A program made the position numbers and the translations under genes. The notes under the pieces are model-generated. The model saw only the letters and a list, made by a program, of their open reading frames with translations, did not search any database and was not told the origin of the DNA. This document shows, piece after piece, positions 1 through 64,000 of a DNA stretch of 64,000 bases; position 1 is the first letter of the stretch, and every line of letters begins with the position of its first letter. Origin of the DNA: Sneathiella sp. P13V-1 (GTDB lineage Bacteria; Pseudomonadota; Alphaproteobacteria; Sneathiellales; Sneathiellaceae); the NCBI RefSeq assembly GCF_015143595.1, contig NZ_WYEU01000001.1:868001-932000 (forward strand). The letters are read 5' to 3'.

Positions 1-22
1 CTGGATTGGGCACAAAACTAAG

Positions 23-1432
23 ATGGCGCAGCAGGAACTTCAGCATATAGCCGATTTGTATCAAGAGGCCTGGCAGAATATTCACCAGCGCCTTCGCCAT
101 GAATATGGGGAAGCCACTTACAATTCCTGGCTAAAAAATATCGAACTGGACCGTGTTCAGAACGGCCATGTTGTCATGACCCTCCCCACCAAATTTTTGC
201 GGGACTGGGTTATCAACAATTATGCAAACCGCATTCGCCAGATCTGGGCATTGGAATCTGAAGAAATTCAGTCCATTGACATTCAGGTACGCGATGCGTC
301 GGTGGCCCAAGGCACGGCACCAAAAATCTCCGCCAACTCCGCCCCGACACCAGCTGCGGGTAATATTAAATCCCTGCCGCAAGACGGGGAAAATGATCAA
401 TCCAGCTTTATCTCACAGCTGGATCCGCGTTTTACCTTTGAAAATTTCGTTGTTGGTAAATCAAATGAACTGGCCCATGCCGCGGCCCGCCGTGTGGCAG
501 AAGCAAAAGATAACATTCCTTTTAACCCGCTTTATCTGTATGGCGGGGTGGGTCTTGGTAAAACACACTTGATGCATGCCATTGGCCATGCAATTGCAGC
601 CAACTGCCCGGAAAAAAAGGTCCTGTATCTTTCAGCCGAGAAGTTTATGTACCGGTTCATCCGGGCGCTGCGATTTAAAGACACCATGAACTTCAAGGAC
701 CAGTTTCGCTCCGTTGATGTGCTGATGATTGACGATGTCCAGTTTATCTCTGGCAAAGACAGCACTCAGGAAGAATTTTTCCATACTTTCAATGCGTTGG
801 TGGACCAGAATCATCAGATTATTATATCTGGTGACCGCTCCCCTACAGATCTTGAAGGCATGGAAGAGCGGATGCGCTCTCGCCTTGGCTGGGGACTTGT
901 CGCTGATATACACCCGACAGACTACGAACTACGCCTTGGTATTTTGCAGTCCAAGGTCGAACAGGCTGAAGTGGATATTGACCACCGTATTCTGGAGTTT
1001 CTCGCCCATCGCATCACCTCCAACGTGCGGGAGCTGGAAGGCGCGCTGAACCGTGTTCTCGCTTATTCCGATCTGGTAGGACGCGCGGTGACGCTGGAAA
1101 GCACTCAGGAAGTCCTTCGCGACCTTCTTCGGGCCAATGATCGCCGGACGACCATTGAAGAGATCCAGAAGCGCGTAGCTGAGCATTTCAACATCCGCAT
1201 GTCCGATATGCATTCCGCCCGCCGGGCCCGTGCAGTTGCGCGCCCACGCCAAGTGGCCATGTATCTGGCAAAACAGTTAACCACCCGATCTTTACCTGAA
1301 ATTGGGCGAAAATTTGGGGGCAGGGACCATACAACGGTCATGCATGCTGTCCGCCAGATCGATAAATTGCGGGCTGATGACATTTCGCTTTCAGAGGACA
1401 TCGAACTTCTGAAACGAATGCTGGAAAGCTGA
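23..1432 (+). CDS. dnaA: Chromosomal replication initiator DnaA
   Basis: AAA+ initiator that binds DnaA boxes at oriC, melts the origin and loads the helicase. The 469-residue protein has the DnaA N-terminal domain (about 1-85), a linker, Walker A GGVGLGKTH near residue 174, Walker B VLMIDDVQF near 232, and the C-terminal DNA-binding domain with the signature around ARPRQVAMYLAKQLT (about 405-420) followed by GGRDHTTVMHA. Length and motifs are normal. The ATG follows 22 bases of window, so its promoter is not visible. dnaN follows after 305 bases. No DnaA-box cluster surrounds the gene inside the window; the likely origin is about 37 kb away beside hemE. Confidence 0.98.
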   Translation: MAQQELQHIADLYQEAWQNIHQRLRHEYGEATYNSWLKNIELDRVQNGHVVMTLPTKFLRDWVINNYANRIRQIWALESEEIQSIDIQVRDASVAQGTAPKISANSAPTPAAGNIKSLPQDGENDQSSFISQLDPRFTFENFVVGKSNELAHAAARRVAEAKDNIPFNPLYLYGGVGLGKTHLMHAIGHAIAANCPEKKVLYLSAEKFMYRFIRALRFKDTMNFKDQFRSVDVLMIDDVQFISGKDSTQEEFFHTFNALVDQNHQIIISGDRSPTDLEGMEERMRSRLGWGLVADIHPTDYELRLGILQSKVEQAEVDIDHRILEFLAHRITSNVRELEGALNRVLAYSDLVGRAVTLESTQEVLRDLLRANDRRTTIEEIQKRVAEHFNIRMSDMHSARRARAVARPRQVAMYLAKQLTTRSLPEIGRKFGGRDHTTVMHAVRQIDKLRADDISLSEDIELLKRMLES

Positions 1433-1737
1433 TTTCCCACAAAAATTCTGCCAATTGTCTGATTTTATCCGATTTTCTATTGCGAATCGGCAATATACGC
1501 CTGTTTTCAACAGGTTAAATGGCGCAATATTTGTTTGGGCCTGATCAGGGTATCTGATATAGTATTTTTGTTTCCTATCTGGCGAAACCGTTTTGAGATT
1601 CTCTGATTCATATTTTTGAATCAAAATCTTATTGGACACCGGCAGAGTTGGAAAGGGAGGCAAAAATTTTGGGGGAACGTTCCGTCGCACAAGTCATGTT
1701 CCCACCATCAAGTTAAGTCTGGAAGCCGATAGAACCA
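1433..1737. other. dnaA-dnaN intergenic region
   Basis: This 305-base gap is AT-rich and has no convincing gene, hairpin terminator or DnaA-box cluster. The closest matches to TTATNCACA have at least two mismatches (for example TTATCCGAT near 1466). It presumably carries the dnaN promoter and leader, but no clear -35/-10 pair could be assigned by eye. Confidence 0.5.
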
Positions 1738-2856
1738 ATGAAACTAACAATCGAACGCAGCACGCTGCTTACCGCATTGAACCATGTACAGAGTGTCGTC
1801 GAACGTCGGAATACCATTCCGATCCTGTCGAATATCCTGCTGAATGCGGAAAATGGATCTTTGGGCCTGACGGCAACGGATCTGGATCTTGCGATTAACG
1901 AACAGGCCGAAGCCGATATTCAGACACCGGGCGCCATTACCGCGCCGGCCCATCTGCTCTATGACATCGTTCGGAAACTTCCGGACGGATCCCAGATTGA
2001 AATTGCATATCAAGGCGAAGAAGGCCGCATTCTGGTCCGCGCAGGACGCTCACAGTTTGCCCTCTCCTGCCTGCCACGGGATGATTTCCCGATTATGGAA
2101 ACAGGGGAACTGCCGTTCCGCTTCAGTGTTTCCACATCTGAGCTGAAACGCCTGATCGACAAGAGCCGTTTCGCCATCTCAACTGAGGAAACCCGTTATT
2201 ACCTGAACGGTATTTATCTGCACGCCGCAGATAACGAAGGTATTCCCGTGCTTCGCGCTGTGGCAACGGACGGACACCGTCTGGCCCGTGTTGAAACACC
2301 GCTTCCTGCAAATGCGGAAAATATTCCAGGCATCATCATCCCGCGTAAAGCCGTGGGTGAGCTTCGCAAACTTATTGATGACAATGAAGGCGATGTTGCC
2401 ATCTCCATGTCTGACAACCGTATCTGCTTCTCATTTGGTGGCTCTGTGCTCACCTCCAAGCTGATCGACGGCACCTTCCCGGATTACGAACGCGTTATCC
2501 CAAGCGGAAATGACAAGGTGCTGGAGCTGGATGGCCGCACATTTGCGCAGGCTGTAGATCGTGTCTCCACAATTTCCACAGAGAAATCCCGTGCCATTAA
2601 ACTGGCACTGTCTGGTGATACGGTAACCCTGTCTGCGACAGGTGCAGATAGCGGCAGTGCAACCGAAGAACTGGCTGCCAGCTACCAGTCAGATTCCATG
2701 GAAATCGGTTTTAACTCCAAATATCTGCTGGATATCACAGGTCAGATTGAGGGTGATAATGCCCGCTTTATTCTAGCGGATGCTCAGTCCCCAACTATCG
2801 TACGTGACGGAACCGATGACGGTGCCCTTTACGTTCTGATGCCAATGCGCGTGTGA
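1738..2856 (+). CDS. dnaN: DNA polymerase III beta sliding clamp
   Basis: Ring-shaped processivity clamp that tethers DNA polymerase III and repair polymerases to DNA. The 372-residue protein is normal length for the family, starts MKLTIERSTLL, contains the three-domain clamp layout with the typical NTIPILSNILL segment near residue 25 and VATDGHRLAR near 175, and ends with the conserved YVLMPMRV. recF starts 42 bases downstream, so dnaN and recF are probably cotranscribed. Nothing unusual was seen. Confidence 0.98.
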   Translation: MKLTIERSTLLTALNHVQSVVERRNTIPILSNILLNAENGSLGLTATDLDLAINEQAEADIQTPGAITAPAHLLYDIVRKLPDGSQIEIAYQGEEGRILVRAGRSQFALSCLPRDDFPIMETGELPFRFSVSTSELKRLIDKSRFAISTEETRYYLNGIYLHAADNEGIPVLRAVATDGHRLARVETPLPANAENIPGIIIPRKAVGELRKLIDDNEGDVAISMSDNRICFSFGGSVLTSKLIDGTFPDYERVIPSGNDKVLELDGRTFAQAVDRVSTISTEKSRAIKLALSGDTVTLSATGADSGSATEELAASYQSDSMEIGFNSKYLLDITGQIEGDNARFILADAQSPTIVRDGTDDGALYVLMPMRV

Positions 2857-2898
2857 TTTGCAGGTTTTTAGTATATCAAAACTGCACAGGAGCTTTCG

Positions 2899-4053
2899 TT
2901 GCCCCCTCTCGCTTTAACGCGACTGGTGCTGAACGACTTTCGTAATTACACGTATCTGAAACTGGATACGGATACACGGCCTGTTGTTCTGACCGGCCCC
3001 AATGGCAGCGGGAAAACAAACCTGCTGGAAGCCATCTCCTTTCTAAGCCCCGGACGGGGCTTACGCCGCGCGCGCCTGCATGATCCTGCGCGGCAAGATG
3101 GGGATGGGCAATGGGTGATTTCCGCCAACATCATCAATCAGGGATTTGAACATAAGGTGGGAAGCGGCCTGTTAAGGCCTGCGGGCGGCGGTCCTGGGTC
3201 TGAAAAGCGTACCGTTCGTATTGATGGTGTGGATGGAAAACGCACCTCCGATCTGGGGGAGATTTTTCAGGTAAGCTGGCTCACTCCACAAATGGACCGT
3301 CTCTTTACCGACACCGCAGGGGGGCGCCGCCGTTTTCTTGACCGCCTGACCTATGGATTTGATCCGGAGCATGCCAAACGAACCGCGTCTTTCGAAAAAA
3401 TCATGAGACAGCGAAATCGGTTGCTGAAAGAAGGGCGTATGGACCCTCATTGGCTGAATTCTCTGGAGCACCAAATGGCGGAACTAGCCATCTCAATTAT
3501 TGCGGCCAGAGGACAAACCATTGATCGACTCAATCAGGCCATGGAAGAGGGGAAAAATGGTGATAAAAATATCGTCATCGCCTTTCCAAAAGCGCTTCTT
3601 CAACTCACAGGTGCCCTTGAAGAGCGCATAAAGGATATGCCGGCCTTGATGGCGGAAGACAGCTACAAGCAAGCACTTGAAAATAATAGGAAAATTGACG
3701 CCGCAGCGGGAAGCACAACCCATGGCCCGCACCGTTCTGATCTCGGTGTTTTCCATCGGGAGAAGGACCAGGCGGCAGCTCTTTGCTCCACCGGTGAACA
3801 AAAAGCGCTATTAATTTCAATTATCCTGTCAAATGCACGCCTTCAGGCTGGATTACATGGCAAAGCACCGGTATTATTACTGGACGAAATTACGGCCCAT
3901 TTGGACCGCTTCAGACGCTGTGCACTTTTCGATGAAATCTCACGCCTGAACATGCAGGCCTGGATGACCGGAACCGACGAAGCGCTGTTTGCGGAATTTG
4001 CAGATCGGGCACAATTTTTTACGGTTGAAAACGGGACCCTGACGCGGGTTTGA
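2899..4053 (+). CDS. recF: DNA replication and repair protein RecF
   Basis: SMC-like ATPase that acts with RecO and RecR to load RecA at single-strand gaps. The 384-residue protein has Walker A GPNGSGKTNLLEA near residue 33, a signature region around STGEQKALLIS near 300, and Walker B LLLDEITAHLD near 324. The start is TTG, chosen because an AGGAG ribosome-binding site lies 8 bases upstream and the protein begins with the family-typical LTRLVLNDFRNY. It sits between dnaN and gyrB, the ancestral order, and gyrB starts 27 bases after its stop. Confidence 0.96.
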   Translation: MPPLALTRLVLNDFRNYTYLKLDTDTRPVVLTGPNGSGKTNLLEAISFLSPGRGLRRARLHDPARQDGDGQWVISANIINQGFEHKVGSGLLRPAGGGPGSEKRTVRIDGVDGKRTSDLGEIFQVSWLTPQMDRLFTDTAGGRRRFLDRLTYGFDPEHAKRTASFEKIMRQRNRLLKEGRMDPHWLNSLEHQMAELAISIIAARGQTIDRLNQAMEEGKNGDKNIVIAFPKALLQLTGALEERIKDMPALMAEDSYKQALENNRKIDAAAGSTTHGPHRSDLGVFHREKDQAAALCSTGEQKALLISIILSNARLQAGLHGKAPVLLLDEITAHLDRFRRCALFDEISRLNMQAWMTGTDEALFAEFADRAQFFTVENGTLTRV

Positions 4054-4077
4054 CACGTTGGATATTAAGGGAAGTGA

Positions 4078-6525
<2,448 letters not shown>

Positions 6526-6541
6526 AAAGTGTCTGTTTTGA

Positions 6542-6556
6542 TTAACGGTTGCTTAA
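6542..6556. promoter_or_regulatory. Possible CtrA box
   Basis: A TTAA-N7-TTAA element (spacer CGGTTGC) lies about 70 bases upstream of the small secreted protein gene at 6625. TTAA-N7-TTAA is the consensus of the alphaproteobacterial cell-cycle regulator CtrA. About one such match is expected by chance in 64 kb, so only its intergenic position supports it. Confidence 0.3.
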
Positions 6557-6582
6557 ATAGTTAAAGATAGTAATTCTAATAC

Positions 6583-6600
6583 GCCCCCTTATAGGGGGGC
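6583..6600. repeat. GC inverted repeat upstream of the small secreted protein gene
   Basis: A GCCCCC / GGGGGC stem of 6 bp with a 6-base loop lies 24 bases before the ATG at 6625. It has no T-tract, so it is not a canonical terminator. It may shape the 5' leader of the downstream gene. Confidence 0.4.
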
Positions 6601-6624
6601 AGGATAACAACGAGTAGGCGCGAC

Positions 6625-7011
6625 ATGAAAAAATCGGTAATTCTTGCATCCATGGTGGCTTCTTTTCTGATGTCTGGTACTGCTTTTGCGGCGGGTAAAG
6701 CATCAAAGGAACAGCAAGATGATGCCGAATATATGATGCGCAAAATTGTGGAAGACATCCACGCCCGTAAACTGCGCACCACGGTTACGGACACAACACT
6801 GGATAAATCCATTCAGGTTGTGGGCGCCCCTGTAAAATTTATGGACAAGAAGAAGGGGAAAAACTCCAAAGAGCTTTTCGCCTGCGCCCATGTTTCCTTG
6901 AAAACCAAAATCCGCAATGGCAAAAAAGTGGTACATCAGGTCAAACGCACCGATGAGCTATGTAAGGGAACAAAAAGCGGCAAAGTCCTATATGTGGCTG
7001 ATATCCGCTGA
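6625..7011 (+). CDS. Small secreted protein of unknown function
   Basis: Function not recognised. The 128-residue product begins with a clear Sec signal peptide (MKKSVILASMVASFLMSGTAFA, cleavage after AFA), giving a basic mature protein of about 105 residues with two cysteines (in ELFACAHV and DELCKG) that could form a disulfide in the periplasm. A GAGTAGG ribosome-binding site precedes the ATG, and an intrinsic terminator follows directly, so it is probably monocistronic. A TTAA-N7-TTAA element and a GC hairpin lie upstream. Confidence 0.75.
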   Translation: MKKSVILASMVASFLMSGTAFAAGKASKEQQDDAEYMMRKIVEDIHARKLRTTVTDTTLDKSIQVVGAPVKFMDKKKGKNSKELFACAHVSLKTKIRNGKKVVHQVKRTDELCKGTKSGKVLYVADIR

Positions 7012-7021
7012 CAGGAATGCT

Positions 7022-7046
7022 GAGCCTGCCTAAAAAGGCTCTTTTT
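7022..7046 (+). terminator. Intrinsic terminator
   Basis: GAGCC / GGCTC stem with a 10-base loop followed by five Ts, 11 bases after the stop of the small secreted protein gene. Confidence 0.7.
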
Positions 7047-7126
7047 GTTGCCTTAAATTTGCACCACTTCTCCGTCAGGTTTATCTTGCATATGAGTGTA
7101 AGAAATAAACTGTTATTGCGGGCTTG

Positions 7127-9217
7127 ATGACAAACAAAAAACCCACAGGATCGTCCGGAAAAGGGCATAGCACACCGCGATATGATCAGCGGAAGCCCCC
7201 AACCAATGGCGGCAAGAAACCTGCGAAAAAGCCCGCGCCAAAATCAAAAGCCAAACAGGCACCCGAGAGTCAAGAAGCCGCATCTGGTGGATGGGGAACA
7301 ATGCTGCTCAACTGGGGTGGCACCGTAATCCTTTGGGGCATTTTGTTTGTCGGGGCCGTGATGGGCTATTTCGCTTACACCCTTCCCGATATTTCCGGCA
7401 TCAATGACATTCAAAAACGTCCTTCCATGGTCTTGGAAGCCTCAAACGGCACCCGGTTTGCGACCTATGGCGACCTATATGGGAAGATGTTGAAGCCTGG
7501 TGAAATCCCGCAAGTGATGAAAAATGCCATTCTGGCAACAGAGGACGCCCACTTTTACGACCATTTTGGCATCAACCCCTTTAGTCTGGTCCGGGCAGCG
7601 TGGCGAAACTATGAAGCCGGCCGCGTAGTTGAAGGCGGTAGTACGATCACACAACAGCTCGCCAAGAACCTGTTTCTGACCCCCGAGCGCAGTATCGCCC
7701 GCAAGATCCGGGAAGTTCTCCTGGCTTTCTGGCTGGAGGCCAATTACAGCAAAGAAGAAATTCTGGCGCTCTATCTGAATCGAGTTTATTTCGGATCCGG
7801 TACATATGGGATCGACGCCGCTACCCGCAAATACTTCTCCAAACCCGTCGCTAAACTCTCAACGGCCGAAGCCGCCATGCTGGCAGGCCTTGTCAAAGCG
7901 CCGACATATTATGCCCCAACGGTTAGCCTGAACCGCGCGCAGCAACGCTCCACCGTTGTAATGCGCCGGATGCAAGCGGTGGGACATTTGACAAAAACTG
8001 AAGCCGACAAATTGGTGAAACAGCCAGCGACTTTGCGGCATGCAGGCAGTAATTTCAGGAATGTCCGTTATTATTCCGACTGGGTTGTCAGCGAAGTGCG
8101 CAGCTTCATTGGGCGCAGCGACCTTGATCTGGTGATCCGTACCACACTGGACCTAAATCTTCAAAAGGCCGCAGAAACATCCATTGAACGCACCCTTGCC
8201 AAACAAGGCAAAAAATTTGATGTGGAGCAGGCAGCCATGGTCGCCATGGGACCAAAAGGGGATGTGCTTGCCATGGTGGGCGGGCGGAAATACGCATCGT
8301 CTTCCTTCAACCGGGCCACATCCGCAAAACGTCAACCGGGCTCCGTCTTCAAAACCGTTGTTTTCGCAGCAGGCTTTGAAAATGGTCGAAACCCCAATGA
8401 CATTTATCAAGACAAGCCCGTTAATATTGGCGGATGGAAGCCCAATAACTATACCCGACGCTATCAGGGACCCATGTCCCTGCGGAGCGCATATGCGCAG
8501 TCTATAAATACGGTTGCCGTTCGCCTTGCCGAGGATATTGGACGGGGCAGGGTGGCCGACATGGCCAAAACACTGGGACTTACGGGATCTTTTCCAACGC
8601 ATCCCTCCATTTCCCTTGGCACCAACGAAGTGACGCTGATTGAGATGACGTCCGCATATGCCATTATCGCCAATGGAGGCAGCGGAGTTTTGCCCTATGG
8701 TGTTCTTGAAATCCGCACCAAGGGTGGGGAGGTCCTCTACAAACGTCAAAGTTCAGGCAAAGGTCGTATGATTAGTGGGCGGACCGTCAATAATATGCGG
8801 GATATCATGTCCCACACACTGACCAATGGGACCGGACGCGCGGCAAATCCAGGATTTGCGGCGGCAGGCAAAACCGGCACTACGCAAGATTATCGCGACG
8901 CGTGGTTTATCGGATTTACGCCTGATTTGGTGGCTGGTGTCTGGTTTGGCAATGATAATGGCTCCCCCACCAAGAAGGTCACCGGCAGTAACCTGCCAGC
9001 GGTAACCTGGAAGTCTTTCATGCAGGAAGCGAAGGGCAAGAAACCAGCGCCCCAATTTGTGGCGGTTGCCGAGAAACCGCTGGAGGATCAGACAAGCATC
9101 TGGCAGCGGATCTTAAACACCTTCAGCGACAGTGCCGATGGCCGCCCTACTGGGGGTAATACGCCTGCCTCTAAGGTAGAGAGGGCATATCCCCGTGAGG
9201 ATGATGCCCGCCCATAA
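7127..9217 (+). CDS. Class A penicillin-binding protein (PBP1A type)
   Basis: Bifunctional peptidoglycan synthase anchored in the inner membrane: glycosyltransferase polymerises lipid II and transpeptidase crosslinks it. The 696-residue protein has a Lys/Pro-rich cytoplasmic tail (1-55), one membrane helix (about 60-85), a GT51 domain with EDAHFYDHFGINP and EGGSTITQQLAKNLFL, and a transpeptidase domain with SVFK (SxxK), SINT (SxN) and KTGTT motifs. ATG 7127 was preferred over TTG one codon upstream; the ribosome-binding site is weak. It converges on the AidB-like gene with four bases between stops. mrcA/ponA would be reasonable names, but paralogues cannot be told apart here. Confidence 0.93.
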   Translation: MTNKKPTGSSGKGHSTPRYDQRKPPTNGGKKPAKKPAPKSKAKQAPESQEAASGGWGTMLLNWGGTVILWGILFVGAVMGYFAYTLPDISGINDIQKRPSMVLEASNGTRFATYGDLYGKMLKPGEIPQVMKNAILATEDAHFYDHFGINPFSLVRAAWRNYEAGRVVEGGSTITQQLAKNLFLTPERSIARKIREVLLAFWLEANYSKEEILALYLNRVYFGSGTYGIDAATRKYFSKPVAKLSTAEAAMLAGLVKAPTYYAPTVSLNRAQQRSTVVMRRMQAVGHLTKTEADKLVKQPATLRHAGSNFRNVRYYSDWVVSEVRSFIGRSDLDLVIRTTLDLNLQKAAETSIERTLAKQGKKFDVEQAAMVAMGPKGDVLAMVGGRKYASSSFNRATSAKRQPGSVFKTVVFAAGFENGRNPNDIYQDKPVNIGGWKPNNYTRRYQGPMSLRSAYAQSINTVAVRLAEDIGRGRVADMAKTLGLTGSFPTHPSISLGTNEVTLIEMTSAYAIIANGGSGVLPYGVLEIRTKGGEVLYKRQSSGKGRMISGRTVNNMRDIMSHTLTNGTGRAANPGFAAAGKTGTTQDYRDAWFIGFTPDLVAGVWFGNDNGSPTKKVTGSNLPAVTWKSFMQEAKGKKPAPQFVAVAEKPLEDQTSIWQRILNTFSDSADGRPTGGNTPASKVERAYPREDDARP

Positions 9218-9221
9218 TCTC

Positions 9222-10901
9222 TTAGTCCATCATGCCGCCCATGGCACGTTCGAGGATGAAGTCCATAGGGGCATCTTCCGGCAAGGCCCCGTAAACATGA
9301 CCGCCATCGCGCCCCAGGCGAGAGGCGGTAAAGGTATGAGATACTTCTTTCGGAGCATGACGTAGCAGGATATTTGCCTGCAGAAGTTTCGCGAGCTGCT
9401 CTGTGAGCCAACGGGCGCGGCTTTGCGGAATATTTCCGCTTTCAAGGACATCTACAATTTCGGCAAAGGCAGTATCGTAATCCGGATGTTCTCCTGTGGC
9501 TCGGCTAAGCTCAACAATAAGGGCCTTTGTGCTTTCCGGCTCCCGCGACATTGCCCGCAAAACATCAAGGCACATCACATTCCCGGAGCCTTCCCAGATG
9601 CTGTTGACCGGGCTTTCACGGTAGATCCGACCCAACATATTTTCTTCGATATAGCCGGAACCGCCAAAGCATTCCATCGCTTCATACGTGAAATTCGGAG
9701 TGCGCTTGCAAACCCAGTATTTTCCAATAGCCGTAGCAATACGTTTGTATCCATCTTCCAAAGGATCAGACGGCGCGCGGTCAAAAGCCCCTGCTACCCG
9801 CATCATCAATTGAGTTGCCGCTTCACTTTCAAGTGCCATGTCCGCCAGAAGGTTTCGCATCAACGGCTGTTCAATAAGGCGACGCTGAAACGCCCGGCGA
9901 TGTGATGTATGGTAGAAAACCTGTGTCAGGGCGCTTCGCATCAGGGCTGCAGATCCCATAATGCAGAACAGACGTGTATGCTGCACCATCTCGATAATAG
10001 TGGGAACACCGCGCCCTTCTGCGCCCACCATGACGGCGTAGGTGTCAATAAACTCCATTTCGCTGGAGGCGTTGGACCTGTTCCCTACTTTGTCCTTCAA
10101 ACGCTGGATGAACAGGTTGTTACGTGTTCCGTCCGGCTTCCAGCGCGGCAGGAAAAAGCAGGTAAGTCCTTGATCTGTATAGGCCAGCGTCAGAAACGCA
10201 TCGGACATAGGGGCTGAGCAGAAAAACTTGTGGCCATTGAGAAGATATTCCGCGCCCGGTCCTGTTTTTTCACCAAGCGGGGTTGCTTTGGTGCTGTTGG
10301 CACGAACGTCACTGCCGCCCTGCTTTTCCGTCATGAACATGCCCATTGTCATGGCGGTTTTTTCGGAGACCGGAATAGATCTTTCGTCATATTCATCGGA
10401 CATCAAAAGATCCTGAAGCGGACCTGCAACATCCTCCTGAACCTTCAACGCAGGGTAAACCGCATATGTCATCGCCATCGGGCAGGAAACACCACCTTCT
10501 GTCTGGTTAAAGATAAAGGCTTTTGCCATTTGCGCTGCATGAGCACCAGGCCGCCCTTCATGGACCCATGCCAGATTATGGATCCGCCCCTTCATCGCCA
10601 TGGACATCAGATTGTGATAGGCCGGGTGGAATTCCACTTCGTTCAAACGTCGCCCTTGCGGATCAAAAGGTTTAAGTTCCGGGCTGAACTTATCGGCAAG
10701 CCGTGCCTGTTCTCTGGCATGAACCGATCCCATAATAGCCCCAAATTCCCGTATTTCTGAAAAAGCCCAGTCAGCTTCTTCTCGGTTGACGCCTTCTTTC
10801 AAGGCAGCATCGATATTGAAATAGTTAATATCACCCATGGCAGGTGGCTGATTTTCAACATCATGGGTGGGAAGCTCAGTCATTGGGGAACGGTTAGGCA
10901 T
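9222..10901 (-). CDS. AidB-like acyl-CoA dehydrogenase family protein
   Basis: Flavoprotein of the acyl-CoA dehydrogenase superfamily, AidB subgroup. The 559-residue length exceeds that of ordinary acyl-CoA dehydrogenases (about 380-400) and fits AidB. It shows MTEKQGGSDVRAN near 193 (FAD/substrate loop), EAMECFGGSGYIEENMLGRIYR near 410 and NSIWEGSGNVMCLDVLR, all AidB-like. E. coli AidB belongs to the alkylation response, but many homologues probably act in acyl-CoA metabolism. GAGAAG precedes ATG 10901. A perfect GTTTACGTAAAC palindrome 20 bases upstream suggests control by a fatty-acid or branched-chain amino acid catabolism repressor, arguing for a metabolic role. Confidence 0.85.
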   Translation of the reverse strand: MPNRSPMTELPTHDVENQPPAMGDINYFNIDAALKEGVNREEADWAFSEIREFGAIMGSVHAREQARLADKFSPELKPFDPQGRRLNEVEFHPAYHNLMSMAMKGRIHNLAWVHEGRPGAHAAQMAKAFIFNQTEGGVSCPMAMTYAVYPALKVQEDVAGPLQDLLMSDEYDERSIPVSEKTAMTMGMFMTEKQGGSDVRANSTKATPLGEKTGPGAEYLLNGHKFFCSAPMSDAFLTLAYTDQGLTCFFLPRWKPDGTRNNLFIQRLKDKVGNRSNASSEMEFIDTYAVMVGAEGRGVPTIIEMVQHTRLFCIMGSAALMRSALTQVFYHTSHRRAFQRRLIEQPLMRNLLADMALESEAATQLMMRVAGAFDRAPSDPLEDGYKRIATAIGKYWVCKRTPNFTYEAMECFGGSGYIEENMLGRIYRESPVNSIWEGSGNVMCLDVLRAMSREPESTKALIVELSRATGEHPDYDTAFAEIVDVLESGNIPQSRARWLTEQLAKLLQANILLRHAPKEVSHTFTASRLGRDGGHVYGALPEDAPMDFILERAMGGMMD

Positions 10902-10920
10902 ACTCTTCTCGACGCTTACA

Positions 10921-10938
10921 GTTTACGTAAACGTAAAC
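10921..10938. promoter_or_regulatory. Palindromic operator upstream of the AidB-like gene
   Basis: GTTTACGTAAAC is a perfect 12-bp palindrome and runs on into ACGTAAAC, giving overlapping TTTACGTAAACGTAAA symmetry. The pattern resembles operators of LiuR-type and other regulators of acyl-CoA catabolism in proteobacteria; that assignment is from memory and is an inference. It lies 20-37 bases upstream of the start codon, where a bound repressor would block transcription. Confidence 0.5.
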
Positions 10939-11002
10939 ATGAACCAACCGATATATTTTTGCAAGACGATCTTCCGATTTTAATAATAACCAGTTGAATT
11001 TA

Positions 11003-12202
11003 TTATCGGATTGAACCCGGATTCCGGAAAATAGTCATATGGAAGAAAACAAAGGTTACAATCGCCATAACAAAGACAATAATCACCATGGGGATCTCGG
11101 TTCCGTTAAACAAGTTACCCGCTAACGCCCCCATTAATCCTGCAACACCCAAAATAATAAAACCGCTAAGCGCCGAGGCCGCGCCTGCTTTTTCAGGGAA
11201 AGGGTGCATGGCACCTGCCTGACATTGAGGCATGACCATACCAACACCAATATTGTAGAAGATCATCGGAACAACCAGCATTACTGGACTTCCATAGCCG
11301 TTCAGAAAAAGCACCAGCAATAATGAGCCCCCAAACAGGGACACAAACACCCCGACCTGCAGTGAAAACCGCAAAGTTGATAGCTGGGTTACTTTTGGAC
11401 CAATGAGGGTCCCGGTCATAAAGCCGATCACAACAGATCCAAAATAATATCCAAATCTGTCCACTGGCAGTTCATAAACCGTGATCAGAACAAAAGATGA
11501 AGACGAAATATAGGTAAAAAACCCGGCAAAGCAGAAGGAAGCCGTCAGAACATATCCCAAATATTCCCGCGACTTCAGAAGATCGGCATAATTGGAGATG
11601 ATATTTCGCAGCCGCAAGGACGATTTATGGTGATCATCCAAAGATTCATCAATTGAAACCAATAATATAATGGCAACCAACGCCCCATAGGTTCCCAGGA
11701 AGAAGAATATCCCCTGCCACCCGTAGTAAGTGGCGATATATCCTCCAAATACAGGTGCAATGGCAGGCGCCACAGCCATAATTGTCCCGATGCGGGAAAG
11801 CTGTTTCGCTGAATCCTTCAGCTCAAACAAATCCCGCACCATCGCCCGAGGGACTACAACTCCTGTGCAAACGCCGAAACTCTGGATGATCCGGTAGAAA
11901 GTCATTTCGACCACATTGTTGGCGTACATACAACCATAGGAAGCGAGAATAAAAACCGCCAGACCCACAAATAATGTCTTCTTACGACCAAACCGGTCTG
12001 AGATTGGTCCCACGACAAGCTGGAAGGCCGCGATCCCGATCATGAAGGCGCTTAACGTCCACTGCACCTCATCAACGCTGGCGGAAAAGGCTTCTTGCAT
12101 TGCCGGCAGGCTGGGCAGGTACATATCCGTTGACAAGGCCCCCAGGGCCACCGACATCGACAGAAACACCGTGTAGCTAAAAGTGTCAGGCTTAAGCTTC
12201 AT
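11003..12202 (-). CDS. MFS multidrug exporter, Bcr/CflA type
   Basis: Inner-membrane proton-coupled drug exporter with about 12 hydrophobic helices in 399 residues. Family markers are LSTDMYLPSLPAMQEAF near residue 23 (Bcr/CflA DMYLP motif), the motif A loop GPISDRFGRKKT near 65, and RIIQSFGVCTGVVVPRAMVRD near 108. The substrate cannot be inferred. It stands between the AidB-like gene and the YgjP-like gene, all leftward, with 101 bases separating it from the former; cotranscription is possible but unproven. Confidence 0.88.
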   Translation of the reverse strand: MKLKPDTFSYTVFLSMSVALGALSTDMYLPSLPAMQEAFSASVDEVQWTLSAFMIGIAAFQLVVGPISDRFGRKKTLFVGLAVFILASYGCMYANNVVEMTFYRIIQSFGVCTGVVVPRAMVRDLFELKDSAKQLSRIGTIMAVAPAIAPVFGGYIATYYGWQGIFFFLGTYGALVAIILLVSIDESLDDHHKSSLRLRNIISNYADLLKSREYLGYVLTASFCFAGFFTYISSSSFVLITVYELPVDRFGYYFGSVVIGFMTGTLIGPKVTQLSTLRFSLQVGVFVSLFGGSLLLVLFLNGYGSPVMLVVPMIFYNIGVGMVMPQCQAGAMHPFPEKAGAASALSGFIILGVAGLMGALAGNLFNGTEIPMVIIVFVMAIVTFVFFHMTIFRNPGSIR

Positions 12203-12244
12203 AACTCGGAGGAAGTGCCCTTTTTTGGAAATTTTTATTATACG

Positions 12245-12868
12245 CTAATTAGTTGTATCATATTTATGCAAATATGTACCATTAATTTTGAGCCATTTTC
12301 TATGTTGCTCAAAGGCAGGGCAATAGGCTTCCACCAGACGCCAGAAGGCGGGGCCATGATCCAAATGGACTAAGTGGGAAAGCTCATGAATCACAATATA
12401 TTCAAATACTTCCTCTGGCATCATCACCAGTCGCCAGGAGAAGTTTAATGACCCGGTGGATGAACAGCTTCCCCATCTGGTTTTCTGGTCCCGAACAGTA
12501 ATTTTCCGATAGCGAACCCCCATATGACCAGCCCAGTACTGACACTGTTCATGAAGACGCTCTTTAGCCTGCTTTCTCAACCATTCTTTTATACGGCGGG
12601 GAATATGAGGCTGGTCTGCATTGACAATGATTTGTCCATTTTCAACCAGAACACCCCCACGAAGGCGAGGCCCTTGTGCAATTTCATGCGACGTGCCCAG
12701 ATAGGGGATAAGCTCCCCGACATTGAAGCTCTGCCGTTTAGGTAATTTGGTAATTTGTCTTGCTATCCAGACCCGTTCAGCTTCTGCAAACCTGTAGGCA
12801 GCTTCCACACCCACGCGCGCAGGAATAACGATTTGGACGTTACGGGGGTATCGAATTTTAAGGCGCAT
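12245..12868 (-). CDS. YgjP-type metalloprotease (M48/DUF45), start uncertain
   Basis: Predicted zinc metallopeptidase with HELSHLVHLDHGPAFW near the C-terminus, the HExxH...H signature, and TRWGSCSSTGSLNFSW, typical of YgjP proteins. The first ATG gives 207 residues, but the reading frame stays open upstream and encodes LEIKRSPRAKKMRLKI across that ATG, the family's N-terminal strand. No ATG, GTG or TTG occurs in frame between 12869 and the next in-frame stop. A GGAGGA site at 12983-12988 stands 6 bases before an ATA codon (12974-12976), which would give 243 residues, the usual family length, and would overlap the YcgN-type stop. The true start is probably a rare codon. Confidence 0.85.
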   Translation of the reverse strand: MRLKIRYPRNVQIVIPARVGVEAAYRFAEAERVWIARQITKLPKRQSFNVGELIPYLGTSHEIAQGPRLRGGVLVENGQIIVNADQPHIPRRIKEWLRKQAKERLHEQCQYWAGHMGVRYRKITVRDQKTRWGSCSSTGSLNFSWRLVMMPEEVFEYIVIHELSHLVHLDHGPAFWRLVEAYCPAFEQHRKWLKINGTYLHKYDTTN

Positions 12869-12972
12869 TTTTTTGGCGCGCGGGGATCGTTTAATCTCTA
12901 GGGGAATTTTCTCCCCCTCAAGAATAAAACACGGATCTTTTCCGATCAGCAGCTGAATATCCTGATAAGATC

Positions 12973-13422
12973 CTATGGAATATCCTCCTCAGGCCACTCA
13001 ACAATATAATCCTCAGGATCTTTCGCTTTGCGTTCGGACACCACGCGGCCACGGGCTGAAATCCCAGCTTCATGTACCGTTTCGCTGGATCCCGATACCA
13101 GAGGATGCCACCAGGCAAGGGTCTTCCCCTCATATAACCGGCGATAGGCACAGGTTTTCGGCATCCACTCCAATTGCTCAATCAGTTTTGGGGTAATGGT
13201 GATGCAGTCAGGAACCAAAATCGCCCGCCGTTCATAATTCATGCAGCGACAATTACCCAGATCAAGCTGACGACAGGCGATGTTGGTATAGGCAACTTCA
13301 CCCGTATCTTCATCTTCCAGCTTCAACAGGCAGCATTTGGCACAGCCATCGCACAGGCTTTCCCACTGCTCCAGTGTCATCTGGTCAAGCGGTGTTGTTT
13401 CCCAAAAGGGCTGATCGGTCAC
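12973..13422 (-). CDS. YcgN family cysteine-cluster protein (UPF0260)
   Basis: A 149-residue protein with a metal-binding cysteine pattern: CDGCAKCC near residue 28, then further cysteines in NIACRQLD, GNCRCMNY, VPDCITI and KTCAYRRL. This spacing marks the UPF0260/YcgN family, related to the YkgJ zinc- or iron-chelating domain. Biochemical role is unknown. Its stop overlaps the probable start region of the YgjP-type protease gene, so the two are likely translated together. Confidence 0.85.
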   Translation of the reverse strand: MTDQPFWETTPLDQMTLEQWESLCDGCAKCCLLKLEDEDTGEVAYTNIACRQLDLGNCRCMNYERRAILVPDCITITPKLIEQLEWMPKTCAYRRLYEGKTLAWWHPLVSGSSETVHEAGISARGRVVSERKAKDPEDYIVEWPEEDIP

Positions 13423-13456
13423 GTTGGATCCTTAACGTAGAACTTTAACTGATGTC

Positions 13457-14680
13457 CTACTTACCATGCTTTCGCATGAATTTGCCAATCCGTGGTGCAA
13501 TAAATTTGGAGAATTTTGACCCATTGAAGACGCCATAATGACCAACGCCTTTCTGTTCATAATGTTCCCGCTTCTCTTTTGGAAGATTTGTACAGAGATC
13601 ATGGGCCGCAACCGTCTGGCCCGGACCTGAGATATCATCCAGCTCCCCCTCAACAGTCATCAAGGCTGTTTTGGTGATTTTTGTCGTATCAACAAGGCGA
13701 TCCCCGCGATACATCATCTCACCCTTGGCAAGGGATTGCTTCTGGAACACTGTTTCGATGGTTTGCAGATAAAATTCCGCGCTCAAATCCATCACCGCAT
13801 TATATTCGGCGTAGAATTGACGGTGTTTGTCTGCGTTATCCCCATCACCTTCAACAAGATGCTCAAACTGTTTCAAATGAGCATCCATGTGACGTTCCAG
13901 GTTCATGCTTACAAACCCGCCAAGCTGCAGGAAGCCTGGGTAGACGCGACGAAACGCGCCCGGATACCCCAAAGGAACGTTATGGATCACGGTGCGTTCA
14001 AACCATTCCAATGAATGGTCCATGGCCAAATCACAAGGAACAGTTGGATGGCGACGTGTATCGATGGGGCTGCCCATCAATGTGACAGTGGCCGGGGCGT
14101 TTGGATCTTCATCTTCCGCCATAAGGGCGATCGCCGCCAGAACGGGGACACCTGGCTGGCACACGGCCATAACATGGGTTTCCGGGCCCAAAATAGAAAT
14201 AAATTCTCGGACATAATCTATATAATCGTCCAGATCAAAGCCGCCTTCATACAAAGGTACCGCCGACGCATCGCGCCAGTCCGTGATGTAAATGTCGTGA
14301 TCAGGCAACATGGTTTCAACCGTACCGCGCAGCAACGTCGCAAAGTGACCGGACATTGGCGCCACCATCAGGACTTTTGGATCCTTCCGGTTAATCTCAC
14401 GTTTGAAATGTTTCAGCTGTCCAAAGGGTTTGCGCAGCAGGATTTGCTCTGCCACCGGAACCGCTTTACCGTCAATAACCGTTTCGTGAAGTCCGAAATC
14501 GGGCTTTCCATGATACTGTGTTGTGTCAGAAAACAGTTCACATGCCGCCGCCAATGTGCGGGCCTGTGCGGTTTCAGCAAAAGGATTAAAGGGGCTACGA
14601 AGGAGCTGGGATTGGAACTGAGCGCCTATACGAAGAGGCATTAGCGCGTAGCGCTGCATCTCATTGAACTGGTAAAGCAA
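13457..14680 (-). CDS. phaZ: Intracellular polyhydroxyalkanoate depolymerase
   Basis: Cytosolic depolymerase that mobilises stored polyhydroxybutyrate. TTG at 14680 was chosen because it gives MLYQFNEMQRYALMPLR, the family's standard N-terminus, and AAGGGA lies about 8 bases upstream; the longer frame adds an untypical cysteine-rich stretch. The 407-residue length is normal. An alpha/beta-hydrolase core is visible, with VMAVCQPGVPVLAAIALM near 173 holding the family's lipase-box-like cysteine nucleophile, and GVGHYGVFNGSKF near the C-terminus with the catalytic histidine. Divergent from the ankyrin gene. No PHB synthase is in the window. Confidence 0.9.
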   Translation of the reverse strand: MLYQFNEMQRYALMPLRIGAQFQSQLLRSPFNPFAETAQARTLAAACELFSDTTQYHGKPDFGLHETVIDGKAVPVAEQILLRKPFGQLKHFKREINRKDPKVLMVAPMSGHFATLLRGTVETMLPDHDIYITDWRDASAVPLYEGGFDLDDYIDYVREFISILGPETHVMAVCQPGVPVLAAIALMAEDEDPNAPATVTLMGSPIDTRRHPTVPCDLAMDHSLEWFERTVIHNVPLGYPGAFRRVYPGFLQLGGFVSMNLERHMDAHLKQFEHLVEGDGDNADKHRQFYAEYNAVMDLSAEFYLQTIETVFQKQSLAKGEMMYRGDRLVDTTKITKTALMTVEGELDDISGPGQTVAAHDLCTNLPKEKREHYEQKGVGHYGVFNGSKFSKFIAPRIGKFMRKHGK

Positions 14681-14853
14681 ATGCGTATTCCCTTCACAGA
14701 AAAAGCACTCAAAACATATTGTGCAAAGCAGCATATTAGATCATTTTTGTTTGCGGTGCAACAATTGCGCCTTTTCATACAATTTGATTACCCCCATTGC
14801 ACAAATTCACTGGCTATTGTTAGTATGAGAAAATTGCCATTGAGGAGGGCCCC

Positions 14854-15390
14854 ATGCTCCGTTTTTTTGCAACTATGATCGTATTCTTTGGACTGGTCTC
14901 CAGCGCCTCCGCACAGTTATTTGGCGATCCTGAGATTTTCGATGCCGCCATAGATAACGATGTGGAGTCAGTACAGCAGTTCCTGATCAATGGGGAAAAT
15001 GTGAACATACGCGACAAAGCGAAGGTTCCACTTATTGTACGTGCTGCAGATGCGGGTGCTACAGCGGTGATAGAGCTTCTCATTCAAAACAATGTCAGTA
15101 TTGATCTGGCTGACCGGTATGGAAACACCGCGCTCATGCTGGCTGCGTATCGAGGGTTTGAAGATATTGTCACCCTCTTGCTGAATGCGAATGCCAAGGT
15201 AAATGAAGAAAATCAGCAAGGGGAAACCGCGCTTTTCAAAAGCGCTCAAGGCGGGTCACATCAAGTTGCCAAACTTCTTCTACAGGCGGGAGCGGATGCC
15301 GCCTTCACAGATTTTACAGGCAGGACGGCTCTCGACCATGCGATCGAGAACCGAAAAAGAGCCGTTCAACGCCTGCTTGAAAATCAGTAG
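14854..15390 (+). CDS. Secreted ankyrin-repeat protein
   Basis: A 178-residue product with a signal peptide (MLRFFATMIVFFGLVSSASA) and four ankyrin-like repeats covering roughly residues 25-175, including DRYGNTALMLAAYRGFEDIV and NQQGETALFKSAQGGSHQVA. Ankyrin repeats mediate protein contacts; the periplasmic partner is unknown. GGAGG precedes the ATG. It converges on the SYLF gene with one base between the stop codons. Confidence 0.85.
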   Translation: MLRFFATMIVFFGLVSSASAQLFGDPEIFDAAIDNDVESVQQFLINGENVNIRDKAKVPLIVRAADAGATAVIELLIQNNVSIDLADRYGNTALMLAAYRGFEDIVTLLLNANAKVNEENQQGETALFKSAQGGSHQVAKLLLQAGADAAFTDFTGRTALDHAIENRKRAVQRLLENQ

Positions 15391-15391
15391 A

Positions 15392-16093
15392 CTATGGTGC
15401 TTCGGCCGCAGACAGTGCGTCTTTCAGTTCAGCCGCACCAACCGCATTAACGGATCTGCGCAACACTACATCACCTGCGGTAACTGTCTGGCCATAATAG
15501 GCTTTTTGCCAGTCATCACGAGCGTCCAGAATGGACCCTTCCACAGAGGCGCCAATAAACAGACCCGAGTTCTTGGCAAACGAGAACACATCCACATCAA
15601 GGTTGGTCGTGCTTGAAGCCCCGACATTTGTGCCCATGGGGCCAACCGCCGCACTTAGGTCGCCACCCAGTTTCACCTGATTATTGATGATGGCTTCAAG
15701 ACCCTTCTGGGTCATGATCACCAAAACCAGCTCCTTCGCTTCTGCACCAATTTGAAGTCCGAAACTTGCCTGACCCATTGTATAAAAGGCCGGGCTGCTC
15801 CAGCTCCCATCAACACCACGAGCCAGAAGCACGCCAGATCCGCCAGCACCGCCCACAAAGAAGCCTGCTTTTAGAACCTGCGGAAAGACCATCACACCTT
15901 TTGAGACGGCCAGAAGTTTACGAAACTGTTCCAGATCTGATTGTGTTTTCAGACTTTCCACCGTCAATTTCGCTTTGTCCACAAGCTGTTGCTGTTCCGA
16001 TGCCTGAGCGGAGACCGACCACAGAATAACCGCTAAAAATGCCACAGCAGCCTTTAAAACCGGTTTTACACCAAGTGTTTTTCCAAAAAACAT
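15392..16093 (-). CDS. SYLF (Ysc84) domain lipid-binding protein
   Basis: A 233-residue exported protein: signal peptide to about residue 31 (cleavage near SAQASEQQQ), then the SYLF/Ysc84 domain with GVMVFPQVLKAGFFVGGAGG near 67, GSWSSPAFYTMGQASFGLQIG near 94 and GLFIGASVEGS near 178. SYLF domains bind phosphoinositides in eukaryotes; the bacterial periplasmic role is not established. The gene stands alone leftward, tail to tail with the ankyrin gene. Confidence 0.88.
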   Translation of the reverse strand: MFFGKTLGVKPVLKAAVAFLAVILWSVSAQASEQQQLVDKAKLTVESLKTQSDLEQFRKLLAVSKGVMVFPQVLKAGFFVGGAGGSGVLLARGVDGSWSSPAFYTMGQASFGLQIGAEAKELVLVIMTQKGLEAIINNQVKLGGDLSAAVGPMGTNVGASSTTNLDVDVFSFAKNSGLFIGASVEGSILDARDDWQKAYYGQTVTAGDVVLRRSVNAVGAAELKDALSAAEAP

Positions 16094-16326
16094 AATTGCC
16101 CCCTGATCAGCAGTTCCTTATAGGCTGCTTTGCCAGATGTAAATGTTGTGCCCTTGTCTTTAGGCATTCGAACAATACTGTAATAAACAATATATACACC
16201 GATCGCCGGATCACCACGCCAAAAGCGTTGTAAATTATTAGCGGATCAATAAATGAGACATATAAAGCCCTGAATTATGACATTATTAAGGTTGTGAGAT
16301 GGGTAAAGAAAATGAGGGTTGGGTGC
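16094..16326. other. Divergent intergenic region
   Basis: About 230 AT-rich bases between the divergent SYLF and NAPE-PLD-like genes. It should contain promoters for both, but no strong -35/-10 pair, hairpin or known operator stood out. Confidence 0.4.
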
Positions 16327-17322
16327 ATGTCAAATACTGGAAGCAAAAATTCAGGTGCAGGAAAATCCAAAGGGCGATTTCAGAACCTGCCCAATCCAGA
16401 CATCAAGAAACCGAGCCGTAAAACCTACGTATCCTTCGTCATGCGAATGATGAAATACAGCCGTGAGATTGTCGATATCCCGGAGGGACATATCATTCCA
16501 CAAGACAAAGCCGCTAATGATGTCAAAAGCCGTCTTGAAGACGGGGCTGATTTCATTACCTGGCTCGGTCAGGCCTCCTTCCTGATCCGTATGAATGGCA
16601 GAACTTTTCTAACTGACCCCTATCTTTCAAGTCATGCCTCCCCGTCCAGAATTGCGGGCCCGAAACGCTTTGTAGAACCCGGTCTTCGCATCGAGGATCT
16701 GCCAAAAATTGACTATCTCGTTCTGTCCCATAATCACTATGACCATCTGGACAGCAGAACGCTTAAAAAACTGGCAGGGAAAACGGAAATGATGGCGATT
16801 GTTCCGTTGGGGCTTGGGAGATATATGGAAAAACGCGGGTTTCATCATGTTCAGGAAATGGATTGGTGGGACAGTCTGCAAGCCGGTGACGTTACGTTGC
16901 GGGCCCTGCCATCACAGCATTGGTCAAAGCGTACTCTCTTTGATCGCAACAAAAGCTTATGGGCTTCTTTTGCCTTTGAGGGAAAAAACAACAAAGTCTT
17001 CTTCACGGGGGACACCGGATATGGACCTCTGTTCAAGGATATCGGTGAGGATTTTGGCCCCTTCGACTACACGCTGGTGGGCATCGGCGCCTATGAGCCA
17101 CGTGAGATCATGAAGGCCCATCACACAAATCCGGAAGAAGCCGTTCAAATTGGATTGGATGTCAAAAGCCGCATTCTGGTCGGGATGCATTGGGGCACTG
17201 TCCGTCTTACGGATGAACCTTTGTTTGAACCCCCCGGACGCTTCTTGCAAGCCGCCAAGAATGCGGGGTATGATGCGGAAAATACATGGGTGATGAGTAT
17301 AGGGGAGAGCCGGTCTTTATAG
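16327..17322 (+). CDS. NAPE-PLD-like metallo-beta-lactamase fold hydrolase
   Basis: A 331-residue MBL-fold protein with SHNHYDHLD (HxHxDH, near residue 140), the acidic ligand in FFTGDTGYG (near 224), and AHHTNPEEA and MHWGTVRLTD supplying later histidines. This arrangement matches the NAPE-phospholipase D/UlaG-like group, which hydrolyses phosphodiester or lactone substrates; the substrate is unknown. ATG 16327 was chosen because AGGG lies 8 bases upstream; GTG 16294 and ATG 16312 are in frame. No signal peptide, so probably cytosolic. Confidence 0.85.
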   Translation: MSNTGSKNSGAGKSKGRFQNLPNPDIKKPSRKTYVSFVMRMMKYSREIVDIPEGHIIPQDKAANDVKSRLEDGADFITWLGQASFLIRMNGRTFLTDPYLSSHASPSRIAGPKRFVEPGLRIEDLPKIDYLVLSHNHYDHLDSRTLKKLAGKTEMMAIVPLGLGRYMEKRGFHHVQEMDWWDSLQAGDVTLRALPSQHWSKRTLFDRNKSLWASFAFEGKNNKVFFTGDTGYGPLFKDIGEDFGPFDYTLVGIGAYEPREIMKAHHTNPEEAVQIGLDVKSRILVGMHWGTVRLTDEPLFEPPGRFLQAAKNAGYDAENTWVMSIGESRSL

Positions 17323-17353
17323 CCTTTTAAGCTCTCTTCCATGATGGGTTGAA

Positions 17354-18676
17354 ATGGCGATAAGTGATTTGTTCAGCTCCGGTGATAAAAGCCGTGAAGC
17401 GCTTACAGTTAGCGAAGGCGTCCGCCTTCAATCTCTGGTCTATATTCGTTGGCTCGCCGTTCTGGGGCAGGCATTTGCTCTGTTTTTGGTCCATGTCACT
17501 TTGGGGTTTGACCTTCCCATTGTAGAGGCGTCTTTGCTTGTTGCCGCAAGTGCCGTAGTCAACGTTCTGGTTACCATCAGCCAAAAACCCACTGCGCGCC
17601 TCTCTGACAGTGGCGCCATCATCTATCTTTTCTATGATGCCCTTCAACTTACGGGGCTGTTATATTTGACCGGCGGACTCACAAATCCGTTTTCCTTGCT
17701 GTTTTTGGTGCCAGTTACTATTTCGGCCACGAACCTGTCTTTAAGGGGAACTGTTTTTCTGGGGCTCACCACCCTTGTTGCCATCAGTTTTCTGGCCATT
17801 TTCTATATCCCGCTGCCTTTATCTAAAGAACAGCTGGTGGTTTCTGACATCTATATCGTCGCCATTTGGTCCGCGCTTGTGATCGGTACCGTGTTTCTGT
17901 CCGGATATGCTTGGCGCATCTCTTCAGACAGCCGACGAATGAATGAAGCATTGACAATCGCCCGCCTGTCCTTGGCCCGCGAACAGCAACTTTCCGCGGT
18001 TGGCGGGATTGCGGCGGCGGCGGCTCATGAACTTGGGACACCGCTGAATACTATTTTGCTGGTCTCAGAAGAGCTTTCCCGTGAGTTTCCGGAAGACAGT
18101 GACCATGCCGAGGATGCCCGCCTTCTTTATGGTCAGGCCCGAAAATGCGCTGAAGTGTTGGAACAACTCTCCACAAAACCGGATACAAGCCGCTTCCTTC
18201 AAACCGATGCTCACCATAACTATCTGCCACTTCACAGCCTTTTGGCGCTGGTTCGGGATAAACAGATGGAAAAGGGTAAGGAAATTGAGGTTCTAACTCA
18301 CGGAAGTGTGGAGGAAGAGCCAAAGCTCTATGCGACGCCTGAGTTGATGTATGGCCTTGGTAATGTGATGAGCAATGCGGCAGAGTTCGCCCGCAATAAA
18401 GTCACCATCACCGCGGACTGGCGGGAGAAAAACGTCAAAGTCACCATTCAGGATGATGGTCCGGGCTTTAATCAGGAAATTCTGGATCGTTTGGGAGAGC
18501 CTTATACATCCAGTCGGGCGGGAAATGGCGGTATGGGGTTGGGTGTTTTTATCGCCCAGATGCTGATCCGCCATACGGGCGGAAATATCGATTTTAAGAA
18601 CAATAAATCAGGCGGTGCTCTTGTGATCATTCAATGGCCCCGCAGCCAATTGGAAAAAGCAGCCCCAAGCAACTAA
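17354..18676 (+). CDS. regB: Redox sensor histidine kinase RegB/ActS/PrrB
   Basis: Membrane sensor kinase of the global redox system that controls respiration, photosynthesis or carbon and nitrogen fixation in alphaproteobacteria. The 440-residue protein has six hydrophobic helices (about 35-190) with the quinone-site loop GGLTNPFSLLFLVPV near 108, the H-box AAHELGTPLNTILL near 224, a cysteine in QARKCAEVL near 256 at the place of RegB's redox-active cysteine, and ATPase motifs NVMSNAAEF, DDGPGF and GGMGLGVFIAQML. regA follows 74 bases later. Targets are unknown; hemE and hemH in this window are only conceivable ones. Confidence 0.92.
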   Translation: MAISDLFSSGDKSREALTVSEGVRLQSLVYIRWLAVLGQAFALFLVHVTLGFDLPIVEASLLVAASAVVNVLVTISQKPTARLSDSGAIIYLFYDALQLTGLLYLTGGLTNPFSLLFLVPVTISATNLSLRGTVFLGLTTLVAISFLAIFYIPLPLSKEQLVVSDIYIVAIWSALVIGTVFLSGYAWRISSDSRRMNEALTIARLSLAREQQLSAVGGIAAAAAHELGTPLNTILLVSEELSREFPEDSDHAEDARLLYGQARKCAEVLEQLSTKPDTSRFLQTDAHHNYLPLHSLLALVRDKQMEKGKEIEVLTHGSVEEEPKLYATPELMYGLGNVMSNAAEFARNKVTITADWREKNVKVTIQDDGPGFNQEILDRLGEPYTSSRAGNGGMGLGVFIAQMLIRHTGGNIDFKNNKSGGALVIIQWPRSQLEKAAPSN

Positions 18677-18750
18677 AACAATGGGTTTTGACCCATGAGA
18701 ACCTATATTGCTATAGTGGAAGAGTATTTGAATGGTGGAGCGTATAAGTG

Positions 18751-19278
18751 ATGGATGAAAAACGCCTGCTGATCGTGGATGATGACGAGATTTTCCTGAA
18801 CCGGCTGGGCCGGAGCATGGAGAAAAACGGATTTACGACAACTTTGGCAAACAGTGTTGAAGACGGCAAAAACAAAGCGCTGACCTCTAAGCCGCAATTT
18901 GCGGTTGTTGATCTGCGCCTTGAAGATGGCAGCGGCCTTGATGTGGTGGAAGCCATCCGCCAGCATAACCCTGACGCTCGCATCGTTATGCTCACCGGAT
19001 ATGGAAACATCGCCTCTGCCGTTGCGGCGGTGAAAGCCGGCGCCATCGATTATCTGGCAAAACCTGCCAATGCCGATGACATTATTGCCGCCCTGTATGC
19101 CAAAGAAGGTGAGAAACCAAATCCGCCTGAAAACCCCATGTCCGCAGACCGCGTTCGGTGGGAGCATATCCAGCGGGTTTACGAGCTTTGCGATCACAAT
19201 ATGTCTGAAACAGCGCGCCGCCTGAATATGCACCGCAGAACCCTGCAACGCATTATGGCCAAACGCTCCCCTCAGTAG
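18751..19278 (+). CDS. regA: Response regulator RegA/ActR/PrrA
   Basis: Partner of RegB. The 175-residue protein has a receiver domain (VDDDEIFLNRL near 10 with acidic pocket, phosphoacceptor D in FAVVDLRLEDGSG near 55, VMLTGYG near 80, conserved K in YLAKPAN near 103), a proline-rich linker ending NPPENPMSADRVRWEHI, and a Fis-type helix-turn-helix (MSETARRLNMHRRTLQRIM) almost invariant in this family. GTG 18748 is one codon upstream; GGAG stands at suitable distance for both. The methyltransferase gene begins within 10 bases of its stop. Confidence 0.94.
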   Translation: MDEKRLLIVDDDEIFLNRLGRSMEKNGFTTTLANSVEDGKNKALTSKPQFAVVDLRLEDGSGLDVVEAIRQHNPDARIVMLTGYGNIASAVAAVKAGAIDYLAKPANADDIIAALYAKEGEKPNPPENPMSADRVRWEHIQRVYELCDHNMSETARRLNMHRRTLQRIMAKRSPQ

Positions 19279-19283
19279 GTGTG

Positions 19284-20090
19284 ATGGAAGCAACCGATCA
19301 TAAGCTGTTATGTGGCGATGCCCTCTCTTTATTGGCGGAGGAAGCATCCGAAAGCGTGGATCTGATTATCGCCGACCCACCTTATAATCTTGGCAAAAAC
19401 TACGGCAATAATATCGACCTTAAAGAACGGGCCGAGTATCAAACTTTCACGCGCGCTTGGCTTGAAGAAGCCAGGCGTATCTTGAAACCAGGTGGATCGC
19501 TTTTCTGTTTTATGGGGGTGAAGTTTATCGCCCGCCTTTATGTCACCCTGGAAGAAGAGTTGGAGCTGACCCCGCAGGGTTGGATCACCTGGCATTACAC
19601 CCAAGGCATTGGCCGTAAACGCGGTTTTTCTCCGCGCCATGAAGATATTTTGTGGTTTTCAAAAGGCGAGGAAGCCACTTTCAATCTGGATGATGTGCGT
19701 ATCCCGCAGAAATACTACCGAAAACGCAATAACATGGCGGGGGCAAACCCTGGTGATGTCTGGCAGTTTAGTCACGTTCACTACTGCGCAGCGGAACGGC
19801 AACCTCATCCCACCCAAAAACCCGAAGCCTTGATCGAGCGGATTATCATGGCCGCCTCCAACGCGGGTGATGTGGTTCTGGATCCCTTTATGGGAAGCGG
19901 GACAACAAATCGGGTCGCCAAAATTCTTGGTCGTCATTCCATTGGCTTTGATATTAACCCAGATTATCTGGAGATGAGCAAAACCCGATTGGATCAACCT
20001 TTTGAAGGTTTTGACAGCATTGATCCCAGAAAAGACAGGGCACCAAAGGATGTTCCAACAAAAAAGGCGGCTGAAGAAGCCGCCTCCTGA
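19284..20090 (+). CDS. Orphan beta-class DNA methyltransferase
   Basis: Predicted N6-adenine or N4-cytosine methyltransferase, 268 residues. Catalytic motif IV DPPYNLGKNYGN lies near residue 34 and the S-adenosylmethionine motif DPFMGSGTTNRVA near 198; this IV-before-I order defines the beta class. No restriction gene is adjacent, so it is an orphan. It lacks the C-terminal domain of CcrM and is closest in layout to short YhdJ-like enzymes; the recognition sequence cannot be read from sequence. ATG 19284 is 5 bases past regA's stop, implying cotranscription with regA. Its Lys/Ala/Glu-rich tail coincides with a hairpin serving the opposite gene. Confidence 0.85.
   Translation: MEATDHKLLCGDALSLLAEEASESVDLIIADPPYNLGKNYGNNIDLKERAEYQTFTRAWLEEARRILKPGGSLFCFMGVKFIARLYVTLEEELELTPQGWITWHYTQGIGRKRGFSPRHEDILWFSKGEEATFNLDDVRIPQKYYRKRNNMAGANPGDVWQFSHVHYCAAERQPHPTQKPEALIERIIMAASNAGDVVLDPFMGSGTTNRVAKILGRHSIGFDINPDYLEMSKTRLDQPFEGFDSIDPRKDRAPKDVPTKKAAEEAAS
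20059..20085 (-). terminator. Intrinsic terminator of the VPLPA-CTERM gene, inside the methyltransferase coding tail
   Basis: AGGCGGCT / AGCCGCCT forms an 8-bp stem with a 5-base loop at 20065-20085. On the minus strand it is followed by six Ts (A-tract 20060-20065 on the plus strand). It begins 27 bases after the leftward VPLPA-CTERM gene ends and overlaps the last codons of the convergent methyltransferase gene. Confidence 0.75.
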
Positions 20091-20111
20091 TCTCTATCTG
20101 GAAATCTACCT

Positions 20112-20708
20112 TCAAGCAGATCTGCGCTTGCGCCAGCCGAGGAAACCAAGCAGCGCAATACCAGCACCGTAAAGCGGCAGGGCAGCAGGAAGGGGAACAA
20201 CCGATATTTTCAGATTGCCAATTTCAAATGCGTTTTGCGATGAAGAAAACTCAATCCGATCAAACAGGGAATTTGCCATGATCATCACTTGCGCAAATCC
20301 AGAACCTGATGTTGCACCTTCACCAATCACTGTTCCGCCCGTGATAAAATCCACCAAAGTTGTGCCTTGATAGAATTTTACAAGGTTAAAGCTGTCAACG
20401 GATCCCCAGACAAATTCAACTTTGTTCGTTGAGGTGCCAAGGTCGTAAGTTGCAGAAGAGTTTGCACGAACAGCTGTAAATTTCCCGTCCGCCAAAGATG
20501 TACCTTCAAAAGGACTACGGTAATACAGGTTCACATTGTCTGTACCGATAATATTCTGGTGGACCAATCCCGTTGTGGCATCCGCATCGGGCATATCCAA
20601 TGCTTCTGTCGGGACCGTAAAGTCCAAAGCAACCGTTGCTGCTGTTGCTGGAGTTATCATCATCAGACCTGTAAACAGGCCAAGTGCCATAGCCAGAACT
20701 TTTTTCAT
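20112..20708 (-). CDS. VPLPA-CTERM sorting-domain surface protein
   Basis: A 198-residue exported protein with a signal peptide (to about residue 25, PATAATVAL) and a C-terminal sorting signal: VPLPAALPLYGAGIALLGFL followed by GWRKRRSA, meaning a VPLPA motif, one membrane helix and an Arg-rich tail. This is the VPLPA variant of PEP-CTERM signals, which are processed by an exosortase in the inner membrane. The middle part is a beta-rich domain of unknown function, possibly carbohydrate-binding. ATG 20708 is preferred to TTG 20723. No exosortase gene lies in the window. Confidence 0.85.
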   Translation of the reverse strand: MKKVLAMALGLFTGLMMITPATAATVALDFTVPTEALDMPDADATTGLVHQNIIGTDNVNLYYRSPFEGTSLADGKFTAVRANSSATYDLGTSTNKVEFVWGSVDSFNLVKFYQGTTLVDFITGGTVIGEGATSGSGFAQVMIMANSLFDRIEFSSSQNAFEIGNLKISVVPLPAALPLYGAGIALLGFLGWRKRRSA

Positions 20709-20723
20709 CTTACGCCTAACCAA

Positions 20724-21106
20724 ATAATCAACCGGGGGACAGAATGTCTGCTTGAACGTGAGCTCCTATATTTCACGTAACTAGCTCAATTTAAACAGCA
20801 AAATTAGATCAACTTTTCGCGAAATTGTATCTATCGTGAAATTGGCTATGTTTTTCAATTGTTTGAACAGGTTTAGACAAAATTTGATGAATTAAGGCAT
20901 TTACTAAAAATTAACCATAAATTCTGATCGCCACTTTACTCCTATCCTCCATATGGGGGATAAGGATTTTCACATAAAAACGAATCACGCCTGTCACCTA
21001 CAGGTCACAGATTTCGAAAATGAAGATTTTCCAATGTTATTATTGAATTAACATATTCAGGATAACTCTATGCTTCGGACTTAAGGGTTGAAGATCGAGG
21101 GGATCT
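20724..21106. other. AT-rich divergent intergenic region
   Basis: About 380 bases between the VPLPA-CTERM gene and the glycosyltransferase gene. It contains an inverted repeat ACGTGA (20756-20761) / TCACGT (20773-20778) about 50 bases upstream of the VPLPA-CTERM gene, which could be an operator, and a TTAACCAT element at 20911-20918. No ORF or RNA gene was recognised. Confidence 0.4.
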
Positions 21107-22378
21107 ATGCGCGTTCTGTTCTTACATAATAACTTTCCGGCTCAATATCGGCATGTGGCCAAGAAGCTGGCAGAGAAAAAGAAAAATCAGGTTGTGTTTG
21201 CCTCCCACCGCGCGGTCGAGAAAATCCCCGGCGTGATTAACCGCCTGTATAAACCCCACCGCGAGCCGGGCGAGAAAACCCATCACTATCTGAAAACCAC
21301 TGAATCTGCGGTGATTAATGGTCAGTCCCTGTTCAAAAGCTGTGTGGAGCTGAAACAGAAAGGTTTCTACCCCGATATCATCTGCGCCCATTCAGGATGG
21401 GGTCCAGCCCTTTATGTGAAGGACCTGTTCCCCAATGCCAAGCTGCTGTGCTATTTCGAGTGGTACTACCATGCCTTCGGATCGGACGCGGATTTTTTAA
21501 AAGACAGTCAGCTCAATCTGGATGATGCCGCCCGCATTCGCACAAAAAACGTGCCCGTTCTCATGGATCTGGCACATTGTGACTGGGGGCAGGTCCCAAC
21601 CTATTTCCAAGCCTCCCAATTCCCCGAAATATTCCACAACAAACTTTCTGTGCTCCATGACGGGGTAGATACCGCCTTCTTTAAACCTAACCCGAAGGCA
21701 GAGAAAAAATTTGGAAATCTGGATCTCACCCACGCTGAGGAGATCCTCACCTACGCAACCCGGGGGATGGAGCCTTACCGAGGCTTCCCTGAATTTATGC
21801 GCGCGGCCCATATTCTTATGAAGCAGCGGCCCAACTTGCATGTGGTGGTGGTTGGCAGTGACCGCGTGGCCTATGGCAAGAAATTGCCGGAAGGGGATAG
21901 CTGGCGCAAACGTATGTTGAAAGAGCTGGATTTCGACGAAAGCCGTTTGCATTTTACAGGCCTTCTCCCTTACGAAGATTATGTGAAAGTTCTGCAAGCC
22001 TCTACGGTTCAGGCCTATTTAACTGTGCCTTTTGTTCTGTCCTGGTCACTGATTGAAACCCTGTCATGCGGTGCATTGTTGGTTGCGTCCGATACCGCAC
22101 CAGTTCGCGAAGTTGTCCGCGATGGGGAAAATGGCTTCCTTGCAGATTTCTTTGATCACGAAGCCTTTGCCGAGAAAATCGCTTACGTTCTGGATAATGA
22201 AAAGGACCTGCAACATGTGCGGGATGCCGCCCGTCAGACGGTTCTGGATAACTATTCTCACAAGAAACTTCTCAATCGGCAATTGAAGCTGATCCGTGAT
22301 GTTGCCGCTGGGACTTTACCCCCGACCGAGGGACCGACAGCGATCCCAGATCATATTCAGCCACTTGCCCCGAAATAA
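21107..22378 (+). CDS. Glycosyltransferase family 4 protein
   Basis: A 423-residue GT-B glycosyltransferase. The N-terminus MRVLFLHNNFPAQYRHVAKKL is typical of a GT4 subgroup found in envelope polysaccharide clusters. The C-terminal half has ATRGMEPYRGFPEFMRAAHIL near 223 and the nucleotide-sugar segment SWSLIETLSCGALLVASDTAPVREVV near 306 with the EX7E-like pattern. It precedes gmhA by 73 bases on the same strand, so it probably adds a sugar to lipopolysaccharide core or another envelope glycan. Donor and acceptor unknown. Confidence 0.88.
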   Translation: MRVLFLHNNFPAQYRHVAKKLAEKKKNQVVFASHRAVEKIPGVINRLYKPHREPGEKTHHYLKTTESAVINGQSLFKSCVELKQKGFYPDIICAHSGWGPALYVKDLFPNAKLLCYFEWYYHAFGSDADFLKDSQLNLDDAARIRTKNVPVLMDLAHCDWGQVPTYFQASQFPEIFHNKLSVLHDGVDTAFFKPNPKAEKKFGNLDLTHAEEILTYATRGMEPYRGFPEFMRAAHILMKQRPNLHVVVVGSDRVAYGKKLPEGDSWRKRMLKELDFDESRLHFTGLLPYEDYVKVLQASTVQAYLTVPFVLSWSLIETLSCGALLVASDTAPVREVVRDGENGFLADFFDHEAFAEKIAYVLDNEKDLQHVRDAARQTVLDNYSHKKLLNRQLKLIRDVAAGTLPPTEGPTAIPDHIQPLAPK

Positions 22379-22451
22379 ACTGGGCAATTGCATCCCGTTT
22401 ATGGCTATATTATTACCCTAGTAGAACTTTACAAATCTCTAGGGGATACCG

Positions 22452-23039
22452 TTGGACGCTTCGGCCTATTATGACGACGAGATGGAAGATCACGCTTCCG
22501 TTCTGAAAGCCACCCGCGAAAGCATGAAAGAGCCTTTTGAAAAGATGCTTGGCATCTGGGCCAACTGCATTAGAGGCGGCGGAAAAATCCTCTTTTGCGG
22601 TAACGGGGGCAGCGCTGCGGATGCGCAGCATCTGTCCGCTGAGCTGGTGGTCCGCTTTATCAAAGACCGCGCGCCCATTCCGGCCATCGCCCTTAACACA
22701 GATACCTCAGCCATGACAGCAGGGGCCAATGATCTGGGATATGACATGGTTTTTGCCCGTCAGGTGGAAGCTTTGGGCCGCCCGGGTGATGTGGTTGTTG
22801 GAATTTCAACCTCCGGCACCAGCCCAAATATTGTGGCTGCCTTAAAAATGGCGAAAGAGAAGGGTCTTATCCCCACCGCAATGACGGGGCGGGATGGTGG
22901 CGTGATGCCGGACCTTGCCGATCATTCCATTATTGTGCCTGCGCAATCGACCCGCCGCATTCAGGAAATGCATATCACATTGGGTCATATGTTGTGCGGG
23001 GCGCTGGAAATTGAACTGGAACTAGCAAAGACTGAGTAA
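22452..23039 (+). CDS. gmhA: Phosphoheptose isomerase
   Basis: Converts sedoheptulose 7-phosphate to D-glycero-D-manno-heptose 7-phosphate, the first step of ADP-heptose synthesis for LPS core. The 195-residue protein is a SIS-domain isomerase with GNGGSAADAQHLSAELVVRF near 52, LNTDTSAMTA near 82 and GISTSGTSPNIVAAL near 114. TTG 22452 was chosen because AGGGGAT lies upstream and the resulting length equals the family norm. hldE starts 6 bases after its stop. Confidence 0.94.
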   Translation: MDASAYYDDEMEDHASVLKATRESMKEPFEKMLGIWANCIRGGGKILFCGNGGSAADAQHLSAELVVRFIKDRAPIPAIALNTDTSAMTAGANDLGYDMVFARQVEALGRPGDVVVGISTSGTSPNIVAALKMAKEKGLIPTAMTGRDGGVMPDLADHSIIVPAQSTRRIQEMHITLGHMLCGALEIELELAKTE

Positions 23040-23045
23040 AGCCGC

Positions 23046-24545
23046 ATGAGCGAACTGGACCCACGACAACTGTCGTCCATTGTCAACAAATTCAAAGACG
23101 TCCATGTCCTCTGTCTTGGGGACGTGATGCTGGACCGGTTCACCTATGGCAGCGCAGGGCGTATTTCCCCCGAAGCCCCCATTCCGGTTCTCAGCATTTC
23201 CCATCAGCAAAGCATGCTGGGCGGTGCAGGGAATGTGGTGCGTAATATCCTGTCCCTTGGCGGTAAGGCCACTTTGGTTGCCGTTGTAGGCGATGACGCG
23301 GAAGGCCGTGAAATTCAGCATCTTCTTGAAAAAGAAGAGGGAATAACGCCTGCGCTGGTCACGTCAAAAGGCCGCCCTACCACGGTGAAAACCCGCTTTA
23401 TTGCCGATGGTCAGCAACTTCTTCGCGCTGATGCGGAGGCCTCTCATCCGGTGACAAAACCAACCGCTGTGGGACTGGTTGATAACTTCAAAGCGGCTTT
23501 AAATAAAGTGCAGATGGTGATCCTCTCTGATTATGCTAAAGGGGTGTTGTCAGATGAAGTTCTGAAAGAGGTCATTGCCGCAGCTAATGAAGCCGGAGTT
23601 CCCGTCGTTGCAGATCCAAAATCTGAAGATTTCAGCCGCTATCAAGGGGTGGATCTTCTCACACCAAACCGCAAGGAAATGATCGCCGCTGCAGGCATGC
23701 CGTGTGATACCAATTCCGATGTGGTCGCCGCCGCCAGATCCGTGATGTCCCGTGATAATATCAAGGCGTTACTGGTTACTCGTTCCGAAGCCGGAATGAG
23801 TTTGATCTCTGAGGCAGATGAAACCCATGTGGCTGCTCAAGCCCAGGAAGTTTTCGACGTCTCCGGTGCCGGTGACAGTGTCATCGCTTGCCTGTCCCTT
23901 GGTATCGGGGCGGGGGCCTCCCACGGGGAGGCGGCCTATCTTGCCAACCTGGCAGGGGGTGTTGTGGTCGCCAAACAAGGCACCGCAGCCGTCACAGCCG
24001 ATGAAATTGAAGCCGCCCTTCATAACGTGGAGGTGCGCGAAGCTGATAATAAGATCACGTCACTTACCCATGCGAAAGACATTGTCGACGGCTGGCGGGC
24101 AAGGGGTCTTAAAGTGGGCTTCACCAACGGCTGTTTTGATCTGGTGCATCCGGGGCATATTTCCCTGATCCGTCAGGCCCGCGCTGAATGTGACCGCCTG
24201 ATTGTGGGCCTCAATACTGATGACAGTATCCGCCGTTTGAAGGGCCCGGATCGCCCGGCCACCAACGAAACCTCCCGCGCCATTGTTCTTGCGGGGCTGG
24301 AAGATGTGTCCCTTGTGGTGCCTTTCGCAGAAGACACACCGATCAACCTGATCGAAGGCCTGAAGCCGGATGTGCTGGTAAAAGGTGCTGATTATACGGT
24401 GGAAACGGTTGTGGGTTCCGACATTGTGCAGGCCTATGGCGGCCGTGTTTTGCTTGCAGAACTTAAAGAAGGGTTCAGCACAACTCGCACGATCCAGCGC
24501 CTTTTGGAAACCGACAGAAAGAAATTTGCAAACGATGACAGCTAA
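23046..24545 (+). CDS. hldE: Bifunctional heptose kinase/adenylyltransferase
   Basis: Catalyses D-glycero-beta-D-manno-heptose 7-phosphate phosphorylation at C1 and later adenylylation to ADP-heptose. The 499-residue protein joins a PfkB-type kinase (about 1-320; GGAGNVVRNILSLGG near 60, catalytic VSGAGDSVIACLSLG near 270) to a nucleotidyltransferase (about 350-490; FTNGCFDLVHPGHISLI near 359). The C1 phosphatase GmhB needed between its two steps is not in this window. Its end overlaps the hldD start by 11 bases. Confidence 0.95.
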   Translation: MSELDPRQLSSIVNKFKDVHVLCLGDVMLDRFTYGSAGRISPEAPIPVLSISHQQSMLGGAGNVVRNILSLGGKATLVAVVGDDAEGREIQHLLEKEEGITPALVTSKGRPTTVKTRFIADGQQLLRADAEASHPVTKPTAVGLVDNFKAALNKVQMVILSDYAKGVLSDEVLKEVIAAANEAGVPVVADPKSEDFSRYQGVDLLTPNRKEMIAAAGMPCDTNSDVVAAARSVMSRDNIKALLVTRSEAGMSLISEADETHVAAQAQEVFDVSGAGDSVIACLSLGIGAGASHGEAAYLANLAGGVVVAKQGTAAVTADEIEAALHNVEVREADNKITSLTHAKDIVDGWRARGLKVGFTNGCFDLVHPGHISLIRQARAECDRLIVGLNTDDSIRRLKGPDRPATNETSRAIVLAGLEDVSLVVPFAEDTPINLIEGLKPDVLVKGADYTVETVVGSDIVQAYGGRVLLAELKEGFSTTRTIQRLLETDRKKFANDDS

Positions 24546-25530
24546 ACGCATTTTGGTGACCGGCGCCGCCGGCTTTATCGGCTCCAACATTGCCGCCGCC
24601 CTTTCCGATCGCGGGGATGACGTGATTGTCTGTGACTGGCTGGAAGAGGGGGAGAAGTGGAAAAACCTCGCCAAGCATGTGATCACGGATTTTGTGGATC
24701 CCGATGAATTAGAATGGTGGATGGAAGATAAAGGCGAAGGCCTTGATGCGATCATCCATATGGGCGCGATTTCCGCAACCACCGAAACGGACGGCGACCT
24801 TATTCTCAACCGTAATTTCCGCCCAACGAAGTTCCTGTGGGATTGGTGTACGGCCCATAAAGTCCCGTTTATTTATGCGTCTTCTGCGGCGACTTACGGC
24901 AATGGGGAGGGCGGTTTTACAGATCATCAGGACAGCGAAGCCCTTGCCAAGCTTCAACCGCTCAACCTTTATGGGTGGAGCAAGCATTCCTTTGATAAAT
25001 TCGTAGCCCGCACTTTGGAAACACAGGGCCCAACCCCACCGCAATGGGCAGGCCTGAAATTCTTCAATGTCTATGGCCCCAACGAATACCACAAGGAAGG
25101 CATGAAAAGTGTCATCGCGCAGGCCTATCCAAAGGTTGCGGCTGGCGATCCGGTCACCCTGTTTAAATCCCATAACCCTATATATGAAGATGGCGGTCAG
25201 CTTCGGGATTTTGTCTATGTGAAAGACTGCGTCAAAGTCATTCTCTGGCTTCTGGATAACACTCAGGCGTCTGGCCTGTTCAATATCGGTACTGGCGAAG
25301 CCCGCTCTTTCAAAGATCTGGCCCTTGCAACGTTTAAGGCGGCAGGTGTTGACCCCAACATCAATTATATCGACACCCCGGTCAGCATTCGCGACAAATA
25401 CCAGTATTTCACCCAAGCCGACATGAGCAAACTTCGCGCTGCGGGCTTTGGGGGGAATTTCTATTCACTGGAAGACGGGATTGCTGACTACGTATCGGAA
25501 TATCTTTCAAAGGAAGACCCCTATCTGTAG
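24535..25530 (+). CDS. hldD: ADP-L-glycero-D-manno-heptose 6-epimerase
   Basis: Last enzyme of ADP-heptose synthesis, an extended short-chain dehydrogenase. The ATG at 24535 inside the hldE tail gives MTAKRILVTGAAGFIGSN with the NADP-binding GxxGxxG at the N-terminus; upstream in-frame codons are a shadow of hldE. The 331-residue protein shows YASSAATYGNGEGGF near 119 and the catalytic YGWSKHSFDK near 146. The 11-base overlap with hldE implies translational coupling. Confidence 0.95.
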   Translation: MTAKRILVTGAAGFIGSNIAAALSDRGDDVIVCDWLEEGEKWKNLAKHVITDFVDPDELEWWMEDKGEGLDAIIHMGAISATTETDGDLILNRNFRPTKFLWDWCTAHKVPFIYASSAATYGNGEGGFTDHQDSEALAKLQPLNLYGWSKHSFDKFVARTLETQGPTPPQWAGLKFFNVYGPNEYHKEGMKSVIAQAYPKVAAGDPVTLFKSHNPIYEDGGQLRDFVYVKDCVKVILWLLDNTQASGLFNIGTGEARSFKDLALATFKAAGVDPNINYIDTPVSIRDKYQYFTQADMSKLRAAGFGGNFYSLEDGIADYVSEYLSKEDPYL

Positions 25531-25605
25531 CTGACATTTTCGTGAGGGGTTTTGAATTTTACCGTGTGCCCCACATCTCTATCTTCTAAGTCTAAAGGAT
25601 GTTTG

Positions 25606-26457
25606 ATGATGAATGTGACACGCGTACCTGTCTTAACCCTTCTTGCGGCTATCTTTGTTGGCCTCGCCAACCTGTCTTTTGCTGCCCCGGCGTCAGAACT
25701 TATCCCCCGCTGGGATGCTCATGATCAAAACAGTAAAACTGTTGTCAATCACAGCAAACTTGATCAGTTCCTCGCCAAATACCGATATGTGGGGGATGAT
25801 GGTGTTGCGCGCCTTCACTATAATCATGTGACACCAGAAGATCGGAATTTACTGAACGGTTATGTGTCGGATCTGGAAGCCGTTCCCGTCAGTAAACTGA
25901 ACCGGGCGGAGCAATATGCCTACTGGGTGAACCTTTATAACAGCGGCACAATCAAAGTTATTCTCGACCATTTCCCGGTACCAACCATCAAGGACATCAA
26001 CATCTCCCCGGGGTTTTTCTCTGTGGGGCCTTGGGGGAAACAGTTTCTGAAAGTCGAAGGTGAAGCAGTTTCCCTCGATAATATCGAACATGGCATTCTT
26101 CGCCCAATCTGGAAGGATCCTCGCACCCACTATGTGGTGAACTGCGCCTCCATTGGATGTCCGGATATCCCGGAAAAGGCCTTAACCGCTCATAATACCG
26201 AACAGACACACGAGAAGGCCGCCCGCGCCTATGTGAATAACCCACGCGGAGTTCGGGTCACAGAAAGTGGCGATGTTTACGCCTCCAGCATCTATGACTG
26301 GTTTTCTTCTGACTTTGGGAATTCAGAGGCCGACACCCTCGACCATATCCGCAAATATGCCGCGGAAGACTTAAAATCCAGACTAGAGGGTAAGTCCGAA
26401 ATAGAAGGTTATAATTACAACTGGTCCCTTAACGGGGATCCAAAACCAAACGGTTAG
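25606..26457 (+). CDS. DUF547 domain exported protein
   Basis: A 283-residue protein with a signal peptide (MMNVTRVPVLTLLAAIF...LSFAAPAS) and a DUF547 domain carrying EQYAYWVNLYNSGTIKVIL near 98 and HYVVNCASIGCPDIPEKAL near 172, the latter with the two family cysteines. Function is unknown. ATG 25606 follows AAAGGATG; upstream in-frame codons lack a signal-like start. Its stop codon overlaps the convergent mmcB stop by two bases. Confidence 0.85.
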   Translation: MMNVTRVPVLTLLAAIFVGLANLSFAAPASELIPRWDAHDQNSKTVVNHSKLDQFLAKYRYVGDDGVARLHYNHVTPEDRNLLNGYVSDLEAVPVSKLNRAEQYAYWVNLYNSGTIKVILDHFPVPTIKDINISPGFFSVGPWGKQFLKVEGEAVSLDNIEHGILRPIWKDPRTHYVVNCASIGCPDIPEKALTAHNTEQTHEKAARAYVNNPRGVRVTESGDVYASSIYDWFSSDFGNSEADTLDHIRKYAAEDLKSRLEGKSEIEGYNYNWSLNGDPKPNG

Positions 26458-26909
26458 AACAGGTTTTTCTGGCGAAGTTGACCTGTCTCAATGGACCGAA
26501 GGCGGGTCGCAGCCTGCCTTGCAAAACGCAAAGTCATATTTTTGCGCCGCGCGGCATTTAATTTGAAATCTGTGCTGGGACGCAAAATCTCTGCATGAAA
26601 GTCATCCGCAATGATGAGCCCCTGATCTTCCGGGATCATGTCGGTTGGAAAATCCTCGGCGACAGCAAAGAAGAATTGATCACAAAATTCCAGATAGTCC
26701 TGCCATTTATTATCGGCACGATAATCTTCAGGCCCGCTTTTCACTTCCGCCACGATAATGTGGCCCTTGTCATTTATCCCCATCACATCCACACGGCGGC
26801 GGGACCTTAATTTCACCTCACACATGGCCGCATAACCCATGGTTTCAAACAGGACCTGCACCCCACGGGCTAGCCTCACACCCTTATCAGATCTGGCGCT
26901 TTCCGTCAT
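26454..26909 (-). CDS. mmcB: MmcB family DNA repair protein
   Basis: A 151-residue protein of the MmcB family, named for mitomycin C sensitivity in Caulobacter. It has a PD-(D/E)XK-like core visible as RRRVDVMGINDKGHIIVAEVKSG (D near 42, EVK near 55), suggesting a nuclease fold or a remnant of one. Its start overlaps the upstream XRE gene stop by four bases (ATGA), so both are coupled. Confidence 0.85.
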   Translation of the reverse strand: MTESARSDKGVRLARGVQVLFETMGYAAMCEVKLRSRRRVDVMGINDKGHIIVAEVKSGPEDYRADNKWQDYLEFCDQFFFAVAEDFPTDMIPEDQGLIIADDFHAEILRPSTDFKLNAARRKNMTLRFARQAATRLRSIETGQLRQKNLF

Positions 26910-27274
26910 TTGCGCTCCGGTGTGGATTGTTTCAGATACTCCAGCATTTCCTGAAGGCGCGGCTCTGACAGGTTGCGAATTTCACGCGCCAAAAGATTTG
27001 CGTATTCAGTGGCTGTTGGGGATAACCCACTGGTATCCACCGTCGCTTTGGGGTGGGAGAGGGACGCAAGGCGGTGCATTTCCTCTGCCTCATCCCAGAT
27101 AATATTAAAGTAGGAGCAAATCTGCTCCACCAGTGACCAGGACGGTTGACCCCGATGCCCATGTTCCAGCGCGGACAGATAGGCTGAACTGATCTGCAGG
27201 TCTTCCGCCATTTTCTTTAAGGTCACATCCTGCGCTTCACGGAGGGCACGTACTTTCAGGCCAAATGGTGTCAT
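26906..27274 (-). CDS. XRE-family helix-turn-helix regulator
   Basis: A 122-residue protein with an N-terminal XRE/Cro-type HTH (VRALREAQDVTLKKMAEDLQ, then ISSAYLSALEHGHRGQPS, residues about 8-45) and an alpha-helical C-terminal part of unknown ligand. It lies 10 bases downstream of smr and overlaps mmcB by four bases. Placement suggests the regulator and MmcB share a transcript, and it may control this operon; direct evidence is absent. Confidence 0.85.
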   Translation of the reverse strand: MTPFGLKVRALREAQDVTLKKMAEDLQISSAYLSALEHGHRGQPSWSLVEQICSYFNIIWDEAEEMHRLASLSHPKATVDTSGLSPTATEYANLLAREIRNLSEPRLQEMLEYLKQSTPERK

Positions 27275-27284
27275 TTATCTCTCC

Positions 27285-27971
27285 TCACACCCCGCGATGC
27301 CGCCGAAGCAGAACATAAAGGGCGCCGCCGCCGCCGTGGCGGGTCTGGGCCACCCGATAATCCAGCACCATTCGCCGCATTTCAGGTTCAGACAACCAGC
27401 GGGGAACCTCTTCGCGCAGAATACCTTTACGGCCGCCGCCCATAAAATCTGCATCTTCCGTTTTGTGGGCCGACGATCCTTTCCCTGTAATCACCAGAAC
27501 ACAGCGCCATCCTTGACGGTGGGCATGTCCCAGAAAGGATTTCAGCTTGGAATGCGCTACCCGGCGGGTAAGCCCATGAAGATCAAGCCGCCCTTCAATT
27601 TCCATCTTTCCTTTACGAAGGCGTTCTGATGTGTTGCGGTCCAGCCCCGGTACATTCTGACGGCTTGATGGATCCGCTTCCAGATCCCGGCTGACCAGTT
27701 TGTTATGCGATGACAACCCGGACAATTGATGCCCAAGGGAGGAAAAAGACCGCATTGGAGCCGATTTTTCGGTTGGTTTTGCGGATCGCGATCTGGAAAT
27801 TTTAGGTTTGGATGACTGCCCATCCTTCATCGCATCATAAGCAGAATAAAGATCAGAACTGATCGGGGTAACCTGTTTGGCAACATGGTTCCAAAGGCGA
27901 CTGTCTTCATCTTTCGATGACCCCGTGTCGCCCTTGGTCGTCTTGCCACCTTTACCCTTATTCGTCGACAT
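27285..27971 (-). CDS. Smr domain protein
   Basis: A 228-residue protein with a disordered Lys/Ser-rich N-terminal half and a C-terminal Smr domain (about 128-225): GRLDLHGLTRRVAHSKLKSF, VLVITGKGS and the end ALYVLLRRHRGV. Smr domains are often nucleases acting on DNA or RNA. The LDLHG motif is intact. ATG 27971 overlaps the lutC end by 14 bases; GTG 27974 is one codon upstream. A stand-alone Smr protein beside mltA is common in alphaproteobacteria; here lutABC lies between them. Confidence 0.88.
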   Translation of the reverse strand: MSTNKGKGGKTTKGDTGSSKDEDSRLWNHVAKQVTPISSDLYSAYDAMKDGQSSKPKISRSRSAKPTEKSAPMRSFSSLGHQLSGLSSHNKLVSRDLEADPSSRQNVPGLDRNTSERLRKGKMEIEGRLDLHGLTRRVAHSKLKSFLGHAHRQGWRCVLVITGKGSSAHKTEDADFMGGGRKGILREEVPRWLSEPEMRRMVLDYRVAQTRHGGGGALYVLLRRHRGV

Positions 27972-28641
27972 CACCCACCATGATGATGTGAAGCTGTTTA
28001 GGGCCGTGGGCCCCCATGATCAGGCGTTGTTCAATATCTGCGGTTCTGGAAGGGCCGGAGATAAAGTTCACCGTGCGGGGCATGGTTGCCTCACCATATG
28101 ACTCACGAAGGCGATCCCATGCTTCTTCATAAGAGCCCGTCATGCTGTTCACATCCAGAACAACGATATGATTTTCAGGCACGAAATTCACTGTGGAAGG
28201 CGTGTCTTTCCCTGATGCCATCATCAAAGTGCCAGATTCAGCCACCGCCGCAAAAGCCGGGCTCAAGCCCACCATATCTTCTTCAGCACCCGCACCTTCC
28301 ACCATTTCAAGGGTAGGAATCTTATCCCAAGGAAGGTCCGTTACCTCTTTAGAAGGGGTGATCTTAATGCGGCTTGGCAGGTTATTTTGCGCCAGATATT
28401 CCTGAACTTTCGCCGGAATATCTTCTTTGCTAGACACCCGTTCTACCGTGGCAGCCAAAGCTTCGATCTTCTTCTGGAACAGATCCAGACGATCTTTTTG
28501 CGGAATATCGCCCCGTTTTGGGATAATGCCCCGCTTATGCGCCTTGATCCGACGTGCCAGAACATTGGCGTCTTTCTTGGCAAGCTTGTCGCGATTGTGG
28601 CCCGCACGAATACGGCCAAGGATTTTTGATCTTGAATCCAT
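27958..28641 (-). CDS. lutC: Lactate utilisation protein LutC (LUD domain)
   Basis: LUD/YkgG-domain subunit of the LutABC L-lactate oxidising complex. ATG 28641 gives MDSRSKILGRIRAG, the usual N-terminus, and 227 residues; it follows the lutB stop directly. Conserved parts are GLSPAFAAVAESGTLMM near 134 and a C-terminal segment FISGPSRTADIEQRLIMGAHGPK near 193. lutB-lutC-smr are tightly packed. Confidence 0.92.
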   Translation of the reverse strand: MDSRSKILGRIRAGHNRDKLAKKDANVLARRIKAHKRGIIPKRGDIPQKDRLDLFQKKIEALAATVERVSSKEDIPAKVQEYLAQNNLPSRIKITPSKEVTDLPWDKIPTLEMVEGAGAEEDMVGLSPAFAAVAESGTLMMASGKDTPSTVNFVPENHIVVLDVNSMTGSYEEAWDRLRESYGEATMPRTVNFISGPSRTADIEQRLIMGAHGPKQLHIIMVGDVDE

Positions 28642-28642
28642 C

Positions 28643-30061
28643 TTAGCGACCCTCCTGCTTTTTCCATTGTTCCATAAAGGTTGCCCCTTGCGGCGCGGGA
28701 AGGTCACGAACGGCGGTCCATCCATTATTCATCGGCAAAGATTTAATCTTGCCATTTTTGCCGCCCATCAGGCCAAGAACACGGACTGCAACCTTGGTCA
28801 TCAGACGATAGGCCCATGGGCGCTTGGCGAAGAAGCCCCAAAGCTCAATGCCCCAACGCTCCGGTTTTGGGCTAATCTGTTGTTCAAACGCCTTTTCGCG
28901 CCAGTGACGCAGGATCTTTGGAATAGGAATACGAACCGGGCAAACTTCTTCACAGCGACCACAGAAACTGGACGCATTTGGAAGATGGCGGGCTTCTTCA
29001 ATTCCCACCATCTGCGGGTTAAGGGCCGCCCCAATTGGACCCGGATAAACCCAACCATAACTGTGACCACCTACAGCATGATAAACCGGGCAGTGGTTCA
29101 TACAGGCACCACAGCGGATACAACGCAAGAGCTCCTGTAATTCCGTGCCGATCATTTCAGAACGGCCCCCATCCAGAAGTACCACATGGAAATTCTCAGG
29201 CCCGTCGATATCATCTGAGCGTTTCGGACCAGTTGAAAATGTGGTGTAAACGGACATTTCCTGCCCCGTGGCAGACCGTGCCAGAACACGCATAACCGTG
29301 CTCACATCTTCCAAAGTTGGAATGACCTTTTCGATGCTGGCCACCGCAATATGGGTTTTTGGCAAAGATTGGGTCAGATCACCGTTGCCTTCGTTGGTCA
29401 CAATGGCGGTAGATCCGGTTTCAGCCACCAGAAAGTTTGCGCCGGTAATTCCCACATCTGCCACAACATATTTATGACGCAGAACAGCGCGGGCTTCACC
29501 TACCAGCTTTTCCGCATCTTCTTCGCGTTCAGTATAGCCATATTGCTGATGATGTTCGTGGAACAGTTCGGTGACCTGTTCCTTGGTCTTATGAACCGCA
29601 GGGCCAATAATGTGGCTTGGCGGCTCATCAGCCAGCTGAATGATATATTCACCAAGATCCGTTTCGATCGGCTCAATTCCTTCACTTTCCAGGAATTTAT
29701 TAAGCCCGATTTCCTCGGTGATCATGGATTTACCTTTGGTCACCGTTTTGGCATCCACATCCCGGCAAATCTTCAGGATCGTTTCCTTGGCTTCCTTGGC
29801 ATTGCTGCACCAGTGCACAACACCGCCCGCCTCGATCACTTTCTTTTCGAAATACTCCAGATAATAATCCAGATTTTCAAGAACATGATCCTTGATGTCC
29901 CGCGCCTGATCGCGCAGATCTTCAAATTCTGGAAGGTCTGCGGCGGCTTCGGCCCGTTTCGCGGTAAAGCCTTCTTTTACGCGCCCCAGCGCCGCACGCA
30001 GATTTTCATCCTGCATGGCCTCATGGGCATTTTCTTTAAATTTACGGCTGGTTACCTGCAT
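28643..30061 (-). CDS. lutB: Lactate utilisation iron-sulfur protein LutB
   Basis: Iron-sulfur subunit of LutABC, 472 residues. An N-terminal LUD domain (about 65-300) is followed by two 4Fe-4S motifs, CIRCGACMNHCPVYH near 310 and FCGRCEEVCPV near 362. This supports cytoplasmic oxidation of lactate to pyruvate by the complex. Its ATG shares one base with the lutA stop (TGATG), indicating coupled translation. Confidence 0.93.
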   Translation of the reverse strand: MQVTSRKFKENAHEAMQDENLRAALGRVKEGFTAKRAEAAADLPEFEDLRDQARDIKDHVLENLDYYLEYFEKKVIEAGGVVHWCSNAKEAKETILKICRDVDAKTVTKGKSMITEEIGLNKFLESEGIEPIETDLGEYIIQLADEPPSHIIGPAVHKTKEQVTELFHEHHQQYGYTEREEDAEKLVGEARAVLRHKYVVADVGITGANFLVAETGSTAIVTNEGNGDLTQSLPKTHIAVASIEKVIPTLEDVSTVMRVLARSATGQEMSVYTTFSTGPKRSDDIDGPENFHVVLLDGGRSEMIGTELQELLRCIRCGACMNHCPVYHAVGGHSYGWVYPGPIGAALNPQMVGIEEARHLPNASSFCGRCEEVCPVRIPIPKILRHWREKAFEQQISPKPERWGIELWGFFAKRPWAYRLMTKVAVRVLGLMGGKNGKIKSLPMNNGWTAVRDLPAPQGATFMEQWKKQEGR

Positions 30062-30834
30062 CAGTCACGACCCTCCGCAATTCCGGGTTTATCCCCCATA
30101 CCGGCCAGAATTTCCGCAACATGCAGAACCTTCATTTTGTGGCCCTTACGGCTGAGGCGTCCTGCGATATTCATCAGGCACCCCAGATCACCGGCGGTGA
30201 CGATATCTGCTTTGGTTGCCAGAAGGTTGGCAATCTTCTGATCCACCATTTCTTCGGAAATCTCGGAATATTTGATACAGAATGTGCCGCCAAATCCGCA
30301 GCAGGCTTCCCGGTCTTCCGCTTCGATCAGTTCCAGATCATCCACTTCACCCAGAAGCTCCCTTGGTTGATCTTTCACTTTCATCTCACGCAGCGAGGAA
30401 CAGCTATCGTGATAGGTAACCTTCTTGTCCAGCTTCACGTCATCTGGTTCAAAATCCGCAATGTCATTGAGGAACGATACCAGTTCATGGGTACGGGCCG
30501 CCAGATCCTGGGCTTCCAGCAGCATTTCCGGATCATCTGCAAACAGCTCTGGATAGTGCTTTTTAATCATCCCGGCGCAGGAGCCGGACGGGGCCACCAC
30601 ATAGCGGAAACTTTTAAAGGCCCGGATGACGTTTTTGGCAATATCTTTTGTGCTTTGCTTATCACCTGAATTATATGCCGGCTGCCCGCAGCAGGTCTGC
30701 GCATTAGGTACAACGACCTTGCATCCTGACTGTTCCAGCAATTTAACGGCGGCAAATCCGACGGACGGTCGGTTGATATCAACAAGACAGGTGACGAAAA
30801 GCGCCACCTCCACATTTTCCAGCGGTTTAGACAT
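30061..30834 (-). CDS. lutA: Lactate utilisation protein LutA (CCG domains)
   Basis: Subunit with two cysteine-rich CCG domains binding an iron-sulfur centre. ATG 30834 gives 257 residues beginning MSKPLENVEVALFVTCLVD; the long upstream extension of the frame has no family similarity. CCG motifs are NAQTCCGQPAYNSGD near 54 and DREACCGFGGTF near 190. It lies 58 bases after the mltA stop on the same strand. No lactate permease or LutR-type regulator is adjacent. Confidence 0.92.
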   Translation of the reverse strand: MSKPLENVEVALFVTCLVDINRPSVGFAAVKLLEQSGCKVVVPNAQTCCGQPAYNSGDKQSTKDIAKNVIRAFKSFRYVVAPSGSCAGMIKKHYPELFADDPEMLLEAQDLAARTHELVSFLNDIADFEPDDVKLDKKVTYHDSCSSLREMKVKDQPRELLGEVDDLELIEAEDREACCGFGGTFCIKYSEISEEMVDQKIANLLATKADIVTAGDLGCLMNIAGRLSRKGHKMKVLHVAEILAGMGDKPGIAEGRD

Positions 30835-30892
30835 AAAAAGGTACTCCCTGCTCAGTGGCCGGATTATATGAGGAGTTACGCGTTTATGCCAG

Positions 30893-32143
30893 TCAACTTG
30901 ACGGGTTATTTTCGGAAAAATGTCGGGCCGCGACAGGTTTTGGCAGAAGCATCCAATACTGGCCTTCATTTTTCATGGCGCCAGCCCCTTCATAGGCCTT
31001 TTTCCCATAGCCCCAGAACACATCCCCGCGGACCGGGCCGCGGATTGCCCCGCCCGTATCCTGCGCCACCATCAGGCGGTTAAATTCTTCGGGATCTGAC
31101 CCGTCTTCTGTTGGAATGGTGGTGGACAGCCAAAGCGGCACCCCAAGCGGCATCCATTTTCGATCAATCGCCAATGAGCGAAGAGCGGTCAACTCCACCC
31201 CTTGCGCCCCGATAGGACCGTTTGTGTTCAATTCTCTGAAGAAAATATAAGACGCATTTTCCTGCATCAGCTCGGTCGCTTTGTCAGGGTTTTGTTCCAG
31301 CCAGGACCGAATGGCCTGCATGGACATGTCTTCAACGGACACATCCCCATTTTTAATCAGCGTTTTACCAATGGCATAATAGGGATGCCCATTTTGACCC
31401 GCATACCCCACCCTAAGGGCTCCGCCGTCGTCCAGTGCAATACGTCCCGATCCCTGAATATGCAGGAAGAAAGCATCAACCGCACTGTCGACCCAGACGA
31501 TCTCCAGATCCCGGCCTTCAAGCGCGCCTTCTTCAATTTCCTTGCGGTCCGCAAAGGGGTAAAGCTCCCCGTTTTTCACAACACCTGCAATACGCTGACC
31601 TTTTAAGCTATCGCGAAAACGGCCAAGGTGAACCATTACCAATTCATCGGGACGTAGATATAATGGCGTTGCGTATTTTTCGGATTGGGTGAGGCTGCCG
31701 CGCAAAGACGCCTCATAATATCCGGTGAACATCCCTTTGGGATCTTCCTCATTTTTCACCAGAACCGGTGTGAATTTACGCTCGATAAAGTTCCGAAGAA
31801 CATCTGCTTCTTTGGGTAGCAGTTCCATTTCCTGACAGATAGGAGACCAGTCCGCGACAGTTCCCGCAATCCCCTGGCCACCTAAGCTCCGATCCTGTGG
31901 AAGACGGCTGAATTTTTCGCAGGATTTCCCAAAGGCCTCCATAAAGCCATCGAAATCATCCGCCTGCCATCCTTTAAGATCCGAAAAACTGGCTTCTTTC
32001 AAAACCAGTCGATCCTCAACAAGTGGCTCTTCCGTTACGTAGGAGAAAATCCAGTATAACAACGCAATAACCGCCCCTGGAATAAGGACAAACACCATTA
32101 TTGCGGGGAAAATTCTCCGGATCAGGGATTGCTCAACCGCCAT
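30893..32143 (-). CDS. mltA: Membrane-bound lytic murein transglycosylase A
   Basis: Cleaves peptidoglycan glycan strands with formation of 1,6-anhydromuramic acid. The 416-residue protein has an N-terminal membrane helix (about 10-35), the MltA domain with GMFTGYYEASLRGS near 137 and VDAFFLHIQGSGRI near 222, and the 3D domain with VAQDTGGAIRGPVRGDVFWGYG near 367, including catalytic aspartates. It lies 12 bases downstream of the tim44-like gene, a conserved alphaproteobacterial pair. Confidence 0.93.
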   Translation of the reverse strand: MAVEQSLIRRIFPAIMVFVLIPGAVIALLYWIFSYVTEEPLVEDRLVLKEASFSDLKGWQADDFDGFMEAFGKSCEKFSRLPQDRSLGGQGIAGTVADWSPICQEMELLPKEADVLRNFIERKFTPVLVKNEEDPKGMFTGYYEASLRGSLTQSEKYATPLYLRPDELVMVHLGRFRDSLKGQRIAGVVKNGELYPFADRKEIEEGALEGRDLEIVWVDSAVDAFFLHIQGSGRIALDDGGALRVGYAGQNGHPYYAIGKTLIKNGDVSVEDMSMQAIRSWLEQNPDKATELMQENASYIFFRELNTNGPIGAQGVELTALRSLAIDRKWMPLGVPLWLSTTIPTEDGSDPEEFNRLMVAQDTGGAIRGPVRGDVFWGYGKKAYEGAGAMKNEGQYWMLLPKPVAARHFSENNPSS

Positions 32144-32155
32144 GTGGATAGGACC

Positions 32156-32845
32156 TTAGTCTGCGCCGCGGGTTGCAGCCAGTAACCAGTTTGGATTTGT
32201 GGAACCAAGGCGGCGGGTAAAGGTCCAGTCTTCGCGCACCGTGTGGGGATGCGGATCGCCCTGAACAACTACGCCGTCTTCATCCTTTGTCATGGAAATC
32301 ATTTCCGTTTCAAAATGGATGGTAATCTCGGCCTGTTTGCCGCTCAGGGTCGCATCTTCAATACGGGATTCGTGGATAGACAGGATATCCGTTGTCATAG
32401 TCTCATTTGCATTTGCCCGTGCATCAATGGCTTTTTCGAAATTCTCATACACGTCTTTTTCAAGAAGATCCTGAAGCGTTTTCAAATCTCCTTGGGCAAA
32501 AGCCATCACAATGGCTTCATAGGCCATCTGTGCCTGTTGGGCGAAACGGTCTGGATCCAGGCTTCTGTCGATTTTGTTCATTTCCCACATGGTCTGCATC
32601 ACAGGGCTTAAATCTTCCATGCGGGGTTGCTGAGGCTGAATATCAATCTGATCGTTCAGAACAACCACATTGTCCTGATCGCGAATGGTCCCGTCCATAT
32701 TGCGGGCGGATGTTTGCTGACGCGGATCTTCGCGCGGTGGTTGTTCATGTCCGGTCCGCCGTCCCAACACACTCCGTAGCCTCAAGAAAATAAAGGCCGC
32801 GACCATAACCAAAATAATAATGTCGAGAAATTGCATTCCGCCCAT
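32156..32845 (-). CDS. Tim44-like domain protein
   Basis: A 229-residue homologue of the mitochondrial import factor Tim44, found in alphaproteobacteria. One N-terminal membrane helix (about 6-24) is followed by a charged linker and the Tim44-like C-terminal domain (about 80-228), ending with DWTFTRRLGSTNPNWLLAATRG. Bacterial function is not settled. It diverges from fxsA, and mltA follows at 12 bases. Confidence 0.9.
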   Translation of the reverse strand: MGGMQFLDIIILVMVAAFIFLRLRSVLGRRTGHEQPPREDPRQQTSARNMDGTIRDQDNVVVLNDQIDIQPQQPRMEDLSPVMQTMWEMNKIDRSLDPDRFAQQAQMAYEAIVMAFAQGDLKTLQDLLEKDVYENFEKAIDARANANETMTTDILSIHESRIEDATLSGKQAEITIHFETEMISMTKDEDGVVVQGDPHPHTVREDWTFTRRLGSTNPNWLLAATRGAD

Positions 32846-33024
32846 GACGTTATCTTTACATCCAAATCGAATTTCTATCGTATTTATAGGCTACCTTTCC
32901 TACATTGAAGAAAAGTAGTGATGAAAAGGTAGCTTTTGTTTGCGCGTGGGTCCAGTCGGATATTGACCCGGCGCGGAAAAGACCTCTAATGACTAGATAG
33001 AAACTCTTACAAGGATTAACAAGT

Positions 33025-33555
33025 TTGCCTCTATTATTTTTGGCCATTTTGATCGGTATTCCGCTGACAGAGATATATGTCTTTATTGCTGTGGGTGAGG
33101 AAATTGGTGCCTTAAATACCGTGATCTTAACCGTTTTAACCGCGATTGCAGGCATGGCCTTGCTCCGTCATCAGGGGTTATCGGTCATTATGCAGGCGCA
33201 GGAGCGTTTAAATGCAGGTCAATCTCCTGTCAAAGAGGTGATGAGCGGGGTTCTTCTCGCTTTGGCCGGTCTATTTCTGTTAATCCCCGGTTTTGCCACC
33301 GATTTCTTGGGCTTTCTGTTATTTATGCCCCCACTTCGCGACTATCTGGCGTCTAAAATCGGCGAAATGGGTCGGTTCACAGCGCATTCTGCTCATTACG
33401 GACAAAGCCACTATTCCCATCACAAGGACGGCAGTTCCACCATTATTGATGGGGAATATTCGGTAGTAACAGAAGACGAGGAAAAAACATCTGATGACGA
33501 AACCCCGCGCCTTAAAAGCGACGATAAAGATAATCCGTGGGGCAAAAACACGTAA
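33025..33555 (+). CDS. fxsA: FxsA family membrane protein
   Basis: A 176-residue inner-membrane protein with hydrophobic segments near 2-20, 27-46 and 75-105, and a hydrophilic charged C-terminal tail. FxsA reduces exclusion of phage T7 by F plasmid when overproduced in E. coli; its normal role is unknown. TTG 33025 follows AAGGA and gives the family N-terminus LPLLFLAILIGIPLTEIYVF. secB follows 92 bases downstream, the usual neighbour in alphaproteobacteria. Confidence 0.9.
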   Translation: MPLLFLAILIGIPLTEIYVFIAVGEEIGALNTVILTVLTAIAGMALLRHQGLSVIMQAQERLNAGQSPVKEVMSGVLLALAGLFLLIPGFATDFLGFLLFMPPLRDYLASKIGEMGRFTAHSAHYGQSHYSHHKDGSSTIIDGEYSVVTEDEEKTSDDETPRLKSDDKDNPWGKNT

Positions 33556-33647
33556 CTGTCATTATTCCAAGGCTTGTCGGGCTAGCCAATAAATGCTAGC
33601 CAGTATGCCAATTTTTACGACCACGCCATTTAGGAGACTTATTTAAT

Positions 33648-34127
33648 ATGGCCGAAAATGAAGTAGGGGCCGAAGCACAAGCTGCTGAAGAGGGTCCAAT
33701 TCTTGCGATTATCACGCAATATGTGAAAGACATCTCTTTCGAGAACCCAAACGCCCCGGCCAGTCTCAACCCAGAACTGCCACAGCCAACTGTTGAACTG
33801 GCTGTTAATGTTCAGGCGCGTGCGCTGACTGAAGAAAATTATGAAGTTGAGCTTCGTATTCAAGCTACTGCGAAACACGAAGAAAACACAGCCTTTATCC
33901 TTGAGCTGGTTTACGGCGGCATGTTCCTGATCCGTAACTTCCCGCAGGATGCGCTGGAAATGATGTGCATGATTGAATGCCCACGTCTGATCTTCCCATT
34001 TGCACGCCGTGTGATCTCTGATGCGACACGCGATGGTGGTTTCTCACCACTGCAACTGGATCCAATTGATTTTGCTGGCCTTTTCCAGGCTCATAAAGCA
34101 CAGGAACACGAAGCTGGAAACGCTTAA
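33648..34127 (+). CDS. secB: Protein-export chaperone SecB
   Basis: Tetrameric chaperone that keeps preproteins unfolded and delivers them to SecA. The 159-residue length and the central ILELVYGGMFLIRNFPQDALEMM and IECPRLIFPFARRVISDATRDGGF segments are typical. AGGAG precedes the ATG. The gene ends at a strong intrinsic terminator shared with the convergent dnaQ operon. Confidence 0.97.
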   Translation: MAENEVGAEAQAAEEGPILAIITQYVKDISFENPNAPASLNPELPQPTVELAVNVQARALTEENYEVELRIQATAKHEENTAFILELVYGGMFLIRNFPQDALEMMCMIECPRLIFPFARRVISDATRDGGFSPLQLDPIDFAGLFQAHKAQEHEAGNA

Positions 34128-34148
34128 ATCCTGTTGATAGATCAAAGT

Positions 34149-34180
34149 AAAAGCCGCCTCTTGAAGGGCGGCTTTTTTTA
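34149..34180. terminator. Bidirectional terminator between secB and dnaQ
   Basis: AAAAGCCGCC / GGCGGCTTTT hairpin with an 8-base loop, flanked by As on the left and seven Ts on the right. It ends secB transcripts and could also act on the leftward dnaQ operon, whose stop codon lies at its right edge. Confidence 0.85.
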
Positions 34181-34849
34181 TCCTTTGGTCCAAAGCGGAT
34201 CGCTTAATTTCTCCAAGAAAGCTGCGTGGGCGGCCAGTTCCTCTTCACTCGCCGAATGCGGCCTTGGATCGCGTACCACGGATTTTGCAAATTTGGAGTC
34301 GCCTTCCATTTGATCGGGAGACAGGGACAGGCCCGTTTGACGCCCACCGCGAAGTTCCAGATAGACTTCAGCCAGCAACTCCGCATCAAGTAACGCGCCG
34401 TGTTTTGTACGGGCGGAGTTATCAATACCAAACCGCCGGCAGAGCGCGTCCAGATTGGCCTGTGCGCCCGGAAACATACGCCGGGCCATGGCGACCGTAT
34501 CAATGGATTGTTCCATTTTCAGCGGCAGGCGTTTATGGCGGATCAATTCGGCATTGATGAATTTCATATCAAATTCAGCATTGTGAATGACCAGCTTGGA
34601 ATCCCCGATAAAATCAAGAAAGCCGTCAATCTCATCTGCCATGACGTTATGCTGTTTCAGAAACTCTTCGCTCAGCCCATGCACCTTAAAGGCCGCTTCA
34701 GGCATATCCCGCTCAGGGTTGATATATTTGTGATAAACCCGGCCTGTCGCAACGAAATTTTCCATCTCCACGCAGCCAATTTCCACAATCCGGTCACCCG
34801 TAGACGGATCAAAACCTGTCGTCTCCGTATCCAGCGCAATCTCACGCAT
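34178..34849 (-). CDS. dnaQ: DNA polymerase III epsilon subunit
   Basis: Proofreading 3'-5' exonuclease. The 223-residue protein shows ExoI ALDTETTGFD at the N-terminus, ExoII VIHNAEFDMKFIN near 92 and ExoIII HGALLDAELLAEVYLEL near 155. ATG 34849 lies inside the coaE end; TTG 34855 is an alternative. It is the last gene of the ppsR-maf-aroE-coaE-dnaQ run, whose members all overlap. Confidence 0.96.
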   Translation of the reverse strand: MREIALDTETTGFDPSTGDRIVEIGCVEMENFVATGRVYHKYINPERDMPEAAFKVHGLSEEFLKQHNVMADEIDGFLDFIGDSKLVIHNAEFDMKFINAELIRHKRLPLKMEQSIDTVAMARRMFPGAQANLDALCRRFGIDNSARTKHGALLDAELLAEVYLELRGGRQTGLSLSPDQMEGDSKFAKSVVRDPRPHSASEEELAAHAAFLEKLSDPLWTKG

Positions 34850-35450
34850 GGCCAAATTCTTCCTTCAATTCCGCAATAAGTGCTTTCACCTGCGCGTGTG
34901 TTTCTTCTTCGCTGCAATGGGTATCAATCACATGATGAGCGCGATCCCGTTTTTCCGCATCAGGAACCTGCCGTGCCAAAATGCTTTCAAACTTTTCAAG
35001 CGTCATATCATCGCGGGCAAGTACCCGTTCTTTTTGAACCTCATATGGGGCGCTGACCACCAGCACTTTATGAAGACGTTCTTCCCCGCCTGTTTCAAAT
35101 ACCAGTGGCACATCCAAAATAGCCATCTTATGACCGTCTTGAACTGCTTTTGCGAGAAATTCTTCGCGATCCTGATGCACAAGGGGATGTACAATTGACT
35201 CAAGTTTCTTGATGGCCTCTTCGTTGCCAACAACCATTTTACTAAGGGTCGGACGATCCACTTTTCCGTCAATTACTGCCTCTGGGAAGGCTTCGCGAAC
35301 CGGTTCAACGGCAATGCCACCCTTGTCATAAAGTTTGTGGACCTCTGCATCTGCATTGTAAATAGGAATCCCTTCCTTTTCGAACATGCGGCCCACGGTG
35401 GATTTTCCCATTCCGATGGATCCGGTCAAACCGATCAGCTTTATTGTCAT
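34842..35450 (-). CDS. coaE: Dephospho-CoA kinase
   Basis: Last step of coenzyme A synthesis, phosphorylating the 3'-hydroxyl of dephospho-CoA. The 202-residue protein has the P-loop GLTGSIGMGKST near residue 7 and the substrate segment LDVPLVFETGGEERLHKVLVV near 103. Its start overlaps the aroE stop by four bases (ATGA), and its end overlaps dnaQ. Confidence 0.96.
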   Translation of the reverse strand: MTIKLIGLTGSIGMGKSTVGRMFEKEGIPIYNADAEVHKLYDKGGIAVEPVREAFPEAVIDGKVDRPTLSKMVVGNEEAIKKLESIVHPLVHQDREEFLAKAVQDGHKMAILDVPLVFETGGEERLHKVLVVSAPYEVQKERVLARDDMTLEKFESILARQVPDAEKRDRAHHVIDTHCSEEETHAQVKALIAELKEEFGHA

Positions 35451-36301
35451 TTATCTGCAAGTCCCTGCAATACAAATTCTCGTAGATCTGCGTCTACTTC
35501 TGGTCTCACACCAAACCAGGCTTCAAATCCCGCTTTGGCCTGATGCAGCAGCATACCAAGCCCATCTACGGCCACAAACCCGTTTTTCTCCGCTTCCAGA
35601 AGAAGGCCTGTTTTTAAAGGGGTATAGACAATATCAGTCACGACCGCACCCGCCTTCAATCCTTGTAAAGACATCTCAAGGGCAGGTTGTCCTTTCATGC
35701 CGAGGCTTGTTGTATTCACCACCAAAGACACTTGGGATAAGACGCTCTCCCGTTCGTCCCAATCCAGAACTTCGGTCCCGTCGGTCAGATGATCCGCTAA
35801 TTCTTCCGCGCGGGTGCGGGTGCGGTTGGTGATCAGAATTTTTGCAAAACCCATTTTAATAAGCGCAAAAACAATGGCTTTTGCCGCCCCGCCAGCACCA
35901 AGAACAAGGGCTGTTTTCCCTTTGAAATCAGCGACATCAATCTTTTCTGCAAGGCTGTCGATAAATCCAATCCCATCTGTATTGCGTCCAATTAGGAGAC
36001 CATCCCCTTCCACAACAACCGTGTTGATGGCGCCAATGGCACGGGCGTCTTCTTCTACGATATCCACAATCTCCAACGCTTTTTCCTTCAGCGGAATTGT
36101 GAGGTTCGTGCCGCGAAACAGCTCCCCGTTTTCACCCAGTAAATCGGGCAAGTTTTTTAGCTTTGCAGCGAGGCGCTCCGGCGGGACTTCCCACGCCACA
36201 TAAGTTGCCTCAAGCCCGTATTTCTTGATCCAATATCCATGAAGACGAGGGGAGAGAGAATGGGAAATGGGAAATCCCATCACACCGGCGGCTTTAATCA
36301 T
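35447..36301 (-). CDS. aroE: Shikimate dehydrogenase
   Basis: NADPH-dependent reduction of 3-dehydroshikimate in aromatic amino acid synthesis. The 284-residue protein has the shikimate-binding FPISHSLSPRLHGYW near 10 and NLTIPLKEKAL near 65, and the nucleotide motif LVLGAGGAAKAIVFAL near 131. The ATGA overlaps with maf and coaE imply coupled translation. Confidence 0.96.
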   Translation of the reverse strand: MIKAAGVMGFPISHSLSPRLHGYWIKKYGLEATYVAWEVPPERLAAKLKNLPDLLGENGELFRGTNLTIPLKEKALEIVDIVEEDARAIGAINTVVVEGDGLLIGRNTDGIGFIDSLAEKIDVADFKGKTALVLGAGGAAKAIVFALIKMGFAKILITNRTRTRAEELADHLTDGTEVLDWDERESVLSQVSLVVNTTSLGMKGQPALEMSLQGLKAGAVVTDIVYTPLKTGLLLEAEKNGFVAVDGLGMLLHQAKAGFEAWFGVRPEVDADLREFVLQGLADK

Positions 36302-36909
36302 GTGAGAACAACCTTATGATTACGCAGGAAATCAAGCAGCGGAAGAAGAGGCAGGCCAAGGATGGAGAAGAAATCCCCGTCAACTTTATAGAAGAGCTGT
36401 GATCCTAAGGCTTCCAGCTGATATGCCCCAACAGACCAGAGAATGTCTTCACCGGCTTCTTTTAAATACCAATCCAGAAATTCATCTGAAAAAGGGCGCA
36501 TTTCAAGTTTGGCTTCATTCACATAATGCCAGATCACCTGACCTGCTTTCACCACACAGACCGCATTATGCAACGAATGGGTTTTTCCGCGAAGGGCGGA
36601 AAGATGAGCCCGTGCATGATCCATATCTGGCGGCTTATCAAACCATATCCCACCGCATTCCAGCATTTGATCCGCCCCCACAACGAAATGGTCGGGGAAC
36701 TGGCTCGAAATTCTGGAGGCTTTTAATTCTGCAAGGGTCACTGCGGTCTCAGGCGCGGAAACACCGGAAGCCTGCAGGGAATGTTTCACCTCATCCTCAT
36801 CCACATTGGGAGAGATGGCTTCAAAATTAACGCCAGCACCAGCCAGAAGATTTTTTCGGGACTGGCTGGAGGAGGCCAAAATGATTTCATCGCGAACGGT
36901 TTTACTCAT
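36298..36909 (-). CDS. Maf-like nucleoside triphosphate pyrophosphatase
   Basis: House-cleaning enzyme that hydrolyses non-canonical or methylated nucleotides. The 203-residue protein begins with the family SSSQSRKNLLAGAGV (substrate loop) and contains VVGADQMLECGG near 76 with the catalytic aspartate. It overlaps ppsR and aroE by four bases each. Confidence 0.93.
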   Translation of the reverse strand: MSKTVRDEIILASSSQSRKNLLAGAGVNFEAISPNVDEDEVKHSLQASGVSAPETAVTLAELKASRISSQFPDHFVVGADQMLECGGIWFDKPPDMDHARAHLSALRGKTHSLHNAVCVVKAGQVIWHYVNEAKLEMRPFSDEFLDWYLKEAGEDILWSVGAYQLEALGSQLFYKVDGDFFSILGLPLLPLLDFLRNHKVVLT

Positions 36910-37739
36910 AGGGTTCGCATATCCTTCTCATCTGTGAAACGGCGATTATAAAGGGTAATGATCTGCGCAGCGGTTTCCTCGACCGATCGACGGGAGACAT
37001 CAATAATGGGCCAGCCCTGCTTTGTACAAAGTTTTCGGGCAAAAATAACTTCCTGCTTAATCCGCTCTAAATCCACATAAGAGGTTTCATTTTTCTCCTG
37101 CAAAGAAAGCAGCCTGTTTTTACGGATCTGTGATAACCGATCCGGGCTTGTGGTCAGGCCTACGACAAACGGATTTTTCAAATGAAATAACTGATCGGGC
37201 AGGGGACAATCCAACACAATAGGGACATTGGCCGTTTTGATCCCCCGGTGGGATAAATAGAAAGACGTTGGTGTTTTAGAGGTCCGAGAGACCCCAACCA
37301 GAACTATATCCGCATCTTCCAGCCCTTCGGGCATCTGACCATCATCATGGGCCATGGTATAATTCAAGGCCTCGATGCGGGCGAAATACTGCTGGTCCAG
37401 CGCATGTTGCCTTCCAGGGCGATTTCGGGCTTCCTGACCCAAATACTGTGAAAAGGCCGCAAGAACCGGATCCAGAACAGAAACACAAGGCACCCCCAGA
37501 TTTCGGCATCCCTTTTCCAGAATGCCGCGAAGCTCCTTATTCACCAGCGTAAAAAGCACCAGACCCGGATTTTTCTTAATAGAATCAATAATATCATCCA
37601 ATTGGCGAACGGTGCGTGTCATGGACCAGACATGTTCAATTGGAACAGCACTTTCAAATTGAACCAAGGATGCCTTTGCCATGGATTGCAGGGTTTCACC
37701 TGTTGAATCTGATACCAGATGCAAATGAAATTCACCCAT
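36906..37739 (-). CDS. ppsR: Pyruvate, water dikinase / PPDK regulatory protein
   Basis: DUF299 bifunctional kinase-phosphorylase that switches phosphoenolpyruvate synthase or pyruvate phosphate dikinase on and off by ADP-dependent phosphorylation. ATG 37739 gives 277 residues starting MGEFHLHLVSDSTGETLQ, the standard N-terminus, with GGGACG upstream. The P-loop-like VGVSRTSKTPTSFYLSHRG lies near 147. It is first gene of its leftward operon and borders the candidate origin, as DUF299 genes do in Caulobacter. Confidence 0.94.
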   Translation of the reverse strand: MGEFHLHLVSDSTGETLQSMAKASLVQFESAVPIEHVWSMTRTVRQLDDIIDSIKKNPGLVLFTLVNKELRGILEKGCRNLGVPCVSVLDPVLAAFSQYLGQEARNRPGRQHALDQQYFARIEALNYTMAHDDGQMPEGLEDADIVLVGVSRTSKTPTSFYLSHRGIKTANVPIVLDCPLPDQLFHLKNPFVVGLTTSPDRLSQIRKNRLLSLQEKNETSYVDLERIKQEVIFARKLCTKQGWPIIDVSRRSVEETAAQIITLYNRRFTDEKDMRTL

Positions 37740-38160
37740 ATGTTCGTCCCGCTTAGATTTTAACGTCAACCACTTGCCTGTGGATTATGTGGATAACAGG
37801 GATAACACGGCAGTTGGGATAGGTTCAAAATTTTTATTCCCCGCTTACCCCTTTTTTTGAGGTGTAAATCTACACGGGTGCATAACTGTAAATACATGTT
37901 TTGAAAAATGGGGATAAATACCTGTATAGGCAGGTTTTAGAAAGTTATCCCCGCTATTCACGTTTTTATGCACACCGTAAAAACGCGGTTATTAAGCTGT
38001 TATCCGCAAATTCCTGAAAAGACTGGATTCAATCCACAAATTTCCTGTAAAGAATGTGCATGAAAAATCATCCCCGTTATCCACAGGTATCAACTACAAC
38101 AACTACCTTTTTATATAAATATATATTGATAGGGATAACTTTTTTAAGGAAAGCAGCTCC
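37740..38160. other. oriC: Candidate replication origin oriC
   Basis: A 421-base gap between divergent ppsR and hemE. It has three exact DnaA boxes (TTATNCACA): 37788-37796 on the minus strand, 37966-37974 and 38077-38085 on the plus strand. One-mismatch boxes lie at 37779-37787, 37877-37885 and 38000-38008, and several GGGATAA-type weak elements recur between. An AT tract at 38108-38130 next to hemE could be the unwinding element. One GANTC methylation site is at 38026. The Caulobacter origin lies in the same hemE/DUF299 position. Confidence 0.85.
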
Positions 38161-39207
38161 GTGCCAAACTCTACAGACAAGCGTTTTTTAAAAGCTCTGA
38201 ATAAGGAAAAACTGGATCGTCCTCCTTTTTGGCTCATGCGCCAAGCGGGTCGCTACCTTCCAGAATATCGCCAGACACGGGCAGACGCAGGCTCTTTTCT
38301 TGATCTTTGCTACACACCAAAGCTTGCCGAAGAAGTAACATTGCAGCCGCTTCGCCGCTACGATATGGATGCTGCCATTCTTTTTGCGGATATTCTGCTT
38401 ATCCCGGATGCTTTGGGGCAGCCTCTTGCTTACAAGGAAGGCGAAGGACCTGTTCTGGATCCCGTTCGCTCGGCAAAAGAGCTAAGCTCATTGTCTATGG
38501 ATCGGCTTCATGATCATCTAGCGCCGGTGTATGAGACCGTTAGCCGCCTTAGTAGCTCCATCCCTAGCCATTGTAGCTTAATAGGCTTTGCGGGTGCTCC
38601 CTGGACCGTGGCGACCTATATGGTGGAGGGTCGTGGGTCCAAAGATTATGCCAATATCAAAAAATGGATGTACTCAGATCCTGCTGGTTTTCAGCAACTG
38701 ATGGATATTCTGGTCGTTTCGACTGCGGAATATTTAATCCACCAAATCAAGGCCGGGGCTGAAGCTGTTCAGATCTTTGATACCTGGGCCGGTGTCTTGC
38801 CAGATGTAGAATTTCGCCGTTGGGTGATCGAACCCACCAAACGCATCGTAGAACTTATTCGGAAAGACTATCCGGACTTCCCTGTGATTGGCTTTCCAAA
38901 AGGGGTTGCGGGCAATCTGATGGAATTTGTGAAGGAAACAGGGGTAACAGGGGTGAGCCTTGATGCTTCTGCACCACTAGAGTGGGCCAAACGGGAAATT
39001 CAGCCGCATGTGACGGTTCAGGGTAATCTGGATCCGATCCTGTTGGTGGCGGGTGGACAGGCCATGGTGGACCGCATTCATCAAATTCTGGAAACGTTTA
39101 AGGACGGGTCGCACATTTTCAATCTGGGGCACGGGATTATTCCGCAAACTCCCCCTGAAAATGTGGGCTTGCTTGCAGACACTTTAAAAAACTGGAAAGC
39201 AAGTTAA
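38161..39207 (+). CDS. hemE: Uroporphyrinogen decarboxylase
   Basis: Decarboxylates uroporphyrinogen III to coproporphyrinogen III in heme synthesis. The 348-residue protein carries the signature [21 protein letters not shown] near 21, the catalytic-pocket [12 protein letters not shown] near 80, and [15 protein letters not shown] near 321. The start is GTG 38161 with AAGGA upstream. hemH follows after 12 bases. Its promoter must lie in or near the AT-rich tract of the candidate origin. Confidence 0.96.
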
Positions 39208-39219
39208 AGGATAAGATCT

Positions 39220-40245
39220 GTGGCACGCAAAGCGGTCGTTTTATTTAATCTGGGTGGTCCTGATAATCTGGAGGCGGTTGAACCTTTTCTGTTCAATCTC
39301 TTTTATGATCCAGCCATTATTCGTCTTCCAAAACCCCTTCGGTTTCTGGTGGCAAAGCTGATTTCAAAACGCCGTGGTCCCATTGCCCGTGAAATATATG
39401 AAAATATGGGGGGCAGGTCTCCGATCGTGCCGCAAACCGAAGATCAGGCCTCTTCTCTCTCTGCTTTGTTAAATGATGGGGGGGATGAATATCAGGTCTT
39501 TATTGCCATGCGTTATTGGCATCCAAGGGCAGTACAAACCGTAAAGGACGTGAAAGCCTTTAATCCGGACGAAGTTATTCTTCTGCCTCTTTATCCGCAG
39601 TTTTCAACGACAACGACGGCGTCTTCTTTGGAAGAGTGGGAAGGGGAAGCAAAAAGACAGGGGCTTGAGGTGCCAACCTCCTCCATCTGTTGTTATCCTG
39701 ATGAAGCCGGATTTGTTGAGGCTAATGCCGAGCTTATCAAGGCAAAGCTGGCGGAGGTTAAAGGCGATCAACTTCCAAGGCTTTTATTTTCAGCTCATGG
39801 TCTTCCTAAAAAGATTGTGGATGCAGGGGATCCATATCCCTGGCAGGTGGAACAATCAGTTAATGCCATTATGAAGGCACTCGGCCGGGATGATCTGGAG
39901 CATCTGATCTGTTTTCAAAGCCGGGTTGGACCTGTGGAATGGATCGGCCCCGACACCGAAGAAGAGATTAAACGGGCGGGCGCAGAAAAACGCTCTGTCA
40001 TGGTGATCCCGGTGGCTTTTGTATCGGAGCATTCAGAAACACTGGTCGAGCTGGATATTGAATATGGAGAGCTTGCCAAAGAAGTCGGTATTCCTGAATA
40101 TTTGCGTGTTCCGACAGTGACCACAAATCCGTTCTTCGTTGAAGGGCTTGCCCGTCTGGTTAAAGGATGTCAAAAGAACTGCATGACAAGTAGTTGCGGG
40201 AAGCGGATTTGCCCGGCAAATGCGGCTGGTTGTAAGACAACCTAA
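39220..40245 (+). CDS. hemH: Ferrochelatase
   Basis: Inserts ferrous iron into protoporphyrin IX. The 341-residue protein has SAHGLPKKIVDAGDPY near 190 with the catalytic histidine, CFQSRVGPVEWIGP near 228 and SEHSETLVELDIEY near 266 with the conserved glutamates. The C-terminus has five cysteines in CQKNC, SSCGKRIC and AAGC, reminiscent of [2Fe-2S]-binding ferrochelatases known from Caulobacter; cluster binding is an inference. GTG start, between hemE and hemJ. Confidence 0.94.
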   Translation: MARKAVVLFNLGGPDNLEAVEPFLFNLFYDPAIIRLPKPLRFLVAKLISKRRGPIAREIYENMGGRSPIVPQTEDQASSLSALLNDGGDEYQVFIAMRYWHPRAVQTVKDVKAFNPDEVILLPLYPQFSTTTTASSLEEWEGEAKRQGLEVPTSSICCYPDEAGFVEANAELIKAKLAEVKGDQLPRLLFSAHGLPKKIVDAGDPYPWQVEQSVNAIMKALGRDDLEHLICFQSRVGPVEWIGPDTEEEIKRAGAEKRSVMVIPVAFVSEHSETLVELDIEYGELAKEVGIPEYLRVPTVTTNPFFVEGLARLVKGCQKNCMTSSCGKRICPANAAGCKTT

Positions 40246-40261
40246 AAACTGAGGGGATATT

Positions 40262-40711
40262 ATGGGCGATTTTCTGGCAGATAATTATCAGTGGATCAAA
40301 GCGTTCCATATTATCTCTGTTATTGCCTGGATGGCGGGCATGTTCTATCTGCCACGTCTCTTTGTCTATCATGTAGATGCGGAGGTTGGCTCTCAGCAAT
40401 CTGAGACTTTCAAGATCATGGAGCGGCGTCTACTTCGGGCCATTATAAACCCGGCGATGATTTCGAGCTTTGTCTTTGGTATTTTTCTTCTTCTGACACC
40501 GGGTATTGTAGATTGGAACTCTGGCTGGATCTGGGTGAAACTGGCTATGTTATTCCTGATGACAGGATTTCATGGTAGCCTTTCCAGATGGCGTCGGGAT
40601 TTTGAGGCAGATAAAAATCAGAAGTCCGCGAAATTCTATCGGTACGCAAACGAAATACCGACTATATTGATGATAATTATTGTCATTATGGTGGTTGTTA
40701 AGCCTTTTTAA
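40262..40711 (+). CDS. hemJ: Protoporphyrinogen IX oxidase HemJ
   Basis: Membrane oxidase that converts protoporphyrinogen IX to protoporphyrin IX. The 149-residue protein has four hydrophobic helices and the conserved first-helix histidine in KAFHIISVIAWMAGMFYLPR near residue 16, plus VKLAMLFLMTGFH near 98. It follows hemH by 16 bases, so hemE, hemH and hemJ encode the last steps apart from coproporphyrinogen oxidase as one operon. Confidence 0.92.
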   Translation: MGDFLADNYQWIKAFHIISVIAWMAGMFYLPRLFVYHVDAEVGSQQSETFKIMERRLLRAIINPAMISSFVFGIFLLLTPGIVDWNSGWIWVKLAMLFLMTGFHGSLSRWRRDFEADKNQKSAKFYRYANEIPTILMIIIVIMVVVKPF

Positions 40712-40939
40712 GCGATTTTTACTCTATATTAGTTGTTATTCCCGTTGACTTAGCCCGATTTAGCTGGCATTCATAATGCCCAACCAGAGAGGGCGATGAC
40801 GGGTATCGCCTTACACCAAACGGAAATTGGTATTCTTCTTACAGGGAAGACAAACATCTCTTAAAAGCGAGTTTACCTTCGCTGTAAAAAATCCACCTTA
40901 CCTTCACGTATTAATTATTGCTCATCTTCAGAGATTTAC
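40712..40939 (+). promoter_or_regulatory. rho leader with two hairpins
   Basis: This 228-base gap before rho contains a perfect GGCATT / AATGCC inverted repeat (40766-40780, 3-base loop) and a second stem GGCGAT / ATCGCC (40792-40810). Rho commonly controls its own gene through the leader; whether these hairpins take part is inference. A TTGACT at 40745-40750 may belong to a promoter, but no -10 at good spacing was found. Confidence 0.4.
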
Positions 40940-42199
40940 ATGAATCTTCAAGAACTTAAAAAGAAATCCCCACCAGAACTTCTCGCAGCAGCAGAAGAAC
41001 TTGAAATTGAAAATGCATCAACGATGCGTAAACAGGAACTGCTTTTTGCCATATTAAAGCAGAAAGCCGAAAACGGTGAAGAGATCACCGGTGGGGGCGT
41101 TCTTGAGATCTTGTCGGATGGTTTTGGTTTCCTCCGATCCCCTGACGCCAACTATCTGGCGGGTCCTGATGACATTTATGTCTCTCCAAGCCAGATCCGC
41201 AGATTTTCTCTACGTACAGGTGATACGGTAGAGGGTGAAATTCGCAGCCCTAAAGACGGGGAACGATATTTTGCCCTTCTTAAAGTTCAGAAGATCAATT
41301 TTGAAGATCCTGAAAAAGCCCGTCATAAGATCAATTTTGACAATCTGACACCTCTCTATCCGGATGAGCGTATTAAGCTGGAAACGCCGGACCCAACCAG
41401 TAAAGATATTTCCTCTGCCCGGGTGATTGACCTGGTCTCCCCACAAGGTAAAGGACAGCGTGCCTTGATCGTGGCGCCGCCAAGAACTGGTAAAACTGTT
41501 CTTCTTCAAAATATTGCGAATTCCATCACCACTAATAATCCGGAAGTCTATCTGATCGTTCTTCTGATTGATGAACGCCCGGAAGAGGTGACGGATATGA
41601 AACGCTCTGTGAATGGTGAAGTGATTTCCTCCACCTTTGATGAGCCTGCCTCCCGTCACGTTCAGGTGGCTGAGATGGTAATCGAGAAAGCAAAACGTCT
41701 TGTTGAGCATAAACGGGATGTTGTGATCCTTCTGGACAGCATCACTCGCCTTGCACGCGCCTATAACACGGTGGTTCCATCCAGTGGTAAGGTTTTGACC
41801 GGTGGTGTGGATGCGAACGCTCTGCAGCGTCCTAAGCGCTTCTTTGGTGCCGCCCGTAATATTGAGGAAGGCGGCTCTCTCACAATCTGTGCGACAGCCC
41901 TGATTGATACGGGCTCCCGTATGGATGAGGTGATCTTCGAAGAATTTAAAGGCACCGGTAACTCCGAGATTATTCTGGATCGCAAACTTTCTGACAAACG
42001 TGTCTTCCCAGCCATCGACATCACGAAGTCTGGTACCCGTAAGGAAGAGCTTCTTGTGGATCCGGCAACCTTGCAGAAAATGTGGGTTCTTCGCCGTATT
42101 CTCAACCCAATGGGCACAACGGATGCGATGGAATTCCTGCTCGACAAGTTGAAATCCAGCAAGACAAATGACGATTTCTTCGACTCTATGAATACATAG
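40940..42199 (+). CDS. rho: Transcription termination factor Rho
   Basis: Hexameric RNA-dependent ATPase that terminates transcripts. The 419-residue protein has the N-terminal RNA-binding domain ([21 protein letters not shown] near 55), Walker [17 protein letters not shown] near 176, [15 protein letters not shown] near 262 with the Walker B aspartate, and the Q/R-loop region near [20 protein letters not shown]. Length and motifs are normal. It ends at a strong terminator. Confidence 0.97.
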
Positions 42200-42216
42200 A
42201 AGATCTGGATATTTTT

Positions 42217-42248
42217 CTTAAAAAGGCGCAGAAAACAGCGCCTTTTTT
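42217..42248 (+). terminator. Intrinsic terminator of rho
   Basis: AAAAGGCGC / GCGCCTTTT stem with an 8-base loop and six Ts at 42243-42248, 25 bases past the rho stop. Confidence 0.88.
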
Positions 42249-42263
42249 AATGTCTGGTTAATG

Positions 42264-42283
42264 GTAATAACATATGTTATTAC
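42264..42283. promoter_or_regulatory. Perfect 20-bp palindrome, probable toxin-antitoxin operator
   Basis: Half-site GTAATAACAT followed by its exact reverse complement, 30 bases upstream of the AbrB-type antitoxin start. Type II antitoxins with AbrB DNA-binding domains usually repress their own operon, so this is the likely operator. The chance of a perfect 20-bp palindrome at a given site is about one in a million. Confidence 0.7.
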
Positions 42284-42313
42284 TAATTTGATTTAAATTT
42301 TATCCATTGCCTG

Positions 42314-42556
42314 ATGAAAAAAGACGTAAAAGAATTTGAAACAAAACTCCGTAAAACGGGGAGTGCAGCAGGGGTGACCATCCCGGCCGAATTTTTACGT
42401 CATCTGGGATATGATATTGGTGATCAGCTACGTGTCACCTTGATGGATCAGGGGCTTAAAGTTCAAAAAGTCGATCCTGATTTTGATGCTTATATGAAGC
42501 TCTATGATCAGGTGGAAGATCGGTTTATGCCTCTGTTCAAAAGATTGGAAGGGTGA
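42314..42556 (+). CDS. AbrB/MazE-type antitoxin
   Basis: An 80-residue protein with an AbrB swapped-hairpin domain (LRKTGSAAGVTIPAEFLRHLGY, then GDQLRVTLMDQGLKVQKV, residues about 12-52) and a C-terminal helix DPDFDAYMKLYDQVEDRFMPLF. That tail resembles the toxin-binding helix of AbrB-type antitoxins paired with Doc toxins. It is separated from the Doc-like gene by three bases and preceded by a palindromic operator candidate. Confidence 0.82.
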   Translation: MKKDVKEFETKLRKTGSAAGVTIPAEFLRHLGYDIGDQLRVTLMDQGLKVQKVDPDFDAYMKLYDQVEDRFMPLFKRLEG

Positions 42557-42559
42557 GAA

Positions 42560-42964
42560 ATGTCTGTTCTTCTTCCAAACCGCTCTACCATCCTTGAAAT
42601 TGCCAGACGCCAATCCCGTCTTTTTTCAATCCCGGAAATCGACATGGATGAGAAAAAACTGACAGCCGCCCTGGCCTGGCCGCGTTTGATGATCAAGACG
42701 GATCAAAATGCCAATATCTTTCAGGTGGGGGCAGCCCTCTTTACGGGCATTATCTCGGAGAAGCCTTTAAGCATTGGAAATCCGCATCTGGCGTTTACCT
42801 TGTTGGTTCTCATGCTTCGCCGAAATGGGGTATCTTTGGATATCAGTAATCAGGATGCCTTAAAGATGATCAAGGCCCATATGATGGGGAAACTGGATGA
42901 GGAACAGATCGTCCAATTTATTACCGGTCAGTCTATTCCTCAAAATCTGTTGGAAGCAGGCTGA
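42560..42964 (+). CDS. Doc-like protein with a degenerate Fic motif
   Basis: A 134-residue protein that aligns with Doc of phage P1: NIFQVGAALFTGIISE matches the helix before the Fic motif and LLVLMLRRNGV matches Doc's LLFLRRNGV. The catalytic motif HxFxDANKR of Doc is here KPLSIGNPH: the His, Phe, Asp, Lys and Arg are all replaced and only GN remains. Doc phosphorylates EF-Tu; this protein should lack that kinase activity. It may be a relic, a repressor partner, or an altered toxin. Three bases separate it from the antitoxin, and its stop lies in a terminator stem. Confidence 0.75.
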   Translation: MSVLLPNRSTILEIARRQSRLFSIPEIDMDEKKLTAALAWPRLMIKTDQNANIFQVGAALFTGIISEKPLSIGNPHLAFTLLVLMLRRNGVSLDISNQDALKMIKAHMMGKLDEEQIVQFITGQSIPQNLLEAG

Positions 42965-42987
42965 CCCGAAAGTCAGCCTTGTTTTTT
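42958..42987 (+). terminator. Intrinsic terminator after the Doc-like gene
   Basis: AGGCTGAC / GTCAGCCT perfect 8-bp stem with a 6-base loop, then TG and six Ts. The stop codon of the Doc-like gene is inside the left arm. Confidence 0.85.
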
Positions 42988-43960
42988 ACAAAGTAAAGAT
43001 GGTGGATCCGGTTGTTTTCCGGCCTTCCAGATCTTCATGGGCTTTGGCAGCCTCGGACAAATGATACCGTTGTCCGATATTCACTTTCACGATGCCTTTT
43101 TCGACCATATCAATAAGATCTGCAGCTGATTTGACCAAATCTTCGCGTTTGTCGTTATATGTCATCAAGGTAGGGCGGGTGACATAAAGGGAACCTTTTG
43201 CCGCCAAAATACCCAGATCCACATCATTTACCGGACCAGTGGCATTACCGTAAGATACCATCAAACCACGGGGTTGCAGGCAATCCAGCGATCCTTCAAA
43301 TGTATCCTTACCAATACTGTCATAGACAACAGGAACACCTTTTCCATCAGTGATTTCCATAACACGTTTCTGGAAATCTTCTTCGCGGTAATTGATGGTG
43401 TGATGACATCCATTGGCTTTGGCAAGTTCGGCTTTTTCTTCTGATCCAACCGTACCGATCACTGTTGCCCCAATATGATTGGCCCACTGACAGGCCATCA
43501 ATCCGACACCGCCCGCTGCGGCGTGAAAGAGGATCGTATCCCCTTGTTTCACGTGAAACGTCCGTTGCAGAAGATATTCTGTGGTCATGCCCTGAAGCAT
43601 CATGGCAGCAGCCGTTTCATCATCAATGCTGTCCGGCATTTTGATCAGAATGTCAGCGGGCATGACTCGCTCTTCTGCGTAGGCCCCGATTGGACGCCCA
43701 GCATAAGCAACGCGGTCACCAACGGCAAATTCAGTAACACCTGATCCCAATTCCACAATAACACCGGCAGCTTCCATACCTGGTGTGTTTGGAAGAGGGG
43801 CAGGGTAGAGACCTGTTCTGAAATAGACATCGATAAAGTTCAAACCAACAGCTTTATGTTGAATGCGAACTTCACCGGGACCGGGAGATCCAACCTCCAC
43901 ATCTTCCCATTTCATAACTTCCGGTCCACCGACCTCATGAAAACGAATTGCTTTTGTCAT
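42986..43960 (-). CDS. Quinone oxidoreductase (QOR, medium-chain dehydrogenase family)
   Basis: NADPH-dependent quinone reductase of the zinc-independent QOR group. The 324-residue protein begins MTKAIRFHEVGGPEVMKWEDV, has GLNFIDVYFRTGLYPAPLP near 54, and the nucleotide motif HAAAGGVGLMACQWANHIGA near 144; no structural zinc cysteines are present. The codons for TFHVKQGD near 133 hold a parS-like site, so part of this sequence is under dual constraint. It lies 32 bases upstream of nothing else on its strand and downstream of ogt. Confidence 0.9.
   Translation of the reverse strand: MTKAIRFHEVGGPEVMKWEDVEVGSPGPGEVRIQHKAVGLNFIDVYFRTGLYPAPLPNTPGMEAAGVIVELGSGVTEFAVGDRVAYAGRPIGAYAEERVMPADILIKMPDSIDDETAAAMMLQGMTTEYLLQRTFHVKQGDTILFHAAAGGVGLMACQWANHIGATVIGTVGSEEKAELAKANGCHHTINYREEDFQKRVMEITDGKGVPVVYDSIGKDTFEGSLDCLQPRGLMVSYGNATGPVNDVDLGILAAKGSLYVTRPTLMTYNDKREDLVKSAADLIDMVEKGIVKVNIGQRYHLSEAAKAHEDLEGRKTTGSTIFTL
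43545..43560. promoter_or_regulatory. parS: parS-like site 1, inside the quinone oxidoreductase gene
   Basis: TGTTTCACGTGAAACG matches the parS consensus TGTTTCACGTGAAACA at 15 of 16 positions. It lies about 5.4 kb to the right of the candidate oriC and 7.2 kb before parA. Confidence 0.8.
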
Positions 43961-43992
43961 CTTTTACCTCTTCAGCGCGCCCCGCTTTAAAC

Positions 43993-44472
43993 TCAAAGAT
44001 CCAGTGTTTGCTGCTGTGGGGGAAGGGCTCCTTCCAGTTGCAACAATATTTTTTTGGTATCCACACCACCAAGGCCTGAAAAACCGCCCATTTCCTTACC
44101 TGCTGCCAAGACACGATGGCAGGGGATAATAACAGGAATGGGATTAAGTCCGCAGGCATTACCAACGGCTTGGGCTGAACTGTCAATTTCCTTGGCAATC
44201 TCTCCATAAGACTTAGTGGATCCTCCAGGAATGGCAGACATGGCAGCACAAACCTGCTTTTGAAAATCCGACCCTGGTGGATTTAGGGGCAGATCAAAAT
44301 CAAGCCGGTTTCCGTCAAAATAGTCATTGAGCTGATCTACGGCTTCTTTCAACAGGTCTGTTTCTGTTTGCCATTCTTCCGGCACCCATCCCCAATCCAG
44401 TGAAATAATGGCTCCGTTTTCTTCTGTCACTGTCAGATCCCCGATGGGACTATGCATACAAAGTTGCGGCAT
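43993..44472 (-). CDS. ogt: Methylated-DNA-protein-cysteine methyltransferase
   Basis: Suicide repair enzyme that transfers alkyl groups from O6-alkylguanine to its own cysteine. The 159-residue protein has the active site IIPCHRVLAAGKEMGGFSGLGG near 124 and the recognition-helix region GSTKSYGEIAKEIDSSAQAVGNA near 98. ATG 44472 was chosen because GGAGGG stands 7-8 bases upstream; TTG 44487 would lie on that ribosome-binding site. It starts one base after the stop of the YyaL-type gene. Confidence 0.93.
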   Translation of the reverse strand: MPQLCMHSPIGDLTVTEENGAIISLDWGWVPEEWQTETDLLKEAVDQLNDYFDGNRLDFDLPLNPPGSDFQKQVCAAMSAIPGGSTKSYGEIAKEIDSSAQAVGNACGLNPIPVIIPCHRVLAAGKEMGGFSGLGGVDTKKILLQLEGALPPQQQTLDL

Positions 44473-44473
44473 C

Positions 44474-46495
44474 CTAATTCCCTCCAAACAGTTTATGGAT
44501 CTCTGAGATGCTGGTTACAGGTTCAGAGCAGGTTGGACCGGTACAAAGATAAAGGGTTGTTTTTCCCCCTTTCGCCGTTTTTCCGTTGGCAGGGTGGTCA
44601 AATGGCAGATGTTCGGTGTTTTTGAGAACATTCACCACTTTATTAGGCAGGCTATAGTCTTTCAAGGCACTTAAGAAGGCCTTTGTTTCTTCCTCATTTC
44701 GATCCCCAACGATGATGATTTGCTTGGCAGCGATCAGGGTTTCAAAATTATTGAGAAAGGTCGAAAGTGGGAAAAAGTTGCGTCCTATTTCCACAGAGAA
44801 CACCTGCACCATCTCTTTGGCTTTTTCAAAATAGTCCCGGCCGCCTGTCAGATAATGCAAGCGTGCCAGGACGTCTATCATGATGCCATTGCCGGCGGGT
44901 GTGGCATTATCATTGGCATTTTTCGTTCTGATAATCAGGCTTTCCGCATCATCAGCGGTGAGGCAATATCCGCCATCTTTCGCCCAGAAATGTTTATTGA
45001 GGATACCTACCCATTGCTGCGCCTGATCCATATAGATGGCGCGGCCCGTAGTTTCATATAGGGTGAGGGCAGCACGGCACATATTGGCATAGTCATCCAA
45101 CAATCCTGAATGCTTCGCCTGCCCCAGACGATAGCTGTGATAGAGACGGCCATCTTTTTCCATAGCAGTGCTGGTAATGGCGAAAAAGGCACTTTCTGCC
45201 CGTTCCAGCCATTTGGGTTCGTTATAAAAATCACCGGCTTTTGCCAATGTGGTGATCATCATGCCATTCCAGTCAGCAAGGACCTTATCATCCAGACCTG
45301 GACGGATACGTTTCTCCCGCTCTTTAAACAGGATGTTGCGGCAGTCTTTCAAAAACTCTTCTGTTTCTTCATCTAACCGGGTTGGATAGGCGAGACGATT
45401 GAGGATATTCACTCCTTCCCAGTTACCTTCGAGGTCTACATCATAGATCTCAAGGAACTGTTCTGCTTTATCGCCAAGTAGAGTTTTGATCTCCGCCTCA
45501 TCCCAAACATAGAACTTGCCTTCCACACCTTCACTGTCTGCGTCAATGGTGGCGGAAAAAGCCCCATTTTCGGCAATCATTTCCCGAAGGAGCCAGTCAA
45601 TGGTCTCGTAAATACGATCCTTAAACAGATCATTTTTATTTTCTGCCTGCACCAACAACATCAGATCCAGAATCTGGGCATTGTCATAAAGCATTTTCTC
45701 AAAATGGGGCACAAGCCAGGCAACATCAGTGGCGTAGCGGGCATATCCACCCCCCAGATGATCATAAATGCCCCCTTGTGACATATGAGTGAGGGCTTTG
45801 ATCACCGCTTCTGCAAGACGTTCGTTGCCCGTCCTCAGGTAACTTCGCCACATATTTTCAAGAACATAAGTGTGTGGGAATTTGGGGGCAGATCCGATGC
45901 CGCCATGTTCCGGGTCGGCTTCTTCCGAATATCGTTCTGCAATACGGTCCAGAACCTCCAAAGTAAGTTTTGGGCGGTCCCCTTCACCGGTTTCGTTCAT
46001 TTTTTTAAGGGATTTACGAAGAATATCGCGGTTTTTACTGACCTTCTCAGGCTCATTCTTGAAAATTCCATGAACAGTTTGAAGAACATGTTTAAACCCC
46101 GGACGACCATAACTGTCTTCGATCGGGAAATAGGTGCCACCCCAGAAAGGCTCTCCTTTAGAGGTCAGGAACATGGTTAGCGGCCATCCGCCTTGCTCCC
46201 CAAGAAGGGCGAGGGCGGTTTGATAAATCTGATCAATATCCGGGCGCTCTTCGCGGTCCACTTTGATATTGATATATAGATCATTCATTAGGGCGGCGGT
46301 CGCCGGATCTTCAAAACTTTCATGGGCCATCACATGGCACCAGTGACAGGCCGCGTATCCCACGCTCAACAGAATGGGCTTACCTGTTTTTTTAGCTTCT
46401 TCCAACGCTTCTTTCCCCCAGGGGCGCCAATGCACAGGGTTGTCTTTATGCTGAAGAAGATAAGGGCTTGTTTCCTGTCCGAGGACATTTTCCAT
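44474..46495 (-). CDS. YyaL-type thioredoxin-domain protein (DUF255)
   Basis: A 673-residue homologue of bacterial YyaL and mammalian SPATA20. The N-terminal thioredoxin-like domain contains SVGYAACHWCHVMAHESFEDP near 43, with a CxxC, followed by an alpha/alpha-barrel resembling N-acylglucosamine epimerases (GGIYDHLGGGYARYATDVAWLVPHFEKMLYDNAQ near 240). Biological role unknown. ATG 46495, with GGAAA upstream, gives the family N-terminus MENVLGQETSPYLLQHKDNP. It is probably cotranscribed with ogt. Confidence 0.9.
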   Translation of the reverse strand: MENVLGQETSPYLLQHKDNPVHWRPWGKEALEEAKKTGKPILLSVGYAACHWCHVMAHESFEDPATAALMNDLYINIKVDREERPDIDQIYQTALALLGEQGGWPLTMFLTSKGEPFWGGTYFPIEDSYGRPGFKHVLQTVHGIFKNEPEKVSKNRDILRKSLKKMNETGEGDRPKLTLEVLDRIAERYSEEADPEHGGIGSAPKFPHTYVLENMWRSYLRTGNERLAEAVIKALTHMSQGGIYDHLGGGYARYATDVAWLVPHFEKMLYDNAQILDLMLLVQAENKNDLFKDRIYETIDWLLREMIAENGAFSATIDADSEGVEGKFYVWDEAEIKTLLGDKAEQFLEIYDVDLEGNWEGVNILNRLAYPTRLDEETEEFLKDCRNILFKEREKRIRPGLDDKVLADWNGMMITTLAKAGDFYNEPKWLERAESAFFAITSTAMEKDGRLYHSYRLGQAKHSGLLDDYANMCRAALTLYETTGRAIYMDQAQQWVGILNKHFWAKDGGYCLTADDAESLIIRTKNANDNATPAGNGIMIDVLARLHYLTGGRDYFEKAKEMVQVFSVEIGRNFFPLSTFLNNFETLIAAKQIIIVGDRNEEETKAFLSALKDYSLPNKVVNVLKNTEHLPFDHPANGKTAKGGKTTLYLCTGPTCSEPVTSISEIHKLFGGN

Positions 46496-46601
46496 GTTTT
46501 TTTCCAGTTTTTCGCTGCAAAGAACGGCTTTGATTGATCCTGAATGACTATTCACCTAATCTCTGTTCCATCACCGTCAAGGGACAGAGGAGCCTTCTGC
46601 C

Positions 46602-46847
46602 ATGAAGATTAAACTTGATATTGACTGTACACCAGAGGAAGCAAGAAAATTTTTTGGTTTACCGGATGTAGAGCCCATGCAGCAGGCCCTCATGAAGGAG
46701 CTACAGGACCGGATGTCAGAGAATATTGCTAATCTGGACCCTGAAAAAATGATGAAAACATGGCTTCCTGCAGGAATGCAGGGATTGGATCAGATGCAAA
46801 ATATGTTCTGGAACGCCATGTCTGGCAAAACCGACAAAGGTAGCTGA
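46602..46847 (+). CDS. DUF6489-type small protein
   Basis: An 81-residue protein, MKIKLDIDCTPEEARKFFGL..., of a small alphaproteobacterial family that usually precedes mnmE. It is acidic, helical and Met-rich (DPEKMMKTWLPAGMQGLDQM), with no known function. AGGAG precedes the ATG. mnmE starts 12 bases after its stop, so both are likely in one transcript. Confidence 0.82.
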   Translation: MKIKLDIDCTPEEARKFFGLPDVEPMQQALMKELQDRMSENIANLDPEKMMKTWLPAGMQGLDQMQNMFWNAMSGKTDKGS

Positions 46848-46859
46848 CGGATTTAAGGT

Positions 46860-48182
46860 ATGGATACTGTATTTGCATTGGCCAGCGGCCGGGGACGGGC
46901 GGGGATTGCTGTTGTTCGTCTTTCAGGCCCTGCCGCCTTTGATGCTGTTGAGAAACTTACCGATAAACCTCTGCCGGACGTCAGATATGCAGCGGTTCGG
47001 GAAGTTAAATCACTGGATCGATCCTTTCTTATCGATGAAGCAATGGTTCTTTTGTTCAAAGGTCCTCACAGTTTTACAGGTGAAGATGTGGCGGAAATCC
47101 ATCTTCATGGGGGTCCCGCCATTGTTGAGGCCTTATTTGAACAGCTTCAATCCCTGGACGGGTTTCGCCCGGCTGACCCCGGAGAATTTACGCGGCGCGC
47201 CTTCGAACATGGCCGGATGGATTTGACCGCCGCGGAAGGCATTGGGGATCTGGTAAATGCAGAAACCCGTGCACAGCATCAACAGGCCCTTCGTCAGATG
47301 CGTGGGGCGCTGGGGGAGATGTATTCCCGTTGGCGCGAAGAGCTCATTGGCAGCCTTGCCCATCTGGAAGCGGATATTGATTTTCCCGACGAAGATCTTC
47401 CCGAAGGTGTCGCAGGCGCGATCCGTCCGAAGATTGAAAAACTCAGACAGGAAATTGAGGCCCACTTGGCAGATGGCGGAAGAGGGGAGAAAATTCGGGA
47501 AGGCCTGGATGTGGCCATTATCGGTGCCCCCAATGTGGGGAAATCAAGCCTTCTCAATTATCTCGCCAAGCGGGATGTGGCCATCGTTTCTGACCAGGCG
47601 GGAACCACCCGGGACATTGTGGAAGTTCATCTGGATCTTGGTGGATATCCTGTCACCATTGCGGATACCGCGGGGATCCGGGATGCGGAAGATCTCGTGG
47701 AACAGGAAGGGGTTCGCCGTGCTGTGAAGCGGGCGGAAGAAGCAGACATAATTATCTCCATGACCGCAGATGGTAGTCCTAACCTCGCAGAAAACCTCGA
47801 TTTATCCGCAGGTAATTACATATATTATTACCTCAAGAATAAGGTGGATTTAACCGATACAGGTGCCCGCTCAGATGGGGATCGGGAGTTTGAGGTTTCC
47901 GTTAAATTTGATCTAGGCGTTGAGGCGTTCTTGAAGAAGCTGACAGAGGATGTTGTCTCCTTGTTGGATGTCTCAGGCGCACCTTCTCTCACCCGGATGC
48001 GACATCGTCAGGCATTGGAAGAATGTGTCGCATCACTCTACCGGTTTGATACGGCACCTGATCCCGAACTGGCTGCAGAAGATGTCAGATTGGCGACACG
48101 ATCCCTTGGTCGAATCACAGGACGGGTGGATGTGGAAGATATCCTGGATGTGGTTTTTGGGGATTTCTGTATCGGGAAATAG
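46860..48182 (+). CDS. mnmE: tRNA modification GTPase MnmE
   Basis: With MnmG forms 5-carboxymethylaminomethyl groups on U34 of certain tRNAs. The 440-residue protein begins with the formyl-THF-binding domain (DTVFALASGRGRAGIAVVRLSG), has a G domain with IIGAPNVGKSSLLNYLAKR near 219 and ADTAGIRDAEDLVEQEGVRR near 268, and ends with the catalytic CIGK motif. An exact parS site lies just beyond its stop. Confidence 0.96.
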   Translation: MDTVFALASGRGRAGIAVVRLSGPAAFDAVEKLTDKPLPDVRYAAVREVKSLDRSFLIDEAMVLLFKGPHSFTGEDVAEIHLHGGPAIVEALFEQLQSLDGFRPADPGEFTRRAFEHGRMDLTAAEGIGDLVNAETRAQHQQALRQMRGALGEMYSRWREELIGSLAHLEADIDFPDEDLPEGVAGAIRPKIEKLRQEIEAHLADGGRGEKIREGLDVAIIGAPNVGKSSLLNYLAKRDVAIVSDQAGTTRDIVEVHLDLGGYPVTIADTAGIRDAEDLVEQEGVRRAVKRAEEADIIISMTADGSPNLAENLDLSAGNYIYYYLKNKVDLTDTGARSDGDREFEVSVKFDLGVEAFLKKLTEDVVSLLDVSGAPSLTRMRHRQALEECVASLYRFDTAPDPELAAEDVRLATRSLGRITGRVDVEDILDVVFGDFCIGK

Positions 48183-48196
48183 GTCAATTTGTGACA

Positions 48197-48212
48197 TGTT
48201 TCACGTGAAACA
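48197..48212. promoter_or_regulatory. parS: parS site 2, between mnmE and mnmG
   Basis: Exact 16/16 match to TGTTTCACGTGAAACA in the intergenic gap, 15 bases after the mnmE stop. Confidence 0.92.
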
Positions 48213-48278
48213 TTCTTCTAATTTACCCAGTGTCATTATTGTTTTGACTTTTGGGGGAAGCCCCCTAAATTGGCGCTC

Positions 48279-50144
48279 ATGATGGTATATGATGTAATTG
48301 TAATTGGGGGTGGACACGCCGGTTGTGAGGCTGCTGCAGCCTCGGCCAGACTAGGCGCAAACACCCTTTTATTAACCCATAAGATTGACACAATCGGCGC
48401 CATGTCCTGTAACCCGGCGATCGGGGGATTGGGCAAAGGCCATCTGGTGCGTGAAATAGATGCCCTTGATGGTGTGATGGGTCGTGTAGCGGATGCAGCT
48501 GGTATTCAGTTCAGATTGCTGAACAGACGGAAGGGTCCAGCGGTAAGAGGTCCACGCGCCCAATCAGATCGTAAACTCTATAAAGCCGCTATGCAGGAAA
48601 CTCTGTTCAATCAGGATAATCTGGAAATCAGGGAAGGGGCAGCTGAAGACCTTGTGGTCAAAGATGGTGAAGTCTCTGGTGTTATTCTGGCTGATGGTAC
48701 TGAAATTCCGTGCGGGAAAGTGATCCTGACAACAGGGACATTCCTTCGTGGCCTGATCCATATGGGGGAAAAGAAAATCCCTGCGGGCCGTATTGGGGAT
48801 GATCCGTCAAACGGTCTTTCCGAAACCCTAAACAAAGCCGGTTTTGATCTTGGACGTTTGAAAACAGGAACACCTGCGCGACTGGATGGGAAAACCATCA
48901 ACTGGTCCATTTTGGAAGAACAGCCGGGTGATGAGGATATAGTGCCTTTCTCTTTTCTCACGAAAGAGATTACCACACCCCAGATCCCGTGCCACATTAC
49001 ATATACCACCGAAGCCACCCATCAGGTGATCCGCGACAATTTGCACCGGGCCCCGATGTATTCGGGTGAGATTACAGGAACAGGTCCGCGTTACTGTCCG
49101 TCTATTGAAGACAAGGTTGTTCGCTTTGCTGATAAATCCAGTCACCAGATTTTCCTGGAACCAGAAGGGCTGGATGTGGACACCATTTATCCAAACGGAA
49201 TGTCGACATCTTTACCAGCTGATGTGCAGGTGGAATTCCTCCGCTCCATTCCCGGATTGGAGAAGGTAGAGTTTTATCAGCCGGGTTATGCCATTGAATA
49301 TGATTTCGTGGACCCACGGGAGCTGAAACCAACTCTCGAAACCCGGAAGCTCAAAAACCTTTATCTGGCAGGCCAGATTAACGGAACTACCGGATATGAG
49401 GAAGCAGCTGCGCAAGGGTTGATGGCGGGTCTTAATGCGGCGAGAAGTGCAGGGGATCAGGGTGCCTTCATTCTGGATCGCGCCGATGCCTATATCGGTG
49501 TGATGATTGATGATTTGATTACCCGTGGCACGCAAGAGCCATATCGCATGTTCACATCTCGTGCCGAATATCGTTTGATCCTTCGGGCCGATAATGCAGA
49601 CAGCCGACTAACTGGACTGGGTATGGATATTGGCTGTATTGAATATGAACGGGAAAAAGCGTTTACTGAAAAGCAGGAAGCACTCAACACTGCTCATGAT
49701 CAATTCGCTTCTTTGAATCTGACACCTAACGAAGCCAAACAACATGGTTTGAACGTTAATCAGGATGGGGTGAGGCGATCTGCCTCCGATCTGTTGGCTT
49801 ATCCAAATATTGATATGGATGATATTATTCGGATCTGGCCAGAACTACAGCATTACTCAAAAGAGGTATTGGAACAGGTCGCTATTGACGCCCAATATAA
49901 AGGGTATCTGGAACGTCAGAAAGCGGACATTCAGGAGTTCCGGAAAGACGAAGGCCTTCTCCTTCCTGCTGATCTTGATTATAAGAAAATCGGCGGCATG
50001 TCGGCTGAGGTTTCCCAGAAACTGGAAGATGCACGTCCAGATACATTGGGGCAGGCAGCGCGTATTTCTGGCGTGACCCCGGCAGCGCTGACAGCCTTGC
50101 TGTCTTATGTCAAACGCGGTGACCATCGTAAACGGGTAGGATAA
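48279..50144 (+). CDS. mnmG: tRNA uridine-5-carboxymethylaminomethyl modification enzyme MnmG
   Basis: FAD-dependent partner of MnmE. The 621-residue protein starts [21 protein letters not shown] with the dinucleotide fold, then [22 protein letters not shown] near 43, and [35 protein letters not shown] near 172, all MnmG signatures. ATG 48279 or 48282 is likely; TTG 48270 sits at better distance from GGGGGAAG. That ribosome-binding site is in a GGGGG / CCCCC hairpin at 48253-48265, which could limit initiation. Confidence 0.96.
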
Positions 50145-50153
50145 CCCCTTTAA

Positions 50154-50762
50154 ATGACTGAACAGGAATTCGCATCCCTTACCGGTGTTTCACGTGAAAC
50201 ATTGGAAAAGCTCTCACGCTATGTTGCCTTGTTGAAGAAATGGCAAAAGGCCATTAATTTGGTGAGTAACTCTACGCTTTCCGATGCCTGGCGCCGTCAT
50301 ATTCTGGATAGCTATCAGATTCTGGAACATGCGCCATCCAATGGGAAAGTTTGGATGGACTTTGGTAGTGGGGCAGGTTTTCCAGCTTTGGTCGTGGCCA
50401 TATGCAGTGATTATGACGTTCACGTAGTGGAAAGTGATCAGAGAAAATGCCAGTTCATGCGTGAGGTTTCACGTGAAACATCGGCAAATATCACCGTCCA
50501 TAACTGTCGAATTGAAGAAATGCAGCCCTTAAAAGCGGATGTTATCTCCGCTCGTGCGCTGGCATATTTGGAAAAACTGTTCGAGTATTGTGTGCCATTT
50601 TCGTCTCCAGAAACAACTTTTTTGTTCTTAAAGGGACAAGATGTAGATGCGGAATTGACCAATGCCGCAAAATGTTGGAATATAGATAGTATCAAACACC
50701 CAAGTTTATCTAGTGAAGAGGGCTGCATTTTGGAATGCAGGAATGTTCGCCCTCTCGATTAA
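50154..50762 (+). CDS. rsmG: 16S rRNA (guanine-527-N7)-methyltransferase
   Basis: Methylates G527 of 16S rRNA. The 202-residue protein has the SAM-binding MDFGSGAGFPALVVAI near 67 and SARALAYLEKLFEY near 132. Two parS palindromes are within the gene, each encoding VSRET (residues about 12-16 and 105-109). It sits between mnmG (9-base gap) and parA (11-base gap). Confidence 0.95.
   Translation: MTEQEFASLTGVSRETLEKLSRYVALLKKWQKAINLVSNSTLSDAWRRHILDSYQILEHAPSNGKVWMDFGSGAGFPALVVAICSDYDVHVVESDQRKCQFMREVSRETSANITVHNCRIEEMQPLKADVISARALAYLEKLFEYCVPFSSPETTFLFLKGQDVDAELTNAAKCWNIDSIKHPSLSSEEGCILECRNVRPLD
50186..50201. promoter_or_regulatory. parS: parS site 3, inside rsmG
   Basis: Exact 16/16 match to TGTTTCACGTGAAACA, 33 bases into rsmG, where it encodes VSRET. 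parS at this place in rsmG is common in bacteria. Confidence 0.93.
50465..50480. promoter_or_regulatory. parS: parS-like site 4, inside rsmG
   Basis: GGTTTCACGTGAAACA matches the consensus at 15 of 16 positions, with the central palindrome TTTCACGTGAAA intact. It lies 279 bases from site 3 and about 310 bases before parA. Confidence 0.85.
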
Positions 50763-50773
50763 AGGGGCGACAG

Positions 50774-51577
50774 ATGGAAGAGCTTAAGATGATTGGATCC
50801 TCCCGGATCCTGGCAATTGCCAATCAGAAGGGTGGTGTTGGTAAAACCACAACAGCCATTAATCTTGCAACTGCGCTTGCGGCGGTTGGAAAAACTGTTC
50901 TTGTTATCGATATTGATCCGCAGGGAAATGCCAGTACAGGTCTCGGTATTGACCGTAATGAGCGTGAAAATAGCGTCTATGAAGTGTTGATGGGGGAAGT
51001 CACACTGGAAGAAGCTATCTGCAAAAGTGTTATTCCTGGTCTGGATTTGGTCCCATCTACCGCTGATTTGACCGGTGCAGAGCTTGAGCTCATCGAAATG
51101 GATCGTCGTAGTCATCGTCTTGTGGAAGCAATTAGACCTGTAAAAGACAGATATGATTACATCCTGATCGATTGCCCACCGTCCTTGAATCTTTTGACAT
51201 TGAACGCGCTTGTGGCTGTTCAATCCGTTATTGTCCCGCTTCAATGCGAGTTTTTCGCTCTTGAAGGCCTAAGTCTTCTGATCAAAACCATTGAAAGAGT
51301 CAGGAATACCCTTAATCCTACCCTTGAAATTCAGGGTGTGGTCTTGACCATGTTTGATCGTCGTAACAATTTATCTGATCAGGTGGCACAAGATGTCCGT
51401 GATTATCTTGGGGAGAAGGTCTATCAGACAGTTATCCCGAGAAATGTAAAGGTCTCAGAGGCACCAAGTCATGGCAAACCGGCCCTGATTTATGATCATA
51501 AATGTGCGGGTAGCCAAGCCTATATCAAACTTGCAAGTGAAGTTATTCGGCGCGAAAAAGCCCTTTATGCAGCCTAA
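50774..51577 (+). CDS. parA: Chromosome partitioning ATPase ParA
   Basis: Deviant Walker ATPase that moves ParB-parS complexes to segregate origins. ATG 50774 has AAAGGGG upstream and gives 267 residues. The Walker A ANQKGGVGKTTTAINLATAL lies near 16, IDIDPQGNASTGLG near 46 and IDCPPSLNLLTLNAL near 128. parB begins 21 bases after its stop. Confidence 0.96.
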   Translation: MEELKMIGSSRILAIANQKGGVGKTTTAINLATALAAVGKTVLVIDIDPQGNASTGLGIDRNERENSVYEVLMGEVTLEEAICKSVIPGLDLVPSTADLTGAELELIEMDRRSHRLVEAIRPVKDRYDYILIDCPPSLNLLTLNALVAVQSVIVPLQCEFFALEGLSLLIKTIERVRNTLNPTLEIQGVVLTMFDRRNNLSDQVAQDVRDYLGEKVYQTVIPRNVKVSEAPSHGKPALIYDHKCAGSQAYIKLASEVIRREKALYAA

Positions 51578-51598
51578 AATCTGATAGCGAATAGATAA

Positions 51599-52546
51599 AT
51601 GTCTGAAGATACTGGAAAGAAAAAACTGGGGCGGGGTCTTTCCGCACTCCTTGGTGATGATTCTGCGGCGGACTATTCAGAATTGGATAAGGTTCGCACC
51701 TCAAAAGACGTGCCTGTGGAATATCTGCATCCAAGCCCTTTTCAGCCAAGACAGGATTGGGACCAGGAAGCCTTACAAAGTCTGGCAGATTCCATTGCCG
51801 AAAAAGGTATTTTACAGCCAATTTTGGTACGCCGGGATCCAAATAACTCAGATTTGTTTGAGATTATCGCGGGTGAACGCCGTTGGCGCGCCGCCCAGAT
51901 CGCTAAACTCCATGAAGTACCAGTTATTATTAAAGACCTATCTGACGTAGATAGTCTTGAAATTGCAATTATTGAGAATATTCAGCGTGAAGATCTTTCC
52001 GCAATCGAAGAAGCGGAAGGGTATAAGCGCTTAAGTGATGAATTTAATTATACTCAAGAGACGCTGGCAAAGCAGTTAGGCAAAAGCCGTTCTCACATCA
52101 CCAATATCATGCGGCTATTGAACTTACCGACATCTGTGCAACTCATGATCAGAGATGGAGATTTGAGTTCCGGCGCTGCACGCGCACTAATCACGGCTGA
52201 TAATCCTGAGAAATTGGCGCGAAAAGTGGTGAAAGAGGGCCTTTCTGTCCGCCAAGTTGAGAAATTGGTGCAGAAAAAACCCTCAAATAGAGCGAGCTCA
52301 GTGTCCCAGAGTACGAAGGATCAAGATACGCTCGCTCTAGAGGCCGATTTATCTGCGGCTATTGGGCTCAAAGTTGCCATCAATCATAAGGAAGATCACG
52401 GTGGGCAGATCACTATTTCTTATGAACATCTGGATCAATTGGATGACATTTGCCGTAGATTGACCCGTCAAGCGGGCCAAACTCATGAAGATGAAGATCA
52501 TTTCGAAGGCGATATGACATCTGCCTTGGACGAAGATTTTCATTAA
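51599..52546 (+). CDS. parB: Chromosome partitioning protein ParB
   Basis: CTP-dependent DNA clamp that loads at parS and spreads. The 315-residue protein starts with the ParA-contact segment KKKLGRGLSALLGDD, has IQPNPFQPR-type sequence HPSPFQPRQDWD near 40, the CTP-binding GERRWRAAQIAKL near 91 and ENIQREDLSAIEEAEGY near 122, and the HTH LAKQLGKSRSHITNIMRLL near 158. The C-terminus (about 250-315) is the dimerisation domain. Its DNA targets are the four parS-like sites listed. Confidence 0.96.
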   Translation: MSEDTGKKKLGRGLSALLGDDSAADYSELDKVRTSKDVPVEYLHPSPFQPRQDWDQEALQSLADSIAEKGILQPILVRRDPNNSDLFEIIAGERRWRAAQIAKLHEVPVIIKDLSDVDSLEIAIIENIQREDLSAIEEAEGYKRLSDEFNYTQETLAKQLGKSRSHITNIMRLLNLPTSVQLMIRDGDLSSGAARALITADNPEKLARKVVKEGLSVRQVEKLVQKKPSNRASSVSQSTKDQDTLALEADLSAAIGLKVAINHKEDHGGQITISYEHLDQLDDICRRLTRQAGQTHEDEDHFEGDMTSALDEDFH

Positions 52547-52564
52547 AATCAAAGGGTTATAGGA

Positions 52565-53584
52565 TTATCGTGCTCTACTTGCCATGGCAATGCGCAAGAG
52601 AGCACGCCGGCAGATAGCTTCCGCTGGAAAGCCGGTTGTCTTTGTCTCTATCTCTGCATTTAAGGAGATCTCGATCGCTTGCGCAAAATGAGGGGCCTTC
52701 TTTCGCCCAATTTGAACTTGCGCTTTTTGCTGATTGAAAAAGGGGATACCTGCCCTTTTAACGGCATCAGCTACAGACGATCCTCTATCTATGAAACAGG
52801 CTGCTTTATGAAGCTGTTTTAATTGACCCTGGATAAGTCGCATAAAGGTCACCGGGGATTCGCCTGCGAAGAAGGCTTTGTTCAGCGCTTTTTCAAGATC
52901 ATCCATTTTTCCGAGCAAAGTAGCATCGATAACGTCAAAAATATTGTCTTCGGAACTGTCCCCCACCATTTCTTTGGCGTCTTCCAAGGTAACCTGTTTT
53001 CTCTCCTCTCCAAGATAAAGAGCAAGTTTTTCAAGCTCTTGGCGGGAAATCGCTCGATCGCTTCCAAGATTGCTACGTAAATATTCTGAAGCGGCTTGAT
53101 CCACCTGATACCCTTTGGAAGTCAAGACTTCTTGAATCAGCGAGTTCAGGTTTTGGTTGCTGTCGTGATAGCAGGCGAGGGAAGCGGACGTTTTCTCTTT
53201 AGAAAAGAGTTTAGGTAAGGAACCTGTTTTTTTGAGATCCGCGCCTTCCAGAACCAATATAGATTGCGAAAAATTGGCATCAAGGACGGATTCGATAACC
53301 TTGGTGTGGCGATTGGTGATGTCTCTCACCCTTATGACCCGAGTGCCACCCATCATGGAAATGGCTTCAATTTCATCCCGAAGCCTGGCTGGATCTTCAT
53401 CGAGTTGCGCGGATGTCATCTCCACATAGCAGAAAGGATCATCCAGTGTTTCGACAAAATTGAGGGCTATTTTTTTACCACGTTCCCGAACAAGTCCTTC
53501 ATCCTGACCATAGATGAGGAAAGACCGAATTGCCGGGTCTGGCTTTTTGATAAACGCATCTATGGTAGCTGGTTTAATTTCCAC
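52565..53584 (-). CDS. holA: DNA polymerase III delta subunit
   Basis: Clamp-loader subunit that opens the beta ring. The 339-residue protein begins MEIKPATIDAFIKKPDPAIRSFLIYGQDEGLVRERG, with the degenerate nucleotide site of delta subunits, and has VGDSSEDNIFDVIDATLLG near 208 and QLKQLHKAACF near 255. It converges on parB (18-base gap) and starts four bases downstream of lptE. Confidence 0.92.
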   Translation of the reverse strand: MEIKPATIDAFIKKPDPAIRSFLIYGQDEGLVRERGKKIALNFVETLDDPFCYVEMTSAQLDEDPARLRDEIEAISMMGGTRVIRVRDITNRHTKVIESVLDANFSQSILVLEGADLKKTGSLPKLFSKEKTSASLACYHDSNQNLNSLIQEVLTSKGYQVDQAASEYLRSNLGSDRAISRQELEKLALYLGEERKQVTLEDAKEMVGDSSEDNIFDVIDATLLGKMDDLEKALNKAFFAGESPVTFMRLIQGQLKQLHKAACFIDRGSSVADAVKRAGIPFFNQQKAQVQIGRKKAPHFAQAIEISLNAEIETKTTGFPAEAICRRALLRIAMASRAR

Positions 53585-53588
53585 CGGA

Positions 53589-54086
53589 CTACCTTGAGAA
53601 AAAGACGGACAACTGACGGTGGATTTCTTCTGCTAAAACGATTGCGGACCGTTTTTCTGCATTCTTTTCAGCGGAGAGGTTGGCAAAGTCTGAATCCACA
53701 ACATTATAGGAGGAAATGGATTGAGCAACACCATTGTAAAAGGCTATTTTTCCAGTACTATCGGTCAGGGTATAATTAGCGCGCAAATTTAAATTATAGC
53801 GATTTGTAGATGCCGTTTTATCTATCGCGACACCTGACTTTTTGTGTGTTAACTGCACACTTAGGCGATATTGGGCGTTGGCAGGAACGCCTGTAGGTGT
53901 AACACGGTCCAGAAGATTATTACGAAGAATTTGTCCGGTTCTTCCTTCAATCGGGAGAACATAAGTCTGGGAAAGTTGAGCCTGAACTTTGGCGTTATTA
54001 CCGGTACGGCCATAAAGTGGCTGGAACCCGCAGGCCCCAGCCATAAATAGAATAAGAACTGATGTGAGGAGTTTAGATAACCACAT
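53589..54086 (-). CDS. lptE: LPS-assembly lipoprotein LptE
   Basis: Outer-membrane lipoprotein that plugs LptD for LPS insertion. The 165-residue protein has a lipoprotein signal with lipobox MAGAC (cysteine near 19), followed by GFQPLYGRT, the family hallmark. Its start overlaps the leuS end by 14 bases, and holA follows after 4 bases. The leuS-lptE-holA order is conserved in proteobacteria. Confidence 0.9.
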
Positions 54087-56631
54087 TGACGATCCGATTT
54101 GGCACTACAATAACCTTTCTGATCGGGTTATCACCAATTGCCTTTTTCACATTTGGTTCTGCAAGGGCGATTTCTTCCACCTTCGCACTGTCTTCATCTT
54201 TGGCAACTTCAATGGTGCCGCGAAGTTTACCTTTAACCTGAACTGCCATCGTGATGGTGTTATCAACAGTAAGCTCTTCGATGGCTACAGGCCAAGGGCT
54301 ATCTGCAAGGATTGTATCATATCCTATCATTTCCCAGATTTCTTCAGCCAGATGAGGCATCATGGGACCAACAAGCCCTGTCATAAATTCAAGTGCTTCA
54401 CGAAGAACCCATTTATCACCTTCAGATCCATCGGTTTTGAAGTCTCCAAGAGCCTTCATAAACTCATAGATACGGGCGATGGCATTGTTGAAATGCAGTT
54501 TTTCGATCGCATCTGTAACATGCTTGACGGTTTTGTGGGCTTCTTTACGAAGGGCAGAGGCGTCATCGCGAATTTGAGAAGGCTCAGTTGTGCCTTTTGC
54601 TGCAATATTTTCGACATTTTCAACAGCAAAACGATAGAGGCGTTGTTTAAAGCGCCAGGCACCTGTTGCTCCGGAATCTGTCCATTCCATATCACGGTCA
54701 GGTGGACTGTCAGAAAGGACAAACCAGCGGGCAGCATCCGCGCCGAATTTGTCGATAATCTCGCCCGGATCCACAACATTTTTCTTGGATTTCGACATCT
54801 TTTCGACGCCGCCAATGGTAACCACTTCGCCTGTTTCCACATGAACAGGTTTGCCTTCATCATTTTGCACAACTTCGTGCGGGAATAGCCAGGTCCCATC
54901 TGCTGCACGATATGTTTCGTGGGTGACCATGCCTTGTGTAAACAGCCCTTCGAAAGGTTCATCAAAGCCAACAGACCCGGTAACTTTCATGGCGCGTGAG
55001 AAGAAACGGGAGTAGAGAAGATGCAGGATCGCATGTTCAATACCGCCGATATATTGATCCACGGGTAGCCAGTAATCTACGGCATCTCGGTCCACAGGTG
55101 CTTCATCACGAGGGGCACAGAAGCGGGCGAAATACCAGGACGAATCCACAAAGGTATCCATGGTGTCCGTCTCACGCGTTGCAGGCTTTCCGCAAGATGG
55201 GCAATCCGTGTTCTTCCAGCTTGGGTGGTGATCAAGCGGGTTACCCGGCTTGTCGAAGGTGACATCGTCAGGTAGTTCAATCGGAAGGTTTTCAGCTTTT
55301 TCCGGAACGGTTCCGCAGCTATCACAATGAACCACCGGAATTGGGCAACCCCAGTACCGCTGACGGGATAGACCCCAATCGCGAAGACGGTAATTGATCG
55401 TCTGTTCACCGATTTCAAGCTCTTCCAGCTTCGCAATTGCAGCGGCTTTGGCGTCTTCACTTGAAAGGCCGTTTAAAAATTCGGAATTGATGATTTTGCC
55501 TGGGCCCGTATATGGCTCATCCCCAAGTGGGCCTTCTTCGCCTTCCGGTCCAGCAACCACGCGGGTGATCTCCTGATCATATTTACGGGCAAATTCAAAG
55601 TCGCGCTGATCATGGCCCGGGCAGGCGAAAATAGCGCCAGTGCCGTAATCCATAAGGACGAAGTTGGCGACAAAAATAGGAAGTTTTTTGCCTTCGATAA
55701 ACGGGTGATCCGCATAAAGGCCTGTTGGAACACCTTTTTTCTCAGCTTTTTCGATGGCTTCTTCGCTTGTCCCCATTCTGTGGCATTCCGCCACAAATTC
55801 CGCGATCTTCGGGTCATGCATTAAGGACTGGGTGAGAGGGTGATCAGCAGCAACGGCCATAAAGCTGGCACCGAAAAGGGTATCCGGACGTGTTGTGTAA
55901 ATCTCCAGCTTTTCGTCTTTTCCTGAGATCTGGAAATTAACTTTGGCACCTGTGGATTTACCGATCCAGTTTTCCTGCATCAGGCGAACACGTTCCGGCC
56001 AACGATCCAGTGTTTCAAGACCTTGAAGAAGTTCATCACTGTAATCAGCGATGCGGAACATCCATTGGTTCAGTTTGCGTTTTTCAACGAGAGCACCAGA
56101 GCGCCAGCCACGGCCGTCGATGACCTGCTCATTGGCAAGAACCGTCATGTCTACAGGATCCCAGTTGACCCAGCTTTCTTTACGGTAGACGAGACCTTTT
56201 TCAAGGAAATCCAGGAACAACTGCTGCTGCTTGCCGTAGTAGCCGGGGTGGCAAGAGGCGAGTTCCTTGCTCCAATCAAGAGAGAGGCCCATGGATTTCA
56301 GCTCAGCTCGCATGTTTGCGATATTGGCGTAGGTCCATTCTGCCGGGTGAATTTTCTTGTCCCGTGCTGCGTTTTCAGCAGGCAGACCAAAGGCGTCCCA
56401 TCCCATCGGGTGAAGAACATTAAAACCACGGGCCCGTTTAAAACGGGCAACAACGTCACCCATTGTATAGTTTCGCACATGACCGATATGAATATTACCG
56501 GATGGATAGGGGAACATCTCCAGCACATAATACTTTGGTTTGGAGCGATCGACGTTGACTTCAAAAGTCTTGTTGTCTTCCCAGACGGATTGCCACTTGG
56601 CTTCCACCTGTTTGGCGTTGTAGCGGGACAT
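54073..56631 (-). CDS. leuS: Leucyl-tRNA synthetase
   Basis: Class I synthetase charging tRNA-Leu. The 852-residue protein has the HIGH-type motif [16 protein letters not shown] near 41, an editing CP1 domain with [21 protein letters not shown] near 248, and [13 protein letters not shown] near 616 as the KMSKS loop. No frameshift was seen. It is upstream of lptE and holA and about 85 bases downstream of the DUF3576 lipoprotein gene. Confidence 0.97.
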
Positions 56632-56716
56632 TAGTGTGTTGGTCCGTATACTCTAAATGTTAACGATAAGGAGGGCGCATTTGGTTTGGTCTGCGCGCCG
56701 CCTTCAAATATGGTCT

Positions 56717-57265
56717 TTACTCACCTTCGCGGGAGATACGCAATTCACGTGCCCGGCGCAAGATGGCATTTTCAAGGTTTGTAATTGTTTTTGGCGTCAA
56801 TTGAACTGGGACCCAGTTATTGGCTGTATCCAGATTCTGCTTAAAGGCAGAAACGCGAATACCGTCAGCGCGAAGGCGTCTGTCCAGAATATAAACGGTT
56901 ACCTTAAAGCGTTCGCCCGGGGATTCGGCTGGTGTATACCAGTCGGTAATAATAACACCCCCAAAAGGATCAGCGGAGCTTAAGGGCATAAAGGAGAGTG
57001 TATCCAGTGACGCACGCCACAGGTAGCTGTTGACACCGATGCCACCGCCGCCTTGACCGTCTTCAAGAGATTTGCTGCCGCCACCCAGAAGCCCGCCATC
57101 TCCAAATACTGTTTCCTGCTTCCCGTCAGCTCCCTCCTGAAAGACTTGCCCGCGTTTCTGTTCGGGGAAAGTGGAATCAGTGCCCAAATTAGAGCCACAG
57201 GCTGACAACATCAGTAAACCAGCTGATGCGATTACCAGTTTCGTGTGTAAACTACGCAACAACAT
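56717..57265 (-). CDS. DUF3576 lipoprotein
   Basis: A 182-residue predicted lipoprotein: ATG 57265 gives MLLRSLHTKLVIASAGLLMLSACGSN with lipobox LSAC (cysteine near 23). A Gly-rich linker (GGGSKSLEDGQGGGGIG) precedes the DUF3576 domain, which includes GGVIITDWYTPAESPGERFKVTVYILDRRLRADG. The family is alphaproteobacterial, usually beside leuS; function unknown, possibly envelope-related. Confidence 0.88.
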   Translation of the reverse strand: MLLRSLHTKLVIASAGLLMLSACGSNLGTDSTFPEQKRGQVFQEGADGKQETVFGDGGLLGGGSKSLEDGQGGGGIGVNSYLWRASLDTLSFMPLSSADPFGGVIITDWYTPAESPGERFKVTVYILDRRLRADGIRVSAFKQNLDTANNWVPVQLTPKTITNLENAILRRARELRISREGE

Positions 57266-57674
57266 GCAAGACAATCCCCTAGCAAAATATCCAAGTCTCA
57301 ACGGGGCATGATGTTTCCCCAATTGCGCTGCAGTTTAATGGAGCTTAGATTTCGGTACAACCACTGAAATAGTAAAAAAGAAGACGGAATCTGCCTTTTT
57401 TCCATGCTTTTCAAGAAATTCACCCGGCTGACATATGCACTTACGCTCAGATTCTAATCTGGAAAAAAGAGTGTCAATTTAACGGCAAAGGGCTAGTAGG
57501 GTGATTTTGTGTCATTTTCACCACAGTTTTTCTGAAACTGGAAAAAGTGGAAGGGTGTACTGCTTGACCATATGGTCCATTACGTCTTTTACTCATTCCC
57601 GGCTAACAGGGCCATCGTGCCTTGCGTCGTTTTAATTTTTTATTTCTCTAGCTTTCGAGCAGAGGGGAGACAAA
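57266..57674. other. Porin upstream region
   Basis: About 410 AT-rich bases between the divergent DUF3576 and porin genes. A CAGTTT / AAACTG inverted repeat lies near 57524-57538. A TTGACC at 57564-57569 could be a porin -35 element, but the matching -10 (TTTTAC) is poor. The long leader could host an sRNA target or other control of the porin; none was identified. Confidence 0.4.
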
Positions 57675-58877
57675 ATGAAAAAAGTTATCTTGGGCACAAC
57701 AGCTTTGGTAGCTGCAAGTGCACTGACAGCAGGCACAGCTTCTGCTGCTGAAAAAATCAAACTCGGTCTCGGTGGTTACCTGCAGACTTCTTTCGTAGTT
57801 GCTGACTACGACACAGACACAGACCAGCTTCCAACTGACATCCGTCACGAGGGTGAGGTTTTCTTCGTTGGTTCCACAACTCTGGACAACGGCCTGAAAT
57901 TCGGTGTGAACATTCAGCTTGAAGCTCGCGCAACTGGCGACCAGGTTGACGAAACATTCATGTATGTTTCCGGTAACTTCGGTCGTATCAACGTTGGTTC
58001 TGAAGACTCAGCTGCATACCTGATGCACTACTCTTCACCATCACCAGTTCCAGCTTGGGGTCTTGCTTCTCCAAACGCAAACGCAGGTGGCTTCACTAAC
58101 CCATCTACACTGCCAAACGAAGTTGGTGATACAGACAAAATCACATACTTCACACCACGCTTTGCAGGCTTCCAGTTCGGTGCTTCTTACACACCAGATG
58201 CTGACGAAGAAACTGGTACAGGCGCAAGCCCATATGCACCAATCAAAGACGAAGGCAAAGCTGACGAAGCATTCGCAATCGGTGCTAACTACAGCAACAA
58301 ATTCGGTAGCGTTTCTCTGAACGCGTCTCTGGGTTACCAGCTCGTAACTCGTACAGACACAACAACTACTACAACAGCAAACACAACATACACAATCACT
58401 GACGGTGCTGCAGCTACGGTTGTAACTGTAAACTCCAACGGCGAAATCGTAAGCATCACAGATGCTGACGGTGTTGTAACTGCTGGTGGTGCAACAACTA
58501 CTACAACAGTAAACAACGAAGATACTGACGAATTTGCAGCTGGTATCACTCTTGGTGTAGCTGGCTTCAACATCGGTGCAGCATACAAGTTTACTGACAA
58601 CGACGGCGGTACTGACGATCTTGAGCGTCATGACTGGAACATCGGTGTAAACTACGGTCAGGGTCCATGGAAAGTTGGCATCCAGTATGCTGGTGTTGAA
58701 CTTGACGACGCTGGTGACGGCGAACTGCACGCATTCGTAGTCGGTGGTCAGTACGTTCTCGGCCCAGGTATCACAGCATTCGGTGGTATCCAGTACTGGG
58801 ACGGCGAAGATGATCTTGCTGGTTCCGAAGGCGAAGATGCAACTGTATTCTTCGTAGGTACATCTCTGTCCTTCTAA
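57675..58877 (+). CDS. Alphaproteobacterial outer-membrane porin
   Basis: General-diffusion porin of the Porin_4 type, 400 residues, signal peptide about 1-24 (TASA|AEK), then a 16-strand barrel predicted from alternating strands, ending in LSF with the C-terminal phenylalanine needed for outer-membrane assembly. Codon use is strongly biased (nearly all GCT/GCA, GGT, GAC, ATC), indicating very high expression. A loop at about 225-285 is Thr-rich and bounded by near-identical repeats. AGGGGAG precedes the ATG. A strong terminator follows. Confidence 0.9.
   Translation: MKKVILGTTALVAASALTAGTASAAEKIKLGLGGYLQTSFVVADYDTDTDQLPTDIRHEGEVFFVGSTTLDNGLKFGVNIQLEARATGDQVDETFMYVSGNFGRINVGSEDSAAYLMHYSSPSPVPAWGLASPNANAGGFTNPSTLPNEVGDTDKITYFTPRFAGFQFGASYTPDADEETGTGASPYAPIKDEGKADEAFAIGANYSNKFGSVSLNASLGYQLVTRTDTTTTTTANTTYTITDGAAATVVTVNSNGEIVSITDADGVVTAGGATTTTTVNNEDTDEFAAGITLGVAGFNIGAAYKFTDNDGGTDDLERHDWNIGVNYGQGPWKVGIQYAGVELDDAGDGELHAFVVGGQYVLGPGITAFGGIQYWDGEDDLAGSEGEDATVFFVGTSLSF
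58359..58382 (+). repeat. Direct repeat copy 1 in the porin loop
   Basis: A 24-base Thr-rich unit beginning ACAACAACTACTACAACAG, identical at 22 of 24 positions to the copy at 58491-58514. The start points are 132 bases (44 codons) apart, so exchange between copies would keep frame. Confidence 0.7.
58491..58514 (+). repeat. Direct repeat copy 2 in the porin loop
   Basis: Second copy of the Thr-rich unit (GCAACAACTACTACAACAG...). It marks the right border of the loop segment encoding DGAAATVVTVNSNGEIVSIT. Confidence 0.7.
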
Positions 58878-58903
58878 TCTGAAGCACAGATATATATCGA
58901 GAA

Positions 58904-58931
58904 GGGGTGGGATTTTTCCCGCCCCTTTTTT
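58904..58931 (+). terminator. Intrinsic terminator of the porin gene
   Basis: GGGGTGGGA / TCCCGCCCC stem closed by T residues and followed by six Ts, 27 bases past the porin stop. Confidence 0.88.
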
Positions 58932-58987
58932 ATTGGAAAATCGCCGGATGAAAAGTAAAGTTGCCCCAACAAAGTAAGGGGAAATAA

Positions 58988-59821
58988 ATGGGCGGAATTA
59001 TCTGGCTGGCATCCTATCCAAAATCTGGAAATACATGGATGCGGTCCTTCCTTCAAAATGTGATCTTGGGCGGACAGAACACGGTTCATATCAATGAACT
59101 TTCCCAATTTGCTTACGGGGATGGCCAAAAGATCTGGTATGAGCAAGCCGCGGGCGGATCAATAGATGGATTATCCGCTGAACAGAAGATGAAGCTCACC
59201 CCGCGGGCCCATATGGCCATGACGCGTTCACGCCCGCAATCGGTTTTTGTGAAAACCCATAACTGGATGGGACTCACCTATGATACCCATCTGATTACGA
59301 TGGAAGCCACAGCTGGCGCCATTCATATCATCCGCAACCCCCTTGATGTATCTATCAGCCTTGCCCATCATTTTGGCTTCAGCATTGACGAATCCATTGA
59401 GTTTATGAGCGACCCTGAGGCGCAAACCGCTGAGGATGATTATAAGATGCCTCAATATTATGGATCCTGGTCGGATCACACTAAAAGCTGGGATCGCCTT
59501 AATCCGCAATATATGCATCGGGTCAGGTATGAGGATATGCTCACCAAACCCGGCAAAACATTTTCTGAGGTATTGAAGTTTTTGCAGATTAAAGTCCCGA
59601 AATCAACGCTTGCCAAGGCGATTAAGCAGTCTTCTTTTAAAACACTGCAATCTCAGGAAAAGAAAGATGGCTTTCTGGAACGTTCTGATAAAGCGGAGAG
59701 CTTTTTCAGATCCGGAAAGGCCGGGGAGTGGAAATCGGTTCTAACCGATGAACAGGTGAAAAAGATAGTAGATACCCATCATGATGTGATGGAAAAATAC
59801 GGGTACTTAAAAGGGCTGTAG
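58988..59821 (+). CDS. Sulfotransferase family protein, copy 1
   Basis: A 277-residue predicted PAPS-dependent sulfotransferase. The 5'-phosphosulfate-binding loop ASYPKSGNTWMRSFL is at the N-terminus, FVKTHNWMG near 80 holds a candidate catalytic His, and IRNPLDVSISLAHHFG near 117 matches the 3'-phosphate motif; KAGEWKSVLTDEQVKKI near the C-terminus is a typical ending. The acceptor is unknown. It lies three bases before a paralogue and after the porin terminator. Confidence 0.87.
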   Translation: MGGIIWLASYPKSGNTWMRSFLQNVILGGQNTVHINELSQFAYGDGQKIWYEQAAGGSIDGLSAEQKMKLTPRAHMAMTRSRPQSVFVKTHNWMGLTYDTHLITMEATAGAIHIIRNPLDVSISLAHHFGFSIDESIEFMSDPEAQTAEDDYKMPQYYGSWSDHTKSWDRLNPQYMHRVRYEDMLTKPGKTFSEVLKFLQIKVPKSTLAKAIKQSSFKTLQSQEKKDGFLERSDKAESFFRSGKAGEWKSVLTDEQVKKIVDTHHDVMEKYGYLKGL

Positions 59822-59824
59822 GAA

Positions 59825-60661
59825 ATGGGACAGATCATTTGGCTCGCCTCATATCCTAAATCTGGGAACACCTGGATGCGGATGCTGCTTAATAATTATT
59901 TTGCTGAAAAAGATGAAAAGCAGGGTCTGGATTCGCTGGATCTCATTACTTTTGGTGGATCCAGTAAAACATCTTATCGGGCCGTGACCGCGCTGGATGT
60001 GGATAAGCTGGATGATGATGAGATTGTTAAGCTAACCCCTATGGCCCACGCGTTTATGGCGGGACAACATCCGGATATGGTATTTGCAAAAACCCATAAC
60101 ATCCTGTCAGCTTATAAAGGCATCCCTCTGATCACGCCGGAGGTGACAAAAGGGGCGGTTTACATTATCCGAAACCCTTTGGATGTGGTGTTGTCCGTCG
60201 CAGATCATTTCGGCCTCGAAATGGATGCGGCGATAGACTTTCTGAACAGCAACAACGCCAGTACCGCTGCCAATGAGACAATGGTACGGCAGTATTTCTG
60301 TTCCTGGTCAGAGAATGTGGTGACATGGACAACGGAACACCCTTTCCCTATCAGCATTGTCAAATATGAAGATTTGCACCAATCAGCAGGCAAAATATTG
60401 TCCGAGACACTGGAGCAGTTAGGGTTTTCAGTTGATCCTAAAAAGGTATCTCGGGCTGTTCTGAAATCGTCCTTTAAAAGCCTGAAATCCATGGAGAAAA
60501 AGCAGGGCTTTAATGAGCGTTCGCGCCACAGCAAAGCCTTCTTCCGGGTGGGGAAAACTGATCAGTGGAAATCCAAATTGACGGATGAGCAAGTTAGCAA
60601 AATAGTGAAGGCCAATTACGCACAAATGAAGCGCTTTGGCTATTTACCAAAAGGATTTTAA
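59825..60661 (+). CDS. Sulfotransferase family protein, copy 2
   Basis: A 278-residue paralogue of the preceding gene, sharing IIWLASYPKSGNTWMRMLL, FAKTHNILS near 96, IIRNPLDVVLSVADHFGLE near 117, and KTDQWKSKLTDEQVSKIV. The two start three bases apart with the same layout, so they arose by tandem duplication and have diverged, probably toward different acceptors. The converging ThiE-like gene overlaps its stop by four bases. Confidence 0.87.
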   Translation: MGQIIWLASYPKSGNTWMRMLLNNYFAEKDEKQGLDSLDLITFGGSSKTSYRAVTALDVDKLDDDEIVKLTPMAHAFMAGQHPDMVFAKTHNILSAYKGIPLITPEVTKGAVYIIRNPLDVVLSVADHFGLEMDAAIDFLNSNNASTAANETMVRQYFCSWSENVVTWTTEHPFPISIVKYEDLHQSAGKILSETLEQLGFSVDPKKVSRAVLKSSFKSLKSMEKKQGFNERSRHSKAFFRVGKTDQWKSKLTDEQVSKIVKANYAQMKRFGYLPKGF

Positions 60662-61209
60662 GCCCCTTCAAACAGGTCAATTGCGCCGAATCCCTGAAAC
60701 CCCATTTGCTGAATTTGTCGCCAGCGATTGTGGGTGATACCGCCCAACCCCAACACAGGTATGTCGAGATCTCCTAATTCACGGGCTACAGCATGTACGG
60801 GTAAATGTCGGGCTCCCGGGTGGCTGTTTGTGGGGAAAAGTGGGGAGATAAAGGAGAAATCAGCGCCCAATTGATTTGCTTGCCTCAGTGAAGACACAGA
60901 ATGACACGCCGTACTTATGATGAGGTTTGGATATTTGGTGATCATTAGGGGTATTTTTGCGATCATAAACTCAGGTAGATGTACCCCTTCTGCTCCAACC
61001 TCGGCCGCAAGCTGTGGGTCACCCGCAATGCTCAGAAACAAGCGTCTTTTTTGGCAAATTTCACTTATTTCCTCGGCTATCTGAGCCCGGTTGGGGGCCT
61101 CATAATGGCGAAAAATAATCCCAACCTCCTGGGGGAGAAGCTCTGCCATCTCCAACGGGGCACGTCCCCGCCCGTGGTCGGTGAAATAAAAAAAATGAGG
61201 TATCTGCAT
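60658..61209 (-). CDS. ThiE/TenI-like protein
   Basis: A 183-residue TIM-barrel protein of the thiamine phosphate synthase superfamily. Barrel motifs GVHLPEFMI, ISTACHSVSSLRQANQLGADFSFISPLFPT and VLGLGGIT are recognisable. Compared with ThiE, the Asp after GVHLGQ and the Lys after FPT are not preserved (here PEFM and TNSHPGAR), and the protein is about 25 residues short. It may be a non-canonical ThiE or TenI-like protein. No thiamine neighbours are present. Confidence 0.75.
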   Translation of the reverse strand: MQIPHFFYFTDHGRGRAPLEMAELLPQEVGIIFRHYEAPNRAQIAEEISEICQKRRLFLSIAGDPQLAAEVGAEGVHLPEFMIAKIPLMITKYPNLIISTACHSVSSLRQANQLGADFSFISPLFPTNSHPGARHLPVHAVARELGDLDIPVLGLGGITHNRWRQIQQMGFQGFGAIDLFEGA

Positions 61210-61312
61210 GACGAGACCCTAGCATTCTGATTTGCTGCCATCCAAAAGGTTTTTTTAAGTCCCTTTTTCTGCTATCTGCTTGGGAGAGACCTAACAAACG
61301 GATACGCCGATT

Positions 61313-61981
61313 ATGACGGACATTGCAGCAAATCTTGAAGATGTGAAATCCCGGATTGCCAAACGGGCCAAAAACTGGGGTCAGGATGCGGATAAGGTTA
61401 CCCTTGTTGCCGTCTCCAAGAAACAGCCCGTAGAGAAGTTGCAAGCCGCATTGGATGCTGGGCACAGGGTATTTGGGGAAAACAGGGTTCAGGAAGCCAA
61501 GGAAAAATGGCCAGCCCTTTGTGACGCTTATGAAGGCGTAGAATTGCATCTTATCGGTCCATTGCAGACCAATAAAGCGAAGGAAGCCGTTGCCCTGTTT
61601 GATGTGATTGAAACGGTGGATCGCCCAAAACTGGCCCGTATTTTGTCTGAGGAAATGAAAAAGCAGGACCGGAACCTGCCTGTTTACATCCAGATCAATA
61701 TCGGTGCGGAAGATCAAAAAGCGGGCATCGCCATTGAGGATGCGGATGACTTTATCAGTCAATGCCAAAATGAATATGGCCTGACTGTGAAGGGTCTGAT
61801 GTGCATCCCACCAGCGGGGGAGCAGCCCTCCCCGTTTTTTGCCATCCTTGCGCAAATTGCAGAACGTAATGGTCTTGAGCACCTGTCCATGGGGATGAGC
61901 GGTGACTATGAATATGCGGTCCAGTTTGGGGCAACGTCCGTTCGGGTTGGCACAGGTATTTTTGGGGCGCGGGAAGGGTAA
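61313..61981 (+). CDS. YggS family pyridoxal phosphate homeostasis protein
   Basis: A 222-residue fold-III PLP-binding protein. LVAVSKKQPVEKLQAAL near 28 holds the PLP lysine, FGENRVQEAKEKW near 53, HLIGPLQTNKAKEAV near 80 and the phosphate-binding LSMGMSGDYEYAVQFGATSVRVGTGIFG near 188. YggS/PLPBP proteins maintain free PLP levels. Monocistronic as far as visible. Confidence 0.93.
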   Translation: MTDIAANLEDVKSRIAKRAKNWGQDADKVTLVAVSKKQPVEKLQAALDAGHRVFGENRVQEAKEKWPALCDAYEGVELHLIGPLQTNKAKEAVALFDVIETVDRPKLARILSEEMKKQDRNLPVYIQINIGAEDQKAGIAIEDADDFISQCQNEYGLTVKGLMCIPPAGEQPSPFFAILAQIAERNGLEHLSMGMSGDYEYAVQFGATSVRVGTGIFGAREG

Positions 61982-61983
61982 GG

Positions 61984-63390
61984 TTACGCTTCCACAGGCC
62001 CCATCGCACTATACCGGCGCTCCATCCAGATTTTGAGGTTGCGGCTTTTCCGTAACGTCCAACCCACGACCACGATGGTCAAGACAGCTCCCAGAAGTTC
62101 TGTAAGAGGTGACGCATACCAAATGCCTATCTCCCCAAAAATATTCGGAAGCAACAGGATAGAAGGTACTGCGATCAGGTAAACCCTTGTCAGGCTAAGC
62201 AGGGCAGCGCGTCCCGCATCACCAACCGCCTGGAAGAAGTTCGAGATCATCAAAAGCGGCCCAAACAGAATGTAAAGCGACATGATCAGCGGCATGATGC
62301 GGGTCGTCTCCGCAATCACTGCCGGGTCATCCACAAACAGGGCCGCGATATCTTCTGCAAAGAAGGTAAAGCAGAACTGCAACGTGGCACAGTACACAAA
62401 AGAGATCCCGATCCCGATCTTTAGGGTGGTGAAGGCGCGGTCCATCAGACCACCCCCATAATTGTTCCCGACAATTGTCTGTTGGGCGAGGGTCATGCCA
62501 AGTAGCGGCATATATCCGAAAGTAAACAGGCGGTTGATAATGCCGTAGGCCGCGGCACTTGCTGCGTAATTATCTCCGCTCCAGTTTTGCATTTGATAGA
62601 TGATACTGCCGGTGAGGGCCGAAACCCCCACATAGGTAAGACTGGTTGGTGCCCCAAGCGCGAGATATTGCCGCCAGTTGAGCGTGAGAGCGCCAACTTT
62701 TGGAAGACGCACCTTGATAGCCTCTGATTTGACGATACTGAAGGATAGTGTGGCGATGATGGCCAGGGTTTGGGCCATGGCGGTGCCATAAGCAGCCCCT
62801 GCAACCCCCATGTCATAGTGAACCACCAGAATATAGTTACAAACCCCGTTCAACACATTTGCGCCGACCGTGACCAATGTCATAAAGCCCATATAGCCTT
62901 GACAGCGGAGCATATCTGAAAAAAGCGCGCCGTAGAAAAACAGGATGGAGAAATAGACACTGAGGGAGAGATACACATCTCCCATACCCGCAAGCTCCAA
63001 CGACCCATTGGCGATGGCGAGAGCAAGGTCATACCCCCCGGCCATATATAGCGCGACCAGCAAAAAGCAGATCAGAAGCGCAAGCAGCATGGCACTTGAG
63101 AGGGATTTTCTGGCAAGATCCAATTCACCTGCGCCAAGGTAGCGGGCAAAAATACTGGAAAAACCGCCGGAGACCAGCGTGGCAAGGGCGACAATCACCA
63201 TATAAAGCGGGAACACCATGGTAACCGCAGACAAGGCATCCGCCCCAATAAAGCGGCCGATAAACCAGCCATCCACGACCGTAAACAGGCCATTTGTCAG
63301 CATGACCAGAATGATCGGGAGAGCCGTTTTCACAAACAATGCCCCAAGAGGGGTGTGTAAAAACATATTATGTTCGGTGCTACTTTGCAT
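61984..63390 (-). CDS. MATE family efflux transporter
   Basis: A 468-residue inner-membrane transporter with about 12 hydrophobic helices in two homologous halves. The N-terminus has ALPIILVMLTNGLFTVVDGWFIGRFIGADALSAV, and ALGAPTSLTYVGVSALTGSIIYQM near 240 starts the second half. The substrate is unknown; the family exports cationic drugs using Na+ or H+. It converges on the YggS gene with two bases between stops. Confidence 0.9.
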   Translation of the reverse strand: MQSSTEHNMFLHTPLGALFVKTALPIILVMLTNGLFTVVDGWFIGRFIGADALSAVTMVFPLYMVIVALATLVSGGFSSIFARYLGAGELDLARKSLSSAMLLALLICFLLVALYMAGGYDLALAIANGSLELAGMGDVYLSLSVYFSILFFYGALFSDMLRCQGYMGFMTLVTVGANVLNGVCNYILVVHYDMGVAGAAYGTAMAQTLAIIATLSFSIVKSEAIKVRLPKVGALTLNWRQYLALGAPTSLTYVGVSALTGSIIYQMQNWSGDNYAASAAAYGIINRLFTFGYMPLLGMTLAQQTIVGNNYGGGLMDRAFTTLKIGIGISFVYCATLQFCFTFFAEDIAALFVDDPAVIAETTRIMPLIMSLYILFGPLLMISNFFQAVGDAGRAALLSLTRVYLIAVPSILLLPNIFGEIGIWYASPLTELLGAVLTIVVVGWTLRKSRNLKIWMERRYSAMGPVEA

Positions 63391-63496
63391 GGGGATCGTC
63401 CGGTTGAGAAAAGAGGAGACGGGAACAACACGGTACTTTGAGCCCCTCTTTTACATCATTTTTGTACAAATGAACGGGCAAAATTTGTGCGCGCTC

Positions 63497-64000
63497 TCAC
63501 ATGTTTGCCGTTTGGATTTCCAGTGTGCTTTTGATGTCAATAAGCGACAACAGATCAAGCAAATCTTCCAGCTTCAATGCTACACAGCCTTCGGTGCCTG
63601 AATAATCAGGCCTTGCCACATGTAGGAATATAGCGCTTCCCCGTCCCGGGACAGGGGGGGCGTCGTTATATCCAAGCGGGACAATCACATCGTAAACATC
63701 ATCCTCCCGCCAGAGTTTTTCATGACTTGCCTCAAAGGGCAGGGGGACGGGTCTGTTATATAGCTCATGTTCCGGCGCGTCACACCAACCATCAGTTTTT
63801 TTAATCTCTTTAAAGTGCAGACGGCTTTTGGGCATGTCTATCTTGTCTGCCCTGTAATACCCTTCCCGTATGGAAAACCGGCCAATAGGGGATTTATTAT
63901 CGCCCTCTTTCTTATCAGTCGTGACCCCGGCCTTTCCAATGGCGGCGGGAAATTCCCGATCACCGACAGTTAAAATGGCGCGGTGGCCCTCTACAGGTTT
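63497..64000 (-). CDS. L,D-transpeptidase family protein (partial, 5' end beyond window)
   Basis: The reading frame is open from the stop at 63497 to the window edge, so the start lies outside. The 167 visible codons encode a YkuD-type L,D-transpeptidase: near the edge ILTVGDREFPAAIGKAG, KKEGDNKSPIGRFSIREGYY, then IFLHVARPDYSGTEGCVALK with the catalytic cysteine and a histidine upstream. Such enzymes make 3-3 peptidoglycan crosslinks or attach proteins to the wall. The internal ATG at 63835 is not the start. Confidence 0.88.
   Translation of the reverse strand, partial: KPVEGHRAILTVGDREFPAAIGKAGVTTDKKEGDNKSPIGRFSIREGYYRADKIDMPKSRLHFKEIKKTDGWCDAPEHELYNRPVPLPFEASHEKLWREDDVYDVIVPLGYNDAPPVPGRGSAIFLHVARPDYSGTEGCVALKLEDLLDLLSLIDIKSTLEIQTANM

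Follow-up and report, generated by a model that had tools for sequence, protein, structure and literature searches.

The stretch of DNA analyzed here, referred to as the window, is 64 kb long and corresponds to positions 868001-932000 of contig C1 in a nine-contig, 3.71-Mb genome (G000) whose closest relatives by hemE are Sneathiella. The genes dnaA and dnaN lie at its left end, and far to their right a 391-bp gap is flanked by a PF03618 gene and a PF01208 gene, in agreement with the ppsR (DUF299)/hemE setting given in a preliminary description of this DNA. The features of the gap and its surroundings, in window coordinates, are:

23..1432, plus strand: dnaA, about 37 kb from oriC, with Tyr210 aligned to Asn187 of B. 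subtilis DnaA
1738-2856: dnaN, at the left end of the window with dnaA
36906..37769, minus strand: ppsR/DUF299 (PF03618 kinase-PPPase, COG1806; hmmscan E 9e-97), left boundary gene of the origin
37770..38160, no strand: intergenic region of 391 bp read as oriC from its box cluster, skew switch and conservation in 24 Sneathiella-group origins
37779..37808, minus strand: left DnaA-box array of TAATCCACA (37779), exact TTATCCACA (37788) and weak TTATCCC (37799)
37877..37917, minus strand: one-mismatch DnaA boxes TTATGCACC (37877) and TTATCCCCA (37909), conserved in part
37945..37953, plus strand: weak site TTATCCCCG with a W-box-like TCCCC core, mean column identity 0.95 (24 relatives)
37966..37974, plus strand: exact DnaA box TTATGCACA, mean column identity 0.62, the lowest among the boxes
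38000..38008, plus strand: one-mismatch DnaA box TTATCCGCA, mean column identity 0.74
38055..38063, minus strand: one-mismatch DnaA box TCATGCACA, mean column identity 0.78
38070..38085, plus strand: ATCCCCG and exact DnaA box TTATCCACA, the proposed anchor box beside the unwinding site
38091..38105, minus strand: five DnaA-trio-like trinucleotides, CAA CTA CAA CAA CTA on the top strand, 3'-GTT GAT GTT GTT GAT-5' on the trio strand
38108..38147, no strand: AT-rich duplex unwinding element, predicted from nearest-neighbour energies
38132..38140, minus strand: weak site GGGATAACT at the hemE-proximal side of the AT tract, mean column identity 0.91
38161..39207, plus strand: hemE, uroporphyrinogen decarboxylase (PF01208 URO-D; E 6.5e-122), right boundary gene of the origin
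43545, 48197, 50186 and 50465: parS sites
50735..52546, plus strand: parA (ParA-type ATPase, 50735-51577) and parB (51599-52546)

The three exact TTATNCACA boxes reported previously are all present, at 37788-37796 on the minus strand and at 37966-37974 and 38077-38085 on the plus strand. One-mismatch boxes accompany them as described, but there are five of these within 37779-38085 rather than three (37779, 37877, 37909, 38000, and 38055), so that this core contains eight exact or one-mismatch boxes. An additional one-mismatch box at 38196, inside hemE, raises the best 420-bp stretch to nine boxes, while separate stretches of this length elsewhere in the window hold two at most. Exact boxes are not significantly enriched over the whole 64 kb (5 versus 2.1 expected, a number reached in 8 of 100 shuffles), and it is therefore their clustering that constitutes the signal. 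Four of the repeated GGGATAA elements mentioned in the preliminary description were also found in the gap (37799, 37911, 37945, and 38132), and its statement that there is no box cluster at dnaA-dnaN holds, as the first 4 kb contain no exact box and only two one-mismatch boxes, both inside dnaA. Genome-wide, a single exact-box cluster, located before dnaB, is tighter than that of oriC among the matches listed (100 of 113).

The origin region has an AT content of 63%, versus approximately 51% for the genome on average. The AT-rich tract noted earlier is real: nearest-neighbour energy profiles identified 38108-38147, directly to the right of the anchor box and trinucleotides, as the 40-mer of lowest stability in the 64 kb. 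A further very unstable tract, which has no box cluster, is found at 42186-42304, just downstream of rho (40940-42199). The reported proximity of the partitioning locus was likewise confirmed, with the four parS sites (43545-50465) and parAB (50735-52546) all within 15 kb of the origin region.

GC skew was measured on sampled stretches of three of the nine contigs (C1, C2, and C3, the other six being small) and was fitted using a step model corrected for gene coding strand, with bootstrap. In the C1 samples the skew is negative to the left of approximately 906 kb and positive to the right with few exceptions, and the step on this 1.44-Mb contig falls at 906.5 kb, or window 38.5 kb (bootstrap 5-95%, 904.5-914.4 kb, or window 36.5-46.4 kb). 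As this interval is approximately 10 kb wide, and a step at 914.5 kb is merely 1.5 log-likelihood units worse than the best, skew alone cannot single out the 391 bp. Nevertheless, the sign switch that the preliminary description had predicted occurs on the sampled stretches at window 38.5 kb and not at dnaA (23-1432), which bears out its placement of the origin 37 kb away from that gene. The C2 samples have positive skew that becomes mostly negative from near 0.9 Mb, those of C3 are negative, and no second lasting minus-to-plus switch was found in the stretches sampled on these two contigs. Within the otherwise negative-skew arm of C1, a segment at 750001-762000 (L009) has positive skew and a GC content of 0.43, and may represent an inverted or acquired island. 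A single-contig relative (G002, 3.94 Mb) starts at dnaA, as located by tblastn, and has hemE at 36.97 kb; its skew is mostly negative up to approximately 36 kb, turns positive approximately 36-40 kb from dnaA, and reverts roughly half a chromosome further on, near 1.9 Mb. In another relative (G008), hemE lies 36.4 kb from its own dnaA, and with approximately 37 kb in G002 this indicates that the spacing of the two genes is conserved.

In all 11 Sneathiellales loci inspected, multiple boxes lie upstream of hemE, with far fewer on its downstream side. We aligned 24 non-redundant Sneathiella-group gaps of 363-391 bp and found that their best-conserved blocks are DnaA-type sites. The left block, ATAACAGGGATAACA, is nearly invariant in the relatives, and it is joined by a middle block, AAGTTATCCCC, and a right-hand block, ATCCCCGTTATCCACA, together with GGGATAA just before hemE; another block conserved in the 24 gaps, GGATTTTATCCCCA, has diverged in the window. 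The layout TCCCC-N6-CAC at the anchor box is present in 24 of 24 relatives.

Based on the box cluster, the skew step, the genus-wide conservation at hemE, the adjoining unstable tract, the nearby parS and parAB, and the gene order shared with Caulobacter and Rickettsia, we conclude that 37770-38160 is almost certainly the single chromosomal replication origin, as proposed when an origin was first placed between ppsR and hemE. The location itself is ordinary. A hemE-COG1806 origin has been verified in Caulobacter, a prediction exists for Rickettsia, and this arrangement is considered probably ancestral (PMC1914354); Sphingomonadaceae have an origin near hemE in common (PMC4741004). Because an origin adjacent to hemE and distant from dnaA is established for Alphaproteobacteria (PMC1914354), its position in this genome is not surprising. 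The analysis extends a known origin class by one genus and provides a usable origin sequence for Sneathiella.

The dnaA-dnaN neighbourhood is a very common bacterial origin site, and the divergent gap between ppsR and hemE must hold promoters too, both of which would suit an origin at dnaA-dnaN with the hemE boxes regulating the hemE or ppsR promoters. We regard this as very improbable, as dnaA-dnaN has no box cluster, a skew step placed there is 34-37 log-likelihood units worse, and G002, which starts at dnaA, retains mostly negative skew until approximately 36 kb. The triple cluster on C2 (431527-431558; L106:3527-3558), with three exact boxes in 32 bp, is tighter than oriC, but that it is the origin or a second origin is hardly credible, given its site between rplI and dnaB and the positive GC skew on both sides. 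This cluster was set aside as an origin because it lies in the dnaB promoter region with no skew change, and it is more likely to be a DnaA-responsive dnaB promoter. In relatives, 15 of 21 loci have at least one exact box no more than 260 bp upstream of dnaB, and an inverted pair spaced by 12 bp is frequent. Such boxes before dnaB suggest DnaA control of the replicative helicase gene. A box pair on C3 (272832-272882) was also discarded, as it falls inside a long open reading frame resembling a translation elongation factor.

Within the origin, the array at 38091-38105 joins the anchor box to the AT-rich tract, and its first unit begins 5 bp past the box 9-mer. The array keeps one register in 24 of 24 relatives, with zero insertions or deletions over the five units. 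Of the 120 top-strand units, 110 start with C (96 of 96 at places two to five) and 115 end with A, the middle base being A in 72, T in 37, and C in 11. The trio strand therefore reads 3'-G[T/A/G]T-5', its middle base being T (72 units), A (37), or G (11). A plus-strand reading of the array was rejected, as in the basal unwinding system it is the strand running 3' to 5' away from the box that is used (PMC8287927). We calculated expectations for such arrays from dinucleotide-preserving shuffles and counted related species separately, so that the counts are not independent. Under these conditions, five-of-five C-first units located 3-8 bp from a box were found in 23 of the 24 Sneathiella-group origins versus 0.0 expected, and in 45 of 106 other alphaproteobacterial hemE upstream regions versus 1.6 expected, many of the latter belonging to Azospirillum and marine Caulobacterales. 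Five-of-five middle-A units occurred in none of the Sneathiella group (0.5 expected) and in 7 of the 106 others (1.9 expected).

A scan that ignored gene position, using the pattern TCCCC-N6-CAC-N{3,20}-CWACWACWAC over 385 alphaproteobacterial genomes, matched 19 of them, and the match was directly upstream of hemE in 13, nine of which are outside the genus. In one of these, a genome of another alphaproteobacterial family (L174, G074:C36:13067-13102), a DnaA-box-like site upstream of hemE is followed by five CAA units, none of which is canonical, i.e., none has a middle adenine on the proposed trio strand. Five-of-five arrays are absent, under the rules used, from over half of the other alphaproteobacterial hemE loci, including those of Hyphomonadaceae, and we therefore make no class-wide claim. 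Six loci of Hyphomonas/Henriciella type (L060, L062, L063, L065, L087, and L097) lack a C-first array upstream of hemE and share a block like TTTTCCACGAGACTC...CTTAATAATGATAAG, which may be another kind of opening module. When dnaA flanks from outside the Alphaproteobacteria were scanned as a control, few clear middle-A arrays emerged (L232, L237, and L240), too few for a firm contrast.

In the basal unwinding model, DnaA-trios have a conserved middle adenine, and a survey of origins required at least three 3'-NAN-5' units; 15% of the origins surveyed had no recognised trios, and the authors suspected deviant trios lacking the middle adenine (PMC8287927). A B. subtilis structure has Asn187 contacting the middle adenine and Arg202 and Glu228 contacting the first guanine; in that species, thymine is one of the bases that substitute poorly at the middle position (PMC10721633). 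In the window, a DnaA box lies within 16 bp of a period-three array, with the 5-bp spacer seen in 24 of 24 relatives, but there is no run of at least three consecutive middle-adenine trios (3'-NAN-5'), the longest run being one. As the module departs from the middle-adenine rule in the register observed, we refer to it as a variant. The residues of the window DnaA aligned with Asn187, Arg202, and Glu228 are Tyr210, Lys225, and a retained Glu. At the Asn187 position, 42 alphaproteobacterial DnaAs have Tyr (37), Phe (3), or His (2), versus Asn (7), Thr (6), Gln (3), or Ala (2) in 18 DnaAs of other Pseudomonadota. This amounts to one phylogenetic contrast and is suggestive only, and the position varies outside the Alphaproteobacteria too.

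We lean towards the view that many Alphaproteobacteria use a variant trio, 3'-GNW-5', that would be read mainly by its first guanine, with the middle base free and a Tyr (rarely Phe or His) in DnaA replacing Asn. It is also possible, if rather doubtful, that the array is an ordinary DnaA-trio in which middle-base variation is functionally irrelevant and only the canonical CTA (3'-GAT-5') units are used. In favour of this, 22 of 24 origins contain one or more middle-A units, and some changes are tolerated in B. subtilis (PMC10721633), but only 2 of the 24 reach the stated minimum of three consecutive middle-A units (PMC8287927), two have none in this register, and variation at the middle base contrasts with near-invariant first and third bases. 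In the Sneathiella group, the array is located approximately 60-70 bp upstream of the hemE start and could instead be an unstructured leader or promoter element of hemE rather than a single strand bound by DnaA. CA-rich leaders can aid translation. We nonetheless consider a hemE element improbable, as the array is register-locked to a DnaA box in 24 of 24 relatives, directly adjoins the lowest-stability tract, and belongs to a gene-blind box-and-array pattern that recurs in front of hemE in nine genomes from beyond the genus.

If the variant trio is correct, it would represent the deviant, middle-adenine-free trio that was suspected, not described, by Pelliciari et al. 2021. Should a large part of the class read the first guanine while the middle base varies, both origin-finding rules and the base-capture model would have to be revised. 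The variant is directly testable through the corresponding change at the Asn187 position. We searched the open literature for trios in Alphaproteobacteria and found no description, and an earlier one is possible in subscription papers or preprints, which were outside this search.

Taking Caulobacter Cori and the basal unwinding system of B. subtilis as analogues, we propose that DnaA would bind both the exact boxes and those with one mismatch, along with the weak TCCCC/TTATCCC sites, and that a DnaA-ATP filament would then grow rightward from the 38077-38085 box onto the minus strand at 38091-38105. This filament would open the AT-rich tract at 38108-38147, DnaB loading would come next, and two forks would then depart in opposite directions.

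With its intergenic place, a box cluster that is near-unique among the exact sites listed (100 of 113), high AT content with an AT-rich tract, and a change in skew sign, this origin belongs to the hemE/COG1806 class, of the Caulobacter/Rickettsia kind, without the CtrA sites of Caulobacter. It resembles Caulobacter crescentus Cori in its flanking genes (hemE/COG1806), AT-rich tract, and distance from dnaA (PMC1914354, PMC4285127), as well as in combining strong boxes with weak W-box-like TCCCC sites, a comparison made with the published description; the Sneathiella TCCCC cores match the Caulobacter W-box TCCCCA (PMC4285127). Unlike Cori, the Sneathiella origin has TTATCCACA boxes in place of TGATCCACA G-boxes, and no CtrA site (TTAA-N7-TTAA, at most one mismatch) was found in 37701-38160. 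E. ruminantium is likewise without CtrA sites at this threshold, and such sites are therefore not required of all members of the class (PMC1914354). The hemE-COG1806 origin of Rickettsia prowazekii has the same flanking genes and was predicted by the same criteria (PMC1914354), but its prediction includes CtrA and IHF sites, for which there is no full match in Sneathiella; a search for IHF sites at the origin returned two matches, each with one mismatch. Compared with the basal unwinding system of B. subtilis, the spacer is shorter (5 bp, against 10-13 bp as a rule), the middle adenine conserved there is present in 37 of 120 units, and Asn187 is replaced by Tyr. The order of elements is the same, with a DnaA box, a short spacer, a period-three array, and an opened region (PMC6669920, PMC8287927, PMC10721633), which in Sneathiella is the predicted one. 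In both, the array strand has its 5' end pointing away from the box, and in the Sneathiella DnaA, Arg202 (as Lys), Glu228, and Glu183 are kept in character.
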